NCBI GenBank assembly: GCA_024742485.1
Contig: JANSYK010000001.1
Coordinates: forward strand, 1,736,001-1,800,000
Reading direction: 5' to 3'
DNA from: Alphaproteobacteria bacterium
GTDB taxonomy: Bacteria > Pseudomonadota > Alphaproteobacteria > Rhizobiales > Rhizobiaceae
DNA: 64,000 nt
Positions 1 through 64,000 of this stretch are shown here, in pieces. Within the stretch, counting starts at the first letter, position 1. Each line of letters starts with the position of its first letter. The notes beneath the pieces were generated by a model, which was not told where the DNA came from, did not search any database, and saw nothing but the letters and a program-made list of their open reading frames with translations. The translations under genes and the position numbers were made by a program.

Positions 1-339
1 GTGGACATAGAAGACCAGCCACACAGACACCGTCTCGGGCTTGAACTGCTCCCGGCCGAGGCTGGCGCGGATGATCGCCGACACCCGCGCACGCGGCGTC
101 GGCGCGCCACGTAGCTCATGTCGGACCTGACGACCATAATCGGTCAAAAGGTGACGCATGGCGGAGACGATCAATGCATCCTTGCTGCCAAAATAGTGAT
201 GCGCCAGACCCTGCGAAACGCCCGCACGCGTGGCTATGTCGCGAATGGTAATATCCAGGGAACCACGCGCATGAATGGCCGAAATCGCGGCTTCCACCAA
301 TGAACGCCGCCTGATCGGTTCCATTCCGACTTTGGGCAT
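1..339 (-). CDS. betI: BetI-type TetR-family repressor (C-terminus outside window)
   Basis: Only the first 113 codons are in the window. The protein begins MPKVGMEPIRRRSLVEAA, the characteristic BetI opening, and carries a TetR helix-turn-helix at about residues 30-52 (IRDIATRAGVSQGLAHHYF). BetI proteins repress choline uptake and glycine-betaine synthesis genes and are released by choline. The gene diverges from choXWV, which fits that role. The ATG at 339 was chosen because it gives the conserved MPK-G start. The ligand-binding half cannot be judged, and no betA or betB is seen here. Confidence 0.9.
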   Translation of the reverse strand, partial: MPKVGMEPIRRRSLVEAAISAIHARGSLDITIRDIATRAGVSQGLAHHYFGSKDALIVSAMRHLLTDYGRQVRHELRGAPTPRARVSAIIRASLGREQFKPETVSVWLVFYVH

Positions 340-412
340 GGGATGTCTCTCGTTCTGTCGCGTCGCCGGTTTTCGGCATTATGCGCCAACTGGTACCAAT
401 TGCCAGTTATTC

Positions 413-428
413 TTGAACAATCATTCAA
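413..428. promoter_or_regulatory. Candidate BetI operator between betI and choX
   Basis: TTGAACAATCATTCAA is an imperfect inverted repeat with TTGAA/TTCAA arms, lying in the divergent betI-choX gap about 75 bp from the betI start and 93 bp from the choX start. Known BetI sites are A+T-rich and contain TTGAAC/GTTCAA-like half-sites, so this is the best candidate in the gap. The rest of 340-520 shows no other clear element. Confidence 0.5.
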
Positions 429-520
429 TAAAAGCTTGCAAATCAACCCGCTTTGTGGCGCGATATGGCGACCAGATCATCAAGAAAGCGATATGGTATC
501 GCAAGAACGGAGACCCTGAT

Positions 521-1465
521 ATGACCCTTATCAAACATTCGCTTGTGGCCCTGGCCATGACAGCGGCGCTCGGTGGTGCTGCCTATGCTGCCGAACCGGA
601 AAGCTGCAAGACGGTACGCTTCTCCGATGTGGGTTGGACGGACATCACGGCCACTACGGCAGCGACCACGACCGTATTGGAAGCCTTGGGTTACGATACG
701 GACATCAAACTGCTGTCCGTGCCGGTGACCTACACGTCACTGAAAAACGGTGACATCGATGTCTTTCTCGGCAACTGGATGCCGACCATGGAAGCCGACA
801 TTGCACCCTATCGCGAAGACGGCTCGGTCGAAACGGTTCGTGAAAACCTCGAAGGCGCGAAATACACGCTGGCGACAAATGCCGCCGGCGCAAAGCTCGG
901 CATTGACGACTTCAGCAAGATTGCCGGCCAGGCGGATGCGTTGGGTGGCAAGATCTACGGTATTGAGCCGGGCAATGACGGCAACCGCATTATTCTCGAC
1001 ATGATCTCCAGCGACGCCTTCGGTCTGAAAGACTTCGAACTCGCAGAATCCTCCGAGCAAGGCATGCTGGCTCAGGTCTCGCGCGAAGACAAACGCGGCA
1101 ATCCGATCGTCTTTCTCGGCTGGGCACCACACCCGATGAACGCCAATTTCGAATTGACCTACCTGGCGGGTGGCGACGACCATTTCGGCCCGGATTTCGG
1201 TGGTGCGACGGTCTACACAAATGTGCGCAAGGGCTATGTCGATGAGTGCAGCAATGTTGGAGCCTTGCTCAAGAATCTCAAATTCTCGTTGCCTATGGAG
1301 AACGAAATCATGGGCGCCATTCTTGACGATGGCGAGGATCCGGCAAAGGCCGCTGCCGCATGGCTGAAGGCCAATCCTGACATGCTCAATGGTTGGCTGG
1401 CCGGTGTAACCACCGCCGACGGTGGCGATGGAATGGCCGCCGTCAAATCTAAACTCGGCCTTTGA
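521..1465 (+). CDS. choX: Choline ABC transporter substrate-binding protein ChoX
   Basis: The 314-residue precursor has a Sec signal peptide (MTLIKHSLVALAMTAALGGAAYA, cut before AEPESC) followed by an OpuAC-type quaternary-amine-binding fold. Hallmarks include FSDVGWTDITATTA near the N-terminus and VFLGNWMP around residue 85. It would bind choline in the periplasm and deliver it to ChoW/ChoV, encoded just downstream. The ATG at 521 was chosen over upstream in-frame starts because it places the signal peptide at the N-terminus and has an AACGGAGA ribosome site. A terminator-like hairpin follows and probably makes the binding protein more abundant than the permease. Confidence 0.92.
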   Translation: MTLIKHSLVALAMTAALGGAAYAAEPESCKTVRFSDVGWTDITATTAATTTVLEALGYDTDIKLLSVPVTYTSLKNGDIDVFLGNWMPTMEADIAPYREDGSVETVRENLEGAKYTLATNAAGAKLGIDDFSKIAGQADALGGKIYGIEPGNDGNRIILDMISSDAFGLKDFELAESSEQGMLAQVSREDKRGNPIVFLGWAPHPMNANFELTYLAGGDDHFGPDFGGATVYTNVRKGYVDECSNVGALLKNLKFSLPMENEIMGAILDDGEDPAKAAAAWLKANPDMLNGWLAGVTTADGGDGMAAVKSKLGL

Positions 1466-1480
1466 GAATCGACAAAGATA

Positions 1481-1510
1481 ACCGCCCCGCATCTGCGGGG
1501 CGGTTTTTTT
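1481..1510 (+). terminator. Rho-independent terminator / attenuating hairpin after choX
   Basis: A perfect 10-bp stem (ACCGCCCCGC / GCGGGGCGGT) with an ATCT loop is followed by seven more T. It starts 16 bp after the choX stop and precedes choW, so partial read-through would give more ChoX than ChoW/ChoV. Confidence 0.9.
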
Positions 1511-1604
1511 GGGTCTGCACTCGGGTGGGGAAAGCCGATCCAAACCAATGGATGAAATCACCGTTGCTTTGGTATATGAAAACGGCACAAGCGGGGAACA
1601 ATCC

Positions 1605-2441
1605 ATGGAATGGCTGACGCAATACAAGATACCCATTGGCCAATGGTCAAAGGCCGTCGTCGACTGGCTGACGGATCATGGCGCCTGGTTTTTTGACGGG
1701 CTGGCGCTCGGGCTGGAAACCGTGATCGAGGCCATATTGTGGGCCCTGCAAACCCCGCCACCGCTGCTGGTCATCGCAGCTTTCGTCCTGTTCTCCTACA
1801 TTGTTCGCCGTTCACTCGCGACGGCTGCCTTTGTCGCCATCAGCTTTCTGTTCATCGTCAACCAGGGCTACTGGGAACGCACCACCGAAACACTCACATT
1901 GGTCGTCTCGGCCTGTATCGTGTGCATGGTCGTGGGCGTTCCGATCGGCATTGCGGCCGCCCACCGGCCAAAACTCTATACGACCATCAGACCCGTACTT
2001 GATCTGATGCAGACCCTGCCGACCTTCGTCTATCTGATACCGGCAATCGTCTTTTTCGGCATCGGCATGGTGCCGGGTCTCATCGCAACAGCCATCTTTG
2101 TCGTGCCGGCGCCGATCCGCTTGACGCATCTCGGCATTTCATCGACGCCGCAGGCCCTGCTGGAAGCCGGTCAGGCATTTGGCGCCACAAAACGCCAATT
2201 GCTTTGGAAGGTCGAACTGCCCTACGCCATGCCACAGATCATGGCCGGCCTGACCCAGACGATCATGCTGTCCCTGTCCATGGTGGTGATTGCCGCGCTT
2301 GTCGGTGCCGACGGCCTCGGCGTGCCGGTGGTTCGCGCCCTGAACTCCGTCAACACCGCGCTCGGATTTGAAGCCGGTTTCGTTATCGTTGTGGTCGCCA
2401 TCGTACTTGATCGCATGTTCCGCGCCGGGGAGACGAAGTGA
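1605..2441 (+). CDS. choW: Choline ABC transporter permease ChoW
   Basis: A 278-residue inner-membrane permease of the ProW/OpuAB family. It has several hydrophobic helices and the coupling EAA region EAGQAFGATKRQLLWKVELPYAMP. The N-terminus MEWLTQYKIPIGQW matches rhizobial ChoW, so the ATG at 1605 (GGGGAA ribosome site just upstream) is preferred to starts further up that would run into the terminator. It forms the transmembrane channel for choline with ChoX and ChoV. Its stop codon overlaps the choV start by one base (TGATG), indicating translational coupling. Confidence 0.92.
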   Translation: MEWLTQYKIPIGQWSKAVVDWLTDHGAWFFDGLALGLETVIEAILWALQTPPPLLVIAAFVLFSYIVRRSLATAAFVAISFLFIVNQGYWERTTETLTLVVSACIVCMVVGVPIGIAAAHRPKLYTTIRPVLDLMQTLPTFVYLIPAIVFFGIGMVPGLIATAIFVVPAPIRLTHLGISSTPQALLEAGQAFGATKRQLLWKVELPYAMPQIMAGLTQTIMLSLSMVVIAALVGADGLGVPVVRALNSVNTALGFEAGFVIVVVAIVLDRMFRAGETK

Positions 2442-3502
2442 TGACAAAACCGGTTGTTCAATTCAGGAATGTCGACATCGTCTTCGGTTCCAATCCGTCG
2501 CAGGCCCTTCCCCTGATCGACCGGGGGGAAAGCCGCGAAACAATACAGGCCGAGACCGGACAGGTGCTCGGAGTCGCCGGTGCCACGCTTGATGTGATGG
2601 AAGGTGAAATCATCGTCCTGATGGGCCTGTCGGGCTCCGGAAAATCGACACTGTTGCGCGCCGTCAACGGCCTGAACCCCGTCATTCGCGGCGAGACGCT
2701 TGTCGATTGCGGAGAAAAGAACACCGATCCGCAACGCTGTTCCGCACGGGAATTGCGGCGTTTGCGCATGGATCGTGTGGCCATGGTTTTTCAGCAGTTC
2801 GGGCTCTTGCCATGGCGCACCGTCGCCGACAATGTCGGCCTTGGGCTCGAACTGTCGGGCATGTCGTCGTCCAAGCGCACTGAAAAGGTTCGCGAACAGC
2901 TCGAACTTGTTGGTCTTTCCGACTGGGCGGACCGCAAGGTCAATGAACTCTCGGGCGGCATGCAACAAAGGGTCGGATTGGCGCGCGCCTTTGCCACCGG
3001 CGCACCGATCCTGCTGATGGATGAACCATTTTCCGCGCTCGACCCCCTCATCAGGACGAGGCTGCAGGACGAGTTGATGCAATTGCAGGCGCAATTGAAA
3101 AAGACCATCATCTTCGTCAGTCACGATCTTGATGAAGCCTTCCGCATCGGCAATCGCATCGCCATCATGGAGGGCGGCCGGATCGTCCAGTGCGGAACAC
3201 CGCAGGAGATCGTCAAAAATCCCGTCAATCGCTATGTTGCCGACTTTGTGGCCAATATGAACCCGCTGGGCCTGCTGGTCGCATCCGACATAATGACACC
3301 TGGCAAACCGCAGGCCGCGCTGGCCTCGGAAGTCTTTTCGGCCACGGCAGCGCTCCATACCCCTCTTGTTGATATTCTTGATTCCATTGCCAAGCGGCCC
3401 GGCGCAATTGGCGTTGTGGACAATGGCGCAATTGTCGGAACGATTACGGCGCAGGATATTGTGAAAGGCTTGACCAGCCACCGGTCCTCTGCCACCGAGT
3501 GA
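2441..3502 (+). CDS. choV: Choline ABC transporter ATP-binding protein ChoV
   Basis: A 353-residue ATPase of the ProV/OpuAA family. Walker A is GLSGSGKST near residue 65, the Q-loop is VFQQFGLLPWRTV, the signature is LSGGMQQRV, Walker B is ILLMDEPFSALDP and the switch His is in VSHDLDEA. The C-terminal part after about residue 280 resembles the CBS-type regulatory extension of ProV but with only about 70 residues. It powers choline uptake. The ATG at 2441 overlaps the choW stop. Confidence 0.92.
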   Translation: MTKPVVQFRNVDIVFGSNPSQALPLIDRGESRETIQAETGQVLGVAGATLDVMEGEIIVLMGLSGSGKSTLLRAVNGLNPVIRGETLVDCGEKNTDPQRCSARELRRLRMDRVAMVFQQFGLLPWRTVADNVGLGLELSGMSSSKRTEKVREQLELVGLSDWADRKVNELSGGMQQRVGLARAFATGAPILLMDEPFSALDPLIRTRLQDELMQLQAQLKKTIIFVSHDLDEAFRIGNRIAIMEGGRIVQCGTPQEIVKNPVNRYVADFVANMNPLGLLVASDIMTPGKPQAALASEVFSATAALHTPLVDILDSIAKRPGAIGVVDNGAIVGTITAQDIVKGLTSHRSSATE

Positions 3503-3586
3503 TCCAGGACGACCCGGAAACAGGGCCATGGAGTCGCTGTTCCATCCGGGTCGCAAATGCAAGCGCGATACAATTGGGAGAATGAT

Positions 3587-4348
3587 ATGAAGGTTGAAGG
3601 ACAGGCAGCGATTGTGACCGGTGGCGGATCGGGACTGGGCGCGGGAACCGCGCGCATGTTGGCAGCAGCCGGCGCAAAGGTCGCAGTGCTCGATGTGAAC
3701 GAGGAAAACGCCAAATCCGTCGCCGATGAGATCGGCGGGCTGGCACTCGGCTGTGACGTTGTCAGCGCTCAGGCAGGGGAAGCCGCCGTGGCCGCTGCCG
3801 CCGAGGCCCACGGAGAAGCCAGGATCCTGGTCAACTGTGCCGGCATCGCCAATGCAAGCCGCATAGTCGGTCGCGAGGCACCACACGACCTGGAACTCTT
3901 TTCCCGCGTCATCAATGTCAACCTTGTTGGTTCATTCAACATGATGCGGCTGGTCGCCGACCGTGCTTCGAAACTCGATCCGATGGAGGATGACGAGCGG
4001 GCAGTCATCATTTCAACCGCGTCGGTTGCCGCTTTCGACGGACAGATCGGCCAGGCCGCCTATGCTGCCTCGAAGGGCGGCATTCATTCCCTGACCCTTC
4101 CGGCAGCCCGCGAACTCGCGCGCTTCGGCATTCGCATCATGACCGTGGCGCCCGGTATTTTCGGCACACCGATGCTGATGGGCATGCCGCAGGAAGTTCA
4201 GGACAGCCTGGCGGCATCCATTCCCTATCCCTCTCGGCTGGGAACGGCCGAGGACTATGCGTCGCTGGTGATGCACATCATCGACAACACCATGCTCAAC
4301 GGTGAAACCATTCGCCTCGACGGGGCCATTCGCCTGGCCCCGAAATGA
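3587..4348 (+). CDS. HSD10-type short-chain dehydrogenase (3-hydroxyacyl-CoA dehydrogenase type 2 like)
   Basis: A 253-residue classical SDR with NAD site TGGGSGLGAG at about residue 11, NCAGIANAS, catalytic Ser in STASVAA and Tyr/Lys in YAASKGG. The C-terminus (FGTPMLMGMPQEV, PSRLGTAEDYASLV, LNGETIRLDGAIR) closely follows mitochondrial HSD10 and bacterial 2-methyl-3-hydroxyacyl-CoA dehydrogenases. The likely reaction is NAD-dependent oxidation of a 3-hydroxyacyl-CoA. GGGAG lies 6 bases before the ATG. It sits between choV and a CaiB/AMACR-like gene, suggesting a short acyl-CoA pathway rather than choline oxidation. Confidence 0.8.
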   Translation: MKVEGQAAIVTGGGSGLGAGTARMLAAAGAKVAVLDVNEENAKSVADEIGGLALGCDVVSAQAGEAAVAAAAEAHGEARILVNCAGIANASRIVGREAPHDLELFSRVINVNLVGSFNMMRLVADRASKLDPMEDDERAVIISTASVAAFDGQIGQAAYAASKGGIHSLTLPAARELARFGIRIMTVAPGIFGTPMLMGMPQEVQDSLAASIPYPSRLGTAEDYASLVMHIIDNTMLNGETIRLDGAIRLAPK

Positions 4349-4352
4349 TCCG

Positions 4353-5396
4353 ATGGACCGGCCGCTCGAGGGACTGACGGTCATCGAAATGGCGGGCCTC
4401 GGGCCCGTCCCCTTCGCTTGCTACCTTCTCGCCGGACTTGGCGCTCGGGTCACGCGGATTGAGGCGAGCGGTCGGGCCGCCGTCTTCCTGCCGCTCGATC
4501 CGAAAACCAATCCCGACGCGATGATGCGCGATAGACGTCAAATCGATCTCAAGACCGATGATGGTCGCGAGACCGCAATCGATCTGATCGCCCGCGCCGA
4601 TGTCCTGATTGAAGGCTATCGCCCGGGCGTGATGGAGCGGCTTGGCCTCGGCCCGGATGACATGCTGCAATCAAACCCTCGCCTGGTCTACGCGCGGATG
4701 ACCGGTTACGGCCAAGACGGACCGATGGCGCAGCGGGCTGGTCATGATCTCAATTACATCGCGCTGTCCGGCGTCCTTTCAATGATCGGTCACAAAGGCG
4801 ATCGACCCACACCGCCGCTCAACCTGATCGGCGATTACGGCGGCGGATCCATGGTTGTGATCATGGGAATTCTCGCTGCACTCTTCTCCCGCCAGACCAC
4901 CGGCAGGGGACAGATCATCGACGCCGCCATGGTGGAAGGCGCCGCAATGCTCGCAACGCCGATCTTTTCCTTCATGGCTTCCGGTCTCTGGCACGGTGAC
5001 CGGCGCGGTGCCAATCTGCTCGACAGCGGCTGTCCCTTCTATGACACCTATGAAACGGCGGATGGCGGTCACATGGCCGTTGCACCTTTGGAACCCCAGT
5101 TCTTTGCCATTCTGGTTGAAACACTGGGGCTCGACGGGACCTGGACAGACCGGCAATATGACCAAACTGACTGGGAAGAATTGCGGGCCGTTCTGGTCGC
5201 AACATTTCGCCGGAAAACCCGCGATGAGTGGACCCGGATATTTGCCGATTGCGATGCCTGCGTCACCCCTGTCCTGACACCGCAGGAAGCCACGCTCCAC
5301 GCGCACAACACGGCCCGGGGGAGCTTTTGTGATGTGGATGGCCAGAAAATGCCGCAAATCGCGCCGAGATTTGGCGTCCGGCCAAAGGACCGGTAG
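4353..5396 (+). CDS. CaiB/BaiF family CoA enzyme, alpha-methylacyl-CoA racemase-like
   Basis: A 347-residue family III CoA-transferase. It begins MDRPLEGLTVIEMAGLGP and has the CoA-binding DLKTDDGR segment, the ARMTGYGQDGPMAQRAGHDLNYIALSG region and the GGGSMVVIMGILAAL helix. The GHDxNY motif supplies the His/Asp pair used by methylacyl-CoA racemases, so racemisation is at least as likely as CoA transfer. It starts 4 bases after the stop of the HSD10-type gene, so the pair is co-transcribed and may act on branched acyl-CoAs. The exact substrate is not readable. Confidence 0.82.
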   Translation: MDRPLEGLTVIEMAGLGPVPFACYLLAGLGARVTRIEASGRAAVFLPLDPKTNPDAMMRDRRQIDLKTDDGRETAIDLIARADVLIEGYRPGVMERLGLGPDDMLQSNPRLVYARMTGYGQDGPMAQRAGHDLNYIALSGVLSMIGHKGDRPTPPLNLIGDYGGGSMVVIMGILAALFSRQTTGRGQIIDAAMVEGAAMLATPIFSFMASGLWHGDRRGANLLDSGCPFYDTYETADGGHMAVAPLEPQFFAILVETLGLDGTWTDRQYDQTDWEELRAVLVATFRRKTRDEWTRIFADCDACVTPVLTPQEATLHAHNTARGSFCDVDGQKMPQIAPRFGVRPKDR

Positions 5397-5402
5397 CCGG
5401 TC

Positions 5403-6167
5403 ATGAACAACAAGACAGATCCCGTCCGCGAGACCGACGAGGAGGCGCGCCGGCTTGCGCGCCAATTGATCAGTTGTGCACGGTTCGGTTCACTGGCCGT
5501 CCTGTTGCCAGGTGACGGCCACCCCTTCGCCAGCCGGACCGCGGTCGCTCTGGATATTGACCGGACGCCGACTATTCTGGTGTCGCAACTCTCCAGGCAC
5601 ACGGCGGGCCTTGAAAACGACCCTCGTGTTTCTCTTTTGCTCGGCGAGCCCGGCAAGGGCGATCCGCTGGCGCATCCGCGTATCACGCTGCAATGTCGTG
5701 CCCGGCGGATTACGCGCGAGGACAAAGGCCACGGAAGACTGCGTGCCCGTTTCCTCCGGCGTCATCCCAAATCCGCCCTGTACATCGATTTCGGCGATTT
5801 CTCCTTCTTCCGGCTCGAACCGGATACGGCCAGTCTCAACGGCGGTTTCGGCAAGGCCTATGAGCTTGAACCCGGTGATTTTCTTATCGAATCACCAGCG
5901 ACGCAGGCGCTGGCCGAAACTGAAGAGAGCGCGATCGAGCACATGAATGATGACCACGGTGACGCGGTCAGTCTCTACGCGCAAAAACTTGGCAATGGCA
6001 AAGGGACCAATTGGCGTATCAGCGGAATTGATGCCGCCGGCTTCGATCTGCTTGGCCCGGACACGCTGTTGCGCATTGAATTCGACACGCCCTTGCAGGA
6101 CGCCGACCGGCTGGCGGCAGTGATGGCGGACATGGCCGCCCGTGCCCGGCGCCGCGACGAAGAATAA
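5403..6167 (+). CDS. HugZ-like FMN split-barrel protein with DUF2470 tail
   Basis: A 254-residue protein with an N-terminal pyridoxamine-phosphate-oxidase-like split barrel (about residues 10-150; SCARFGSLAVL, RVSLLLGEPGKGDPLAHPR) and a C-terminal DUF2470 domain with EHMNDDHGDAVSLYAQ. This is the architecture of HugZ/HutZ heme-utilisation proteins and related flavin-binding proteins of alphaproteobacteria. It begins 6 bases after the CaiB-like gene and is probably the last gene of that operon. Heme binding or degradation is a family-level guess and nothing nearby supports iron uptake. Confidence 0.75.
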   Translation: MNNKTDPVRETDEEARRLARQLISCARFGSLAVLLPGDGHPFASRTAVALDIDRTPTILVSQLSRHTAGLENDPRVSLLLGEPGKGDPLAHPRITLQCRARRITREDKGHGRLRARFLRRHPKSALYIDFGDFSFFRLEPDTASLNGGFGKAYELEPGDFLIESPATQALAETEESAIEHMNDDHGDAVSLYAQKLGNGKGTNWRISGIDAAGFDLLGPDTLLRIEFDTPLQDADRLAAVMADMAARARRRDEE

Positions 6168-6338
6168 CCGGCCGGTTGGCGACGAATTTTGTTGATTGCG
6201 CTCCGGATGCAGCCCATAACAGCAGACCGTTTCCGCCAACCCTTCACCTGAGCGCGATCGTGATGATGCCCCGTCAATGCGGCTGACGCGCCTGTTTACG
6301 GTTGGCCGAATGCAAATGAGAAAAACAGGATTACCAGC

Positions 6339-7304
6339 ATGCAGCACAAAGTCATTCTCGACACGGATCCGGGCATCGACGATACAATGGCCATCGCCTA
6401 CGCCATTGCCCATCCAAACATCGATTTGCTCGCCATGACCACCATTTTTGGCAATGTCTCGGTTGATGAATCGACGGAAAATGCTCTTCGATTGCTGGAA
6501 TTCTTCGAGCACGAGGCGGATGTCGCACGCGGTGAAGAGCGCCCGATTTCAATGGACCCCAATCCGCACAGCTATTCTGTCCATGGCGCCAACGGTCTTG
6601 GCGAAATCGAGCTCGCGCCGACAGACCGAAAGCCAGTTGCGCTTTCGGGTCCACAATATCTGGTTGAAAAGACACGCGAGTTTCCCGGCCAGATCAACAT
6701 TTGCGCGGTTGGCCCGCTGACAAATCTTGCCCGCGCGCTGGAACTTGATCCAACCATTGTCGACCGGGTGAAATCCGTCGTCATCATGGGTGGTGCGGTC
6801 TATCACCCCGGCAACATCTCGCCGGTCGCCGAAGCCAATATCTGGAATGACCCACATGCGGCCGACGCGGTTTTTGCCGCAAGCTGGCCGGTCGTGTTGG
6901 CACCCCTGGATGTCACGACACCGGTGATCCTGACTGCCAGCTTCTTTGAAGACCTGCAGGTGGAAAACCCGAAGGTCGGAACCCTGCTTGCGGACATGGC
7001 GAAATTCTACACCCGGTTCTATCGCAGCCATTCCGGATACAATGGATGCATTCCACACGACGTCATGGCGCTCACATACCTCACCGCACCGGGCATCTAC
7101 ATGCAAAAAGCCGGCTCTTTTGCCGTCACGACAAGCGGTCCGGGAATTGGCCAGACCATATTCCAACCGGCTGGACGGCGCGCATCAAACCCCATGTGGG
7201 CGCAAAGACCCAAGCACATTGCTCTGGTGGAAATTGATGCCGATTATTTCATCGGCGACTATTTCACGACGATTGCCGGACGCCATCCCGAATATGACAA
7301 GTAA
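6339..7304 (+). CDS. Nucleoside hydrolase (IunH family)
   Basis: A 321-residue inosine/uridine-preferring nucleoside hydrolase. The calcium-binding signature DTDPGIDDT is at residues 8-16, with AVGPLTNLARAL and the NIWNDPHAADAVF segment further on. These enzymes cleave N-ribosidic bonds to give ribose and a base in the cytosol. It follows 171 bp with no visible operator or gene (6168-6338), so it may have its own promoter. The next gene downstream is convergent. Confidence 0.88.
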   Translation: MQHKVILDTDPGIDDTMAIAYAIAHPNIDLLAMTTIFGNVSVDESTENALRLLEFFEHEADVARGEERPISMDPNPHSYSVHGANGLGEIELAPTDRKPVALSGPQYLVEKTREFPGQINICAVGPLTNLARALELDPTIVDRVKSVVIMGGAVYHPGNISPVAEANIWNDPHAADAVFAASWPVVLAPLDVTTPVILTASFFEDLQVENPKVGTLLADMAKFYTRFYRSHSGYNGCIPHDVMALTYLTAPGIYMQKAGSFAVTTSGPGIGQTIFQPAGRRASNPMWAQRPKHIALVEIDADYFIGDYFTTIAGRHPEYDK

Positions 7305-7318
7305 GGGTTCTTCCGGTC

Positions 7319-7618
7319 CTACAGCGGCCGGGCACTCTCAATCTCAAGCACCTTGAGCGACCGGCCAACCACGCGGACGGACTGTAATGCCTTGCCGAAT
7401 TCGGCGATATGGGCGCTTTTCAGATGGGCATCGAGATCCGCCTGGGACTCCCATTCCTCATAGACGCGAAACAGGGCCGCATTTTCCAGGTCCCGATAAA
7501 AGCGATAGACGATGCAGCCTTTTTCGGCAGAGGTCAGCCGCATCACTTCGATGACCGGTTCGATCAGCGTTTCAGAATCTTCCGGCGCGAGTTCTATGGT
7601 ACCGGTTACGACGATCAT
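7319..7618 (-). CDS. Antibiotic-biosynthesis-monooxygenase-fold protein (YgiN-like)
   Basis: A 99-residue ABM/quinol-monooxygenase-fold protein starting MIVVTGTIELAPEDSE, with the family patterns GCIVYRFYRDLEN and FRVYEEWESQADLDAHL. It is the usual length for a dimeric single-domain member. GGGGAG is 7 bases before the ATG. It lies 25 bases after the SDR gene on the same strand and is probably co-transcribed with it. Substrate unknown; a quinone or small aromatic/keto compound is typical for the family. Confidence 0.75.
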   Translation of the reverse strand: MIVVTGTIELAPEDSETLIEPVIEVMRLTSAEKGCIVYRFYRDLENAALFRVYEEWESQADLDAHLKSAHIAEFGKALQSVRVVGRSLKVLEIESARPL

Positions 7619-7643
7619 TGCGGGCTCCCCTGGCGGTGACGGT

Positions 7644-8447
7644 TTATTGCATGATCATGCCGCCATCGATCATGAACAACTGACCGGTCATATAGTCCGA
7701 TTCGGCGGAAGCCAGAAATGCGGCAGAGCCCTTCACGTCATCCGGATAGGAATAGCGCTTCATCAGGATCATGTCTTCGGCAAGCTGATCCATCGACTCC
7801 CCTTCCTTTTCGAATTTGCCGATAGCCACCAGGTCCTTGTCCAGTTGTTCCCACAACTCGGTTCGAACCACACCGGGACCGTAACCATTGACCGTGATAT
7901 TGTGTTCGACCAGCGCTTTCGCGCCGCCATTGATCATCGCCAGGACCGCGTGTTTCGAGCAGGCATAGGGCACGACATCGTCGAAGGCCTGCCTGGACAG
8001 TATGGAGCCGACATTGATGATCTTGTAGGGATAATCCTGCTTCCCCTGCTTGATCATCTGCTTGGCTGCCTCCTGCATCCCGATCAAGACGCCGAGAGCA
8101 TTGACATCCATGATCTTGCGGAAATTCTCCTCCGTAACATCGAGAAACATCAACGGTTTGTTGATACCGGCATTGTTCAACATCACATTGATTGATCCGA
8201 AGGCCTCGACGGTTGACTGGACGGCGGCCGCCATCTGCTCGCGCTGGGTCACGTCAAGAGCAACACCGATGGCTTCTCCACCGGCTGCATTGATGCGTTC
8301 GGCGACATCCCGGCAACCCTGCGCATTGACGTCACCGAGACAGACCTTGGCACCCTGGGCGGCGAAGTATTCACCGATCGCCGCGCCCATACCCTGAGCG
8401 CCGCCCGTGATAAGGACATGTTTACCGGCAAGTCTTGTTTTATCCAT
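7644..8447 (-). CDS. Short-chain dehydrogenase/reductase
   Basis: A 267-residue classical SDR with nucleotide motif TGGAQGMGAA near residue 14, NNAGINKP, and catalytic Tyr/Lys in YACSKHAVLA. It ends with the usual SDYMTGQLFMIDGG tail. Asp in CLGDVN after beta-2 suggests NAD rather than NADP. GGAGGATCCC precedes the ATG at 8447, which excludes longer upstream starts. It diverges from the sugar importer at 8648 and shares its control region, so it probably oxidises the imported polyol or sugar. Confidence 0.82.
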   Translation of the reverse strand: MDKTRLAGKHVLITGGAQGMGAAIGEYFAAQGAKVCLGDVNAQGCRDVAERINAAGGEAIGVALDVTQREQMAAAVQSTVEAFGSINVMLNNAGINKPLMFLDVTEENFRKIMDVNALGVLIGMQEAAKQMIKQGKQDYPYKIINVGSILSRQAFDDVVPYACSKHAVLAMINGGAKALVEHNITVNGYGPGVVRTELWEQLDKDLVAIGKFEKEGESMDQLAEDMILMKRYSYPDDVKGSAAFLASAESDYMTGQLFMIDGGMIMQ

Positions 8448-8550
8448 ATTGGGATCCTCCCGAAATTCTCCGCCGTACAAGGAATTGTCAGCTTGGCGTC
8501 GAACCGGGCCCGGTAAAATTCCAAAGATGTCCAGAATGAATACAAACCAG

Positions 8551-8565
8551 CCAGATTGGATAAAT
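8551..8565. promoter_or_regulatory. Operator copy in the divergent SDR / importer promoter region
   Basis: CCAGATTGGATAAAT shares the 10-mer TTGGATAAAT and 11 of 14 aligned bases with the palindrome at 13397-13411 in front of the HTH-SBP regulator. It lies about 100 bp from both divergent start codons. The match suggests that one regulator, probably the 13478-15298 product, controls both promoters. The remainder of 8448-8647 holds the separate palindrome at 8617 and otherwise nothing I recognise. Confidence 0.45.
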
Positions 8566-8616
8566 CCCCTGTTCATCGCCTGGCGTTTCTTCGGCAACAT
8601 TGAATCCGGCTGAAAG

Positions 8617-8628
8617 ATTTGGCCAAAT
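8617..8628. promoter_or_regulatory. Perfect palindrome ATTTGGCCAAAT upstream of importer ribosome site
   Basis: A 12-bp perfect palindrome ends 8 bases before the GGGAGG ribosome site of the binding-protein gene at 8648. Its half-sites are TTTGG/CCAAA, arranged the other way round from the CCAA/TTGG operator. It could be a second operator or a small mRNA hairpin in the leader. Confidence 0.35.
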
Positions 8629-8647
8629 AGGTAATGGGAGGACACAC

Positions 8648-9685
8648 ATGTCATATCTGAAAAAAGCAATCGGCGTCGCGACTGCCGCGTGCCTGACCGT
8701 CGGTCTGGCTTTCGCACCAGCCTCGGCCCAGGACAAGAAGGGCTCGATTGTTTCATTCAACGGTCCTGCTGGTGAGGCCTATATCGGCCGGTTCATCAAG
8801 GGGATCAAGGAAACTGCCGAACTCAAGGGTTTCGATATCAAGGTCTTTGAAAATCAGTTCAACCAGGCCGAACAGGATCAGCAGGTCCAGCAGGTCCTGG
8901 CGGCTGGTCAATTGCCGGATGTCTTCATCTGGTGGCCGTCGGATGCCACGGCCGGTCTCGGGTCACTGCGTGCCCTTCACAAGACCGGGGTTCCTGTTCT
9001 GAAGATCAATCAGCTTCCGAATGAGCAGGACAAGAAATACATCTTCGGTTATGCCGGTCCGGATGACCGTCTGCGCGCCCGCAATGCCGGATACATGATG
9101 CGCGAGGCCGCAGCGGCCAAGAAGGCCAATGGCGGTGAAGGCTTCAATGTCATCGTTCTGTCCTACCCGCATTCCTATGGCGGTTACGGTCTTTCGATCA
9201 ACGCTTTCAAGGAAGCCATTGCAGGATCGGACCTCAACATCATCGGCGACGTCGACGAGGGCTTCGGACAGGCCAATGGCTACAAGGGCGCGGCAAAACT
9301 CATTGCCAGCGTCAAGGATCAGGGCATTCATTTTGTCTATGGAATGGACGACGCCATCCTCACCGGCGGCATCAAGGCGCTTGAAGAAGCCGGGTATACC
9401 ATGGGCGAGGACGTCATTGCCGTCGGCACTGTGTGCAATGGCGACAAGCAGTTGATCGAAGAAGGCAAGCAGTTTGGAACCACGTTGCAGTCTCCGCTGC
9501 ATGAAGGACAGCTCGCCATCAAGCTGGTCGAGGAATATCTCGATACGGGCAAACTGGAAAACTATATCAACTTCACGCCGAATCCGGCCGTCACCAAGGA
9601 AACCATCGAAACCACCGCTCTGCAGGGCTACGATGGAAAGCTCTATGGTATCAATGAACTGTGTTCAGGTGCCTGGGCACAATAG
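8648..9685 (+). CDS. RbsB-type sugar ABC transporter periplasmic binding protein
   Basis: A 345-residue precursor with a signal peptide (SYLKKAIGVATAACLTVGLA, cut after PASA) and a Peripla_BP_4 fold that opens GSIVSFNGPAGEAYIGRFIKGI. The ligand is probably a sugar or polyol. GGGAGG is 5 bases before the ATG. It heads an importer operon (ATPase, two permeases) and is followed by a GC hairpin. Family members range from ribose and xylose to autoinducer-2 binders, so the ligand is not assignable. Confidence 0.87.
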   Translation: MSYLKKAIGVATAACLTVGLAFAPASAQDKKGSIVSFNGPAGEAYIGRFIKGIKETAELKGFDIKVFENQFNQAEQDQQVQQVLAAGQLPDVFIWWPSDATAGLGSLRALHKTGVPVLKINQLPNEQDKKYIFGYAGPDDRLRARNAGYMMREAAAAKKANGGEGFNVIVLSYPHSYGGYGLSINAFKEAIAGSDLNIIGDVDEGFGQANGYKGAAKLIASVKDQGIHFVYGMDDAILTGGIKALEEAGYTMGEDVIAVGTVCNGDKQLIEEGKQFGTTLQSPLHEGQLAIKLVEEYLDTGKLENYINFTPNPAVTKETIETTALQGYDGKLYGINELCSGAWAQ

Positions 9686-9708
9686 GCTCTGCCCCCCTGT
9701 TCAGGTGT

Positions 9709-9729
9709 CCGGGGACTGATCGTCCCCGG
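9709..9729 (+). other. Intercistronic hairpin after binding-protein gene
   Basis: CCGGGGAC / GTCCCCGG is a perfect 8-bp stem with a five-base loop, 24 bases after the stop of the binding-protein gene and before the ATPase. There is only a weak T tract after it, so it may act as an mRNA 3' stabiliser rather than a terminator. Confidence 0.65.
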
Positions 9730-9785
9730 CGCCATTTTGGTGATTGAAAGGCACGCAACAGGCGCGCCGACAACCGGATGACCCG

Positions 9786-11288
9786 ATGCAACCGCTGCTC
9801 AAACTCTCGTCCGTCAAGCGATCCTTCGGTGCAATCCACGCCCTAAAGGGTGTTGATTTCGAAATCATGCCCGGAGAAGTCATGGGTTTGGTCGGCGAAA
9901 ACGGCGCCGGAAAATCGACACTGGTCAAGATCATCAGCGGTTTCGACAATGGCTACAGCGGCGAATACCGGTTCAACGGCGAATCCGTAAATTTCTCGAG
10001 CCCCGCAAAGGCCGAACTGGCAGGCATCGCCATCGCCCAGCAGGAGCTCAGCCTTATCCCGACCATGAGCGTCGCGGAAAACATTTTTCTGGCCGGACAC
10101 AATGTGCCGACCATCGCCGACAAGCGGCGGCTGGTCAAAATGGCTCGCCCCTTTCTCGATGAAGTTGGGCTCGACACCATCAATCCGGCCATCGGCGTCG
10201 ACCGCCTGTCGGTCGGCGAACAGCATCTGGTGGAAGTCGCCCGGCTGATCGCACATGATCCGCAGGTTCTGATCCTGGATGAGCCGACAGCGGCATTGGG
10301 CGAATCCGACAGCATCCGCATCCTCGACATGGTTTCCAGGCTCTCCAAAAAGGGCAAGTCGATCATCTATGTCAGCCATCGCCTGGATGAGATTTTCAAG
10401 ATCACTGATCGGATAACCGTTTTGCGTGATGGTGAGAGCCAGGAGCCGCGGACAGCCGACACGCTGGATGTCAATTCACTGGTCGAGCTGATGCTCGGAC
10501 GGGAGCTGGACATCATGTTTCCGGAACGGCGGCCGAAAACCGACGCTGAACCGCTGATGAGGGTTGAGCAATTGTGGCCGGATGGTTTGCTGGAACCGGT
10601 GGATTTCGAAATCTACCCGGGTGAAATTCTGGGCCTTGCCGGTCAGCTCGGAAGCGGCTCCGGTGAAATCCTTGCCGCCATTGGCGGTGCCCAACTGACC
10701 CGATCCGGCAAATTGTCCTATTCGGGCCGCAGTTTCCTGCCGTCGACACCCAAACAGGCCATCCGGGCCGGCATCGCCTATTGCTCGGAAGACCGCAAGC
10801 TCGATGGCCTGTTTCTTGGTCGGCCAATCAAGGAAAACCTCTCCTCCCCGTCCCTCGGCGCCATATCAAGACTGGGTTGGATGTCATCTGCGGCGGAATG
10901 GAAACTGGCGACCAGTATTGCTGAAAAATTCACCATTGATGCCAGCAGGCTGTCCGCCGAGGCCGGTGTATTGAGCGGCGGTAACCAGCAGAAGGTGGCG
11001 CTTGGAAAATGGCTGTCCATCGAACCGAAGATCATTCTCGTCAACGAACCAACAAGGGGTGTCGATGTCGGCGCGCGGGCCGAAATTTACCAGAAACTGC
11101 GTGATCTTGCCGATTCGGGGGCGGCCATTGTGGTTGCCTCGACCGACATCCAGGAAATCACCAATCTGCCGGACCGGATCATCACCTTCTATCGCGGATT
11201 GAAAATCGGCGAGCTTGCGCTTCAGGAACTTTCGGCCGCGACGATCCTGAAGCAGATCACCGACCCGTTCAACGAGACGAACCTTTAA
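9786..11288 (+). CDS. Sugar ABC transporter ATP-binding protein, two nucleotide-binding domains
   Basis: A 500-residue RbsA/MglA-type ATPase. The first domain has Walker A GENGAGKST, signature LSVGEQHLVE and Walker B VLILDEPTAALGES. The second has the degenerate Walker A of this family (GLAGQLGSGSGE), signature LSGGNQQKV and ILVNEPTRGVDVGA. The ATG at 9786 gives the usual N-terminus MQPLLKLSSVKRSFG; an upstream TTG only adds a non-conserved stretch. It energises import with the permeases at 11303 and 12325. Confidence 0.9.
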   Translation: MQPLLKLSSVKRSFGAIHALKGVDFEIMPGEVMGLVGENGAGKSTLVKIISGFDNGYSGEYRFNGESVNFSSPAKAELAGIAIAQQELSLIPTMSVAENIFLAGHNVPTIADKRRLVKMARPFLDEVGLDTINPAIGVDRLSVGEQHLVEVARLIAHDPQVLILDEPTAALGESDSIRILDMVSRLSKKGKSIIYVSHRLDEIFKITDRITVLRDGESQEPRTADTLDVNSLVELMLGRELDIMFPERRPKTDAEPLMRVEQLWPDGLLEPVDFEIYPGEILGLAGQLGSGSGEILAAIGGAQLTRSGKLSYSGRSFLPSTPKQAIRAGIAYCSEDRKLDGLFLGRPIKENLSSPSLGAISRLGWMSSAAEWKLATSIAEKFTIDASRLSAEAGVLSGGNQQKVALGKWLSIEPKIILVNEPTRGVDVGARAEIYQKLRDLADSGAAIVVASTDIQEITNLPDRIITFYRGLKIGELALQELSAATILKQITDPFNETNL

Positions 11289-11302
11289 GGCAGACCTGCG
11301 CA

Positions 11303-12328
11303 ATGAGCATGAATGCAGCCACGAACGATCCCGAAATCCGGTCCACCCTGTTCAACAGGATGCTGGACCGGTATTCGCCGCTCGTTGTGATCCTGGTCGC
11401 ACTCTTCGCGGTGGTTTTTGTCTATGGCATGGTCACCGCGCCCAACTTCCTGACGGTCTTCAATTTCAAAACCATCATCCGCGATGCCGCCCTGGTCGGC
11501 ATCATGGGTATCGGCCTGACCTTCGTGACCCTGTCCGGCAACTTTTTCCTGTTATCGATGAAGGAGACAGCCGCACTCTCGATCATCGCCTTTGCGATTG
11601 CCATGTCCAATGGCTATGGGTTCGAGTTGGCTTTCCTGTTCACCATGTGCGTTGCCGTTATTGCCGGCATGCTGCAGGGTGCGCTGATCGGTCTCGGTGG
11701 CAATCCGATTGTGGTCACGCTCGGCGCCGCCGGTCTGTTTTTCGGGATCGCCTCCTGGTGGAGCGACAATCTCGTGGTTTCCTTTCGACGGCCGCACGGT
11801 GCAGAGTGGCTAGGATCCGGCTCGTTTCTCGGTCTGCCGAACATCACCATTGCCTTCATCCTGATCGCGATCACGGCCGAAATAGTCCTGCGCTACACCA
11901 GCTTCGGCCGGCAGGTCTATCTCATTGGCGCCAACCGCGCCGCCGGACGGGCGACCGGTCATGAAAATTTCTCCATGGCGATCAAGACCTGCACAATCGC
12001 CTCGGTTTGCTCGGCCTTTGTCGCCATTGCGTTTTCAGCCCAGGTATCGAGCGCGCATGTCAACTATTTCTCCTCCGAATTCGGATCATCCGGGGACATG
12101 ACAATCCTCGTCATCGCCACGGTGATGGTCGCCGGCAACTCGATCATGGGCGGCTACGGGTCGACATTGCGCACAAGTCTGGGCGCCATCTTCATTTCGA
12201 CCGTCGACAACATGATGGTCCTACACGGTTTCAACAGCGGTCCAAGGGTTCTTGCCGTTGGCCTGATGATCGTTTTTAGCATCATCGTGTTTGCGCTTGT
12301 ACGCAGGGGGAGCAGGGTTCAGGAATGA
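11303..12328 (+). CDS. Sugar ABC transporter permease (RbsC family), first subunit
   Basis: A 341-residue BPD_transp_2 permease with multiple hydrophobic helices, including the conserved regions IMGIGLTFVTLSGNFFLLSM, GNPIVVTLGAAGLFFGIASW and YTSFGRQVYLIGANRAAGRATG. It starts 14 bases after the ATPase stop and its TGA overlaps the next permease start (ATGA). The two different permeases probably form a heterodimeric channel. Confidence 0.88.
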   Translation: MSMNAATNDPEIRSTLFNRMLDRYSPLVVILVALFAVVFVYGMVTAPNFLTVFNFKTIIRDAALVGIMGIGLTFVTLSGNFFLLSMKETAALSIIAFAIAMSNGYGFELAFLFTMCVAVIAGMLQGALIGLGGNPIVVTLGAAGLFFGIASWWSDNLVVSFRRPHGAEWLGSGSFLGLPNITIAFILIAITAEIVLRYTSFGRQVYLIGANRAAGRATGHENFSMAIKTCTIASVCSAFVAIAFSAQVSSAHVNYFSSEFGSSGDMTILVIATVMVAGNSIMGGYGSTLRTSLGAIFISTVDNMMVLHGFNSGPRVLAVGLMIVFSIIVFALVRRGSRVQE

Positions 12329-13392
12329 CACAGAAATCCGACACCGGCCTGCCGGGCCGTCTGAAGAACTGGGTTGTCGGCAACCCGGACCTTGCCTTTG
12401 CCATCCTGCTGGCGGTGTGCGTCTATGGCTATTTCGCGCTGACCAATGATCTGTTTTTCACCCACCGGACAAGCTATGCGATCATGGAACGCTTTGCCGT
12501 GCTTGGCCTTGTCGGCCTGGCGCTCACACTGTGTATCATTGCTGGCGAGATCGATCTTTCCATCGGCTCGAACGCCGCCCTTGCGGCGGTGATCGTTGTC
12601 CGCTTCACCGACTCTCTCGGCGCTCCCACCGCCGCTTTGATCGCCATTGCCATATCCAGCGTCATTGGTCTCATTCAAGGGTATTTTGTGGCCTACCTGC
12701 GCATTCGGGCCATCGTATTGACGGTCGGAACATTGATGCTCCTGCGCGGCGTGGCCCTCTTTGCCGCCGAAGAGAAGACGGTGATGCTGACGGATTTCAC
12801 CGTTCCCGATTTCATCTCGACCAAGATGCTGGTCTATTTTTCACCGGCAAGCCTGCTGGTCATCGGGGTCTTTGTCCTCATCGCCCTGTTCATGAACTAC
12901 ACACGCTACGGGCGCGAGATCTACGCCATTGGTGGCGCACGCAAGGAGGCGCTGGCATCCGGCATTGACCTGAAACGCCCGATGATGATCGTCTTCACCA
13001 TCTCCGGTTTTTGTGCCGGGCTGGGCGGGGTTATCATCGGCCTCAGATCGGGAACCGCGCAGGCGCTGGGCCTGCAATACCTGCTGCTTGCAGGCACCGT
13101 GGCTGCTTTCATCGGTGGCGTCAGTATTCTTGGCGGTCGCGGTGGTGTCATCGGCGCCGCAATCGGGACCCTCACGGTCAACTTCCTGAATACAGGGCTC
13201 GTGTTCAACGTGACACCATCTTTCATGGTCCAGCTCTATCTGGGCATCCTTCTGATGGTGGTGATCATGTTCCAGACCGGCTCCCGTGTCTTTCAGAGCC
13301 AACAAAGGCGCAAGCAGATTCTCAGTGATGTGGACCGCCGCCGTGAGAGTCTCAAGGTTCGAAACCCGCAGCCTGTTTCCGTACCACCTTAA
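12325..13392 (+). CDS. Sugar ABC transporter permease (RbsC family), second subunit
   Basis: A 355-residue BPD_transp_2 permease. Family hallmarks are GLALTLCIIAGEIDLSIGSNAAL, RAIVLTVGTLMLLRG, YTRYGREIYAIGGARKEALASGI and GGVSILGGRGGVIGAAIGTL. A charged C-terminal tail of about 40 residues follows the last helix. It is translationally coupled to the preceding permease by a 4-base overlap and closes the importer operon. Confidence 0.88.
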   Translation: MTQKSDTGLPGRLKNWVVGNPDLAFAILLAVCVYGYFALTNDLFFTHRTSYAIMERFAVLGLVGLALTLCIIAGEIDLSIGSNAALAAVIVVRFTDSLGAPTAALIAIAISSVIGLIQGYFVAYLRIRAIVLTVGTLMLLRGVALFAAEEKTVMLTDFTVPDFISTKMLVYFSPASLLVIGVFVLIALFMNYTRYGREIYAIGGARKEALASGIDLKRPMMIVFTISGFCAGLGGVIIGLRSGTAQALGLQYLLLAGTVAAFIGGVSILGGRGGVIGAAIGTLTVNFLNTGLVFNVTPSFMVQLYLGILLMVVIMFQTGSRVFQSQQRRKQILSDVDRRRESLKVRNPQPVSVPP

Positions 13393-13396
13393 AAAA

Positions 13397-13411
13397 TATC
13401 CAATTTGGATA
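13397..13411. promoter_or_regulatory. Candidate operator of the HTH-SBP regulator
   Basis: TATCCAATTTGGATA is a perfect 15-bp inverted repeat (TATCCAA, centre T, TTGGATA) 67 bp before the ATG of the regulator gene. A related sequence lies at 8551-8565, and an almost identical 12-mer, ATCCAATTTGGA, lies inside the regulator gene at 14967-14978. The position suits autoregulation. Confidence 0.6.
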
Positions 13412-13477
13412 AATTGTGCATTAGAATAACCCGGCCTGGACATTAACGTGTCGGAAAATCCAGTCGGAGGAAGCCCC

Positions 13478-15298
13478 ATGCAGAGCGGAACGCAGTCCGT
13501 TGCCAATCTGTTGGGCCGCTATGATCGGCAGGCAGCAAACGGGCAGCCTGAAGGACCCTATGAGACAGCCGATCAGCGCCCGGCATTCGGCGTGTCCAGC
13601 CGGGAAATGGCACATTTTCTCGATTTCATCGAACAGATGGAAAACGAGGTTACCCAGGCCCTTTCCATCAAGACCGGTTACAGTGAAATGCGCATGTTGG
13701 TCACCCTGCTGCGCAACCATCTGACAGGCAAGCTCACGACGAGTTCGTCACTGGTGGCCAATTCGGGCCTATCCTACGGAACGGCCATGCGGGGGATCGA
13801 TTCTCTGGTTGATCGCGGGCTGATCCTCAAGCGCCCGCGAACCGTGACGGGCAAATCCTTTTCCCTCCATCCAACGGAAAAGATGCTGCTCGAATGGCAG
13901 GAACTGGCACGGCGCAGCCATTCCCTCGTCGGAAGCACCTTCGGATCCCGCGGTGGTGAGCGAAGCGAATTGTCCGACTATTTTTTCGGCGCCTCCTATT
14001 CGACCGGCAGTGTCCTCCCGCCGCCCAGCATCCTGGAATCGAAGCTTCCGATCAACAACGATCTCAGGCTTCTCGTTCACGCCGATCCGACCTTCATGGC
14101 AATGAACGTATTGAAGAAGCAATTTGAAACGGTGTTCGGCGTGGGCATCCGGTCACGCGCTCTTTCCATCGACCGGCTGCGCGAGGAGATTCTGACCAAC
14201 TCGCAGTCTGATCAGTCCCGCTACGATATTGTTGCCTGCGACCTGCCCTGGTTCGGTGAAATGGCTGCTGCCGGTCATTTTCTGCCGCTCGATCAATTGA
14301 TGAAGGACTGCGCCTTCAACGCCACCGACTTTCACCAGGAAGCCCTTGCCAGTGCACGCTATCAGGGCCGTCAATACGGCATTCCGGTGCAGACCACGCC
14401 GGAACTTCTGGTCTGCCGCAGTGACATCTTTGCCGAACGCGGTATCCGCCCGCCACGCACGATAGAGGAAACCCTGTCGGCTGCACGCCAGCTGCATGAT
14501 CCCTTTGGCGGCATGGCCGGCATTGCCTGGAATGCGGCACGCGGCACACCGCTCGGACATTCCTTTCTGTTCGTCATGGCGGCCTTCGGTCAGCCAGTGC
14601 TCAATCTGAGAAAAACAGCAACGGGATTCGATGGTGAGAACGTTTCCGGCGAGAACTTCCGTCCGATGTTTGACACGGGCGCGGCGCGCGATACGGCCGA
14701 GTACTTTCGCGAACTCCTGCATTATTCGCCGCGTGGCATTCTCAACATGTCCTGGTATGAGCGCGCGCGGTGTTACGCAGACGGTGCGGCTGCCATTGCC
14801 TATTGTGCGACATTGCTGGCACCGCTCTTCGAACTGGATGAAAAATCACCCGCCTTTGGCAAGACAGAATATCTTCCCCATCCGGCCGGCCCGAAGGGGC
14901 GAAACATAGCACCCGTCGGAGGGTATGCCCTTGCCATTCCGTCGAATATCGCGCCGGAACGAATTGATCCAATTTGGACAGCTTTGGTGTCGCTAACATC
15001 GGCGCAGACCGTCAAACTCTATATCGAGAACGGCAGCCTGGTGACACCACGCTTCAGCGTCAGCATGGACCCGGAGGTGAAACGGATTTCACCGATGATA
15101 TCCATTGTGGATGAAATGGCGCGGGTCGGCGTCTTTCAGATGTGGCCAAGGCCGCCTGTTCCGGAAATTGCAGAGATCATCGCCATTGCCGGCGAGGAAA
15201 TGCACGACATGTTGCTCGGTGCAAAATCCACTAGCCAGGCTTTGGAAAACGCGCAGAACCGCGCCGATGCATTGATGCGTTCGAATGGACATTATTAA
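13478..15298 (+). CDS. Winged-helix regulator fused to a solute-binding-protein-type sensor domain
   Basis: A 606-residue protein without signal peptide or membrane helix. About residues 60-130 look like a MarR-type winged helix (SEMRMLVTLLRNHL, LVANSGLSYGTAMRGIDSLVDRG, then a KRPRTVTGKSFSLHPTEK wing). From about 185 to the C-terminus it reads as an SBP_bac_1 (MalE-like) domain: NDLRLLVHADPTFM, YDIVACDLPWFGEMAAAGHFLPLD, YGIPVQTTPELLVCRSDIF, GGYALAIP. The ATG at 13478 has GGAGGAAG in front; an upstream in-frame GTG does not. It probably senses a sugar in the cytosol and controls the adjoining importer and catabolic genes. The fold of its sensor differs from that of the importer's own RbsB-type binding protein. 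Confidence 0.75.
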   Translation: MQSGTQSVANLLGRYDRQAANGQPEGPYETADQRPAFGVSSREMAHFLDFIEQMENEVTQALSIKTGYSEMRMLVTLLRNHLTGKLTTSSSLVANSGLSYGTAMRGIDSLVDRGLILKRPRTVTGKSFSLHPTEKMLLEWQELARRSHSLVGSTFGSRGGERSELSDYFFGASYSTGSVLPPPSILESKLPINNDLRLLVHADPTFMAMNVLKKQFETVFGVGIRSRALSIDRLREEILTNSQSDQSRYDIVACDLPWFGEMAAAGHFLPLDQLMKDCAFNATDFHQEALASARYQGRQYGIPVQTTPELLVCRSDIFAERGIRPPRTIEETLSAARQLHDPFGGMAGIAWNAARGTPLGHSFLFVMAAFGQPVLNLRKTATGFDGENVSGENFRPMFDTGAARDTAEYFRELLHYSPRGILNMSWYERARCYADGAAAIAYCATLLAPLFELDEKSPAFGKTEYLPHPAGPKGRNIAPVGGYALAIPSNIAPERIDPIWTALVSLTSAQTVKLYIENGSLVTPRFSVSMDPEVKRISPMISIVDEMARVGVFQMWPRPPVPEIAEIIAIAGEEMHDMLLGAKSTSQALENAQNRADALMRSNGHY

Positions 15299-15335
15299 GC
15301 CTCGGTGACGCATCGGGGTTCAACGGAGAACCCTG

Positions 15336-16634
15336 ATGAACACAGCGCTCAACCCCAGGCTCCTGCGCCCGGAAGATGTAAATCCCAACTGGCGTTGGGA
15401 CCGCCATATCCCGGCTCCCGGCCATATGGCGGTGGATTTCGAGCGGCGGGTCGACCATGATCGGTTGCGCAGATACCGTTTATCACGCGCCCGCGAAGCG
15501 CTGAAAAACTCAGAATGCGGCGCGCTGCTGCTCTTCGACGTCAACAATATCCGTTATATTTCCGGCACCAAGATCGGCGAGTGGGAGCGTGACAAACTGT
15601 GCCGCTTTGCGCTGTTGATGGGCGACGAGGAACCCATCGTCTGGGACTTCGGTTCGGCTGCCGTTCATCATCGATTGTATTGCGACTGGCTTGATCCGGA
15701 GCGCTGCCGCGCCGGAATGCTTGGCATGCGCGGCACGGTTCCACCCGCAGTTGGCCTTATGAAAAACCATGCCGAGGAAGTGATGGGACTGCTGAAGGCA
15801 GCTGGGGTTTCCGACATGCCGGTGGGCGTGGACTATGCCGAAACGGCCATGTTCTTCGAACTGCAGAAGGCTGGCATGACCATCGTCGATGGCCAGCAGG
15901 TGATGCTGGATGCACGGGAAATCAAGAATATCGATGAGATCATGCTTCTGAACCAGGCAGCCGCCATGGTCGATGGCGTCTACCACATGATTCACGAGGA
16001 ACTGAAACCCGGTGTGCGCGAAAGCGACATTGTCGCGCTGTCCAACAAGATGCTCTACGAAATGGGCTCCGACGATGTCGAGGCGATCAACGCCATTTCT
16101 GGCGAACGGTGCAGCCCGCATCCGCACAATTTCACCGACCGGCTGATCCGCCCGGGCGATCAGGCCTTTTTCGACATTCTGCAATCCTATCAGGGTTATC
16201 GAACCTGCTACTACCGAACCTTCAATGTCGGGACAGCGACGCCGGATCAAAATGATGCCTATGTCAAATGCCGGCAATGGCTCGATCACGCGATTTCACT
16301 GATCAAGCCGGGCGTTTCGACCGACACGGTGGCAGCCGTCTGGCCGAAGGCCGAGGAGTTCGGTTTCCCGAATGAAATGGCGGCCTTCGGTTTGCAATTC
16401 GGCCACGGGCTCGGACTGGCGCTGCACGAGCGTCCCATCATCTCTCGTCTCGTCTCGTTTGACGACCCCATGGAGATCAAGACGGGCATGGTGTTTGCGC
16501 TGGAGACCTTCTGTCCGGCAAAGGACGGATATTCGGCCGCGCGCATCGAGGAAGAGGTCATCGTCACCGATACCGGCTGTCAGGTGATCAGTCTCTTCCC
16601 GGCCCAGGACCTCCCGATTGCCAATCGCTACTGA
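15336..16634 (+). CDS. M24 family (creatinase / Xaa-Pro peptidase / DddP-like) hydrolase with altered metal site
   Basis: A 432-residue protein with a creatinase N-terminal domain (CGALLLFDVNNIRYISGT around 61-78) and a pita-bread catalytic domain. It retains Asp280, the GHGLGLALHERP box (His357), Glu390 and Glu405. The second metal Asp, normally in GYxSDxTRT, is Cys291 here (GYRTCYYRT). Loss of one ligand could give a mononuclear or metal-free enzyme, as in creatinase. It lies between the HTH-SBP regulator and E1 alpha in the same orientation, so its substrate is likely part of this pathway; peptide, amidine or DMSP-type substrates are all possible. Confidence 0.75.
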   Translation: MNTALNPRLLRPEDVNPNWRWDRHIPAPGHMAVDFERRVDHDRLRRYRLSRAREALKNSECGALLLFDVNNIRYISGTKIGEWERDKLCRFALLMGDEEPIVWDFGSAAVHHRLYCDWLDPERCRAGMLGMRGTVPPAVGLMKNHAEEVMGLLKAAGVSDMPVGVDYAETAMFFELQKAGMTIVDGQQVMLDAREIKNIDEIMLLNQAAAMVDGVYHMIHEELKPGVRESDIVALSNKMLYEMGSDDVEAINAISGERCSPHPHNFTDRLIRPGDQAFFDILQSYQGYRTCYYRTFNVGTATPDQNDAYVKCRQWLDHAISLIKPGVSTDTVAAVWPKAEEFGFPNEMAAFGLQFGHGLGLALHERPIISRLVSFDDPMEIKTGMVFALETFCPAKDGYSAARIEEEVIVTDTGCQVISLFPAQDLPIANRY

Positions 16635-16643
16635 ACGCATCCC

Positions 16644-17624
16644 ATGAAAAAAGCTGAGAACCACAACGCGGAAAACCTTCTGCGCATGTATCGCCAGATG
16701 GTGCGCATCCGTACCTTCGAAGACATCGCCAACGAGCTCTATCTGTCCGCCAAAATGCCTGGACTGACCCATATGTATTCAGGTCAGGAGGCCGTTGCGG
16801 TCGGCATATGCGAGGCCCTCGACAAAACCGACCACATCACCTCGACCCATCGCGGGCACGGCCATTGCGTCGCCAAGGGTGCCGAATTCAAGGAAATGTT
16901 CAGCGAGTTGCTGGGCAAGGAAGAAGGCTACTGCCGCGGCAAGGGCGGATCCATGCACATTGCCGACCAGGACAACGGCAATCTTGGCGCCAATGCCATC
17001 GTCGGCGGTTCCGCCGGCATTGCCACCGGGGCCGCATTGAGTGCCCGCCGGCTTGGCAGGGACAGCGTGACCGTGTGCTTCTTCGGTGATGGCGCGATGG
17101 GCCAGGGCCTGCTCTATGAGGTGATGAACATGGCTGCGCTTTGGAAGTTGCCGGTCATCTACGCCTGCGAGAACAATCTCTACGGGGAATACACCCACAT
17201 GTCCGAGATGGCGGCCGGCGACCTCAAGGCCAGGGCCGAGGCGTTCGGCATCGAAGCCTTCGAGGTTGACGGACAGGATGTCCTGGCGGTCAACAGGCTC
17301 GCACAGCAACTGGTCGCCCGTGCGCGCAACCATGAAGGCCCCTTTTTCGTGACGCTGAACACCTATCGCTACCATGGACACCATGTGGGCGACATCAACC
17401 GGACCTATTATCGCAGCAAGGAAGAGGAAGCGCACTGGAAGGAAAACCGCGACCCGATCACCAATTTCGGTGCATGGCTTATCGCAGAGAAAATTGCCGG
17501 TGCCGATGATCTGACCAGCGTGCGCGAGACAATCAGACAGGAAGCCGATGAGGCCGTTGAACATGCATTGGGTGCGGCCTATCCGCCCGCCACGGATGTG
17601 GGGGAGCATGTTTATGCGGATTGA
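16644..17624 (+). CDS. Pyruvate/acetoin-type dehydrogenase E1 component, alpha subunit
   Basis: A 326-residue E1 alpha with the thiamine-diphosphate motif beginning GDGAMGQGLLYEVMNM and ending ENN, plus ITSTHRGHGHCVAKG and RGKGGSMHIAD typical of AcoA/PdhA. It decarboxylates a 2-oxo acid (or cleaves acetoin) together with the beta subunit. It begins 9 bases after the M24 gene and overlaps the beta-subunit region closely. The length fits AcoA-type proteins. The catabolic context (ALDH, SDR, importer) argues against housekeeping pyruvate dehydrogenase. Confidence 0.85.
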   Translation: MKKAENHNAENLLRMYRQMVRIRTFEDIANELYLSAKMPGLTHMYSGQEAVAVGICEALDKTDHITSTHRGHGHCVAKGAEFKEMFSELLGKEEGYCRGKGGSMHIADQDNGNLGANAIVGGSAGIATGAALSARRLGRDSVTVCFFGDGAMGQGLLYEVMNMAALWKLPVIYACENNLYGEYTHMSEMAAGDLKARAEAFGIEAFEVDGQDVLAVNRLAQQLVARARNHEGPFFVTLNTYRYHGHHVGDINRTYYRSKEEEAHWKENRDPITNFGAWLIAEKIAGADDLTSVRETIRQEADEAVEHALGAAYPPATDVGEHVYAD

Positions 17625-17656
17625 AACCGAAAATGACACCGCAGCGAGGCTCGGCC

Positions 17657-18652
17657 ATGCGTGAAATCTCACTGTCCCAGGCCGTCAATGAAGCCATCGC
17701 CGAAGAGATGCGACGCGATGAAACCGTTTTCCTGCTGGGTGAAGATGTCGCCGAGGCCGGAACGCCCTTCAAGGTACTCTCCGGACTGGTCGAGGAGTTC
17801 GGACCCCAGCGGATATTGGATACACCGATCTCTGAACCCGGCTTTACCGGCATTGCCGTCGGCGCGGCCATGACAGGCTTGCGGCCGATTGTCGATCTGA
17901 TGTTCGGAGATTTCATCTTCCTGGTGATGGACCAGCTCTGCAACCAGGCAGCCAAGACCCACTACATGTCCGGCGGCAAACTGACGGTTCCGATGGTTTT
18001 GCGGACCAATCTTGGCGCCACCCGCCGCTCTGCCGCCCAGCACAGCCAGTCCCTGCATGCGCTGGTCGCGCATATTCCCGGCCTCAAGGTGGCGCTCCCC
18101 TCCAGCGCCTATGAGGCCAAAGGCCTGCTGAAGACTGCGGTCCGCGACAACAATCCGGTCGTCATCTTCGAAGACAAGCTGATGTATCAGGACAAGGCGC
18201 CGGTGCCGGAAGAGGAGTATCTGATCCCCTTCGGTCAAGCCAATATTGTGCGCGAGGGACGCGACGTCACGCTGATCGGGACGTCATCCATGGTCCAGGT
18301 CGCCGAAGAGGCTGCTGATATTCTCGCCGGCCAGAACATCTCCGCCGAAGTGGTTGATCCACGCACAATCGTGCCGCTGGATGAAGCGACAATTCTGGGT
18401 TCGGTCAAGAAAACCAGCCGCGCGGTTGTCATAGACGAAGGGCATCAAAGTTACGGCGTAACAGCGGAGATTGCATCCCGGATCGCGGAAAAGGCCTTCT
18501 ATCATCTCGATGCACCGGTCCAGAGAATGGGTGCCATGGATGTGCCCATTCCATTTTCACCCGCCCTGGAGGATCTGACCGTCCCGACGCCGCAATCCGT
18601 TGCGGAACGGGCCGGCGCGGCTGTGCGCGGGGAGCTCTTTCATGACGCATGA
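17657..18652 (+). CDS. Pyruvate/acetoin-type dehydrogenase E1 component, beta subunit
   Basis: A 331-residue E1 beta beginning MREISLSQAVNEAIAEEM. It has LLGEDVAEAGTPFKV, DTPISEPGFTGIAVGAAM, the RTNLGATRRSAAQHSQS loop and the C-terminal EVVDPRTIVPLDEATI and VIDEGHQSYG motifs of transketolase-C domains. GAGG lies 8 bases before the ATG at 17657; in-frame TTG 17621 and ATG 17633 are possible but lack support. Its 3' end overlaps the E2-like gene by 11 bases. Confidence 0.87.
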   Translation: MREISLSQAVNEAIAEEMRRDETVFLLGEDVAEAGTPFKVLSGLVEEFGPQRILDTPISEPGFTGIAVGAAMTGLRPIVDLMFGDFIFLVMDQLCNQAAKTHYMSGGKLTVPMVLRTNLGATRRSAAQHSQSLHALVAHIPGLKVALPSSAYEAKGLLKTAVRDNNPVVIFEDKLMYQDKAPVPEEEYLIPFGQANIVREGRDVTLIGTSSMVQVAEEAADILAGQNISAEVVDPRTIVPLDEATILGSVKKTSRAVVIDEGHQSYGVTAEIASRIAEKAFYHLDAPVQRMGAMDVPIPFSPALEDLTVPTPQSVAERAGAAVRGELFHDA

Positions 18653-19667
18653 GGTCACCATGCCGCAACTGGGCATGGCGCAGGACACCGGGCTCATTGT
18701 CTCCTGGCTGAAGCAACCCGGTGACCAAGTCAAATCCGGGGATGTCCTCATGGAGGTGGAGACAGACAAGAGCACCATGGAACTCGAAGCGGCCCATGAC
18801 GGTTATCTGACCGAAATCAGGGCGCAAGCCGGCGAAAATGTCCCCGTCGGCACCGTCATAGCCATCATTTCGGACAGCGCCGGCAGCGTAGCACCTGCGC
18901 CAGCCGCGATGCTGGAACCCGATGTGCCGAACTCTGAAGATCCCGTTGTGGCCGCACCCGTCGATGTCGCGCCCGCCTTGTCCAGGGCCGACCCGGCTCC
19001 TCCTCCCAATGCGCATCCGGCGCCGTCACATGAAAAGGTGCTGGCGTCGCCAAAGGCGAAACTCGCCGCATATCGACGCGGGATCGACCTGCAACAACTC
19101 GTTCGACAAGGTGCGCGGCAGCCTATCCATTTCGCCGACCTTGAAACGGCCGTTGCAACCGCCGCCCCGCCGACAGCGCAGAGCGCACTTATCGTTCAGG
19201 TCGATCGCCAACCGATGGATACATTCGTCGAATGGGCTTCCGGCGTGGCCGGCAAACCGATAGAACCGGCATCCGTTTGGCTCGCCTTTGCGACGCGGAC
19301 CTTCAGAAACGCCGTCGACAGTGCACCGGCAGACGGCCTTGTCGTCGAATACGCCCAATACGGATCTGACGACGCTCCGAGCTTTGCCGTCGATGCCGAC
19401 AAGGTTGTGTTAAGCAGCATTCGCACGTTGGAGCAGGTTGATCGGGTGAGCGATCTGAAGATCCTCGACCTCTCTGCCACGCGACTTTCCGACTATCGCC
19501 CCTCCGGCACCGATGGCGCGCCCGCACTCGTCGTCGGCGCCATTGGCACGGACAAATACTCCATCAACCTGCATTTTCAGGAGGACCGATTGCCACTGAA
19601 CGTGGCCATTGCCCTGCTTGACGATCTTGCCGGTCATGCGGCCGAGCCGATGAAGCACCTGCTTTGA
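18642..19667 (+). CDS. Lipoyl-domain E2-like protein with degenerate acyltransferase domain
   Basis: A 341-residue protein in E2 order. Residues 1-78 are a lipoyl domain with lipoylation Lys43 in EVETDKSTMELEA. A Pro/Ala-rich linker follows, then a peripheral-subunit-binding domain at about 128-165 (ASPKAKLAAYRRGIDLQQL). The last 160 residues look like a shortened E2 acyltransferase domain. The catalytic HxxxDG motif is missing: the expected place reads NLHFQEDRLPLNVA. It may carry lipoate for the E1 partners without normal acyl transfer to CoA, or pass the acyl group elsewhere. No E3 lipoamide dehydrogenase gene is nearby. Confidence 0.78.
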   Translation: MTHEVTMPQLGMAQDTGLIVSWLKQPGDQVKSGDVLMEVETDKSTMELEAAHDGYLTEIRAQAGENVPVGTVIAIISDSAGSVAPAPAAMLEPDVPNSEDPVVAAPVDVAPALSRADPAPPPNAHPAPSHEKVLASPKAKLAAYRRGIDLQQLVRQGARQPIHFADLETAVATAAPPTAQSALIVQVDRQPMDTFVEWASGVAGKPIEPASVWLAFATRTFRNAVDSAPADGLVVEYAQYGSDDAPSFAVDADKVVLSSIRTLEQVDRVSDLKILDLSATRLSDYRPSGTDGAPALVVGAIGTDKYSINLHFQEDRLPLNVAIALLDDLAGHAAEPMKHLL

Positions 19668-19681
19668 AAGACCCCGTGAAC

Positions 19682-21109
19682 ATGCTGAACCAGCTTTATA
19701 TTAATGGCCATTGGCGCGACACCGCTGACGGCCAGACCTTTGATGTCATCAATCCTGCCAATGAAACGGTCCTTGCAAGTGTCGCCTCTGCGACCATCGA
19801 AGATGCTGTCCTCGCAATCGATGCTGCAGAGGCAGCGTCCAGGGATTGGGCAAAGCAGTCACCACGGGCACGCAGCGAGGTGCTGCGCCGCGCTTTCTCA
19901 CTGTTCAGCGAACGACTGGATGATTTTGCACGGCTGATCACATTGGAAAATGGCAAGGCCCGCAGCGATGCCATGGGAGAGGCAAGCTATGCGGCAGAAT
20001 TTTTTCGATGGTATGCGGAGGAGGCCGTTCGGGTGGATGGCCACATGGGCATCGCGCCGGCCTCCGGTGCCCGCACCCTGGTCCATCACAAACCCGCCGG
20101 CATATCCGTGCTGGTGACACCCTGGAACTATCCGGCGGCGATGGGCACCCGCAAAATCGCCCCGGCGCTGGCAGCGGGCTGTCCGGTGATCATCAAACCG
20201 GCGAGTGAAACACCGCTCACCATGCTTGCGCTGATGCCGTTGCTCGAGGAGGCCGGCGTGCCGCCCGGCATTGTCAATGTCCTTCCCTCACGCCAATCGG
20301 GCGCCATTGTCGATGCCATGTTGCATGATCCGCGTGTCCGGGTCGTCTCCTTCACAGGGTCGACCGCGGTCGGCCGTAAACTGCTGCATGCCGCCGCCGA
20401 CCAGATCCTCAAACCGGCCATGGAACTCGGCGGCAACGCCCCATTCATTGTCTTCGAGGACGCCGATATCGATGCCGCCGTCGAAGGCCTGATGGTCGCC
20501 AAGATGCGCAATCTTGGGGAGGCTTGTACCGCGGCCAACCGCATCTATGTTCATCAATCGGTCGAAGCACAGTTCGTCGCGCAATTTGTTGCCCGCATGG
20601 GAGCCCTCGCCATGGGCAACGGGCTCGATGATGGCGTGGATGTCGGTCCCCTTGTCAACGCCGACACGCGCGACAAGGTCTCTGCCTTTGTCGATGACGC
20701 GGTGAATAAGGGCGCGGAGATCAAGCTTGGTGGGCAAAAACCGGACGGTATCGGTTTCTTCTATCCGCCCACCGTACTCACCAATGTCCCGGACACAGCC
20801 GACTGTCTCGGGGACGAGATATTCGGACCGGTGGCGGCCATTCAGACATTTACAGGCGAAGATGACGTGATCGCGCGGGCCAATGACACGGAATACGGCC
20901 TGGTCGCCTATGTCTTCACTGGAGACATGAAACGGGGCCTCAGCGTTTCGGAAAGGCTGGATTACGGAATGGTTGGCCTCAATCGCGGCCTGGTTTCCGA
21001 TCCCGCCGCACCTTTTGGTGGCACCAAACAGTCGGGTCTTGGTCGCGAAGGCGGCAAGGAAGGCATTCTGGAGTTTATGGAAACACAATATATTTCCACC
21101 CTCTGGTAA
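19682..21109 (+). CDS. Aldehyde dehydrogenase, succinate-semialdehyde-dehydrogenase-like
   Basis: A 475-residue NAD(P)-dependent ALDH. It shows TPWNYPAAMGTRKIAPALAA, the FTGSTAVGRKLL dinucleotide region, general base Glu in ELGGNAPFIVFEDADID and the nucleophile Cys in NLGEACTAANR. The C-terminus has EIFGPVA and PFGGTKQSGLGREGG. GabD/SSADH-type enzymes are the nearest family by motif. A TTG overlapping the E2 stop (19664) and a GTG at 19676 are alternative starts. It is the last gene of the block and would oxidise an aldehyde product to an acid. Confidence 0.87.
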   Translation: MLNQLYINGHWRDTADGQTFDVINPANETVLASVASATIEDAVLAIDAAEAASRDWAKQSPRARSEVLRRAFSLFSERLDDFARLITLENGKARSDAMGEASYAAEFFRWYAEEAVRVDGHMGIAPASGARTLVHHKPAGISVLVTPWNYPAAMGTRKIAPALAAGCPVIIKPASETPLTMLALMPLLEEAGVPPGIVNVLPSRQSGAIVDAMLHDPRVRVVSFTGSTAVGRKLLHAAADQILKPAMELGGNAPFIVFEDADIDAAVEGLMVAKMRNLGEACTAANRIYVHQSVEAQFVAQFVARMGALAMGNGLDDGVDVGPLVNADTRDKVSAFVDDAVNKGAEIKLGGQKPDGIGFFYPPTVLTNVPDTADCLGDEIFGPVAAIQTFTGEDDVIARANDTEYGLVAYVFTGDMKRGLSVSERLDYGMVGLNRGLVSDPAAPFGGTKQSGLGREGGKEGILEFMETQYISTLW

Positions 21110-21118
21110 GCGGCGCCA

Positions 21119-21143
21119 GCGGGCGGAGCTGTGCCCCGCCCGC
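21119..21143. terminator. GC hairpin between convergent genes
   Basis: GCGGGCGG and CCGCCCGC form a perfect 8-bp stem with a nine-base loop, 9 bases after the aldehyde dehydrogenase stop and 17 bases from the end of the convergent gene. It has no strong T tract, so terminator function is uncertain. Confidence 0.45.
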
Positions 21144-21160
21144 AATGCCTTTGATCCGGT

Positions 21161-21910
21161 CTATTCAATCCGACCCGGAAGACTGAGATCGCCCGAGGCG
21201 ATGTCAAAGACATCCGTGACGCACAGGAGTGGCGCATGCACATTGGCATTCACCCGGAGGGCTGATGTAACGCCGTCATAGGCTGCGCCAGCCACCGCTT
21301 CAGCATCGGCAAACGCGACATTGATCCTGATTTCCGGCCCGTCAAACAGCGGCGAGAAACCGGGGCTGTCAAGAAACAGGGGCAGTCCGGGCCAGGTCGC
21401 CGGCATGGCCGGTGTTTCACCCTCCGGTATATCGCGCACACCAAGGGCCCCGGGCCCGCAGGCCTCGGTCGGTGTCAACACGACCCAGTGACTGTGCCAT
21501 TTGGAGCCGTCATTAGCCGGATCGCCATCGCCGTCCTCATCGTAGAGCGGCGTATCGTCAAAATCCGGATGACTGGTCGCGGCAAGCGCCAAAATCCCTG
21601 TCTTGCCTTCGAAGCCGACCATCGCCGGGTCTAGCGATGTCGGCCACACATAGGACAGAACCGGAGCGCCGGCCAGTTCACCCGCCGGCAGGGGTGTATC
21701 GGCGCCGGCAACTCCAGATGTGGTCATGTGAAAGGTGACCGTCCGGCCATCACGGTGAGCATGAGCCGCCAGAATGTCGAAGGACGCCGTCTTCGCCGCA
21801 TCCGCAGGTGAAATGATGGCCCCATCCTGATGAACCGCGTGACCGGACCCGGCAAGGGCTTGGGGCACCGTCAGCAAAAGGCCGAGGGTTAGAAGAGCAA
21901 AATATCGCAT
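21161..21910 (-). CDS. Secreted protein of unknown function
   Basis: A 249-residue protein with a clear signal peptide (MRYFALLTLGLLLTVPQALA, then GSGHAVHQ). The mature part has no domain I can name. Visible features are AHAHRDGRTVTFHMTTSG, an acidic Asp-rich loop YDEDGDGDPANDGSK followed by WHSHWVVLTP, and isolated Cys residues in TEACGPG and LLCVTD. The acidic loop and several His residues would suit calcium or transition-metal binding. It diverges from a Cys-tailed MarR regulator across a palindrome-rich gap, so that regulator probably controls it. Confidence 0.7.
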   Translation of the reverse strand: MRYFALLTLGLLLTVPQALAGSGHAVHQDGAIISPADAAKTASFDILAAHAHRDGRTVTFHMTTSGVAGADTPLPAGELAGAPVLSYVWPTSLDPAMVGFEGKTGILALAATSHPDFDDTPLYDEDGDGDPANDGSKWHSHWVVLTPTEACGPGALGVRDIPEGETPAMPATWPGLPLFLDSPGFSPLFDGPEIRINVAFADAEAVAGAAYDGVTSALRVNANVHAPLLCVTDVFDIASGDLSLPGRIE

Positions 21911-21949
21911 GTCGATCTCCGTTTAGATTGTCGGGATCCGCATTATTAG

Positions 21950-21991
21950 TATCGACTCGATATTATTGCAATAATAATTTTGACTCGCTAT
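21950..21991. promoter_or_regulatory. Clustered palindromes between secreted protein and MarR regulator
   Basis: TATCGACTCGATA (21950-21962) is a perfect 13-bp palindrome. It abuts a perfect 16-bp palindrome TATTATTGCAATAATA (21961-21976). GACTCG(A/C)TAT occurs twice as a direct repeat (21954 and 21982), 28 bp apart. The block fills the 91-bp divergent gap and is a strong candidate operator for the MarR protein at 22002. Confidence 0.65.
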
Positions 21992-22001
21992 CATTGTCAC
22001 C

Positions 22002-22553
22002 ATGAAACGTGCACGCACCGATCACATTCGTGATCTCATAGAACGCCTTGCCCGCATCAATGCCGCCGATGAATGGACGGATGATCTCAACCCGACTCAG
22101 TGGGCGGCGCTGTCTTATCTTGCACGCGCCAACAGGTTTTCCCGTTCGCCTTCACAGGTAACCGAATACATGTCGGCGACACGCGGAACCGTCTCCCAGA
22201 CACTCAAGGCCCTGTCTCGAAAGGGACTGATCGAGGAGGTCCGCTCAACCGTCGATCGGCGCTGGATTTCCTATACTGTCACCAAGCGGGGTTTCGCAGC
22301 TCTGGATCGGACAACTGTGATCGAGCAGGCCCTCGATCACCTGGCCGAACCGGATCAGGAAAGCCTTGCTGCCGGACTGCAGACCCTGTTGCAGGGTGCG
22401 CTTGAAGCGCGCGGCAAACGGCCCTTCGGCCAGTGCAGATCCTGCCGCCACCACAAGCCGGAACCGGGCGGTGGCTATTGCATGCTGTTGCACGAGGCGT
22501 TGAAACCGGAAGAAACGATGCAGATTTGCCATGAACATCAAGCTGCGGCATGA
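22002..22553 (+). CDS. MarR-family regulator with C-terminal four-cysteine cluster
   Basis: A 183-residue protein with a MarR winged helix at about 28-105 (LNPTQWAALSYLARAN, TRGTVSQTLKALSRKGLIEEV, wing STVDRRWISYTVTKRG). An unusual tail carries Cys145, Cys148, Cys160 and Cys176 (C-x2-C-x11-C-x15-C) with several neighbouring His residues. This could hold an iron-sulfur cluster or zinc, giving a redox- or metal-sensing switch. It diverges from the secreted protein and overlaps no other gene; 22554-22700 downstream shows nothing clear. Confidence 0.8.
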   Translation: MKRARTDHIRDLIERLARINAADEWTDDLNPTQWAALSYLARANRFSRSPSQVTEYMSATRGTVSQTLKALSRKGLIEEVRSTVDRRWISYTVTKRGFAALDRTTVIEQALDHLAEPDQESLAAGLQTLLQGALEARGKRPFGQCRSCRHHKPEPGGGYCMLLHEALKPEETMQICHEHQAAA

Positions 22554-22700
22554 GCAGGAATCCGTGCCGGGTCCTTCATGCTGACAGATGGATCCCGCCA
22601 ACACACACCCATTCGGTGACCCTCATATTCCACTAGCGGAGAACCGGCAGGGGCATCTCCGGGAAGGACAGTCGTCACCGGAGGGAGAATCGATCCCGCT

Positions 22701-23498
22701 TCAGTCGATCTTGCTGGCGTCCTTGTACATCACCCGATGCCGCCGTGTCTTGATCCAGTCATTCAGATCCTCATCGGTCATGAAATGGTCCGGATCGAAA
22801 CGGTCGCGGTTGCTGATATCGTCCAGCGATTTACGCCAGCGTTTATAGGGCTTCTGTGCCGGCGGGCCGAACAGGAAAATGTCGAGTACGGACAATTCAT
22901 CGGGAATGCCGAGCAGCGGCTTCATGGCGTTCTGGGCGCTTTCCTGACCGATGGCCGTCACCCACCATACATTGTAGCCGAGCGCAGCAGCTGCCAGATG
23001 AGCCGACATGGTCGAGGCTGCGACCGACTGCAACAGGATACGCTCGGCATTTTCCTTGTACATGCGATCCATGTCGCTGCCATCATTGAGCACCGGAAAC
23101 GCATTGACCCAACGCATGTCGGAGCACACGACTATGAAGCCGGGCGCTGTCGCGAGGCCGCGATAGTCGGGGGTCGGGAATTTCATCTTGGCCTTGGCAC
23201 GGAACCGCTGCTCTTCAACGAAGTAGGCAGCAATCTGGTCCTTGATCTCCTGATCGCGCACAATGACATAGTGCCAGGGCTGTGCATTGGCGCCGGACGG
23301 GCCATGCCGGGCCGCTTCCAGGATCAGATCATAGGTCTCGTCGGGGACAACATGGTTCTGGTCGAACTTGCGCACCGTCACGCGGTTGCGCACCACCTGC
23401 ATGAGCGCATCATATCGCTCGCGCGAACCGATCGGCGGCAGGTCGACCTCCAGCTCTGCGCTTTCCAGATCCACCACCGGTTCCGTATTCTCGGACAT
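22701..23498 (-). CDS. Nitroreductase-family FMN oxidoreductase
   Basis: A 265-residue nitroreductase-fold protein. The FMN-binding N-terminal motif is VRNRVTVRKFDQNHVV, followed by AARHGPSGANAQPWHYVIV, and AAAALGYNVWWVTAIG marks the second half. These dimers reduce nitro, quinone or related groups with NAD(P)H. GGAGGGAAG precedes the ATG at 23498, so upstream in-frame starts are rejected. It lies downstream of the SMP-30 gene on the same strand with a 108-bp gap, so co-transcription is possible but not certain. Substrate unknown. Confidence 0.82.
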   Translation of the reverse strand: MSENTEPVVDLESAELEVDLPPIGSRERYDALMQVVRNRVTVRKFDQNHVVPDETYDLILEAARHGPSGANAQPWHYVIVRDQEIKDQIAAYFVEEQRFRAKAKMKFPTPDYRGLATAPGFIVVCSDMRWVNAFPVLNDGSDMDRMYKENAERILLQSVAASTMSAHLAAAALGYNVWWVTAIGQESAQNAMKPLLGIPDELSVLDIFLFGPPAQKPYKRWRKSLDDISNRDRFDPDHFMTDEDLNDWIKTRRHRVMYKDASKID

Positions 23499-23606
23499 CC
23501 ACTTCCCTCCTGCCCTGTTGCCGACGCTCGGGTGCGTCGGCTGTGTCTGGTGCATTTGGCGGTGGCAAACGATGAAATGCAAGGCCTCAGTGGCAAAGGA
23601 TGCAGA

Positions 23607-24479
23607 TCAGCCGGAGAAAGCCGGCATCTCCAGCCCCTGCTGCGGAACATCGACACAAAACAGGCTGCCCGATAGCGGATGGCGCGCCAGCGTTTCGTCA
23701 TCCATCAAGATGGTGCCGGTTGTGATGAACAGGGTTCGGTTGTCGCGCCCACCGAAGCCGACACTGGTGACGGTTGGCGATGGCACATCGATTTCGGTGT
23801 CGATTTCACCATTTGGAAGGTACCGCCGAACCTTCCCTCCGGTAACGACTGCCACCCAGAGCCCGCCATCGCTATCGACACATATCCCGTCCGGAAGCCC
23901 ATCCCCCTCCGGCAGTTGCGCAAACAAGGTCTTGTTGGAAAGCCGGCCGCTGGAGGGATCAAGATCACAGACGAAGATCTCTCCTTTCATGGTTTCATTG
24001 ATGTAGAGCCTTGTCCCGTCCGGTGAGAACGCCGGTCCGTTGGCAACGATGTAGCCAACATCGGCCTCGACAGGCGTCAGATCGGAACCCAGGTGGTAAA
24101 GTTTTCCGGTCGGTTCCTGAAAATCGAAATCCATGCTGCAGGCCCAAAGCCGCCCGTCCGGGCCAATCATGCCGTCATTGAACCTGTTCTGGGCAGGTTC
24201 ATCGGCAAAGGTAACGAGGGTCTCGAAATCACCCGTCGCCTGATCCAGTTTGACGATCGAATGCCTGAACAGGGCCAGAACATCGCCATTTTGCCGCGGA
24301 TAGGTGCACCCAACGGTCTCCGGTGTGTCCCAGGTCCGTTTTTCTCCACTTTGCAGATCAAGGCAGAAGATCTTCTGCCCCAGAATATCGACCCACCAGA
24401 TCGCATCGCGCTCAGCGTCGTAGCGGGCCCCCTCGCCCAATTGGGCTTTGGCCTCCCAAAGACATTGCAGCTCATTCAT
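23607..24479 (-). CDS. SMP-30/gluconolactonase-type sugar lactonase
   Basis: A 290-residue beta-propeller lactonase opening MNELQCLWEAKAQLGEGARYD. The metal-site Glu is in LGEGARYD, and RFNDGMIGPDGRLWACSMD and NGPAFSPDGTRLYINET supply the other ligands. It should hydrolyse a sugar lactone to the aldonic acid. GGGAG sits 6 bases before the ATG at 24479. It follows the dehydratase gene by 16 bases, so it fits between sugar oxidation by an SDR and dehydration of the acid. Confidence 0.85.
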   Translation of the reverse strand: MNELQCLWEAKAQLGEGARYDAERDAIWWVDILGQKIFCLDLQSGEKRTWDTPETVGCTYPRQNGDVLALFRHSIVKLDQATGDFETLVTFADEPAQNRFNDGMIGPDGRLWACSMDFDFQEPTGKLYHLGSDLTPVEADVGYIVANGPAFSPDGTRLYINETMKGEIFVCDLDPSSGRLSNKTLFAQLPEGDGLPDGICVDSDGGLWVAVVTGGKVRRYLPNGEIDTEIDVPSPTVTSVGFGGRDNRTLFITTGTILMDDETLARHPLSGSLFCVDVPQQGLEMPAFSG

Positions 24480-24495
24480 GGTCATCTCCCTGACA

Positions 24496-25671
24496 TCACC
24501 AGTCGACGATGGTGCCGTCATTCATGACGGCGTTTTTGGTTTCTATGCTTTCTTTTTGATAGGGGTGCCGCGCCGCCACCTCTTCGTCGATTTCTATGCC
24601 GAGACCCGGCTGGTCGGGAACCTGCCAGAAGCCGTTTTCGGCCCGGATCGGATTGACCGATACGACCTCGTCGAACCACGGAACCGCACCCACCATTTCT
24701 TCCTGAATGATGTGATTGGGTGTCGAAACGGCAAAATGCAATGCGGCGGCGCCGGCCACCGGGCCGGCCGGATTATGCGGTGCCACGCCGATGCCCAACG
24801 TCTCCGCCCGCTGGGCGATTTTGCGTCCTTCGGCCAGTCCGCCGCAATGGCAAAGATCCGGCTGGATCACATCCACCGCCCTCCGCGTCAGCACGGTGTC
24901 GAATTCATCAGGCTCGATCAGTCTCTCGCCGCTGGCGATCGGCACCGGGGCATTTTCCTTCAAATACAACAATGCGTCGGTATCGCCGGGCTGCAGGGGT
25001 TCTTCGGCGAACATCAGCTTGCTGTCGGCAATGGCATTGAGATAATCCATCGCCGCCCGCGCAGAGGCAGGCCGTCCATGAAAATCGATCATCAAGCCAA
25101 ACGCATCGCCAAGCGCTTCCCGCAGCCCGTAAACTGAATCGGCAAATTGCGAAACCGCCTGCGGCGTGGACAGGTAGTGGGTATAGGGCACATTGACGAT
25201 TTTGGCCGCCGTATAGCCCCTGTCCTTCAGTTCGGCACAACGTTCAAGAAGGGCGTCCTTGTCAAAGGTGTGATAGACCGCCGACATCTTGCCCATGCCA
25301 AGATGGGTATAGACACGGACGCGGTCCCGGACCCTGCCGCCCAACAGCCGCCAGACCGGTACGCCCAGATCCTTTCCGGCGATATCCCAAAGCGCAATCT
25401 CGATGGCGCTGACAGCGCTTTGGCCGATTGTGCCCAACCGCCAGAAGCTCTGTTTGCGCATGATTCGAACACATTGGGTGATGTTGGAAGGATCTTGACC
25501 GATCAGGAGATCGGACAGGTCTTCCACGGCGCTGGCGACGGATCGCGTTTTCCATTCCAATGTCGCCTCTCCCCAGCCATGGAGACCCGGTTGGTCGGTC
25601 ACCACCTTGACGAACAGCCAGTTGCGCATATCCGCGTTCACGACCAGGGTTTGAATATCGACAATACGCAT
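24496..25671 (-). CDS. Enolase-superfamily sugar-acid dehydratase, galactonate dehydratase-like
   Basis: A 391-residue mandelate-racemase-subgroup enzyme. Metal ligands and acid/base residues are visible as Asp and His in DFHGRP, Glu in FAEEPL, Glu in ASGERL and His in VAPHNPAGP. The C-terminal PGLGIEIDEE and final DGTIVDW match DgoD. Such enzymes dehydrate an aldonate to a 2-keto-3-deoxy acid. No aldolase or KDG kinase lies in the operon; a second SDR may act on the product instead. D-galactonate is the nearest substrate by family but not proven. Confidence 0.83.
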   Translation of the reverse strand: MRIVDIQTLVVNADMRNWLFVKVVTDQPGLHGWGEATLEWKTRSVASAVEDLSDLLIGQDPSNITQCVRIMRKQSFWRLGTIGQSAVSAIEIALWDIAGKDLGVPVWRLLGGRVRDRVRVYTHLGMGKMSAVYHTFDKDALLERCAELKDRGYTAAKIVNVPYTHYLSTPQAVSQFADSVYGLREALGDAFGLMIDFHGRPASARAAMDYLNAIADSKLMFAEEPLQPGDTDALLYLKENAPVPIASGERLIEPDEFDTVLTRRAVDVIQPDLCHCGGLAEGRKIAQRAETLGIGVAPHNPAGPVAGAAALHFAVSTPNHIIQEEMVGAVPWFDEVVSVNPIRAENGFWQVPDQPGLGIEIDEEVAARHPYQKESIETKNAVMNDGTIVDW

Positions 25672-25682
25672 GGGTGTGGCTC

Positions 25683-26444
25683 TCAGATATTCGGATAAAG
25701 GCTGCAGCCGCCATCAACGACCAGAACCGATCCGGTCATGTAGCTGCTCATGTCACTGCACAGGAAGGCGATCGCGTCGGCGACGCTTTCGGGTGGCTGA
25801 AGGAATCCCAGCGGGATCGCCTTTTCCGCCCGTGATCGGTAATCCGCATTCTCGTTCCATGTCTTGAGCGCCATGCCGGCACCAACAATTCCCGGTGCGA
25901 TGGCATTGGCGCGAATGCCATTGGCGGCCAGTTCTCTTGCAAAGCCTCTGGTCAGCGCGTTCATCGCGGCCTTGCTCGCGGTGTAGGGTGTGATTTCGGG
26001 CCATGGCACATCGTGAACCCAGGAACTGGTGAAGATGAGCTGGGCTCCGGTATACCCCGCGGCCAACCACAAATTCGTCGCCGCCTTCGCCAGCACGAAC
26101 GACCCGCGCACATTGACATTCATCAGGGCATCGAACTGTTCCAGGGAATAGTCCTGGACCTTCTCCACATGAACCACACCGGCATGGCAACAGACCACAT
26201 CCGGCATCCCCACTTCCTTTGCGAGCCTTGCCAGAGCATCGGCCGTTTCGGCCTCATTGCTGACATCGCAGGTGTAATAGGCCGGCTTGCTGGTGCAATC
26301 GGCAAAGCGCGCTTCCGCCGCGTCAGCCGTTTCAATGTCAAGCGCAACAACCTTGGCTCCCAGCGCGGCAAGACGGTCGCAAATAACCACTCCAAGCGCA
26401 CCGGCAGCACCCGATATGACCACGATTTTTCCATCCAAATTCAT
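25683..26444 (-). CDS. Short-chain dehydrogenase/reductase (sugar pathway, second SDR)
   Basis: A 253-residue classical SDR with SGAAGALGVV near residue 10, CCHAGVVHVE replacing the usual NNAG, catalytic Ser in FTSSWVHD and Tyr/Lys in YTASKAAMN, and the C-terminal SSYMTGSVLVVDGG. Asp in VALDIE favours NAD. GGAG lies 8 bases before the ATG at 26444; an upstream TTG is less likely. It sits between the dehydratase and the first SDR and may oxidise the sugar or the keto-deoxy acid. Confidence 0.82.
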   Translation of the reverse strand: MNLDGKIVVISGAAGALGVVICDRLAALGAKVVALDIETADAAEARFADCTSKPAYYTCDVSNEAETADALARLAKEVGMPDVVCCHAGVVHVEKVQDYSLEQFDALMNVNVRGSFVLAKAATNLWLAAGYTGAQLIFTSSWVHDVPWPEITPYTASKAAMNALTRGFARELAANGIRANAIAPGIVGAGMALKTWNENADYRSRAEKAIPLGFLQPPESVADAIAFLCSDMSSYMTGSVLVVDGGCSLYPNI

Positions 26445-26471
26445 CAGTTTTTGCTCCTTGGTGGCCAAACA

Positions 26472-27242
26472 TCAGGCATAGAGTTCCGACCGGATCCCGC
26501 CATCGATCAGAAAATCCGAGCCGGTAATGAACCCGGCTCCCGACGAGGCAAGGAAAACCACAGTCGCTGCGACCTCTTCCGGCTTGCCAAGCCGGTTGAG
26601 CGGATGGTGCGCGGCCCATTCGCGCTCCAGGTCCTCCGGCCGGCGATCCTTGAACGTGCGCGCCGCGATCTGCACCAGAGGTGTGTCGATGGTACCGGGT
26701 GAAATGGAGACGCATCGTATTCCATCGGCTGCGTGGTCGATCGCCACGGTGCGGGTCAGCCCCATGATGGCCGCCTTGCTTGCAGCATAGGCCGCCGTTG
26801 TCTTCTGACTGGCATGTCCAAGGATCGACGCGGTATTGATGATGACACCACCGCCGGACCTCTTCATCTCCTGAACCGCGCGCTTGCAGGCTATGAATTG
26901 CGCCGTGAGATTGACCTGAAGGGTCAGATCCCAGTCCTCGAGGCTGAGCTGGTCCACGGTGCCGTAGCGGGCGATCCCGACATTGTTGAAGACGACATCG
27001 ATCCCACCGAACTGCTGGATGGCGATATCGAAGGCCGCGTTGATCTGATCGGCAGCACCGACATCGCATGGCGCGAAAGCCGCATGGTCCGACCCGAGCT
27101 CGGCAGCCAGGGCCCGCCCCTCCTCCTCAAGCACATCGGCAATCGTCACGCAGGCACCCTCCTTGACGAATGCGCGTGCGGTCGCCGCGCCGATTCCCCG
27201 GGCTCCGCCAAAAACAAGAACGGAATTGGTCCGCTTGGACAT
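26472..27242 (-). CDS. Short-chain dehydrogenase/reductase (sugar pathway, first SDR)
   Basis: A 256-residue classical SDR with FGGARGIGAA at about residue 12, FNNVGIARYG, Ser in NTASILGHASQ, Tyr/Lys in YAASKAAIMG and SGAGFITGSDFLIDGG at the end. TIADV after beta-2 suggests NAD. GAGG lies 5 bases before the ATG at 27242. It is first in the minus-strand operon, directly behind the shared operator region, and is the likely sugar dehydrogenase that makes the lactone for the SMP-30 enzyme. Confidence 0.83.
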   Translation of the reverse strand: MSKRTNSVLVFGGARGIGAATARAFVKEGACVTIADVLEEEGRALAAELGSDHAAFAPCDVGAADQINAAFDIAIQQFGGIDVVFNNVGIARYGTVDQLSLEDWDLTLQVNLTAQFIACKRAVQEMKRSGGGVIINTASILGHASQKTTAAYAASKAAIMGLTRTVAIDHAADGIRCVSISPGTIDTPLVQIAARTFKDRRPEDLEREWAAHHPLNRLGKPEEVAATVVFLASSGAGFITGSDFLIDGGIRSELYA

Positions 27243-27261
27243 GATCACCTCGCTTCAAAAG

Positions 27262-27388
27262 CTATATGATAGATATAAACATCAATATCGGAAATATTCA
27301 ATATCATTTCCGTTTTTGTCCAATACCGATGAAATTATTAGCAATATCGCGGCTATTTTCCAGAATTGACACTACCTATCATATAGGT
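27262..27388. promoter_or_regulatory. Divergent control region with two identical inverted operator sites
   Basis: CTATATGATAG at 27262-27272 and its exact reverse complement CTATCATATAG at 27376-27386 sit near the two divergent start codons, about 114 bp centre to centre. The second lies within a perfect inverted repeat ACCTAT-CAT-ATAGGT (27374-27388). The gap is A+T-rich. The likely binder is the GntR/FadR regulator encoded at 30235, and the two sites could be joined by looping. Confidence 0.6.
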
Positions 27389-27432
27389 TAATGAATTTCC
27401 CGAGATCATAGGAAATCTAGCTGGAGGAAATC

Positions 27433-28413
27433 ATGCAATTGACGAAAAACCTTTGTGGAATCTTGGCGGCATCCGCCATCGCCGTGGGTGGCACCCTGTC
27501 TTCTGGGGCCGCACAGGCGGACGATCTGACGATTGTGTTCACCCATCACTCATCCGTCAGCAATACATTCTGGCGGGGGGTCAAACGCGGCTTTGACGAA
27601 GCTTGCGCGTTGGTCAATGCCGACTGCCAGATGGTTTTCACCAACACCGAGGGTTCGATTGCCGAACAGGTCGGCAATATTCAGGCTGCCATTGCCCGGC
27701 AACCCGACGCCATCGTGACGGCGATTGCCAATGATGAAGCGCTTTGCCCTGTCCTGAAGCAGGCGGGAGAAGCCGGCATCGTGGTACTTGCTTCCAATGT
27801 CGATGCCAAATCCGGAGAAGAATGCGGGCGTCTGGCCTATATGGGACAGAACTTTGTCGACGCCGGCGAAGTCCTGGGCCGCAACACGGCGGCGCTTTTC
27901 CCTGCCGAGGGACCGCTCAACATTCTGATCGGCGTTTCGGCTCCCGGACAGACATGGTCCGAACAACGTGCCGAAGGTGTTGAAAAGGCGCTGGCCGCCT
28001 ATCAGAAAGCCAATCCTGATCGCAAGATGACGATCAACCGGATCGACTCCGGAACGGACCTGGCCGTGACCGAACAGCGTGTGATGGCCTATCTTGATGC
28101 CAATCCGGATCTTTCCGCCTATTTCGACATGGGCTTCTGGGAAGCATCCGTCGCCCGAGCGCTTGAAAATCGTGGTATTCCGGCCGGCAAGATTCTCTTG
28201 TCCGGCTTCGATGTCATCCCCGATGTCGTGGAATTCATGGAAAAGGGTTACATCCAGACGGTTGTCAATCAGGGTCCCTATCTTCAGGGCTATCTGCCGG
28301 TCATGCAGGTCTATCTGATGAAGAACCACCAACAGCCAGCGTGGAGCGTCGATACCGGGCGCGGTGTTTTCACGATTGACCAGGCCCAGGCGGCCCTTGA
28401 AACTTACAAGTAA
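27433..28413 (+). CDS. Sugar ABC transporter periplasmic binding protein (Peripla_BP_4)
   Basis: A 326-residue precursor with a Sec signal (MQLTKNLCGILAASAIAVGG, cut after AAQA) and a ribose-binding-type fold: DLTIVFTHHSSVSNTFWRGV, IQAAIARQPDAIVTAIAND, NILIGVSAPGQTWSEQRAEG. CTGGAGGAAATC precedes the ATG. It is first in an importer operon with a single permease and a single-domain ATPase, the FrcBCA arrangement. Neighbouring sugar-acid enzymes suggest a hexose or hexose-like ligand. Confidence 0.87.
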   Translation: MQLTKNLCGILAASAIAVGGTLSSGAAQADDLTIVFTHHSSVSNTFWRGVKRGFDEACALVNADCQMVFTNTEGSIAEQVGNIQAAIARQPDAIVTAIANDEALCPVLKQAGEAGIVVLASNVDAKSGEECGRLAYMGQNFVDAGEVLGRNTAALFPAEGPLNILIGVSAPGQTWSEQRAEGVEKALAAYQKANPDRKMTINRIDSGTDLAVTEQRVMAYLDANPDLSAYFDMGFWEASVARALENRGIPAGKILLSGFDVIPDVVEFMEKGYIQTVVNQGPYLQGYLPVMQVYLMKNHQQPAWSVDTGRGVFTIDQAQAALETYK

Positions 28414-28425
28414 ACCATAACAACA

Positions 28426-28457
28426 TTCACCCCGCAGCCCACAGGCTGCGGGGTGAA
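28426..28457 (+). other. Intercistronic hairpin after binding-protein gene
   Basis: TTCACCCCGCAGCC pairs perfectly with GGCTGCGGGGTGAA, a 14-bp stem with a CACA loop, starting 12 bases after the stop. No T run follows, so it looks like a 3' stabiliser of the binding-protein mRNA rather than a full terminator. Confidence 0.75.
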
Positions 28458-28474
28458 ACGAGCGGGAAACACGC

Positions 28475-29485
28475 ATGACAGACGCACCTTCGGTACCGGC
28501 TGCCAGCTCACGAACTGGCCGCATTGTCGCCATCGCCGCAAAACCCGAAGCACTGGGCGCAATCATTCTGTGCCTTGTCGTGGTGATTTTTCAGACACTC
28601 AGCGGCGGCATTCTTCTTAGCCCCTATAACGTGTCCAACGTCCTGACTGTCCTGCCGGAGATTGGCCTGGTGGTTATCGGCGTATCCATTTTGATGATCG
28701 CTGGAGAATTCGATCTGTCCGTCGGCTCGGTTTTCGCGCTGACGCCGATGATTGCCTTTACCCTGGCGGAGAACGGGCTGCCGATCGGTGTGACCCTGTG
28801 TATCGCCATGGCCTGTGCAGTGCTTGTCGGACTGATCAATGGAGCAATCACGCAGATCTATCGATTGCCGTCCTTTATCACCACCCTGGGAATGCTGTTC
28901 GTCGTCCGCAGCCTCACCGTATCGGTGTCGGATGGATTTCCTCCGGCCTTTGCGCCGGATGCGCCAACCTGGCTCTTTTCCGATTTCGTCGGACCGGTCC
29001 GCATGTCGATGATCTGGTTCTTCGTGATTTTCGCTGTCGCCGCGTTTGGACTCAAGCGAACGAATTACGGGGTGTGGACCTACGCGACGGGTGGTCAGAA
29101 CGAGGTGGCAAAATCCGTGGGGATCAACACGTTTCGGGTCAAGATGACCGCCTTCATGCTGTGCAGTGCTCTGGCCGGTTTCGCCGGCCTCCTTCAGGTG
29201 TTTCGGCTGCGCTCGCCGCTGCCGTCACTCGGTGAAGGCCTGGAACTCCAGGTCATTGCCGCGGCCGTCATCGGCGGCGTCGCGCTGACCGGCGGCATTG
29301 GGTCCGTGCTCGGCGGCATCCTCGGACTGTTGTTGCTCAAGGTCATAGAGAACGGCCTGATCCTGATCGGCATCGAGGCCAACTGGTTCAAATTCGCCAC
29401 CGGGTCGATCATGATCATTGCCGTGATCATGCATGCCAGCATCGCCAAATACGCCCGAACATCCGCCACGGGAGACGCGCCATGA
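28475..29485 (+). CDS. Sugar ABC transporter permease (FrcC/RbsC family)
   Basis: A 336-residue BPD_transp_2 permease. Conserved regions are [62 protein letters not shown] and [17 protein letters not shown]. It probably forms a homodimer since only one permease gene is present. Its TGA overlaps the ATPase start (ATGA). Confidence 0.88.
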
Positions 29486-30222
29486 CGGAATCACCCGATT
29501 ATGTGGTCGAGACGCGGAACCTGGTGAAATCCTACGGTGCGGTTCATGCGGTCAAGGGCGTAAACTTCAAACTCGGCAAGGACGAAGTCGTCGGTTTGCT
29601 GGGGGACAATGGCGCTGGCAAGACGACACTCATCCGTATGATCTCCGGTGCGGAGAGACCGACCGGCGGCGACATCCTGCTCCGCGGCGAGCCGGTTTCC
29701 ATGAAATCGCCGCGGGACGCCATGCATGCCGGTATCGAAACCATCCACCAATATAATTCGACCGTCGGTACCATGTCGGTTGCCGAGAACATCTTTCTCG
29801 GACGGGAAATGCTGACCGGGCAGATCGGCAATTTCGGCTTTCTCAAAAAGGCTGAAATGAGAACACTCGCCGAACAGTCGCTCGGCAATGTCGGCTTTCA
29901 TTTGCGTTCACCGGACACACGCGTCGGGGAGCTCTCCGGCGGACAGCGCCAGGGCGTGGCCATCGCACGCGCCCTGCAGTTCCAGTCGAAGATCATGATC
30001 CTTGACGAGCCCACAAACCACATCTCGGTCAAGGAAACGAACAATGTCCTCGACTTCACCAAAAATCTCCCGGGACGCGGCTATTCCGGTATTTTCATAA
30101 GCCATAATCTGGGGCATGTTTTCGAGTGTTGCTCACGTATTGTCGTCATGTCACGCGGACGCATCGTGGCCGATGAAAGTGCCGAGGCACTGACGATATC
30201 GGATATCGAAGCGCTGCTTTAG
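29482..30222 (+). CDS. Sugar ABC transporter ATP-binding protein, single domain (FrcA-like)
   Basis: A 246-residue ATPase with Walker [13 protein letters not shown] near residue 40, signature [15 protein letters not shown], Walker [13 protein letters not shown] and the switch His in [10 protein letters not shown]. It is about half the length of the two-domain ATPase at 9786 and belongs to the FrcA type that works as a homodimer. It is coupled to the permease by a 4-base overlap and lies 12 bases before the GntR start. Confidence 0.88.
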
Positions 30223-30234
30223 GAGTTGAAAACG

Positions 30235-30966
30235 GTGGAGGATGAAGCGGCGTCGATCGTGACTGGCAAGCAGCAAGGCCACAAAACGGCAACCGACAGT
30301 GTGCTTGAGGCCATGCTGGCACTGATCCAGGATGGCGGTCTTGAGCCCGGTGACAAATTGCCAAGCGAAGGGCAGATGGCCCTGGATTTCGGCGCCAGCC
30401 GCGGTACGGTCCGTGAAACCGTTCGCGCATTGTCGCAGCTCGGTGTGCTCAATGTCGGCAATGGCCGGCGGGCGGAAGTGGCTGCCTTCACTGGCGAAAA
30501 ACTCTCAGTCCTCATCGATCATGCTGTCCGCACGTCTCAGGTCACGGTCGTGCAGACATGGGATTTTCGCCAGACCCTGGAGATACGGGTGGCACGTCTT
30601 GCCGCCCTGCGCCGGGAGGACGGTGATATTGCCGATATGCGGGTTGAAACCGAACGGATGAAATCCGCAATTGGCAACACCGAAGAATTGACTGATGCGG
30701 ACATCAACCTGCATCTGATCTGGGCGCGCGCGGCCAAGAATCCGCTCTATCTGGTCAACATGGAATCGCTGAAAACCGTCATGCGGCGAACCGGTCCGAT
30801 CGGCTGGGCGGCGCTCGGCGGCCAGGATATGATCCTGGACCACGTCCAGATCCACGAAGATCTGACCGATGCGATCGCCGATCGCCGGAGCGAGGAAGCC
30901 GTCCAACTGATGACTCGTCACTTCGAGGTTGCCCGCGCGGCGCTGTATGATTCAGGCTTGGCGTGA
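30235..30966 (+). CDS. GntR/FadR-family transcriptional regulator
   Basis: A 243-residue protein with an N-terminal GntR winged helix (residues about 15-80: EPGDKLPSEGQMALDFGASRG, TVRETVRALSQLGVLNV) and a C-terminal all-helical FCD ligand domain containing DINLHLIWARAAKNP and HVQIHEDLTDAI. The GTG at 30235 is 9 bases after AGGAG; a TTG at 30226 abuts that site and is less likely. As last gene of the importer operon it probably responds to a sugar acid and binds the two CTATATGATAG sites in the divergent promoter. Confidence 0.83.
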   Translation: MEDEAASIVTGKQQGHKTATDSVLEAMLALIQDGGLEPGDKLPSEGQMALDFGASRGTVRETVRALSQLGVLNVGNGRRAEVAAFTGEKLSVLIDHAVRTSQVTVVQTWDFRQTLEIRVARLAALRREDGDIADMRVETERMKSAIGNTEELTDADINLHLIWARAAKNPLYLVNMESLKTVMRRTGPIGWAALGGQDMILDHVQIHEDLTDAIADRRSEEAVQLMTRHFEVARAALYDSGLA

Positions 30967-30986
30967 GGTGACCCGGGTCGGGGAGA

Positions 30987-31838
30987 TCACCTTTCCCTCA
31001 AGGGTCCATCGCCCCAGTCCGGACCGGTGACGGTCAGTCCCATGACCTGTTCCAGCATCGCCGTGTAATAGGCCGGTCGCGCCACATAGGGAAAGTGGCC
31101 GCCATGCGAAAACCGGTACGCCACGGATGGAGTCAGCCGCTCGCGCACAGCCTGACGCATCTCGGGTGGGATCAGAGGATCATCGACCGCATCGACTGAA
31201 ATGACCCTGTCGGGCGCGAGTGCCAGAGGCGGAAGTTCAGGCCCGTGTTTCAGCGCGGCAAGGCGCGCCCGCAATTCGGGTTCGAGAATGCGCCCGCCTG
31301 ATTCCTGCAGCAGCAGTTCCACCAGTTCGCGCTGATCGGGATGCGCCGTCGCCCAGGCGCCAAGCCCTTCTGCGAAACCGGCGCGGAGATCGGTGATGGG
31401 AGCGGCGGCAAGATCAAGCGCATAGGGCATGCGTTCAGAAAGTCCGGAAACCGAGTGCAACGTGTTGGCGGCGATGAGGTACGACATTCGGTCTGGACAG
31501 TTTCCTGCCATGAATTGCGCCACGTAGCCACCCAGGGAAGAGCCGAGAACACTGGCCGCCTTGATCTCCAGCCGATCGAGCAGGGTGACCATGTCCTGCG
31601 CCCACTCGGCAACGCCACCGACACTGGGATAACTCACGGTGACGATCCGCAGCCGGTCCGAGAGAGATTCGATCTGGTGCCAGAAAATGTCGCCGCGTCC
31701 GAGTGTCCCCGGAATCAACAGCAATTCAGGTCCGTGCCCGACATCGCGCACGCCCCAGTCTCTCCCGTTCAGATCCATCCGTGTCTCGGGATGGGCGGTT
31801 GTAAATCGGTCACGGTCGGTGATCAGTGAATTGGTCAT
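30987..31838 (-). CDS. Alpha/beta-fold hydrolase
   Basis: A 283-residue hydrolase with the oxyanion region LLLIPGTLGRGDIFWHQ, nucleophile Ser in VLGSSLGGYVAQ, a candidate acid Asp in VDAVDDPLIPP and catalytic His in SHGGHFPYV. The GSSLGG elbow and overall pattern resemble maspardin-like and esterase members. It overlaps the M81 gene by 4 bases and is last in the TRAP/DauA-like operon. It may cleave an ester or amide of the imported compound. Confidence 0.8.
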   Translation of the reverse strand: MTNSLITDRDRFTTAHPETRMDLNGRDWGVRDVGHGPELLLIPGTLGRGDIFWHQIESLSDRLRIVTVSYPSVGGVAEWAQDMVTLLDRLEIKAASVLGSSLGGYVAQFMAGNCPDRMSYLIAANTLHSVSGLSERMPYALDLAAAPITDLRAGFAEGLGAWATAHPDQRELVELLLQESGGRILEPELRARLAALKHGPELPPLALAPDRVISVDAVDDPLIPPEMRQAVRERLTPSVAYRFSHGGHFPYVARPAYYTAMLEQVMGLTVTGPDWGDGPLRER

Positions 31839-33286
31839 GCGAATGGGTCCTCCACGGCGGGCCAGTAATCGCGGCGCCGCCGCTGATATGGAATGTTGGC
31901 AAAATCCGGCACGAGGGCACCCGGTGTTGCGACAGGTATCACCCGCGCGGCGATGGGATTGAAGCCGGCCTGATAGTGATTTGACGACTTCACGCAGACA
32001 ATTCGGCGCTCCGACAGGTCGATCCCCAGTTTTTCAAACGCTTCCGGATGGAAGGTCTGGGAACGGTTGTCATTCAACACGATGTCGACACCATCGGTCT
32101 CGATCCAGACGGTCTCTCCCAGGGGAGCTGGCAATCTGCCAAATCGCTGCGTGAGATCCGACGCACATTTTCGCACAGTCACCGTCAAGTCCAGCGGGTC
32201 GCCCGACATCGGACCGCACTTTCCCCCCAGACGCAACGGCAATGTCGCCCCCTCGCCCGCCTCCCGGCAGATTCGCACGGCCACCGGGTCCCAGAAAATG
32301 CCTGTGGCAACCGAGGTCAGGCCGCGATCGAGGATTGCCCGTAAAAGAAAAGTGGCATCGGACGGCGCCCCGCCTCCGGCATTATCGGACATATCGGCCA
32401 AAATTACCGGCCCGGACGGCTCGGCCTCGGCCATCTCAAGCGCGCGTGCGATATCGGGAATGTCCCGGTGCAATTCGTGGCGCAACTCGTAGAGGCCCTG
32501 CCCCAACTCGCGCGCGACCGTCTCCGCTTGGCCGCTGTCTCCATCGCAAATCGCGAGGGCCCTGGTTCCGGTGCGCGGATGATCGCCCCAGGGAAAACCA
32601 TGGCCGATGGACAGCGACAATATCCCGTGTTCTCCTTCCCGCTGCGACATGGCATCGACAAAATCACGCATGGGACCTGAAGGTGTCGGCATGGCAATGA
32701 TCATTCGGCAATCGTAATCGCGCATGACCGGGTTGATGTGTCCCCCGGCCGTCTCCGCAGCCAGCCGGAACAGGTCTGCCGCACGTTCAGGCACATCCAC
32801 ATGCGGATATTCCTTGAAGGCCACCAGGAGCGTGGCAGCGTCCAGCATCTGCTGCGTCAGGTGGCAATGGGGATCGAGCAGCCCGCCGATCACTGCATCG
32901 GGTGCAATCGCGCGGCAATGGGCGATCAGGTCGCCCTCGCAATCCTCATACCCGTCGGCCATCATCGCACCGTGCAGAGCAAAAAGAATGATGTCGACCG
33001 CCCCGGCGGCACGAAGATCGGAAAGAATTTCGTCGCGGAACGCCTCGTAAACCGCGCGAACAGTTGGTCCGGCCGGTTGGGCGTGGGCAGACAGGGACTC
33101 GGTGACCGACCATCCGCGCTCTTCAGCCGACTTTCGCCAGATGTGAAGCGGCGCGGTCGCATATTGCAGCTCATGGCGTGTCGCATCGCCGTGATAGACC
33201 GGACCTTCGGCAAAACCGAGATTGCCGGTCGGCAGGGGTGAGAAGGAATTGGTTTCGGTGCTCAGACCGGCGATGAAGACGTTCAC
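31835..33286 (-). CDS. M81 family metallopeptidase (MlrC-like)
   Basis: A 483-residue protein of the MlrC family, named for microcystin degradation. It begins MNVFIAGLSTETNSFSPLPTG, the family's ordinary start, and contains LFALHGAMMADGYEDCEGD and GLLDPHCHLTQQM with a likely zinc-binding DPHCH, then ILADMSDNAGGGAPSDATF. It is probably a zinc amidase or peptidase in the cytosol. It abuts dctQ and is within the TRAP operon, so it likely acts on the imported substrate. Confidence 0.85.
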   Translation of the reverse strand: MNVFIAGLSTETNSFSPLPTGNLGFAEGPVYHGDATRHELQYATAPLHIWRKSAEERGWSVTESLSAHAQPAGPTVRAVYEAFRDEILSDLRAAGAVDIILFALHGAMMADGYEDCEGDLIAHCRAIAPDAVIGGLLDPHCHLTQQMLDAATLLVAFKEYPHVDVPERAADLFRLAAETAGGHINPVMRDYDCRMIIAMPTPSGPMRDFVDAMSQREGEHGILSLSIGHGFPWGDHPRTGTRALAICDGDSGQAETVARELGQGLYELRHELHRDIPDIARALEMAEAEPSGPVILADMSDNAGGGAPSDATFLLRAILDRGLTSVATGIFWDPVAVRICREAGEGATLPLRLGGKCGPMSGDPLDLTVTVRKCASDLTQRFGRLPAPLGETVWIETDGVDIVLNDNRSQTFHPEAFEKLGIDLSERRIVCVKSSNHYQAGFNPIAARVIPVATPGALVPDFANIPYQRRRRDYWPAVEDPFA

Positions 33287-33832
33287 TTATCCCTCCGAAA
33301 TTGTCGGCTGATCGACCGATTGGCGGCCGGTCAAGCGGTTCAGCAGATCCGCCAGCATATGGATGACGATCAGCGTGAAAGCGAGCGGTACCGCAGCGGT
33401 AAACCAGATCATCGGTATCGAGATCATCTCCGCCTGGCGCTCGAGACTGCGCCCCAGAAACCCGCGCGCCATGTTCATGTTTGCGCCGTAGAGCGAATAC
33501 CAGATGACCGGTGTGGCAAAGAGGACTACTCCGCCGGCACGGATCACCGCCAGCAGGTTTCCGACCACACCGGTTGTATCGCGCATTCCCGGAAACAGGG
33601 TCGGGTCGGCCTTGGCACGAAAGGCGCATGAGGCGCCCAGCATTCCGGCCCAGACCATGGCGCGGCGCGCCAGTTCCTCGGTCCAGACCGGTGGAGCATC
33701 AAGCAGATAGCGGGCGACAACCTGCCAGGAGGCCGACATTGCCATGACAAGCACCGCTGCAACCGCGCCCCACAGGGCGATGCGGTTCAGGACAGCGGAA
33801 ACACGGTCAAGATGCCGGGATAGCGCCCGCAT
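33287..33832 (-). CDS. TRAP transporter small permease (DctQ family)
   Basis: A 181-residue membrane protein with about four helices, including LWGAVAAVLVMAMSASWQVVARY and FTAAVPLAFTLIVIHMLADLL. The PPVWTEELARRAMVWAGMLGA segment is the family motif. It pairs with DctM (34868-36157). It follows dctP by 4 bases and ends one base before the M81 gene. Confidence 0.85.
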   Translation of the reverse strand: MRALSRHLDRVSAVLNRIALWGAVAAVLVMAMSASWQVVARYLLDAPPVWTEELARRAMVWAGMLGASCAFRAKADPTLFPGMRDTTGVVGNLLAVIRAGGVVLFATPVIWYSLYGANMNMARGFLGRSLERQAEMISIPMIWFTAAVPLAFTLIVIHMLADLLNRLTGRQSVDQPTISEG

Positions 33833-33836
33833 ATCG

Positions 33837-34814
33837 TCAGTTTCCTTTTGCGGCTTCCCACTGTTGGATCTGCTCGGGCGTCATAAGATCGCTTTCGTAG
33901 GCTGGCGCTGACGCCGCGCGGAATGCATCACGGGCCTCCTGATCCAGCCGTTCGATCGCCACTCCCGCCTCTTCGAGCTTGCCAAGGACTGCATCCTGGG
34001 TTTCCAGCCAGGCACGATTGGCCTTGGTTGCGGCGTCAGCCGCGGCGTCGACGGTCGCCCGATCCTTGTCGTTCAAACCCTGATACCAGTCCTCGGACAC
34101 AATTGTGATGCGCAGGGCCGGCGCGATCGCCGCGTCCGTGTAGTGCTTGATGAAATCCGTGTGTCCGAACAACAGTGGCACAAATGCCGGATTGAGATAG
34201 CCATCCGCCACGCCTGTCTGCAACGCGTTTGGCACTTCAGCCCAACTGACGATGGTCCCCGAAGCGCCCCAGGCCTTGTAGAGTTCGATCTGGCTTTCAT
34301 CCAGTGCACGCATGCGCAAACCGGCCATGTCGGCGACCGATTTGACGGGTTTCTTGGTGTTGAAGATACCGGTTGCCTGGCCGACATTGTTGACCGCCAG
34401 GACCCGCACGCCGGATTTGGTCGTCGCCTCATTGATCTTTTCCAGCATACCGCCCTCAAAGAGCGCCCGGTCCACCTCCGCCTGGTCAGCGAAGAAGTAG
34501 GGCAGGCGCAAACCGTAGATCAGGCTGTCCAGCGAACCGACAATGTTGAGGGGCGACATGGATACTTCAAGCAGTCCCTGACTGACCTGATCGAACAATT
34601 CATCGTCGCCACCCAGCGCGCCGCGCTGATATTCCTCCGCCTCCATGCCGTTTTCGTTGAGATATTTGCTGAACGTGTTGGCCCAGACATAGCTGCCGGA
34701 AGCTTCCAGATTGGGCGGGCTGTCAAGCGCGATCTTGACCTCCGCCGATGCGGGGCCGGCCAATACAAGGGCTGCGGCGATAATGGCGCCGTTCAGAAAT
34801 TGAGCAGGCTTCAT
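33837..34814 (-). CDS. TRAP transporter substrate-binding protein (DctP family)
   Basis: A 325-residue precursor with signal peptide MKPAQFLNGAIIAAALVLAG (cut after ASA). Family regions are LFDQVSQGLLEVSMSPLNIVG, LRMRALDESQIELYKAWGASG and WAEVPNALQTGVADGYLNPA, with the ligand-carboxylate Arg expected in GLRMRAL. It binds an organic acid, typically a carboxylate, in the periplasm. A D-amino acid or derivative is suggested by the DauA-like neighbour. Confidence 0.87.
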   Translation of the reverse strand: MKPAQFLNGAIIAAALVLAGPASAEVKIALDSPPNLEASGSYVWANTFSKYLNENGMEAEEYQRGALGGDDELFDQVSQGLLEVSMSPLNIVGSLDSLIYGLRLPYFFADQAEVDRALFEGGMLEKINEATTKSGVRVLAVNNVGQATGIFNTKKPVKSVADMAGLRMRALDESQIELYKAWGASGTIVSWAEVPNALQTGVADGYLNPAFVPLLFGHTDFIKHYTDAAIAPALRITIVSEDWYQGLNDKDRATVDAAADAATKANRAWLETQDAVLGKLEEAGVAIERLDQEARDAFRAASAPAYESDLMTPEQIQQWEAAKGN

Positions 34815-34867
34815 GATATCTTCTCCTCTTCCTCAGTTATGGTCTTCGATAAATCGTGCGATTGGTC

Positions 34868-36157
34868 TTATCCTCCTCCGGCAAGCCCGAAGGCGCGCGG
34901 CAGGGCGAGACTGATCGCCGGAACTTCGATGAGCAGCATGAGCACGGCGATCTGCACCAGGACGAACGGCAGAACCGCACGTGCCAGGCGCCAATAGTTC
35001 ACTCCGGTGACGGCCGAAACAACCATGAGGCAGCCGCCCATCGGTGGGGAAACCAGTCCGATACAGAGATTGAAACACAGAATGATCCCCAGATGGACGT
35101 CATTGACGCCCTGCTCGAGCGCGACGGGCGCCAGCAGTGGCACGAGAAGCGCCAGGGCAACAGGGATATCCAGCACCATGCCCGCAACCAGAAAAATGAC
35201 GTTCATGATCAGCATGTAGCCGACCGGACCGAGGCCCAGCGCATTGACGCCATGCGAAATCGCTTCCGGCACACGCTCCAGCGCACCAAGATGGCCCAAG
35301 GCCGATACCGCGCAAATGATGATAAAGATGGATCCGGACAGCATTGCGGTCCGTTTCAGGCCGTCCAGCATCGACGGCCAGCTCAGGCCACCGTAAAACC
35401 AGCCAGCACCAAGCGCGGCAAAAACGGCAACCGCTGCAGCCTCGGTCGGCGTCATCCAGCCGAAAACGATGCCGCCCAGAATGATGACCGGCAGCGACAA
35501 TGCCGGCAAAGACCGGCTCAGCGTTTGCAGAATGGGCGGCATGTCCTGCTTTTCGACCTTCGGATGGTCCTGACGTGCTGCAAAAAAGGCGTTCAGCAGG
35601 ATCAGTGATGCGGCCAGCACCAGACCCGGGACAATGCCTGCCAGAAAAAGTGCCGTCACGGACGTTCCCATCAGAGCACCGTAGAAGATCAGGATAATCG
35701 ATGGCGGCACGATCGGACCGATGATCGATGAGGCAGCGGTCACCGCACTGGCATAGGTCAGTGCGTAGCCCCGCTTGCGCATTTCGGGGACCAGAGTGTT
35801 GGAAAGCGCCGCAGCATCGGCGACTGCAGAACCGGAAATGCCGGCAAAAAAGACGCTGGTGAGGATATTGACATGTCCGAGCCCGCCGCGCAGCCGGCCC
35901 ACCAGCGCCATCGACAGATTGATGAGGGCGCTTGTCACCCCGCCCCGGTTCATCAGCTCACCGGCAAGAATGAAGAGCGGCATGGCCATCAACGCAAAGA
36001 CATCGATGCGTGAAAAGATCTGCTGCGGCAAGATCGCCAGATAGCGGCTGTTGTCGGTTGCAAAGAACGCCAGTACCGCTGCTCCACCGATGACATAGGC
36101 AATCGCCAGACCCGATGCCAGAAAGACCGCCGCGGCAATGGGAACAAGCGCGATCAT
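34868..36157 (-). CDS. TRAP transporter large permease (DctM family)
   Basis: A 429-residue membrane protein with about twelve hydrophobic segments. It shows SRIDVFALMAMPLFILAGELMNRGG, the motif GISGSAVADAAALS and IGPIVPPSIILIFYGALMG, all standard for DctM. It mediates sodium-coupled uptake with DctQ and DctP. The order dctM-dctP-dctQ differs from the commoner P-Q-M. Its start overlaps the end of the DauA-like gene by 4 bases. Confidence 0.9.
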   Translation of the reverse strand: MIALVPIAAAVFLASGLAIAYVIGGAAVLAFFATDNSRYLAILPQQIFSRIDVFALMAMPLFILAGELMNRGGVTSALINLSMALVGRLRGGLGHVNILTSVFFAGISGSAVADAAALSNTLVPEMRKRGYALTYASAVTAASSIIGPIVPPSIILIFYGALMGTSVTALFLAGIVPGLVLAASLILLNAFFAARQDHPKVEKQDMPPILQTLSRSLPALSLPVIILGGIVFGWMTPTEAAAVAVFAALGAGWFYGGLSWPSMLDGLKRTAMLSGSIFIIICAVSALGHLGALERVPEAISHGVNALGLGPVGYMLIMNVIFLVAGMVLDIPVALALLVPLLAPVALEQGVNDVHLGIILCFNLCIGLVSPPMGGCLMVVSAVTGVNYWRLARAVLPFVLVQIAVLMLLIEVPAISLALPRAFGLAGGG

Positions 36158-37290
36158 GCGGCGAGCTTCTCGCGCTGGCGTGACAGCGCAAATTCGCTGA
36201 CACCCTCTGCGGCAATGTCTTCCGGAATCGATTGCCCGCGCACCAACGCCGCGGCAACCCTTGCCAGGGCCGGCGCCGACTGGATGCCGTAGCCGCCCTG
36301 CCCGGCCATCCAGAAGAATCCCGGCATGTCATTATCAAATCCGACAACCGGGCAACGGTCGGCAACAAAGCTGCGAAGGCCGGCCCATTTGTGGTCGATC
36401 CGCCGAACCGAAAGATCAAAGGCGGTCTCGATCCGGTCGATACAGATCGCCACATCCATTTCGTCGGGCTGCGCATCGCAGGGCGGCGATGGCGTTTCAT
36501 CGGCCGGTGAGATCAGCAATTTGCCCGCATCCGGCTTCAGGTAGAACCGTTCATCCACATCGACCACCATGGTCCAGCGATCCGGAATCATCCCGTCCGG
36601 CGGCGCGACAAGCAACGCTGTCCGACGCATCGGCACCAATCCGACCGGTATAGCACCGGCCATCTCCGCCACCGCGTCGGCCCAGGCGCCGGCGGCGTTG
36701 ACGACCACCGGCGCACAAAACTCGCCTTGAGCCGTTGTCACGCGCCAGGCTGTACCGTCATGGCTCATGGCGGTTACGCCGGCACCGGTCTGCAATGCGC
36801 CGCCCGCGGCTCGAAACGTTTTCAGATAATGTTGATGGAGAGCCATGACATCAATGTCTGCGGCCGTATCATCGAGCAACGCCGCTTCCGCATATCCGTC
36901 CCGCAGCAGAGGAACACAGTCGCGCGCTTCCCGCGCATCGAGCCTGCGGACCGCACCGCGCAATTCGCGTTCCAGCGACACCAGCGATTCCATCTGACTG
37001 GCATCCGCAACAAACAGCGCACCCCTGCGGCTCAGCAACGGGTGATCGATATATGGGCTATCCGGATTGTGGAAAAATGGTCCGGACGCCCGCGTCAGCG
37101 CCCGAATAGCCGGTGGGCCGTAGGCGCAGGTGTAGAGCGCCGCCGATCGGCCAGTGGTGTGATAGCCCGGTTGCGCTTCGCTCTCCAGCAGAAGCACGCG
37201 GGCGTCCCCGGCAAGCATCGCCGCAATTGACGCACCGGCCATGCCTGCACCAATAACGATGAAATCGGCTGGCTCGACCTGAGTTGCCAT
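36154..37290 (-). CDS. FAD-dependent D-amino-acid dehydrogenase, DauA-like
   Basis: A 378-residue DAO-family flavoenzyme with FAD motif VIGAGMAGASIAAML at about residue 12. Conserved stretches GYHTTGRSAALYTCAYG, HPLLSRRGALFV, FYLKPDAGKLLISPADE, TWxGLRSFVAD-type KWAGLRSFVADRCPVVG and WMAGQGGYGIQSAPAL closely follow D-arginine dehydrogenase DauA. A His of DauA in RSAAHYT is Leu here (RSAALYT), so specificity may differ. It should oxidise a D-amino or imino acid to the 2-oxo acid. It is first in the operon, divergent from an XRE-cupin regulator. Confidence 0.8.
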   Translation of the reverse strand: MATQVEPADFIVIGAGMAGASIAAMLAGDARVLLLESEAQPGYHTTGRSAALYTCAYGPPAIRALTRASGPFFHNPDSPYIDHPLLSRRGALFVADASQMESLVSLERELRGAVRRLDAREARDCVPLLRDGYAEAALLDDTAADIDVMALHQHYLKTFRAAGGALQTGAGVTAMSHDGTAWRVTTAQGEFCAPVVVNAAGAWADAVAEMAGAIPVGLVPMRRTALLVAPPDGMIPDRWTMVVDVDERFYLKPDAGKLLISPADETPSPPCDAQPDEMDVAICIDRIETAFDLSVRRIDHKWAGLRSFVADRCPVVGFDNDMPGFFWMAGQGGYGIQSAPALARVAAALVRGQSIPEDIAAEGVSEFALSRQREKLAA

Positions 37291-37331
37291 TTCTCCTCCC
37301 TGATGCCCACTGGATGAAACCGTAACACCAA

Positions 37332-37367
37332 TTTTCCAATTGGAAAAGTGATTTTATTATTGGAAAA
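37332..37367. promoter_or_regulatory. Operator pair for the XRE-cupin regulator
   Basis: TTTTCCAATTGGAAAA at 37332-37347 is a perfect 16-bp palindrome. Its half-site ATTGGAAAA recurs at 37359-37367, exactly 20 bp (two helical turns) further on. Both lie in the 115-bp gap between the divergent DauA-like and XRE genes, where a repressor would block both promoters. Confidence 0.7.
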
Positions 37368-37405
37368 TCCTTGGCGCTGTGCACCGTTGCCGATAGACTG
37401 ACCCC

Positions 37406-38008
37406 ATGACAATGCCCGAAGCCGCCGACAGCCAGAGAGTGGCGTTTGGTCGCCGCCTGCGCGAGCTCAGACGCAAGAATGACTGGACGCTGGCGCAACT
37501 GGCCGAGCGCGCCGGACTTGCCATTTCCACCATTTCCAAGGCCGAACGCGGTATCATTGCATTGACCTATGACCGGCTGGCGCAACTGGCAGACGGGCTG
37601 GATGTGGACATGGCCGCGTTCTTCGCCGCCGAGGGAAAGTCATTTACGCCTGGCACATTTGCCATCGCCAGAAAGGGCGAATTCCGGCGTCAGGAAACCC
37701 GCAATTATGTTTATGAAATGCTGTTCCCGGAACTGTGGCACAAGGCCATGAGCCCGATGATGGGCACGCTGAAGGCGCATGATGTCATGGATTTCGAAGA
37801 ATTCGTGCGCCACCCCGGACAGGAGTTCCTGGTGGTCATGGAAGGTCGCGTCACGGTGCATCTGGACGGGCGCGACCCAGTCACTCTCGATCAGGGAGAC
37901 AGCCTGTATTTCGACAGCGCGCTGGGTCATCTCTACGCTTCCGACGGCGACAATGACGCGCGCATCCTGGTCGTCTGCACCGCTCCGCGCACCACGACCA
38001 ACCGTTAG
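37406..38008 (+). CDS. XRE-family regulator with C-terminal cupin sensor
   Basis: A 200-residue protein with an HTH_3 domain at about 14-70 (RRLRELRRKNDWTLAQLAERAG, ISTISKAERGIIALTYDRLAQLA) and a cupin domain at about 120-195 (PGQEFLVVMEGRVTVHLDG, LDQGDSLYFDSALGHLYAS). This architecture controls amino-acid and polyamine catabolism in many proteobacteria, as in PuuR. It diverges from the DauA-like/TRAP operon and likely binds the TTTTCCAATTGGAAAA site between them. Confidence 0.87.
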   Translation: MTMPEAADSQRVAFGRRLRELRRKNDWTLAQLAERAGLAISTISKAERGIIALTYDRLAQLADGLDVDMAAFFAAEGKSFTPGTFAIARKGEFRRQETRNYVYEMLFPELWHKAMSPMMGTLKAHDVMDFEEFVRHPGQEFLVVMEGRVTVHLDGRDPVTLDQGDSLYFDSALGHLYASDGDNDARILVVCTAPRTTTNR

Positions 38009-38019
38009 ATTGGTTTTTT
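37997..38019 (+). terminator. Weak terminator after XRE-cupin gene
   Basis: ACCAA and TTGGT form a 5-bp stem spanning the stop codon and are followed by five more T. The stem is short, so efficiency is doubtful. Confidence 0.4.
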
Positions 38020-38371
38020 CTCCTGCATTCTTCAGGCGGCAGCAGCGCTCCACCGTCCTGATCTCTTTGATCAATTTCCACTGTTCGGGACCCGCTCTTG
38101 CGCAGTGCTTTCAGCAAACAGCACCGACACAAGCAGAACATGTCTTGAACTGCAGGGGCATCACGGATATGGGATGTTCGTAACCAGCTGTGAACGGCAT
38201 TTCTGTGCACCAGCCATTGGCACCTGACGGGCCTTGCGCAACGGTCCAGTGGCTCCGGGAATGGCGGGCAAAAGAAAAGCCACAACGACGGAAACGCTGA
38301 CCGATCTGGCGTTCCGACCAATGCCCTCCAGAAGAAAGCCTGCGCATTTGCCGACATCTTCAGAAGCCTCT
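38020..38371. other. Gap between XRE-cupin gene and desaturase
   Basis: About 350 bases without a gene I can support. The desaturase frame remains open upstream to 38234 with an ATG at 38261, but the added residues are low-complexity, basic and unlike the family. No palindrome, RNA gene or convincing promoter was recognised. Confidence 0.5.
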
Positions 38372-39388
38372 ATGGGTGCACAAACACCCCCTTCCGCCCG
38401 CGCATGGTCGAAGACCCTTTCCCAATACCGCGACCCCAGCAATGGGCGAGGCGTTTTCGAAATCGCAATTACGCTCCTGCCTTTTATCGCTCTTTGGGCT
38501 CTAACAGCGACGCTTGTTGCCCATGGATACTGGATCGGACTGCTGCTGTGTCTTCCCGCCGCGATGTTCCTGGTTCGCCTTTTCATGATCCAGCATGATT
38601 GTGGCCATGGCGCCTTCCTCAGCCACGCGAAAGCCAACAACTGGATCGGCCGCATTTTGGGAGTGCTGACATTCACGCCATTTGGTTTCTGGCAGCGATG
38701 CCATGCGCTTCACCATGCGGGCTCCGGCTGCCTCGACCACCGCGGGTTCGGCGAAATCGATACGCTGACGGTCGATGAGTATCGCGCCAGATCCGCTTGG
38801 GCGCGCGCCAGGTATCGGGCATACCGCCACCCGCTGGTAATGTTTGGCATCGGCCCCACTTATCTGTTTTTGCTCGATCATCGCCTGCCCCTCGGCATGA
38901 TGCGCCGCGGCTGGCAGCCCTGGCTCAGCACCATGGGAACCAATCTCGCAATCATGGCAGCGGCGGCAGCCCTTATCTGGCTGATTGGTTTCAAGCTGTT
39001 CCTGCTCATTCAACTGCCGATCACCGTCATGGCTGCAACCATCGGCGTTTGGCTGTTTTTCGTCCAGCATCAGTTCGAGCAGACAGTGTGGGACAATCTG
39101 CCGGAATGGCAACGCCAGGAAGCGGCACTGCACGGCAGCTCGCACTACGATCTACCGGCACCCCTGCGATGGTTCACAGGCAATATAGGCGTGCACCATG
39201 TGCACCATCTATGCAGCCGAATTCCCTATTATCGACTGCAGAGAGTGCTGCGAAATCACCCGGAACTGCGCGAAATCAATCGGTTGACTCTCCGCGACAG
39301 CCTTCGCACGGTTCGTCTGGCGCTGTGGGACCAAAGCCAGAACCGTCTTGTTTCGTTTCGGGATTTTCATCTCGCCCAAAAGGCCTGA
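38372..39388 (+). CDS. Membrane fatty-acid desaturase (DesA/omega-6 type)
   Basis: A 338-residue di-iron membrane desaturase. All three His boxes are present: QHDCGHGAFL (about 80), CHALHHAGSG (about 115) and IGVHHVHHLC (about 275). Pairs of hydrophobic helices surround them. It would insert a double bond in a membrane lipid acyl chain. The ATG at 38372 gives MGAQTPPSARAWSKTLSQY, close to the family start; ATG 38261 would add 37 residues without homology that I recognise. It ends 25 bp before a convergent gene. Confidence 0.83.
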   Translation: MGAQTPPSARAWSKTLSQYRDPSNGRGVFEIAITLLPFIALWALTATLVAHGYWIGLLLCLPAAMFLVRLFMIQHDCGHGAFLSHAKANNWIGRILGVLTFTPFGFWQRCHALHHAGSGCLDHRGFGEIDTLTVDEYRARSAWARARYRAYRHPLVMFGIGPTYLFLLDHRLPLGMMRRGWQPWLSTMGTNLAIMAAAAALIWLIGFKLFLLIQLPITVMAATIGVWLFFVQHQFEQTVWDNLPEWQRQEAALHGSSHYDLPAPLRWFTGNIGVHHVHHLCSRIPYYRLQRVLRNHPELREINRLTLRDSLRTVRLALWDQSQNRLVSFRDFHLAQKA

Positions 39389-39413
39389 TCGCCCTTCTCG
39401 GCGCGGGATACCC

Positions 39414-40385
39414 TTATCCCAGCCTGCCGCCCAATTCGTCGGCAATATAGTCTCTGATGATGTCGTCGATCGAAACCTCCGGCGAAAATCCCAATTGAAG
39501 CGCCCGGGCGGCATCGAAATTATGCGGCCAACCACCAACAATTTTGATAATCATCTCGTCGGGCTCCTCGCGAATGAGGGCAGCACGGTCAGCGCCGGCA
39601 ACCCGTCCGAGGGCATCGATCATTTCTCCGACGGTGACGGAGATCCCCGGCATGGTCAGGGCACGACGACCACCGAGTTTCGTGGTATCCAGACCAGCTG
39701 CATGGATCAAAAACCCGGCAGCGCTTTTGGGACTGGCCATCCAGTGGCGCACATTGCGGGAAACAGGCAGGATCGCCTCTTCGCCATTGAGTGGTTCACG
39801 CAAAATTCCGGAAAAGAAGCTGGAGGCGGCCTTGTTGGGTCTGCCCGGGCGGATCACAACGGATGGCAATCGAATGGAGATGCCATCAAAAATGTTGCGA
39901 CGGGAGTAGTCGGACACCAGCAGTTCGACGGCAGCCTTTTGTGTCCCATAGGATGTCATGGGCGCCGCCAGAAACGCGTCGTCAATGATCTCCGGATAGG
40001 GTCCGCCGAAGACCGCGATCGATGAACTGAACACGACACGCGGCCGGTAATCCTGCGCGCGGATGGCTTCGAACAGCGCCCGGGCACCATCCAGGTTGAC
40101 CCTGTACCCCTTGTCGAAATCCTGTTCCGCCTCACCCGACACAACACCGGCCAGGTGAAAGATGACATCCGGCTTGTGCACCAGCAGGCTGTCGATGTCC
40201 GACCGCTCGGCAATATCACCCGAACGAATGGACACGGGCCACGCGGCCTCAGGTTTTTGCGCATCAACCATGTCGAACAGTGTCATCGCGGTAATCTCGC
40301 GCCCGCCAATCGTCTTTACAGCGCTCAATTGCTGAACCAGTTTCCGGCCAACCATGCCCGCCGCGCCAAGGATCAAAACATGCAT
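39414..40385 (-). CDS. NAD-dependent epimerase/dehydratase, D-erythronate dehydrogenase (DenD)-like
   Basis: A 323-residue extended SDR with GAAGMVGRKLVQQL near residue 6, FHLAGVVSGEAEQDFDKGYRVN, SSSIAVFGG and catalytic Tyr/Lys in SYGTQKAAVELL. The pattern and the REITAMTLFDMVDA strand resemble DenD, which oxidises D-erythronate to 2-keto-D-erythronate; other nucleotide-sugar-independent dehydrogenases are possible. GGGGTGAAG precedes the ATG at 40385. No OtnI/OtnC-type partner lies beside it, although a hydroxypyruvate-isomerase-family gene lies at 52703. Confidence 0.72.
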   Translation of the reverse strand: MHVLILGAAGMVGRKLVQQLSAVKTIGGREITAMTLFDMVDAQKPEAAWPVSIRSGDIAERSDIDSLLVHKPDVIFHLAGVVSGEAEQDFDKGYRVNLDGARALFEAIRAQDYRPRVVFSSSIAVFGGPYPEIIDDAFLAAPMTSYGTQKAAVELLVSDYSRRNIFDGISIRLPSVVIRPGRPNKAASSFFSGILREPLNGEEAILPVSRNVRHWMASPKSAAGFLIHAAGLDTTKLGGRRALTMPGISVTVGEMIDALGRVAGADRAALIREEPDEMIIKIVGGWPHNFDAARALQLGFSPEVSIDDIIRDYIADELGGRLG

Positions 40386-40501
40386 CACTTCACCCCAATT
40401 TCGAATCGAACAATGTCCCATTACACCCTACATCCGTCGGACCACCTACGCTTACATGAATTTGATTTGCCGTTACGACACCTCGCAATTAACGTTCCGG
40501 C

Positions 40502-41029
40502 ATGACCCGCCTGATTGCAATCGCATTGATGTGCATCGCGTTCCTGACCAGCGTCGCCCGTGCAGGTGACTGGCGGGACCTGCATGCCATGGTCGCGGCG
40601 GCCGCTCCAATCGGTGTCGAGGTAGAAGCCCCTCTTCCGATGGAAGGACCGGTGATCGTCACATTTTTTGCATCCTGGTGCCCGCCCTGCACCGATGAAT
40701 TCGGTCACCTCAATGATCTGGCAGACACTGATGCTTTTGCCGACACGACCATTGTCGCGATCAATCTGTTTGAGGATTTTGGTGGCAAAAAGAACCCGGC
40801 CCGGATGGAGCGGTTCTTGAAACGCACAAAACCGCAGTTCCGCCTGGTGGAAGGGACCGATGCCATGCGAACCGCCTTTGGCCAGATCGACCGCATCCCC
40901 ACCGTTATCGTCTACGGCAACTCCGGCGAAGAAATTTGGCGATTTGTGCATGAGCGCAATGCCGCCAAGACGCACGCGACCAGACAGGACCTCGAACGGG
41001 TCCTGATGGCGGATGGTCCAAGAAGTTAA
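40502..41029 (+). CDS. Periplasmic thioredoxin-like protein (TlpA family)
   Basis: A 175-residue protein with a signal peptide (MTRLIAIALMCIAFLTSVARA, then GDWRD) and a redox-active CxxC in FFASWCPPCTDEFGHL, followed by the cis-Pro region DRIPTVIVYGNSGEEIW. It is probably a periplasmic thiol-disulfide exchanger, for example in cytochrome or oxidative-stress maintenance. It stands alone, divergent from the DenD-like gene. The 190 bp after it, up to the chemoreceptor, shows no clear element. Confidence 0.82.
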   Translation: MTRLIAIALMCIAFLTSVARAGDWRDLHAMVAAAAPIGVEVEAPLPMEGPVIVTFFASWCPPCTDEFGHLNDLADTDAFADTTIVAINLFEDFGGKKNPARMERFLKRTKPQFRLVEGTDAMRTAFGQIDRIPTVIVYGNSGEEIWRFVHERNAAKTHATRQDLERVLMADGPRS

Positions 41030-41220
41030 GCGGCGGCGGCACCCCGCGCTTAACAAACTGGAAAGCGTTCGAACTTACACATTCTTAACCAATCCTTCAT
41101 GCAACTGCACAATAATTAGGCACACCGGAAAATACAGAACCTTGAATTCTGACCGCATGATGCACGTTTTCCGACGCCAGCTCGGCATGCCCAAAACCTC
41201 TTTCATAAGAGCACCTGATC

Positions 41221-43599
41221 ATGCTGATTTCCCGCAAACTGCCGCTCGCCGCGGCGGTATTGACGATCGTTTCCATTGGCGCAGCCAGCGTCGCAAGCTT
41301 CATCATCAGTTCCGACATCGTCAAGGAACAAGCCTACGAAAAACTCGAGGCGGTCGCCGACGGACGGCGCAATCAGGTGGAGACCTACCTGACCGGCATC
41401 CACAAGGATCTTCGGGCCTTGTCGAATGATGCAGATGTCGAAAGGGCATTCAATGCCTTCCAACTCAACTGGCCGCTTCTTGGCGCAAATCCCGCAAACG
41501 AACTTCAGGACCGGTATATCGACAACAACCCACACCCGGTCGGCAGCAAGCACCTGCTCGATTCGGCTGGCAAGGATGCCTATGACGCCGCCCATGCGAC
41601 CTATCATGGAGAACTGCGAAATCTTGTCGTCGACAATGGCTATTATGATCTGTTCCTGATCGATGACTCAGGCAACGTCATTTATACGGTGTTCAAGGAG
41701 CGGGACTATGGAACCAACCTGAACAGCGGCGAATGGAAAGACACGGATCTTGCCGCTGCCTACAGGGACGTCATGGCCGCCGGATCCGCCGATACGGTTA
41801 TACTGAAGGACTACCGGCCCTACGCCCCATCCAATGGCGCACCGGCGGCGTTCATCGCCAGAGCACTGACCGACGGGGACAAGGTGACAGGTGTGGTCGC
41901 CCTCCAGATGCCCAATGATATCATTGCGGAGATCATGAACAATACCACCGGTCTTGGCGAATCCGGAGAAACAGTTCTCATTCGCAAGGACGGCTTCTTC
42001 ATTTCCGATTCCTCCAAGACCGAAGAAAACGAAGCGCTGAATTTCAAGCTCAACTCCAGACTGGTTGATGAATCAACACGGGATACCATCGCCACGGGCC
42101 CGTTGACCGGCTATCGAGGCATGGAAGGTGAAATTGCTCTGGCGCGTGTCGATTTCCTCAATGCGGACTGGATCATCGCCGCCGTGATCGATTCTGAAGA
42201 ATCACTTGCGGGTGTGACGTCCATGAGGAACATCGTTTTGGTCATCGCACTCGTGCTGCTGGCCGGCGCGCTGGTCGCGGCAACGCTTTTTTCCCGCACA
42301 ATATCGCGACCGATCACACAGGTGGTCCGGAACATGGCCGAACTGGCGAGGGGTAACACTGACCTGGATCTAAAGGGCGAGAACCGTCATGACGAGATCG
42401 GTGAGATGGTGCGATCCGTGGCCGTCTTCCGCGATGCCGCCATCGAAAAGGAGAGCCTGGAACAGGAAGCCGAAAGAAATCGCTCATTGAGCGAACGTGA
42501 ACGCTCAGAAAGAGAAGCGGCCAAGGCCGAAGAAGCCCGACAGATGCAGGAAGCAGTCGATGCTCTTGCCGATGGGCTGACGCGCCTATCAAATGGCGAT
42601 TTGACAGCCACACTGAGTGAACCATTCATTGACGGGCTCGAGCAGCTTCGCACCGACTTCAATTCGTCCGTCAAAAAGCTCAACACAACGCTGTTCGAAA
42701 TTCGCGAAAACTCCGGCTCAATCAATAACAATTCAAAGGAAATCCGGACAGCCGCCGACGATCTGTCCAAGCGAACCGAGCAGCAGGCCGCATCGCTGGA
42801 GGAGTCATCGGCAGCGCTCGAGCAGATCACATCGGCTGTCAGGGGCACATCGGAACGCGCCAGCGAAGCAGCGCAGATGGCGGATGAAGCAAAGGCCGAT
42901 GCCGAAAAATCCGGAACGGTGGTCTCCGAGACGGTGGCGGCCATGGAAGGCATCGAGAAGGCGTCTGGGGAAATTTCCAATATCATCGGAGTCATTGATG
43001 AAATCGCCTTCCAGACCAACCTCCTGGCATTGAATGCTGGTGTTGAAGCAGCCCGCGCTGGAGAGGCCGGCAGGGGGTTTGCCGTTGTTGCGCAGGAAGT
43101 ACGCGAACTGGCACAGCGGGCCGCCAATGCCGCTAAGGAAATCAAGGACCTGATCACCAAATCCGGCGACGAAGTCAGCAGCGGTGTCAGGCTGGTCAAG
43201 GCAACCGGCGATGCGCTCAACCAGATTTCCGAACACGTCCACAACATCAACCATGCCATCAGCTCCATCGCCACCGCCGCAAACGAGCAATTGACCGGCA
43301 TCCAGGAAGTCGGAACCGCTGTGACCCAGATGGATCAGGTGACACAGCAAAATGCTGCCATGGTTCAGGAAACGACCGCAGTCGCCCACAGGCTGGCGGA
43401 GGATGTGACCGATCTGTCGAACCTGATCGGCGAATTCCGCCTGGCCGGATCGGCTCCGGCTCAGCCACAGTTGGTGAACGACGACACCGCGCCGGTGTCA
43501 TCGCCAGCACGCAAGCTGGTCAAGACCGTGACCAAGGCGCTTGGATTCAAGTCCAATGCCATCACCGAGTCACAAGACGCGCATTGGGATGAGTTCTAG
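41221..43599 (+). CDS. Methyl-accepting chemotaxis protein with dCache-type sensor
   Basis: A 792-residue chemoreceptor. A first transmembrane helix at about 9-30 precedes a periplasmic Cache-like sensor (to about 330), a second helix at about 337-360 ([22 protein letters not shown]), HAMP segments at about 360-500 and the signalling hairpin with the conserved tip [20 protein letters not shown]. It ends AHWDEF, which fits the xWxxF tether bound by CheR/CheB. A dCache sensor usually binds amino acids, amines or organic acids. No che genes are adjacent. Confidence 0.9.
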
Positions 43600-43603
43600 G
43601 TCC

Positions 43604-43649
43604 GACATCCCGCGGATGTCTCCGGCAAGGCAGCGCTGCAATGCAGCGC
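43604..43649. terminator. Two hairpins between convergent chemoreceptor and cyclase genes
   Basis: GACATCC-CGC-GGATGTC (43604-43620) and GCGCTGCA-A-TGCAGCGC (43633-43649) are perfect inverted repeats in the 58-bp convergent gap. Neither has a clear T run. They may terminate or insulate both transcripts. Confidence 0.5.
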
Positions 43650-43657
43650 CGCTTCCA

Positions 43658-44995
43658 CTATTTCAGGATGAAAACCGGTGTTGCGGCACTGGAGCCGCGC
43701 AAATCGATCGGTCCATAATTGTCAAGTTTGGACAGGACGGCACCGGCTTCGGTCGGATTTTCCACCAGAGCCGCATCGGCGAGATCCTTGCTGACAACAC
43801 AGCGACTGCCAACGGTGCGGTTCGCCTGCTCCAGACGGCTCGCAATATTGACCGTGTTTCCGAGAACGGCAAATTCCATCCGTCGCTCGATGCCGATATC
43901 TCCCAGAACGATCGGACCGTAATGGACACCGATTGCCAAACTGAGGCCTTTTCCCTGTCCCTCCGGCCGGGTTGACCGCCACGCTTCAAATCGATCGGCC
44001 ATTTCAACAGCCGCAGCGAGCGCATGGGTGGCGTCGCGATCGGTTGGCTCCGGCGTACCGAAGGTCGCCATCAGGCCGTCGCCGATGAATTTGTCGAGTG
44101 TGCCATCATATTTGAAGACAACTTCAGTCAGGATGCCGTGTATCTCGCGCAGCACGGAGATCGTTGCAGATGGCGGGCGGTTTTCAGACCAGCTCGTGAA
44201 GGAAACCAGATCGGTAAACAGAACGGCTGCATTGTGCTCCCGCGACTGTGAGAGCGCATCGGCATTGTTGGCAAGAAGTGCAACTGTCTTTCGCGGGAAA
44301 TACCGGGCAAGATTGGTTCTTTCGCTGGCCAGATCGGCCTGCCGAAGGGCAATGGAACGCGCGCGCCCCACGGCCAGGGCCAGCAATCCGGACGTAATCA
44401 ACAAAACTGACACCTCCTGGACACGAACCCCCAAATCGAGGAAATAGGGGTTGCCCAGGAGAGCCAGAAACGATGCGATGTCACCGTCCTGCGGCACGCG
44501 CCAGATGGCGCCGGGTTGGTTAAGCAACCAAACCACACCCACGGACCAACTGATGGCAGCCGATACTCCGCCCCACAGCACCAGGCCCGGACGATAGAGA
44601 TAGACGAGTCCGGCGAGCAGAACGAAGCAATAGACGAAGTTTCCAAATCGCTGGCCGACCTGCGGTGGCAGCTCGGTCAGGACCAGAGGGTTTGGATAGA
44701 TGAGCGTAAAGGCCAGCAGGGCAAAATCAGCGCTGACAAAGGCGTAGATATGCCAAGGCTTTCGCCAGGGAGCCAGGGCAACGCGATAGGCCGCAAATCC
44801 GAGCAACATGAACAAGGCGAGCAGGCAGTATATGTAGACGGGTCCGGGCCACGGGGTCAGGATCGATGTCAATGCGGCAATCGCCAGCAACGCGATGACA
44901 CGCCCCCAAAGCGCAGCCTTCTGCGCCGCCAATTCCTCGGCCTTGAACGAAAAGTCCGTTTCCGTTGCCTCGTCGTTGTCCTGGCGTTCGACCAT
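43658..44995 (-). CDS. Membrane-bound class III adenylate/guanylate cyclase
   Basis: A 445-residue protein with six or so N-terminal helices (about 30-215) and a C-terminal class III cyclase domain at about 250-430. It retains the metal Asp in VLFTDLVSFT, FIGDGLMATFG and the Asn/Arg of GNTVNIASRLEQANR. It would make cyclic AMP at the inner membrane. Rhizobia carry many such cyclases with varied sensor halves; the membrane domain here is not one I can name. It is convergent with the chemoreceptor. Confidence 0.85.
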   Translation of the reverse strand: MVERQDNDEATETDFSFKAEELAAQKAALWGRVIALLAIAALTSILTPWPGPVYIYCLLALFMLLGFAAYRVALAPWRKPWHIYAFVSADFALLAFTLIYPNPLVLTELPPQVGQRFGNFVYCFVLLAGLVYLYRPGLVLWGGVSAAISWSVGVVWLLNQPGAIWRVPQDGDIASFLALLGNPYFLDLGVRVQEVSVLLITSGLLALAVGRARSIALRQADLASERTNLARYFPRKTVALLANNADALSQSREHNAAVLFTDLVSFTSWSENRPPSATISVLREIHGILTEVVFKYDGTLDKFIGDGLMATFGTPEPTDRDATHALAAAVEMADRFEAWRSTRPEGQGKGLSLAIGVHYGPIVLGDIGIERRMEFAVLGNTVNIASRLEQANRTVGSRCVVSKDLADAALVENPTEAGAVLSKLDNYGPIDLRGSSAATPVFILK

Positions 44996-45092
44996 GATGC
45001 CCCCATCGCCTCTGCTACAGGATTACGCCTGAACCGGACGCAATTCCAGTGGCCAACGAAGATGGAGGCTCAGGGGGATTCAAAATATCGCC

Positions 45093-45123
45093 TTGACCTC
45101 AACCTTAGTTGAGGAATTATTTT
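45093..45123 (+). promoter_or_regulatory. SoxR-type promoter: SoxR box within a 19-bp spacer
   Basis: CCTCAACCTTAGTTGAGG (45097-45114) matches the SoxR consensus CCTCAA-N6-TTGAGG in both arms. It is embedded between a -35 TTGACC (45093-45098) and a -10 TATTTT (45118-45123) separated by 19 bp, the overlong spacer typical of MerR-family activation. The layout is nearly that of the E. coli soxS promoter, including GAGGAATTAT. It drives the VOC gene at 45156. No soxR is in the window. Confidence 0.85.
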
Positions 45124-45155
45124 GCCCGGACAATGTGAGGATATTGGAGAAAAAC

Positions 45156-45545
45156 ATGGCTGAAGCAACACTCGAACATGTGAACATCACCGTAAGCGAT
45201 CCGGCAGCTACGGCGGAACGACTATGCGAACTATTCGACTGGCATATCCGATGGCAGGGAACCGCAAAATTCGGCGGCCATACCATTCATGTCGGCGCCG
45301 ATGACAACTACATCGCGGTCTATTCCCAGGACGGGCTGACAGACAATGCGGGAAACAACTATGTGACCACCGGCGGGCTCAATCACATCGGGGTCGTGGT
45401 GGACGATCTCGAAGAGGCGGAAAAACGCGTGATCAAGGCCGGCTTCAAAACCCACTCCCACGCCGACTACGAACCGGGACGACGCTTCTATTTTCACGAT
45501 TCAGACGGAATCGAATTTGAAGTGGTCAGCTATCAACCGTCGTAA
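45156..45545 (+). CDS. VOC-superfamily (glyoxalase/dioxygenase-fold) protein
   Basis: A 129-residue single-unit VOC protein: EHVNITVSDPAATAERLCELF, NHIGVVVDDLEEAEKRV, RRFYFHDSDGIEFEVVSY, with the metal Glu near the end. VOC members include glyoxalases, antibiotic-binding proteins and dioxygenases. The ATG at 45156 lies 6 bases after GGAGA and about 30 bases after the SoxR-type -10. Induction by redox-cycling compounds is therefore expected, and a detoxifying role is plausible. Confidence 0.83.
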   Translation: MAEATLEHVNITVSDPAATAERLCELFDWHIRWQGTAKFGGHTIHVGADDNYIAVYSQDGLTDNAGNNYVTTGGLNHIGVVVDDLEEAEKRVIKAGFKTHSHADYEPGRRFYFHDSDGIEFEVVSYQPS

Positions 45546-45588
45546 TGTCTCGGCGCCGCCCGTCGAAATGGCACAGGAGGGCAATCTA

Positions 45589-45684
45589 GAATACGTATGC
45601 AGAATTGTCTTGAATACGTATTCTCAACTCGCTAGGATGCACTGGTCAAAGTCATGACCAGACGTTCTGAGGGAGGATACGTAT
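45589..45684. promoter_or_regulatory. Operator array ATACGTAT for the LacI-controlled importer
   Basis: The core ATACGTAT occurs three times: 45591-45598 in GAATACGTATGC, 45614-45621 in the perfect palindrome GAATACGTATTC, and 45677-45684 overlapping the ribosome site and start codon. The first two centres are 23 bp apart, the third 63 bp further. The likely binder is the LacI-family protein encoded at 49898. Confidence 0.7.
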
Positions 45685-47014
45685 GACATTCAATCGCCGC
45701 CAATTTATCGCAACGACGGCCGGCGCGGCACTGTCCGCAATGATCGCCACAACCGGTTTTGCAGCCGATCAGACCAAATATGGTCTGCTGGACGGAAAAC
45801 CATTCGAAGGCACAAAACTCAACATTCTTTCGGTGGTCACACCCCAATTCGACGGGCTGATGCTGCGCGATCAGGAATTTACCGACCTGACGGGCATCGA
45901 AACCGAATGGACGTTTATCCCCTTCGGCTCGCTTCAGGAGAAGGTCGCAGCCGAGGGCATTGCGGCCAATGGAACCTATGACGTGGTCAACTACCTTGAC
46001 AGTTGGGGACCACCAAACGCCCATTGGCTCAAGCGCATCGACGAATTGATGGCGCGTGACGGAATATCCATGGACCGCTATCCTTCGGCCTTTGCCCGTT
46101 CCGCCCAATTTGAAGGCGAAACTCTGGGCTTCCCGCTGCGGGCGCATCCCCAGTTGATGTTCTACCGCAAGGACCTCATTCCCGAAGCACCGACGAGCTG
46201 GGAAGAGATCATTGAAGTCGGCAAGAAGCTGAAGGAAACGAATCCGGACATCGCGCCACTTGCGCTGTACTACAACAATGACGGCAACCGGCAGAACCTT
46301 TTCATCTGGCTGAACTTCCTGTGGGCTGCCGGTGGCGACATCTTCAATGATGACTGGACGGCCGCCTGGACGTCAGAGGAAGCCTTGAAAGCAACCGAAG
46401 ACTATGTTGCGCTGCACACCACTCACGGTGTCACCAACCCGAATTCGGTGGCCTTTGTGGAACAGGATGCCCGCCAGTCATTCATGCAGGGCAAGTCGGC
46501 CATGATCCCGGTATGGTGGTGGGCCTATTCCGGCTTCTACAATCCGGACAGCTCGACCCTGACCAAGGACCAGGTGGCCTTCACCGGCATGCCGACCTAT
46601 GGCGGCAACACCAAATCCTATGCGATCTCCATGCCGTTTTCGATATCCAACTACTCCAAGAATCCGGATGCCGCCTGGGAATTTCTCAAATGGCTGTCCA
46701 ATCCGGAGATGGACAAGGCAAACGCCATCGAACGGGAAGTTGGCGGCAAGAAAATCGTCAACAATGTCGTGACGCACATCTCCAGCCTCCAGGATCCGGA
46801 TGTCAATGCCGCCAATGACGGCATTCAGGCAGCCGCCTGGGAATCACTGAAGGAATCCGACATCATGCCGCAGATTCCCGAATGGCCGGAAATTGGCGAC
46901 ATCCTGTCTGCTGCGATTGCCAAGGCTGCGGCCGGAGGCGACACGCGGGCGTTGATGATGGAAGCGGCGGATCAATCCAACCGTATTCTGAAACGCGCCG
47001 GACGCATTCAGTAA
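45683..47014 (+). CDS. MalE-type sugar ABC transporter substrate-binding protein
   Basis: A 443-residue SBP_bac_1 protein. The N-terminus MTFNRRQFIATTAGAALSAM is a twin-arginine signal (NRRQFIA), so export may be by Tat. The mature part has GTYDVVNYLDSWGPPNAHWL, LGFPLRAHPQLMFYRKDLI and QGKSAMIPVWWWAYSGF. The start is set by GGGAGG 6 bases before the ATG at 45683. It heads an importer operon and is followed by a strong hairpin. Ligand probably a sugar, polyol or sugar acid. Confidence 0.87.
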   Translation: MTFNRRQFIATTAGAALSAMIATTGFAADQTKYGLLDGKPFEGTKLNILSVVTPQFDGLMLRDQEFTDLTGIETEWTFIPFGSLQEKVAAEGIAANGTYDVVNYLDSWGPPNAHWLKRIDELMARDGISMDRYPSAFARSAQFEGETLGFPLRAHPQLMFYRKDLIPEAPTSWEEIIEVGKKLKETNPDIAPLALYYNNDGNRQNLFIWLNFLWAAGGDIFNDDWTAAWTSEEALKATEDYVALHTTHGVTNPNSVAFVEQDARQSFMQGKSAMIPVWWWAYSGFYNPDSSTLTKDQVAFTGMPTYGGNTKSYAISMPFSISNYSKNPDAAWEFLKWLSNPEMDKANAIEREVGGKKIVNNVVTHISSLQDPDVNAANDGIQAAAWESLKESDIMPQIPEWPEIGDILSAAIAKAAAGGDTRALMMEAADQSNRILKRAGRIQ

Positions 47015-47021
47015 TCAAAGG

Positions 47022-47047
47022 CCGGGAGCAGTTCCAGCTGCTCCCGG
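47022..47047 (+). other. Intercistronic hairpin after binding-protein gene
   Basis: CCGGGAGCAG and CTGCTCCCGG form a perfect 10-bp stem with a six-base loop, 7 bases after the binding-protein stop and 7 bases before the permease ATG. ATTT follows. Likely role is partial termination or 3' protection. Confidence 0.75.
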
Positions 47048-47054
47048 ATTTCCC

Positions 47055-47927
47055 ATGCAAGACAAGAGGCTGAAATACCTGCTGGTGGTTCCAGCGGTCC
47101 TGGTGGTGTTTGCCACGGCGATCTGGCCGCTGATCGATTCCCTTCGGTTGTCTTTTACCGTGGGCCGGCTGACGCGACCCAATTTTCCGCAAGCCTATAT
47201 CGGGCTGGAAAACTACAACTGGGCCTTCTTCGACGAGCCGGCATTTTGGAACTCCGTTACGGTCACGTCGATCTACACAATCGTCACCGTTGCGCTGACG
47301 ACCCTGATTGCACTTGGCCTGGCAATGCTTCTGGCGCCCGGTGGGCGCTTGCGGTCGGGTGTTCAGACACTGCTGATCCTGCCCTTTGCCATGTCACCAG
47401 CACTGATCGGGGTTTCCTTCCGGTTTATGTTCAATCCGGAATTCGGATTGTTTGATGCCTTTTTCGGCCTGCTCTTTCCACCCCTTGCCGATATCAGTTG
47501 GCTGTCGGATCCGGTTCTGGCTTTCGTCGTCTGTGTCATCGCCGATGTCTGGGGTTGGATTCCCTTTCTGACCCTTGTGCTGATTGGTGGCCTGGCGTCC
47601 ATTCCACGCGACACGATCGAGGCCGCACAGGTCGACGGTGCGGGCGGCTGGCGTGTCTTCAAGGATGTCACGCTACCGCAATTGATGCCGGTCCTGGCCG
47701 TGGTCCTGATCCTCAAGGCGATCTTTTCTCTCAAGACTTTCGATCAGGTCTACATGCTCACCAATGGCGGTCCTGGCACAGCCACGCAGACGTTGAGCCA
47801 CTACATCTATTTCAACGGATTCAAGTACGGACAGATCGGCTATTCGGCATCTGTCGCCTGGCTGATGGTCATTCCGATGCTGGTGCTGACCTATTTTTAC
47901 GCCAAATTCGTATTCCGGAAGGACTGA
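47055..47927 (+). CDS. Sugar ABC transporter permease (MalF/UgpA family)
   Basis: A 290-residue permease with about six helices. The EAA coupling loop is EAAQVDGAGGWRVFKDVTLPQLMP around residue 190. TNGGPGTATQTLSHYIYFNGF near the end is a MalF-family hallmark. It works with the MalG-type permease one base downstream. Confidence 0.89.
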   Translation: MQDKRLKYLLVVPAVLVVFATAIWPLIDSLRLSFTVGRLTRPNFPQAYIGLENYNWAFFDEPAFWNSVTVTSIYTIVTVALTTLIALGLAMLLAPGGRLRSGVQTLLILPFAMSPALIGVSFRFMFNPEFGLFDAFFGLLFPPLADISWLSDPVLAFVVCVIADVWGWIPFLTLVLIGGLASIPRDTIEAAQVDGAGGWRVFKDVTLPQLMPVLAVVLILKAIFSLKTFDQVYMLTNGGPGTATQTLSHYIYFNGFKYGQIGYSASVAWLMVIPMLVLTYFYAKFVFRKD

Positions 47928-47928
47928 C

Positions 47929-48756
47929 ATGACCGGACGGCAGAGAAAACAATTCTGGAACGCGATCCAGATCATCCTTATCCTGATTGCCGCCGGCATC
48001 ATGATCATCCCGATCATCTGGATCTTTCTGGCGGCCTTCAAATCCCATGTCGATGTCTACCAGCTCAAACTGTTCTTCTCCCCGACGCTGGAAAACTTCT
48101 CGACGGTGTTCCAGTCGCCCTATGACCTGGGACACAAGCTCTTCAATTCGACGGTTGTGGCCGGTGTCACAGTGCTTTTTGCAATCCCCATCGCAACCCT
48201 GGCCGCCTATTCCTTTTCACGGTTCCGCCTGCGCGGCGAAACAACCCTGCTGGTGATGATCCTGGCAACACAATTCGTTCCCGCGGTGGTGATCGTCTTG
48301 CCGTTCTTCGTCATGTTCCGCGATATCGGCCTGCTCGACACGCGCACCGGTCTGATTCTGGTCAATCTGGCAATCGTGATGCCGTTCGCAATCTGGATGA
48401 TCAAGGGCTTCATCGACGGCATTCCGATCGACACGGAAGAAGCGGCCATGGTGGACGGATCCACGCGTCTACAGGTGATTTGGAACATTGTGCTGCCGAT
48501 GGCTGCGCCGGGCCTTTTCACCGCCGGTATCTTCTGTTTCATCATTGCCTGGAACGAATTCCTGTTTGCGCTGATCCTGACCAACAAGAACGCCGTCACG
48601 CTGCCGATCGGTCTGGCGCTGTTCAAGGCCGAGGAAGGCGATTTGTGGAACCTGCTTTCGGCAGCCGGCATCATCATCATGCTGCCTATGTTCATCCTGG
48701 CCCTGACGATCCGACGCTACTTCGTCCAGGGCATGACAATGGGAGCTGTCCGCTGA
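47929..48756 (+). CDS. Sugar ABC transporter permease (MalG/UgpE family)
   Basis: A 275-residue permease with about six helices. The EAA loop is EEAAMVDGSTRLQVIWNIVLPMAAPGL, preceded by the MalG-type AIWMIKGFIDGIPI. It ends with RRYFVQGMTMGAVR, the usual MalG tail. Its TGA overlaps the ATPase start by one base (TGATG). Confidence 0.9.
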   Translation: MTGRQRKQFWNAIQIILILIAAGIMIIPIIWIFLAAFKSHVDVYQLKLFFSPTLENFSTVFQSPYDLGHKLFNSTVVAGVTVLFAIPIATLAAYSFSRFRLRGETTLLVMILATQFVPAVVIVLPFFVMFRDIGLLDTRTGLILVNLAIVMPFAIWMIKGFIDGIPIDTEEAAMVDGSTRLQVIWNIVLPMAAPGLFTAGIFCFIIAWNEFLFALILTNKNAVTLPIGLALFKAEEGDLWNLLSAAGIIIMLPMFILALTIRRYFVQGMTMGAVR

Positions 48757-49817
48757 TGGCCCGTGTTTCTCTCACCAACATCACAAAACGATGGGGCGAC
48801 TTTATTGGAGTCGACAATCAGAGCCTGGAGATCAACGACAAGGAATTCCTGGTTCTGCTGGGCCCATCAGGCTGCGGCAAGACAACGACCATGCGCATGA
48901 TTGCCGGTCTGGAAGAGCCGACCGCAGGCGAAATCCGGATTGGCGATCGCGTCGTCAATGACGACCTGCCGAAGGACCGCGACGTCGCCATGGTCTTTCA
49001 GAATTATGGCCTCTACCCGCATATGACGATCTTCGACAATATCGCCTACCCCTTAAAGGTGCGCGGCACGCCAAAAGCGGAAGTCGCACCGCGAGTGGAG
49101 AAAGCTGCCGCCCAGGTGGAACTGACCGAATTCCTTCATCGCAAGCCCAAGGCCCTGTCGGGAGGGCAACGCCAGAGAGTGGCCCTTGCCCGTGCCATCG
49201 TCCGCACGCCCAAGGTCTTCCTGATGGATGAACCCCTGTCGAACCTTGATGCCAAATTGCGGGTAACCATGCGGGCCGAGCTCAAGCATCTGTCCCGGCA
49301 GCTTCAGATCACCACAGTCTATGTCACGCATGACCAGATCGAGGCGATGACACTCGCCGATCGGGTGGCCGTCATGAAAAACGGTGTGATTCAGCAGCTT
49401 GGAACGCCCGATGAGATCTACAATGATCCGGCCAATCTGTTTGTTGCCGGTTTCATCGGCTCTCCGGCAATGAATCTGATCAATGGTTCGGTCAAGGACG
49501 GCATGTTCGTGACGACGGGCGGCACCAGCCTTGTCAAGGTCGGTATCTCCGACAGGGATGCGGTTGTCCTCGGCGTACGAGCGGAAGATGTCGAAATTCA
49601 TCAACCAGGTGAAGGGGACATCGATCTGAAGGTCTACGCCTACGAAAACACCGGGGAGAGCGTCATGCTGACGGTCCAGTTCGGACAACAGCGTGTCATT
49701 GCCCGTGGCGACCGTCACCTGCGGATGGATATGGACGATACGGTTGGCCTGCGCCTCAATCCCGATCACCTGTATCTCTTCGATCCCGCCAGTGAAAATC
49801 GCATCGGCAACGGATGA
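48756..49817 (+). CDS. Sugar ABC transporter ATP-binding protein (UgpC/MsmK family)
   Basis: A 353-residue ATPase with Walker A GPSGCGKTTTMR, VFQNYGLYPHMTI, signature LSGGQRQRVALARAIV, Walker B VFLMDEPLSNLDAKLR and switch His in VTHDQIEAMT. A C-terminal TOBE/OB-type regulatory domain follows after about residue 240 (VLGVRAEDVEIHQPG). It powers the MalF/MalG pair. Start fixed by the TGATG overlap with the permease. Confidence 0.92.
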   Translation: MARVSLTNITKRWGDFIGVDNQSLEINDKEFLVLLGPSGCGKTTTMRMIAGLEEPTAGEIRIGDRVVNDDLPKDRDVAMVFQNYGLYPHMTIFDNIAYPLKVRGTPKAEVAPRVEKAAAQVELTEFLHRKPKALSGGQRQRVALARAIVRTPKVFLMDEPLSNLDAKLRVTMRAELKHLSRQLQITTVYVTHDQIEAMTLADRVAVMKNGVIQQLGTPDEIYNDPANLFVAGFIGSPAMNLINGSVKDGMFVTTGGTSLVKVGISDRDAVVLGVRAEDVEIHQPGEGDIDLKVYAYENTGESVMLTVQFGQQRVIARGDRHLRMDMDDTVGLRLNPDHLYLFDPASENRIGNG

Positions 49818-49897
49818 GTGGGGCACAGGTGGCATTAGACAGCGAACGCGGTATCTGTGACCAAACCCGTTGGAAATATGGAGCGGTGTAAAGCCGA

Positions 49898-50929
49898 ATG
49901 CCACAGATCAAGATCACCGCATTGGATGTCGCCCGCCGCGCCGGCGTCAGCCAGCCCACCGTCAGCCGGGTGTTTACGCCAGGCGCCAAAGTCTCGCCGA
50001 GCCTGATCGACAAGGTCAAGACCGCAGCCCGTGAACTGGGTTATCGACCCAACACGCTCGCCCGTTCGCTGATAACCGGGCGCTCGAAGACAATCGGCCT
50101 TGTGGTTGCCTATCTCAACAATCCCTTTTATCCGGAGGCGCTTGAAAAGCTGTCCGTTTCGCTAAACGATCGTGGCTACCACATCATGGTTTTCATCGCC
50201 GCCAACCTGGCGGAGGAAATCGACCCGGTGATTGACGACCTGCTTGACCATCAGGTGGATGGGATCATCCTGGCGTCCGTCAGCATGTCCAATGAATTGA
50301 CCGATCGGTTGTCGGACGAAGGCATCCCCTTTGTCCTGTTCAACCGTGGCCAGCAGAACCCGAAACTGGCACAGGTCACCGCCGCCAATTTCGAGGGCGG
50401 GCACAAGGCCGGCCGGTTTCTGGCCGCTGGTGGGCACAAGCGCATCGCGCATATATCCGGGTGGCAGAAATCGCTCAACGGGCGTGACCGGCAGGCCGGC
50501 TTCATTGCCGGTCTCGAAACCTTTGATCAACAGCCATTCAAATGCATCGACAGTCATTATCGCCGGGAGATGGCCATCGATGCGACCCATCAGCTCTTTT
50601 CCGGCGACACGGTTCCCGATGCCATTTTTGTCGGCAACGATCACATGGCATTTGCCGTCATCGAAACCTTGCGCTGCGATCTTGGACTTCGCGTGCCCGA
50701 TGACGTATCGGTCGTCGGCTACGATGACGTCCAGATGGCGGCCTGGAAAATCTACGATCTGACCACCCTGCGACAGCCCGCCAATCGCATGGTTGATGCA
50801 ACCGTCGATCTGCTTCTCGCAATGATCGATGGTGACTCTGTCAGTTCTCTGAAGATCGAGATCGATAGCCCTTTGATCCTGCGCGGCAGCGCCCGCATTC
50901 CGGACAATTGGTCCAAGGAAGGCGGCTGA
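49898..50929 (+). CDS. LacI-family transcriptional regulator
   Basis: A 343-residue LacI repressor with HTH ITALDVARRAGVSQPTVSRVF at residues 5-25, the hinge NTLARSLITGRSKTIGLVV, and a periplasmic-binding-like sensor to the end (FVGNDHMAFAVIETL, VVGYDDVQMAAW). It probably binds the ATACGTAT operators in front of the importer at 45683. It follows the ATPase by 80 bp and precedes the catabolic genes, all in one direction. Confidence 0.9.
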   Translation: MPQIKITALDVARRAGVSQPTVSRVFTPGAKVSPSLIDKVKTAARELGYRPNTLARSLITGRSKTIGLVVAYLNNPFYPEALEKLSVSLNDRGYHIMVFIAANLAEEIDPVIDDLLDHQVDGIILASVSMSNELTDRLSDEGIPFVLFNRGQQNPKLAQVTAANFEGGHKAGRFLAAGGHKRIAHISGWQKSLNGRDRQAGFIAGLETFDQQPFKCIDSHYRREMAIDATHQLFSGDTVPDAIFVGNDHMAFAVIETLRCDLGLRVPDDVSVVGYDDVQMAAWKIYDLTTLRQPANRMVDATVDLLLAMIDGDSVSSLKIEIDSPLILRGSARIPDNWSKEGG

Positions 50930-50985
50930 CATGCCAGTTTTCACAACATTTCGAACACCCTGACAAACCCACCCGGAGACACCAC

Positions 50986-51951
50986 ATGACCCCCGCTGAA
51001 ATGGAAAGCCGAATCGTCCGCTACGGTGATCTGAAACCCTGCAAGACAGCCTTCATCGATGCCCACACGCCGGGCTCCGACCAGAAGGAGAATTTCACGG
51101 TCATCGGGGGTGGCGTTTCGGAAAGCCCGGACCAGCATGTCCACATCAAGGAAACGCCCGGATTTAACATTGGCGCGGCCGGACAACCGCCGAAATGCCG
51201 CAACTCGCTACACTCGCACCGCACGGCGGAAGTGTTCTTCGTCCTGCATGGTCGCTGGCGCTTTTTCTGGGGACGGTGGGGCAATGCCGGCGAAGTGATC
51301 CTCGAGGAAGGCGACATCTTCAACATTCCGACCGGCATTTTTCGCGGGTTCGAAAACATCGGCACCGACTACGGGATGATCATGGCGATTCTCGGCGGTG
51401 ACGATGCGGGTGGTGGCGTGATCTGGGCGCCCCAGGTCATCGAGGACGCCCGTGATCACGGACTGGTTCTGGCCGAGACAGGACGGCTCTACGACACCAA
51501 GAGGGGCGAACATCTGCCAGAGGGTGTCCAGCCCATGCCGCTTCTTGATGACGAGGCACTGAAATCGTTCGCCGAACCAACCACGGCCGACGTCATCCCG
51601 CATTATGTGGCGCGTTATTGGGACCTCGTGGCCCTGTCCGACAGCCAGCCGGCAGACGTGATCGGTCCGAATGCGTTGCTGAGAGATCGTCCGGGATTTG
51701 AGGTGGATTTCATCACGCGGAATTCATTGCCGTCAGATCAGGTCACAGTTGATCAGCACGAGGTTCTCATGCCCGTCAAGGGTCACTGGCGTCTTGAGTG
51801 GCCGGGAGGCTCGACGGTTCTCAATCCGGGAGACACCTGTGCGGTTCCACCCGGATTGCCGCACAGCCTGGTCCCTTCCATGACCGGTGAGGCAAGCCTT
51901 TACAGGGTGCGCAACACCAACGACCCCGCCGGCGCAACGCTTGCCGCTTGA
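50986..51951 (+). CDS. Bicupin protein
   Basis: A 321-residue protein with two cupin units. The first has metal-type residues HSHRTAEVFFVLHGRWRFFWG and GDIFNIPTGIFRGFENIG; the second has DQHEVLMPVKGHWRLEWPGG and LNPGDTCAVPPGLPHSLV. Similar bicupins act as dioxygenases or isomerases, but I cannot pick a reaction. CGGAGA lies 6 bases before the ATG at 50986. It is the first enzyme gene after the LacI regulator, suggesting an early step in breakdown of the imported compound. Confidence 0.75.
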   Translation: MTPAEMESRIVRYGDLKPCKTAFIDAHTPGSDQKENFTVIGGGVSESPDQHVHIKETPGFNIGAAGQPPKCRNSLHSHRTAEVFFVLHGRWRFFWGRWGNAGEVILEEGDIFNIPTGIFRGFENIGTDYGMIMAILGGDDAGGGVIWAPQVIEDARDHGLVLAETGRLYDTKRGEHLPEGVQPMPLLDDEALKSFAEPTTADVIPHYVARYWDLVALSDSQPADVIGPNALLRDRPGFEVDFITRNSLPSDQVTVDQHEVLMPVKGHWRLEWPGGSTVLNPGDTCAVPPGLPHSLVPSMTGEASLYRVRNTNDPAGATLAA

Positions 51952-51981
51952 ACCGTTAGCAATTCTGAAGGAATCCGCCCC

Positions 51982-52692
51982 ATGTCCGATCCGATCATTA
52001 AGGACTCACTTCTTGCACTGCTGCGCACGGTGGATACGCCGACCGTCTGCAATGCCATAGAAACCGCCCAGGGCAAACGCGGCTTCGCAGCCTTTACGCG
52101 CGGTACGATGCTGTCATCGGCTCCTACGGACCCGCCGGTGGTCGGATTTGCCAGAACGGCCAGGATCGCCGGATTACAGCCTCCAACGGAGCCGGCTGAT
52201 GTCATCAAGGCGCGACGCATGGACTATTACCGTTCAATGGCGAGCGGACCGCGCCCGGCTCTGGCTGTCATCGAGGATACCGATTATCCGGACTGCATCT
52301 CCGCCTGGTGGGGTGAGGTCAACACCACCATTCACAGCGGACTGGGCCTGTGCGGTGCTCTGACCAATGGCGTCATGCGGGACCTTGGCGACCTGGCTCC
52401 CGATTTCCCGGTGATTGCCGGTTCGGTCGGCCCCAGCCACGGTTTTGTCCATGTTCGGGAAGTGGGAACACCGGTCAACATATTCGGTCTGACCGTAGAG
52501 CAGGACGATTTGATCCATGCCGACCGCCATGGCGCGCTGGTTGTTCCGGCCGAGGTCATCCCCGACCTGGAGTCGGCCATAGACAAATTGATCGCGACGG
52601 AGCAGATTATCCTCGGACCGGCCCGCGAGCCGGATTTTGACATGGCGAAACTGGAAGCGGCATGGACCGCCTTCGAGGCATCGCGAACCTAG
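51982..52692 (+). CDS. RraA-like / HMG-CHA aldolase-family protein
   Basis: A 236-residue RraA-fold protein. The catalytic-type motif GALTNGVMRDLGDLAPDFPV supplies the Arg-Asp pair, and DDLIHADRHGALVVPAEV matches the second conserved site. Family members are metal-dependent aldolases or decarboxylases of hydroxy-keto acids as well as RNase E inhibitors. The context, between a bicupin and a hydroxypyruvate-isomerase homologue, favours an aldolase or decarboxylase. Confidence 0.8.
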   Translation: MSDPIIKDSLLALLRTVDTPTVCNAIETAQGKRGFAAFTRGTMLSSAPTDPPVVGFARTARIAGLQPPTEPADVIKARRMDYYRSMASGPRPALAVIEDTDYPDCISAWWGEVNTTIHSGLGLCGALTNGVMRDLGDLAPDFPVIAGSVGPSHGFVHVREVGTPVNIFGLTVEQDDLIHADRHGALVVPAEVIPDLESAIDKLIATEQIILGPAREPDFDMAKLEAAWTAFEASRT

Positions 52693-52702
52693 GCTGTAGA
52701 TA

Positions 52703-53467
52703 GTGCCGGCCTTTTCAGCAAACCTGTCCCTGATGTTCGGCGAACACGCCTTTGTCGATCGCTTTGCTGCGGCTCGGGACGCCGGATTCGAGGCGGTGGA
52801 GTTCCTGTTCCCCTATGGACATGCGGTTTCGGATCTGGAAACAGCGGTCCGCGCGAACAATCTGTCCATCAGTGTTTTCAACCTGCCGCCGGGCGATTGG
52901 GATGCCGGTGAACGCGGTATGGCGGCTCTGCCCGAACACCGCGACGCCTTTCGCGCTTCAATCGAGACCGCCCTGTCCTATGCGAGCGCGGTCGGAGCCC
53001 AGAGGCTGCATGTCATGGCTGGCAATGTTGCCGATACGGAACAGACGCGCGCCGTGTTCATTGACAATATCCGCTACGCATCCGAACGGTTCGCCGATGC
53101 CGGGCTGACGCTCCTGATCGAGCCTCTCAATCCATTTGATGCCCCGGGGTATTTTTTGTCCTCGACCGATCAGGCGTTGGACCTGATTGCCCGGATCGAC
53201 CGCCCGAACGTTCGTTTGCAGTTCGATGTCTATCATCACCAGATAATCCACGGCGATGTGATCCGACGACTCGCCAAGGCAATGCCGATGATCGGCCACA
53301 TGCAGATCGCCGGCGTCCCGGACCGCCATGAGCCGGACATTGGCGAGCTCAACTATCCCGAAATCTTCCGGCAGATCGACAGCCTCGGATATCAGGGGTG
53401 GGTCGGATGTGAGTATCGTCCCCGCGGCAACACGCTAAATGGGCTTGGCTGGCTGAAAAATCTTTGA
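52703..53467 (+). CDS. Hydroxypyruvate isomerase family protein (Hyi/OtnI-like)
   Basis: A 254-residue TIM-barrel isomerase opening MPAFSANLSLMFGEHAFVDRF. Glu residues of the active site lie in LLIEPLNPFD and VGCEYRPRG, with HMQIAGVPDRHEPDIGE between. The Hyi family interconverts hydroxypyruvate and tartronate semialdehyde, and OtnI members act on 2-oxo-tetronates. It starts with GTG 10 bases after the RraA-like stop, so the two are co-translated. Confidence 0.85.
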   Translation: MPAFSANLSLMFGEHAFVDRFAAARDAGFEAVEFLFPYGHAVSDLETAVRANNLSISVFNLPPGDWDAGERGMAALPEHRDAFRASIETALSYASAVGAQRLHVMAGNVADTEQTRAVFIDNIRYASERFADAGLTLLIEPLNPFDAPGYFLSSTDQALDLIARIDRPNVRLQFDVYHHQIIHGDVIRRLAKAMPMIGHMQIAGVPDRHEPDIGELNYPEIFRQIDSLGYQGWVGCEYRPRGNTLNGLGWLKNL

Positions 53468-53536
53468 CGCACGCGCGCGGCGGTATAAGCATGTCCCTTC
53501 AGACAATGGCCAGACGGACCGGTATGGGAGAGACAG

Positions 53537-54607
53537 ATGCTGATAGCAGTTGATCGGCTGATCGAATTTGCCGAGGCCGTCGTTCAGCGCGGCGGTGGCA
53601 GTCAGGAGGCGGCGGCACAAGTGGCCCGAACACTGGTCGAGGCCAATCTGACCGGCCATGACAGCCACGGTGTCGGCATGCTCCCCGCCTATGTCAACGG
53701 CATCAAGGCCGGACAGCTAATTCCGGACGCAAGTGCTGAGATCATTCAGGAAAAGGGCCCCTTCCTTCTGGTCGACGGGCACCAGGGCTTTGGTCAGGTA
53801 ATTGCCAGGCAGGCCACGCAATGGGCAATCGAACGGGTCCGCCAAAAGCATATTGCCGTCCTGTCTTTGCGCAACAGTTTCCACCTCGGTCGCCTTGCTG
53901 ATTGGGGCATCATGGCGGCCGAGGCCGGATTCATCTCGATTCAGTTTGCCAATGTCCTGTCGCCCAACTCCCTGGTTGCGCCGCATGGAGGCCGTGAATC
54001 TCGCTTCACAACCAATCCCTATTGCACCGTCGTACCGGCAACTGATCGTCACCCCCTCTTCGTCCTCGACATGGCCACCAGCACCATCGCGCAGGGCAAG
54101 GCGCGTGTCGCCTATCTTAAAGGCGGTGAGGTGCCCGATGGCAGCCTGATTGATCATGACGGCAACCCGACAAATGATCCCAAGGTGATTTTTGACGAGC
54201 CGCTGGGCGCCATGCGGACCATGGGCCTGCACAAAGGCTACGGCCTGTCGCTCATTTGCGATCTGCTGGGCGGTGCATTCAGCGGCGGCGGAGCCTATCT
54301 GCCGGAACGCGTCATCGACGCGCGGATCATCAACAACATGATGATGATCCTGATCGATCCGGATGTCTTCGGCAGCGCCGAGGCCTTTTTTGGCGATGTC
54401 GACAACTACACCGACTGGGTCAAGTCCGCAGCACCCGCTCCCGGATTTGAATCCGTGATGTTTCCGGGGGACCCGGAACGCAAGACGCGCCTTGAGCGTT
54501 CAAGCAACGGCATTCCAATCGATGACGGCTCCTGGCAGCAGTTGCTTGAGACCGCGGGTTCAGTCGGCCTGTCCGAAGCGGAAATCAACAAGATTGTCGG
54601 CAGCTGA
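53537..54607 (+). CDS. Ldh-family NAD(P)-dependent dehydrogenase (malate/lactate/ureidoglycolate type)
   Basis: A 356-residue type-2 malate/L-lactate dehydrogenase fold. It has GHDSHGVGMLPAYVNGI with the catalytic His, NSFHLGRLADWGIMAAEAG, FVLDMATSTIAQGKARVA and HKGYGLSLICDLLGGAFSGG. Members oxidise 2-hydroxy acids such as malate, 2,3-diketogulonate or ureidoglycolate. It is last in the LacI-controlled series and could oxidise a hydroxy-acid intermediate. Confidence 0.86.
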   Translation: MLIAVDRLIEFAEAVVQRGGGSQEAAAQVARTLVEANLTGHDSHGVGMLPAYVNGIKAGQLIPDASAEIIQEKGPFLLVDGHQGFGQVIARQATQWAIERVRQKHIAVLSLRNSFHLGRLADWGIMAAEAGFISIQFANVLSPNSLVAPHGGRESRFTTNPYCTVVPATDRHPLFVLDMATSTIAQGKARVAYLKGGEVPDGSLIDHDGNPTNDPKVIFDEPLGAMRTMGLHKGYGLSLICDLLGGAFSGGGAYLPERVIDARIINNMMMILIDPDVFGSAEAFFGDVDNYTDWVKSAAPAPGFESVMFPGDPERKTRLERSSNGIPIDDGSWQQLLETAGSVGLSEAEINKIVGS

Positions 54608-54615
54608 GATCAGGA

Positions 54616-55410
54616 CTAATAGGCCGTCAGCCCGCCATCGACATGCAATGTCTGTCCCGTCATGAAACTGTTGGTTGGCGAAGAGGCAAAGATGAAAGCC
54701 TCAATCACTTCCTCGATCTCGGCCAGCCGCCCCATGGGGATCCCTTGCACCATCTGATCTTCAGTGACGACCCTTCCCCGGACCTCTACATTGAGCATGT
54801 CGGTGGCCATCGGCGTTCGTGCAAATGACGGGCAGACGGCATTGATACGCACTCCAAGGCGGGCATATTCCTGGGCGGTCGACCGGGTCAGTCCGACAAC
54901 GCCATGTTTGGCTGCTGAATAAACTGACAGTCCTGATGCGCCGGTCACGCCGGCGACCGATGCAACATTGACAATCGCGCCGCCGGCACCCCCCGCCCGG
55001 AACTGCCGTTCCATGACAGGGAGCTGATGTTTGAGCGCGAAGAACATGCCCATCAGATTGACATCGACGATGCGTCGCGCTTCCTCGGATTGTGTTTTCG
55101 GCAGCCGTCCGAACGCATCCTGCGCGATACCGGCATTGTTGACGGCAACATCAAGCCGTCCGAATCGGTCGACCGCGAGAGCCACCAGCTTTTCGGACAG
55201 CTCTTCATCGGAAATATCACCGGTAAGCGTCGCAATTTCGCTGCCCCGTTCCTCGGCTATTTCAAGGCCAACGGCCTCCAATGCATCTGCGTCACGATCG
55301 GAGAGCACAAGGCGAGCACCCTCCTGCGCATACCGGCGGGCAGCGGCACTGCCGAAACCACCGGCTGCACCGGTTATCAGAACCGTTGCATCCTCAAACA
55401 AACCTGCCAA
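54616..55410 (-). CDS. Short-chain dehydrogenase/reductase
   Basis: A 264-residue classical SDR with ITGAAGGFGSAAARRY near residue 12, VNNAGIAQDAFG, Ser in NVASVAGVTGASG, Tyr/Lys in YSAAKHGVVG and SFMTGQTLHVDGGLTAY at the end. It starts at TTG 55410, one base after the stop of the phosphotransferase gene, with GGAGA overlapping that stop region. It is third in an SDR-phosphotransferase-SDR operon. Substrate unknown. Confidence 0.82.
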   Translation of the reverse strand: MAGLFEDATVLITGAAGGFGSAAARRYAQEGARLVLSDRDADALEAVGLEIAEERGSEIATLTGDISDEELSEKLVALAVDRFGRLDVAVNNAGIAQDAFGRLPKTQSEEARRIVDVNLMGMFFALKHQLPVMERQFRAGGAGGAIVNVASVAGVTGASGLSVYSAAKHGVVGLTRSTAQEYARLGVRINAVCPSFARTPMATDMLNVEVRGRVVTEDQMVQGIPMGRLAEIEEVIEAFIFASSPTNSFMTGQTLHVDGGLTAY

Positions 55411-55411
55411 T

Positions 55412-56440
55412 TCAGTCTCCTCGTGTCAGATCCATCGCCATCGCCGCCATGACAGGCACAGCCTTCGCCATGTCGCGGGCGCGTTCCGGATTGGACGCGT
55501 TGCCGTCAAGCGCGCGTTTCAGTACGCCCTGCAGGATCGCCGCAAGCCGAAAGAAGGAAAAGGCCAGATAGAAGGACCAGTGTTCTATCTCGTCAATATT
55601 ACGGCGCCGGCAATAGGCCTGCACGTAGGCCGCCTCGCCCGGCAAACCGATAGCTTCACGGTCCAGGCCGCCAAGCCCGCGAAATCCGCTGTCATGTGGC
55701 AGGCGCCACTGCATGCATTGATAGGCAAGATCGGCGAGCGGATGGCCCAATGTGGACAACTCCCAATCCAGTACAGCAAGAATGGTCGGCCCATCATTGG
55801 CGAAGATCATATTGTCGATTCGATAGTCGCCATGAACGAGCGAAACGGCACCATCATCTGGCGGCAGGGCCGTTTCCAGCCAGGAGATGAGAGCATCCAT
55901 GTCCGCAATCGTTCCGGTTTCGCTCGCCCGGTATTGCTTTGTCCATCGGCTCAACTGACGTTCGAAATAATTGCCGGGCCGGCCGAAATCGGTCAATCCG
56001 ACAGCCATCGGGTCCACATCATGCAAGGCGGCCAGCGCGGCATTCATTGCATCATAAATGGGAGCCCGTTCGGCCCGGTCACATTTTGGCAGGTCCGGCT
56101 CCCAGAAGATCCTGCCATCAAGATATTCCATGACGAAATACATGCGCCCGATCGCCGAGTCTTCGCCACTCAGGAACAACATCTGCGGAACCGGAACACC
56201 TGACCCCTTCAGCGCGCCCATGACCCGATACTCCCGATCAACCTGATGGGCCGATTTCAGCAACTGGCCGGGCGGCTTTGCACGCAGCACATATTGGCCG
56301 CTTTCTGCATCGAGCAGATAGGTCGGGTTGGATTGGCCGGTCGGGAATTTCTTGATTTTCTTCAGGCCGGAAAATCCGGATATGCCCTGTTCCAGTTCGG
56401 ATCCCAACGCAGGAAGGTCAAGGTCGTCGCCGTCGCTCAT
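55412..56440 (-). CDS. APH-type phosphotransferase, ACAD10/11 N-domain-like
   Basis: A 342-residue aminoglycoside-phosphotransferase-fold kinase. The catalytic loop is SLVHGDYRIDNMIF and the metal motif is LDWELSTLGHPLADLAY, both intact. GQSNPTYLL in the N-lobe matches the kinase domain of ACAD10/ACAD11, which phosphorylates 4-hydroxyacyl-CoAs. AAAGGAGGAA precedes the ATG at 56440. Flanking SDRs would suit hydroxy-acid or acyl-CoA metabolism rather than antibiotic resistance. Confidence 0.82.
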   Translation of the reverse strand: MSDGDDLDLPALGSELEQGISGFSGLKKIKKFPTGQSNPTYLLDAESGQYVLRAKPPGQLLKSAHQVDREYRVMGALKGSGVPVPQMLFLSGEDSAIGRMYFVMEYLDGRIFWEPDLPKCDRAERAPIYDAMNAALAALHDVDPMAVGLTDFGRPGNYFERQLSRWTKQYRASETGTIADMDALISWLETALPPDDGAVSLVHGDYRIDNMIFANDGPTILAVLDWELSTLGHPLADLAYQCMQWRLPHDSGFRGLGGLDREAIGLPGEAAYVQAYCRRRNIDEIEHWSFYLAFSFFRLAAILQGVLKRALDGNASNPERARDMAKAVPVMAAMAMDLTRGD

Positions 56441-56502
56441 GTCGGTTCCTCCTTTGCGATGAGACCATATATGGCGGCCATATGGCAATCGTCAGATTGC
56501 GC

Positions 56503-57324
56503 TCACATGGCGTCCGCGAACAATCCGACGGAAGATTTGGCTGACAATCCGCCATCCAGGGGAAGAATGAGGCCTGTGACATAGGTGCCACCACTGCCGC
56601 ACAGATAGAGGGTGGCGGCGGCGATGTCGTCAGGCGAACCGATCCGGCCGAGCGGCACACCGCGGCCCACCTTCTTCGCCTGTTCTTCCGTCCCGGTGGC
56701 AAACGCCGTCATCTTGCTTTGAAACGGACCGGGGGCGAATGCGTTGACTGTGATACGGCGGTCGGCAAATTCACCGGCGAGAATGCGAGTTAGATGATGC
56801 ACAGCCGCTTTTGAAGCGGAATAGGAATACGCCCCTTCAGCGACAGGCTGAGTGCCCATGACCGATCCCAGATTGATGACCCGCGCCGGGTCGTCATCGC
56901 TCGCTGCGGCATCAAGAAGGGGCAACAGATCACGGGTCAGCGTGAACAGGCCGCCCACATTCACATTCATGACCTTTTGCCAGGCCGCATGGGGGAAGCT
57001 GTCCAGGGGTTCTCCCCAGGTAACACCCGCATTGTTGACCAGAATATTCAGGCGGTCGGTTCGCTCCGTCACCGCAGAAACAAGAGCCTCCAGCCCCTCC
57101 GGCGAACTGACATCGCCGGCAAAGCCGACGGCACTTCCAGGCGCGTCGAGCGCGTTCAGTTCGGCAGCCACAGCCTCGCATGCCTCACCTTTGCGCGATG
57201 CCATCAGCACCCGGGCGCCGCCCTTGACCAGACCCGTCGCCACCATGCGGCCGATGCCCGTGGCGCCTCCCGTCACAAGTGCGGTTTTTCCATGGACGGA
57301 AAACAGCTCCTCCAGATACGTCAA
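56503..57324 (-). CDS. Short-chain dehydrogenase/reductase
   Basis: A 273-residue classical SDR if begun at the TTG at 57324, which has GAGG 8 bases upstream; no ATG or GTG is suitably placed. Motifs are VTGGATGIGRMVA, NNAGVTWGEPLD, Ser in NLGSVMGTQPVAEG, Tyr/Lys in YSASKAAVHH and GGTYVTGLILPLDGG. It heads the operon with the APH-type kinase and second SDR. A palindrome at 57362-57379 lies in its promoter region. Confidence 0.8.
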   Translation of the reverse strand: MTYLEELFSVHGKTALVTGGATGIGRMVATGLVKGGARVLMASRKGEACEAVAAELNALDAPGSAVGFAGDVSSPEGLEALVSAVTERTDRLNILVNNAGVTWGEPLDSFPHAAWQKVMNVNVGGLFTLTRDLLPLLDAAASDDDPARVINLGSVMGTQPVAEGAYSYSASKAAVHHLTRILAGEFADRRITVNAFAPGPFQSKMTAFATGTEEQAKKVGRGVPLGRIGSPDDIAAATLYLCGSGGTYVTGLILPLDGGLSAKSSVGLFADAM

Positions 57325-57361
57325 TTTCAGATCCTCATCTTTCGGCGAGACTTCGCCTCCA

Positions 57362-57379
57362 ACATACTCGGTAGTATGT
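57362..57379. promoter_or_regulatory. Candidate TetR-family operator upstream of SDR-kinase-SDR operon
   Basis: ACATACTCGGTAGTATGT has perfect 7-bp arms (ACATACT/AGTATGT) around CGGT. It lies about 38 bp before the TTG start at 57324 and 137 bp before the divergent gene at 57516. The shape is typical of TetR-family acyl-CoA-responsive operators. No TetR gene is adjacent. Confidence 0.6.
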
Positions 57380-57515
57380 CCTCTTCCCGTCGCGAATGTA
57401 AAGTACTTTTCGGGCAGTGCAGACTCAACCCGGTCACCATCATGCAATTGCCAAAAACACATTCTAACCTGATGAAAACGCATCAGGAACACTGGCATTA
57501 CGGCCAAAAGACGAT

Positions 57516-58862
57516 ATGAGTGCCATCATTCAATCACAGCATTTCACAGCGGGATCTGCGTTGGATCTACTTACGGCAAATGACCAGCCCGGCGCCTATC
57601 CGGACAGCTATTATGCTGCATCCGTGAAACCGATGGAGGCTTTCGCTCCCCTCCATGAGGATATGGCTTGCGATGTTTGTGTCATCGGCGCCGGTTACAC
57701 CGGCCTGTCCGCTGCGCTGTATCTGGCCGGCCAGGGCTTCGATGTCATCGTGTTGGAGGCGCACCGTGTCGGCTGGGGTGCATCGGGACGCAATGGCGGT
57801 CAATTGGGATCGGGCCAGCGACTCGACCAAACGGATCTCGAACACCAATTCGGCGAAAAAACAGCTCATCAATTGTGGGAATTGGGCCGGGAAGCCAAGT
57901 CGCTTGTCCGTGATCTGATCGCAAGGCACAACATGAATTGCGACTACAAACCCGGTATCCTCTATGCCGATCACCGCAAACGGCTGGTTGCCGGCAGTCA
58001 AGCCTATGTCGAGAAACTGCAGCGGGACTATGGCTATGGTCAGGTCCGGTTCCTCGACCAGAAAGAACTGCGCGAAACGGTCGCGACAAAAGCCTATTTC
58101 GGCGGCGCTCTGGACACCGGCGCAGGTCATCTACATCCGCTCAAATTCGCCCAGGGACTTGCAAGTGCAGCGGTTCAGGCCGGAGCGCGGATATATGAGC
58201 AAACCCGCGTGCAGAAAGTCGAGCCATCGGGGACATCACGGGTGGTTTGCGAGCGGGCAGCCGTATCCGCACCCCATGTACTGCTAGCGTGCAATGGCTA
58301 TCTGGGAGATCTCGAGCGATCGGTCAGTCGACACGTGATGCCGCTCAACAACTACATCATCGCCACCGAACCGTTGGCCGCGGACAGGGCGCAGGCGCTG
58401 ATCCGCAAGAACATTGCGGTCGCCGACAGCAGGAATGTCGTCAACTATTTTCGTCTCAGCCGCGACAACCGTTTATTGTTCGGAGGCGGTGAAAGCTACG
58501 GTTACAAATTCCCAAAGGACATCAAGACATTCATCCGTCCGCATATGCTGTCCGTTTTTCCGCAACTTTCCGATGTGGCAATCGACTATGGCTGGGGTGG
58601 CACCCTCGGAATCACCATGAACCGAATGCCGCATCTGCGGCGACTCGAACAGGGCATCTTGACCGCCTCGGGCTATTCGGGTCACGGTGTCGGCATGGCC
58701 ACGCTGTGCGGTAAACTGGCAGGCGAACTCATCTGCGGAACCGCGGCACGTTTCGATATCATGGCATCGATCCCGACACCGGAATTTCCCGGCGGCCCGC
58801 GGTGGCGTCAGCCGCTATTGGCCCTTGGCATGTGGTATTACGCTCTGCGCGACAGATTTTGA
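57516..58862 (+). CDS. FAD-dependent oxidase, PuuB-like (gamma-glutamylputrescine oxidase family)
   Basis: A 448-residue DAO-family flavoenzyme. Residues 1-45 (DQPGAYPDSYYAASVKP) and the FAD motif CVIGAGYTGLSAALYLAG at about 55, followed by GWGASGRNGGQLGSGQR, follow the PuuB/OrdL pattern; the C-terminal SGYSGHGVGMATLCGKL closes the flavin site. It would deaminate a gamma-glutamylated polyamine or related amine. PuuA, PuuC and PuuD homologues are not adjacent, so another secondary amine is possible. Confidence 0.83.
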   Translation: MSAIIQSQHFTAGSALDLLTANDQPGAYPDSYYAASVKPMEAFAPLHEDMACDVCVIGAGYTGLSAALYLAGQGFDVIVLEAHRVGWGASGRNGGQLGSGQRLDQTDLEHQFGEKTAHQLWELGREAKSLVRDLIARHNMNCDYKPGILYADHRKRLVAGSQAYVEKLQRDYGYGQVRFLDQKELRETVATKAYFGGALDTGAGHLHPLKFAQGLASAAVQAGARIYEQTRVQKVEPSGTSRVVCERAAVSAPHVLLACNGYLGDLERSVSRHVMPLNNYIIATEPLAADRAQALIRKNIAVADSRNVVNYFRLSRDNRLLFGGGESYGYKFPKDIKTFIRPHMLSVFPQLSDVAIDYGWGGTLGITMNRMPHLRRLEQGILTASGYSGHGVGMATLCGKLAGELICGTAARFDIMASIPTPEFPGGPRWRQPLLALGMWYYALRDRF

Positions 58863-58919
58863 TCCTGTCACCTGCTCGACGGTTTCAGATATCGTCAGAA
58901 CCGGGACCAGAGTCCGGGG

Positions 58920-59660
58920 TCAGGACACGATCCATGCCTTGGCCTCACCCATCTCTTCAAGTGCGAACACATGCATCTGTGCGGGGACCAGTGGCCCGAA
59001 AAACCTGGCGCTCTGGCGCAGCCAGTTCAAATTCGTGACGAGAGCAATCTTGGAAAACCCGGTGATATGCCGAAATCCGAGGCGGGCGTCATCCCACATG
59101 GCGGGCGCCGTCGCACCATCAAAGTCATCGCCGAACACCACCATCACCTTGAGCTTGTCATGGGTTTCCAGTTTTTTGTCGATCAGCGGGGTCAGCACCT
59201 CATCATAGTCCCTTGACGTCAACATCCCGACAATTTCATAGGCGACAACATCGCTGGGCATGCCCTCGATCATTTTCAGTGACGATCCCACCGGATCAAC
59301 CTCGGCCGCCCATGTCTTGGCCTTCTCGAGATTGGCCTGCGGAAAATGCCGGACCTTTGCATCCAGAAACAAATCCACCAGAACCGGCATGATGGACAGG
59401 GTCGTGCTGTCGCTGACCAGCGCCACCTTGGAGATCAGCTTGTGGTGGTCGCGCACCAGTTTCAGGTGGGCAAACAGCGCGGCAGCATTTTTCCAATGCG
59501 GCAGACCCGCCGCATCCAGAACAATACCGGGTGCCTTGTCATTGCGATTGATGTAGTCATTGACCGTATCGCCCAGGCCCTCGAAATCGGCCTCGGAAAC
59601 GGTCCCTTCGGGCGTGACGATGAAGAGATTGTTCTTTTCGTCGATCTCGGTCTTCAGCAT
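58920..59660 (-). CDS. Tandem SpoIIAA-like (STAS-type) protein
   Basis: A 246-residue soluble protein made of two similar units, about 1-120 and 125-246. Each has the SpoIIAA-like order: an opening strand with FIVTPEGTVSEADFE or YEIVGMLTSRDYDEV, a core strand (GIVLDAAGLPHWKNA; KVMVVFGDDFDG), SKVALVSDS or SKIALVTNL, and a closing aromatic/hydrophobic helix. SpoIIAA-like domains bind lipids or partners. Single-unit proteins are the common form, so the duplication is notable. Confidence 0.75.
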   Translation of the reverse strand: MLKTEIDEKNNLFIVTPEGTVSEADFEGLGDTVNDYINRNDKAPGIVLDAAGLPHWKNAAALFAHLKLVRDHHKLISKVALVSDSTTLSIMPVLVDLFLDAKVRHFPQANLEKAKTWAAEVDPVGSSLKMIEGMPSDVVAYEIVGMLTSRDYDEVLTPLIDKKLETHDKLKVMVVFGDDFDGATAPAMWDDARLGFRHITGFSKIALVTNLNWLRQSARFFGPLVPAQMHVFALEEMGEAKAWIVS

Positions 59661-59868
59661 GCCGCTTCTCCCGTTCAGGTTCGTGGGATAGTGTTCAATC
59701 CGGACTCTAGAATATCCATCGTGATCCCGCCAGTTGGAAAGCCGGTCTTGTCTCGAGCGCGGAAAACGGCTGGCGAAAAGACCGAGTGTTAATCATTCGC
59801 CCTCAAGCTCGACGCCACACCCCACGGGTCTGCCGGGGATATGTCCATCTGTCTGAATTGGCCTTGCC

Positions 59869-61110
59869 ATGACCATAAGTATCGCTGTCGCAATTGGAGT
59901 GTTTTTCGGCATCGCAATCCGCCAGTGGTTACCGCAACAGGTTCGGATCTGGCACATTATGCTCGCCGGAGCGGTTATTGTGTTGGTGTTTCGGCAGATA
60001 ACCCCCAGCGAAGCATGGAATGCGGTCGACTGGAACGTGGTCGGATACCTGTTCGGTGTTTTCTCAGTTGCCGAAGCCCTTTATGATTCTGGCCTGCCCC
60101 ACAAGGTCAGTGGCATGATCATCGGATCGGCTACCGGACTTGCTCGATCGCTTGTGCTTTTCATGGTCATCGCCAGTCTTGCGGCAATCGTGCTCACCAA
60201 TGATGCCGCCGCAGTTATCGGCACACCAATTGCCCTGTCTGTGGCATTGGCATTTCGAATACGGCCGGCGGTTCCATTGATCGCACTGTGCGTCATGGTG
60301 ACGATATCCAGCATGATGTCGCCGGTCGGCAACCCACAGAACATCCTGATTGTCGCCGACGGGCACTTCTCCAACGCAATCGGGACATTCGCCGCCTGGC
60401 TGACCGTGCCGACAGTAATCTCCCTTGCTTTTGCCTTTATCTGGATGCTCTTTTGCCTGAGGTGCGAAAATCCGGTCGATCGCGACAGCAACAGTCTTCC
60501 AAATCCGACTCAACAGACAGCCTGGCCAGCCTATCTGAGTGCCGCCTTGCTGATTTTCCTGGTAACCATGGACAGCCTGTTCCCGATTGTTTCTCTGCCA
60601 TTGGGGCTCGTCAGCCTGATCGCCTGCGCGCCGCTCTATCTTTTTTCACCTCACCGGCTGAGCCTGTTTCGCGCGGTTGACTGGCACACACTGGTATTTT
60701 TCGTCGCAATGTTCATCGTCACAGGTGCGGTCCTTCAATCCGGAGCACTGCAATCCATGCTTGGGGACTGGCATGCAATGTTGGACGACCCCTGGGTCGT
60801 CGCGGTCCTGGGTTTCTGGGGCAGCCAGTTGTTTTCCAATGTGCCGGTCGTCGAAATCTATCTGAATCTGGCGACCAACAGCGATGTTTCGACATTGATG
60901 CTCCTTGCCGCCATGAGCACACTAGCCGGCAACCTGTTCATAATCAGCGCGGCCAGCAACGTCATCATTGTTCAGCAAGCGGAAAAATTCGGTTTCGAAC
61001 CCTTCACGTTCTGGGAGTTTACCCGTCTCGTTTGTCCGGTTGCCATCGTTTCCATCGCGCTGACCTATGGCTGGATTGTCTGGCTGATGCCTGTCATCCT
61101 GGCCGGCTGA
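59869..61110 (+). CDS. ArsB/NhaD-type ion transporter permease
   Basis: A 413-residue membrane protein with about eleven helices in the IT-superfamily plan. VLTNDAAAVIGTPIAL and the repeat-related SNVPVVEIYLNLA are the paired re-entrant signatures of ArsB/NhaD/CitM transporters, and MMSPVGNPQNILI lies in the first half. It probably moves an anion (arsenite, citrate-like) or exchanges sodium for protons. No ars genes are nearby. The 208 bp upstream (59661-59868) shows no clear element. Confidence 0.8.
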   Translation: MTISIAVAIGVFFGIAIRQWLPQQVRIWHIMLAGAVIVLVFRQITPSEAWNAVDWNVVGYLFGVFSVAEALYDSGLPHKVSGMIIGSATGLARSLVLFMVIASLAAIVLTNDAAAVIGTPIALSVALAFRIRPAVPLIALCVMVTISSMMSPVGNPQNILIVADGHFSNAIGTFAAWLTVPTVISLAFAFIWMLFCLRCENPVDRDSNSLPNPTQQTAWPAYLSAALLIFLVTMDSLFPIVSLPLGLVSLIACAPLYLFSPHRLSLFRAVDWHTLVFFVAMFIVTGAVLQSGALQSMLGDWHAMLDDPWVVAVLGFWGSQLFSNVPVVEIYLNLATNSDVSTLMLLAAMSTLAGNLFIISAASNVIIVQQAEKFGFEPFTFWEFTRLVCPVAIVSIALTYGWIVWLMPVILAG

Positions 61111-61123
61111 TGGCATTGAGCGC

Positions 61124-61267
61124 TCATGGGAACATGAGATAGCGAATGAGCGAACCGACGGCAAAAAGCGCCAGCACACCACCCCCCCAAAGGACAAAAA
61201 ACCACAGAAGACGGCACCACAAAGGGCCGCTTCCGGATGATTTCCCGCCATTGTCTTCAGTGGTGAT
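61124..61267 (-). CDS. DUF2474-type small membrane protein accompanying cydAB
   Basis: A frame downstream of cydB, too short for usual gene finding, encodes PLWCRLLWFFVLWGGG then VLALFAVGSLIRYLMFP. This is the single-helix DUF2474 pattern (P-L-W-x-R-L-x-W-F) normally found right after cioB/cydB and thought to stabilise the oxidase. The frame is closed by TGA at 61270s upstream, and between that stop and the motif there is no ATG, GTG or TTG. Translation may begin at ATC 61267 (AAGGA 8 bases upstream), or at TTG 61222 giving only 32 residues. It overlaps the cydB end by 11 bases if ATC is used. Confidence 0.65.
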   Translation of the reverse strand: MTTEDNGGKSSGSGPLWCRLLWFFVLWGGGVLALFAVGSLIRYLMFP

Positions 61268-62261
61268 AACCGCCGTCCTTCACCTTGCCGCGGAAAATCC
61301 AGTATGCCGACGCCGTATAGGCAAGGATCAGCGGAACCAGAAACACGGCCCCCACCAGCAGGAACCCAAGGCTTTTATCAGGACCAGCCGCCTCATGAAT
61401 GGAGATGCTCGTCGGCACGATATCCGGCCAGACACTGATCCCGAGACCGATGTAGCACAACAGGAACAGCAGCTCGGCACTGAGGAATGCGGTGAGAGGA
61501 CGATCCTTGTTCAGGGCCTGCCAAAGGGTCCACATCGTCACCGCAACAAACAGGGGCACCGGCAACGCATACAGCATGGTCGGCCAGGTGAACCAGCGAT
61601 CCGAGTAGCGCGGATCAAGCAGCGGCGTCCACAGACTGACCGCAACAATGAAGGCTATCGTTGCCGCCGCCAGCGGGAAAACAAGCATCCGGGCACGCTC
61701 ATTGAGCTTGCCTTCCGTCTTCAGGTTGATCCAGGTGGCGCCGAGCAGCGAATAGCCGCAAACCAGCGCCAGCCCGGTTGCAATACTGAACGGCGACAGC
61801 CAGTCCCACCAGGCACCGCTGTAGGCCCGGTCAACGACTTCGATACCCTGTAGCCATGCACCCAGCGCTATGCCCTGTGCAAAGGCGGCAATCAGGGAAC
61901 CTCCGAAGAAGGCGCCATCCCACAGCCATTTGTGCCTTTTGGAATGAACCCTGTACTCAAAGGCGACCCCGCGAAAGACCAGCGCCAGCAACATGGCGAT
62001 CAGCGGCACGTAAAGCGCAGGAAAGATCACCGCATAGGCCAGCGGAAAGACCGCCAGCAGCCCGCCGCCGCCAAGCACCAGCCAGGTTTCGTTCCCGTCC
62101 CAAACAGGCGCGATGGCACCAATCGCCGTATCGCGTTCCCTTTCGTCGCGCATCAGGGGAAACAATATCCCGACACCGAGATCAAAACCGTCCAAAGCCA
62201 CATAGACAAACACGCCGATGGCCAGAATGAGCGCCCAGATCAGAGCCAGATCCAATATCAT
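61257..62261 (-). CDS. cydB: Cytochrome bd-type quinol oxidase subunit II (CydB/CioB)
   Basis: A 334-residue membrane protein beginning MILDLALIWALILAIGVFVYVALDGFDLGVGILFP, the conserved subunit II opening with DGFDLG. WDGNETWLVLGGGGLLAVFP and FRGVAFEYR follow. About eight helices. With CydA it forms the terminal oxidase in the inner membrane. Its start overlaps the cydA stop by 4 bases. Confidence 0.94.
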   Translation of the reverse strand: MILDLALIWALILAIGVFVYVALDGFDLGVGILFPLMRDERERDTAIGAIAPVWDGNETWLVLGGGGLLAVFPLAYAVIFPALYVPLIAMLLALVFRGVAFEYRVHSKRHKWLWDGAFFGGSLIAAFAQGIALGAWLQGIEVVDRAYSGAWWDWLSPFSIATGLALVCGYSLLGATWINLKTEGKLNERARMLVFPLAAATIAFIVAVSLWTPLLDPRYSDRWFTWPTMLYALPVPLFVAVTMWTLWQALNKDRPLTAFLSAELLFLLCYIGLGISVWPDIVPTSISIHEAAGPDKSLGFLLVGAVFLVPLILAYTASAYWIFRGKVKDGGYHH

Positions 62262-63667
62262 GCTCCCGCCCCTCCCCGCAGCCTACGAAGAATACGGATC
62301 GCCCGGTTCCCGCCCTGATCCAGCAGGACGCGTGACGGTGGAGGCGGACTGTCAGGCGGGACCTGGCCGACCAGACGCACCACGTAGAACGTGCCGAGCC
62401 CGAAGATGAACAGATAGACCGCAACAATAGCCGCCAGAGACGTGGCAACCGCCGGCGCCGCGACCGGCGAAGCCGAATCCACCGTGCGCAGAAGACCGTA
62501 AATCGTATAGGGCTGCCGCCCGACCTCGGTGGTGATCCAGCCGCACAAAACCGCAATATAGCCGGCCGGGCCCAGAAGCACGGCAAAACGTGCCAGCGAA
62601 CGGCGGTCGAAGAGATTTCCGCGCCAACGCTCGACCAGACCCCACGTTCCGAGACAGAAAAACAACAATCCGAGCCCCACCATGATCCGGAAGGACCAGA
62701 ACACGATCGGTACATTGGGCCAATCTTCCCGCGGGAACTGGTCAAGACCAACGATTTCGGCATTGAAATCATGGGTCAGGATCCAGGAACCGAGATAGGG
62801 AATGGCAAGCCCGTATTCGATCTCGCCGGTCTCCATGTTGGGAAATCCGAACAGATATTCCGGTGCGGCTTTTTGGGTCTTGAAGTGCCCCTCCAACGCA
62901 GCGACCTTGGCCGGCTGATGTTCGTAGCTGTTCAGACCATGCTGGTCACCGGCGAGGATCTGCAGCGGGGCGATAATCGCGATGAACCACATGGCCATGG
63001 AAAACATCTTGCGGCTGGTCTGGTTGGTTTTGTCGCGGAGCAGGTGATAGGCGCCGACCCCGGCCACGACCAGCGCCGTGGTCAAATAGGCGGCAAACAC
63101 CATGTGCACCAGGCGGTAGGGAAAGGACGGATTGAAGATGACCTTGATCCAGTCTTCCGGCACGTACTGACCGACCTCGTTCATGCCGTATCCGGCCGGC
63201 GTCTGCATCCAGCTGTTTACGCTCAGGATCCAGAAGGCAGACATCAGGGTGCCGGCCGCCACCATGAAGGTTGCAAAAAAGTGCAGCCGCGGCCCGACCT
63301 TGTCGCGCCCGAACAGCATGACCCCCAGGAAACCGGCTTCGATAAAGAAGGCGGTCAGCACCTCGTAGCCCATCAGCGGCCCGATTACCGGCCCGGCCTT
63401 ATCGGCGAAGACACTCCAGTTTGTGCCGAACTCATAGCTCATCATCAGGCCGGACACGACGCCCATTCCGAAGACCACCGCAAAGGGTTTGATCCAGTAA
63501 TCGAACAGCGTCAGAAAGACCTCTTGGCCGGTTCGCAGCCAGCGCCACTGGACAAAGGCCAGAAAGCTGGCAAGCCCAATGGAGGTTGCCGGAAAGATGA
63601 TGTGGAATGAGACCGTGAAGGCAAATTGCAGCCGTGCGAGAAAAACCGGATCCGTGAAATCACCCAT
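62258..63667 (-). CDS. cydA: Cytochrome bd-type quinol oxidase subunit I, cyanide-insensitive (CIO) form
   Basis: A 469-residue subunit I. Heme-ligand His is in FTVSFHIIFPATSIG near residue 19, with GRDKVGPRLHFFATFMVAAG, the quinol-site ILAGDQHG and GWITTEVGRQPYTIYGLLRT also present. The periplasmic Q-loop is short, as in the CIO group of Pseudomonas and alphaproteobacteria, compared with E. coli CydA. It lets the cell respire at low oxygen or with inhibited heme-copper oxidases. The 130 bp upstream (63668-63797) shows no clear FNR-type site. Confidence 0.94.
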   Translation of the reverse strand: MGDFTDPVFLARLQFAFTVSFHIIFPATSIGLASFLAFVQWRWLRTGQEVFLTLFDYWIKPFAVVFGMGVVSGLMMSYEFGTNWSVFADKAGPVIGPLMGYEVLTAFFIEAGFLGVMLFGRDKVGPRLHFFATFMVAAGTLMSAFWILSVNSWMQTPAGYGMNEVGQYVPEDWIKVIFNPSFPYRLVHMVFAAYLTTALVVAGVGAYHLLRDKTNQTSRKMFSMAMWFIAIIAPLQILAGDQHGLNSYEHQPAKVAALEGHFKTQKAAPEYLFGFPNMETGEIEYGLAIPYLGSWILTHDFNAEIVGLDQFPREDWPNVPIVFWSFRIMVGLGLLFFCLGTWGLVERWRGNLFDRRSLARFAVLLGPAGYIAVLCGWITTEVGRQPYTIYGLLRTVDSASPVAAPAVATSLAAIVAVYLFIFGLGTFYVVRLVGQVPPDSPPPPSRVLLDQGGNRAIRILRRLRGGAGA

Positions 63668-63797
63668 GGCGCCACTCTCGAATTGCGACTCAAGTCAACG
63701 TCTTACCCGGCCAGTCTACAGCAAATGACAAACAATGAGACCGGGTTTCCGCCGCTTGTGCAGAAATGCCGCAGTTGAAGCCAGCTTGATCGCACCA

Positions 63798-64000
63798 CTA
63801 TGGATTGAAGATAAGCACGACGTAAACAAAAAATATCACCAGATGCACGGCCCCTTGCAGCATATTGGTCCGAACACCGCCGAAGGTCAGACCGCTGACA
63901 AACATGGTCAGAATGAGCAGGGTCATATCCGTATCACTCAGCCCCAGTTCAAGTGGCTGGTTCGCATAGATCGAGATCGCCAGTGCTGCCGGAACGGTCA
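63798..64000 (-). CDS. Calcium/proton antiporter C-terminus (ChaA-like, partial)
   Basis: The last 66 codons of a membrane protein lie at the window edge. The visible end, LGLSDTDMTLLILTMFVSGL then TFGGVRTNMLQGAVHLVIFF, is the characteristic C-terminus of ChaA-type sodium-calcium/proton exchangers. The N-terminal part is outside the window, so length and integrity are unknown. Confidence 0.75.
   Translation of the reverse strand, partial: TVPAALAISIYANQPLELGLSDTDMTLLILTMFVSGLTFGGVRTNMLQGAVHLVIFFVYVVLIFNP

Follow-up and report, generated by a model that had tools for sequence, protein, structure and literature searches.

A probable cytosolic regulator that joins a winged helix to a MalE-type solute-binding domain, with a candidate palindromic operator, in an alphaproteobacterial catabolic locus

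The protein encoded at positions 13478-15298 of a 64,000-nucleotide stretch of Rhizobiaceae DNA (the window) is very probably a cytosolic one-component regulator, predicted from sequence comparison to control an RbsB-type importer and an acetoin-dehydrogenase-like operon via TATCCA-N3-TGGATA palindromes. The protein is a fusion of a winged helix and a MalE-type solute-binding domain, it has no evident export signal, it belongs to a family of such fusions, and the palindrome is conserved beside many of their genes. The features of the locus are as follows, with no strand given for operator sites.

7644..8447, minus strand: short-chain dehydrogenase (closest NCBIfam model acetoin reductase, with a score of 231 bits where the cut-off is 304; start placed by eye, 7644-8456 being the stretch searched)
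8528..8542: operator-like site between the dehydrogenase and importer genes, two mismatches
8548..8562: second operator-like site, 20 bp from 8528..8542, two mismatches
8648..9685, plus strand: RbsB-type (Peripla_BP_4) binding protein of the importer, from Pfam
9786..11288, plus strand: importer ATPase (start placed by eye)
11303..12328, plus strand: importer permease 1 (named by eye and synteny)
12325..13392, plus strand: importer permease 2 (named by eye and synteny)
13397..13411: candidate operator TATCCAATTTGGATA, a perfect palindrome (sequence match, conservation across loci)
13428..13442: possible second site, degenerate and weak with four mismatches, 31 bp downstream of 13397-13411
13478..15298, plus strand: regulator gene, 606 aa (open reading frame, profile searches, structure model); winged helix at residues 42-154, linker at 155-176, MalE-type solute-binding domain from about 186
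15336..16634, plus strand: M24-family protein (top NCBIfam model DddP at 103 bits, where the cut-off is 600; hence not DddP according to this model)
16644..17624, plus strand: TPP-dependent dehydrogenase E1 alpha (pyruvate-dehydrogenase-type model, under cut-off)
17621..18652, plus strand: TPP-dependent dehydrogenase E1 beta (open reading frame as listed, start uncertain)
18600..19667, plus strand: lipoyl-domain E2-like protein (open reading frame as listed, start uncertain)
19664..21109, plus strand: aldehyde dehydrogenase (best model succinate-semialdehyde type, under cut-off)

The candidate operator lies 4 bp past the stop codon of the second permease gene and 66 bp ahead of the regulator ATG, and is the only exact TATCCA-N3-TGGATA in the whole genome; when one mismatch is allowed, the genome contains 8 such places (7 of them inexact) versus 2 for the reversed control. 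Two further operator-like matches, at 14966 and 15099, were not counted, as both fall within the regulator coding sequence. The match at 15099 encodes conserved residues and recurs at about the same gene position in four relatives (L001, L004, L010 and L013), while that at 14966-14980 has the second-best PWM score in the window (17.6) and could be either an auxiliary site or a chance match.

Sites of this kind frequently occur in pairs. The best site has at most two mismatches in 36 of 70 regions, and 21 of these 36 contain a second site (up to three mismatches) within 60 bp, versus a mean of 1.5 and a maximum of 5 with permuted half-sites. Seventeen of the 21 spacings fall at 20-21 bp (11) or 29-31 bp (6), for which the controls give a mean of 0.3 and a maximum of 5. 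This phasing would fit paired dimers bound on one face of the helix.

In the proposed mechanism, the winged helix, presumably dimeric, would bind TATCCA-N3-TGGATA palindromes, often two in helical phase, both upstream of its own gene and between the dehydrogenase and the RbsB-type importer. The substrate would come in through this importer, and either the substrate or an early catabolite would bind the MalE-type Venus-flytrap domain in the cytoplasm. Closure of the domain would rearrange the winged helices on the operators, most likely lifting repression of the importer and the catabolic genes. We infer the dimer, the paired binding and the cytosolic ligand; that the ligand is polyol-like is a guess. 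Promoter scans of both window operator sites found no sigma-70-like promoter, so operator position cannot separate repression from activation. Ligand-relieved repression is preferred because of the analogy with MarR proteins, whose winged helices mostly repress, and the preference is a guess that tilts modestly toward a repressor.

A variant of this reading, which we consider less probable, is an activator with the same architecture and operator, in which the liganded protein would recruit RNA polymerase. The repressive tendency of MarR-type winged helices counts against it without being decisive, and the paired sites are compatible with activation as well. Passages of PMC13060122 describe DsvR as an activator of zapC and SgrR as driving sgrS, both of which favor activation; SgrR is described there as also repressing its own gene, which points the other way, again not decisively.

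The preliminary description had placed a full SBP_bac_1-like domain after about residue 185, and this is borne out: Pfam matches to SBP_bac_1 (E 7.1e-16) and SBP_bac_8 (E 2.6e-9) both exceed cut-off, and the model has a two-lobe fold from about residue 186. In the fold search all matches fall within residues 191-606 of the model, that is, within the MalE-type solute-binding domain only. A PDB search matched 5iai_A to residues 188-598 (E 2.6e-25), and to a profile built from 15 family members with an E of 7.4e-56. A single-sequence structure model of the regulator was set aside (pLDDT 34.8). The residues W258, N352, W426 and G481-G482 are invariant across the family and retained in 5iai, suggesting that they line the ligand pocket. 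It has to be considered that the MalE-type domain serves as a dimerization or protein-interaction module that has lost small-molecule binding; the presence of the whole two-lobe fold and the invariance of residues common to an ABC binding protein make this improbable.

In the N-terminal part, the secondary structure of the model displays winged-helix topology with flanking helices, and the winged helix at residues 42-154 lies inside the first 180 residues, where it had been anticipated. The accompanying description of this region as MarR-like holds less firmly, as the label draws on model topology and on profiles under their curated cut-offs (MarR_2, 15.0 bits versus 27; MarR, 13.2 versus 24.6). 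A single regulator domain was also matched by Pfam below threshold.

The conservation of the operator was probed in relatives of the regulator. One scan yielded 45 loci at 42-79% identity, mostly from Alphaproteobacteria, together with Halomonas-type, Granulosicoccaceae and Saccharospirillum records. Sites with no more than one mismatch lie upstream of the regulator in 14 of the 45 orthologues; the dehydrogenase/importer region has one in 6 of 22 cases, and the stretch directly downstream of the regulator gene in 8 of 44 (7 of these 8 being Devosia-type). For each of these places, 89 permuted half-sites give a mean of 0.01 loci and a maximum of 1. If two mismatches are tolerated, 35 of 45 loci have a site in one or more of these positions; these counts take in near relatives and do not equal independent events. 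The remaining ten (L013, L015, L026-L029, L032, L035, L037 and L042) have no such site in the three scanned places, and include all four Halomonas-type loci (L026-L029). Among 22 more distant fusions, from which six loci duplicating others are excluded, an upstream site occurs in 10 with at most one mismatch (permuted controls, 0) and in 14 with at most two, leaving 8 without one at that threshold. The ten fall in a sister set (10/12) and not in the rest (0/10), a split made after the hits were known, such that only the pooled 10/22 is a valid rate. Two of the ten, L066 and L060 (also labelled L077, L084), share 45-48% identity with the window regulator. The palindrome at 13397-13411, singled out in the preliminary description, is accordingly one that recurs across both orthologue loci and distant fusions.

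Variants of the palindrome are also observed. The symmetrical form TATTCA-N3-TGAATA lies upstream of L118-L120, which are fusions in genomes of about 1.4 Mb, and the change looks like operator covariation. In the divergent member L067, the palindrome TTTCTCAATTTGAGAAA lies upstream of the fusion gene with the CA-N3-TG core kept.

The surroundings of the site differ between lineages. In the Devosia-type loci whose neighbors were read (L030 and L036), a MalE-type importer operon lies downstream of the regulator and site, and an Agrobacterium relative (L123) has such an operon downstream, with a two-mismatch site there. In a Phaeobacter relative (L122) the regulator is divergent to the importer, and the gap between them contains a two-mismatch site and a weak four-mismatch site 21 bp away; the corresponding gap in Skermanella (L125) holds two sites. 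These arrangements bear on the reading that assigns the palindrome to a different local regulator and some other role to the fusion protein. A MarR-type gene is present in the window at 22002-22553 (by eye) and could be such a regulator, but the site accompanies the fusion gene across differing neighborhoods, whether upstream as in many loci, downstream in the Devosia type, divergent in L122 and L125, or before distant fusions, and we regard this reading as very unlikely.

The cellular location of the protein is predicted from its N-terminus. The gene has GGAGGA ahead of its ATG, as expected of the strong-SD, 606-residue gene without signal peptide proposed in the preliminary description, and its N-terminus is polar by hydropathy, not of the exported kind found in ABC importer binding proteins. 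The highest 15-residue hydropathy mean among 36 family N-termini is 1.24 (window regulator, -0.26), versus 1.63-2.23 for seven exported relatives from the same genome, which were scanned over a wider stretch. No export signal was evident in this hydropathy-only comparison of the 36 family N-termini, in agreement with the cytosolic sensor initially suggested. Plasmid records carry a different label: of 32 matches, 25 are listed, of which 21 are named extracellular solute-binding protein, 1 is named periplasmic component and 3 are without a listed gene. That the protein is simply an exported solute-binding protein whose N-terminal extension is spurious, as this label would have it, can practically be dismissed given the winged helix conserved as a domain, the lack of an evident signal sequence and the co-occurring operator.

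The distribution of the family has been surveyed with a winged-helix query. Within the order, 20 of 199 genomes matched and 17 of these, own included, carry the full fusion; the 21 places comprise 17 fusions (the window gene among them as L046), three non-fusions (L071-L073) and one other, a 558-residue frame. At the class level, matches with E up to 1e-15 came from 8 of 385 genomes, own included, and all nine places are fusions. A phylum sample gave matches in 55 of 398 genomes at E up to 0.001; at E below 1e-30 there are 6 genomes with 8 places and frames of 596-714 residues, and 6 of the 8 places were fetched. In the phylum and class searches the best 10 or 11 candidates per genome were scored. 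The nearest winged-helix relatives outside the solute-binding fusions, among those tested, are receiver-domain proteins (3 of 4) and the MarR-type L071 and L072. Pfam analysis of four weaker relatives found Response_reg (E 1.5e-20 to 5.5e-25) with MarR_2 (E 6e-4 to 1.6e-9) in three and HTH_27 only in the fourth. Receiver domains are joined to the same kind of winged helix in L091, L092 and L093. From these comparisons, the DNA-binding module seems to be common to response regulators and solute-binding fusions.

A tree built from 29 fused and 9 exported domains places all fused domains on one side of a branch with support 100/99; on this topology, the fused solute-binding domains may have had a single origin. 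The exported proteins have long branches and their own order is unsure. L117, from the rest group of distant fusions, falls near the window subfamily. The MalE-type binding proteins of the Devosia loci L030 and L036 were considered as close kin of the regulator sensor and rejected, as they are not close in the tree. Eleven of the 45 loci are absent from alignment A1: near-copies, the fragmentary L045, and L040, in which a stop codon interrupts the frame as read from the beginning of the match (the true start may be further in). In L021, a second fusion gene (7846-9654, 37% identical) lies beside another importer of the same type.

The neighboring genes suggest oxidation of a diol or polyol followed by acetoin-dehydrogenase-like cleavage. 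Near the regulator, the importer binding protein occurs in 22 of 45 loci, the M24-family gene in 14 and E1 alpha in 13, with some loci limited by contig ends; the catabolic genes are non-universal neighbors. Seventeen Halomonas-, Devosia- and Kaistia-type loci are without the RbsB-type binding protein, and 15 of these encode a same-type ATPase or permease (27-36% identity). Four Halomonas-type loci retain the dehydrogenase at 77-79% identity. In L122 the regulator is followed by dehydrogenase, M24, E1 alpha and beta, lipoyl protein, aldehyde dehydrogenase, E2 and lpdA genes. The nearest model for the window M24-family protein is the DMSP lyase DddP, and its operon has an acetoin-dehydrogenase-like E1. 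Intradiol dioxygenase and maleylacetate reductase genes lie at 997-2972 of L124 and an intradiol dioxygenase gene at 1-64 of L125, and L026 and L027 look similar by eye; in those branches the substrate may be a ring compound or a cyclic polyol. As had been pointed out initially, the sensor fold (MalE-type SBP_bac_1) differs from that of the importer binding protein (Peripla_BP_4), meaning that importer and regulator would sense ligands via different folds.

On balance, we favor the view that these proteins form a distinct cytosolic family with a MalE-fold ligand switch, an operator code of its own (TATCCA-N3-TGGATA, with variants such as TATTCA-N3-TGAATA), paired sites two or three helical turns apart, and a winged helix found also behind receiver domains. 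This DNA-binding module would thus serve phosphorylation signalling in one lineage, whereas another would have joined it to a sugar-receptor fold. The MalE type would then join the folds used as one-component cytosolic sensors, namely the RbsB type (LacI), a smaller type (LysR) and SBP_bac_5 (SgrR). The operator allows this prediction to be tested at once. MalE-type domains are familiar engineering scaffolds, and the family supplies natural examples in which such a sensor is linked to DNA binding. Since 21 of the 25 plasmid relatives listed are labelled extracellular, their regulons have likely been overlooked.

Several known systems invite comparison. LacI/GalR proteins likewise use a periplasmic-binding-protein fold as a cytosolic sugar sensor, combining an RbsB-type fold with a LacI helix-turn-helix, whereas the window regulator has a MalE-type fold; neither LacI element was matched in it by Pfam (E up to 1). 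LysR proteins pair a winged helix of the LysR helix-turn-helix type with a binding-protein-like cytosolic effector domain, which is much smaller than the sensor described here, and the LysR-type helix-turn-helix is absent from the Pfam tables of the window regulator. MarR proteins share with it the winged-helix topology, weak profile matches and a palindromic site beside their own gene, but the window regulator matches under curated cut-offs and carries a fused ligand domain some 420 residues long. The protein in 5iai (Arad_9887, listed as Sugar ABC transporter), whose ligand we take to be ribitol, is an importer binding protein, in contrast to a winged-helix fusion without an export signal. 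L091-L093 carry an akin winged helix with Response_reg in place of the solute-binding input domain. A literature search of titles and abstract starts, with most subscription papers outside its coverage, found no description of a regulator combining a winged helix with SBP_bac_1. Portions of a survey state that domains with solute-binding-protein signatures also act as sensors of transcriptional regulators (PMC9602780). Closest in kind, from passages of PMC13060122, are DsvR, with an N-terminal helix-turn-helix and SBP_bac_5, and SgrR, named there as its homologue: the likeness lies in an N-terminal helix-turn-helix followed by a C-terminal ABC-type solute-binding domain, and the difference in the sensor, SBP_bac_5 in SgrR/DsvR versus SBP_bac_1 here, with neither SgrR_N nor SBP_bac_5 matched by Pfam (E up to 1) in the window regulator. 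The architecture is uncommon, as initially stated, yet it defines a family, and one with a described analogue in kind in SgrR/DsvR.
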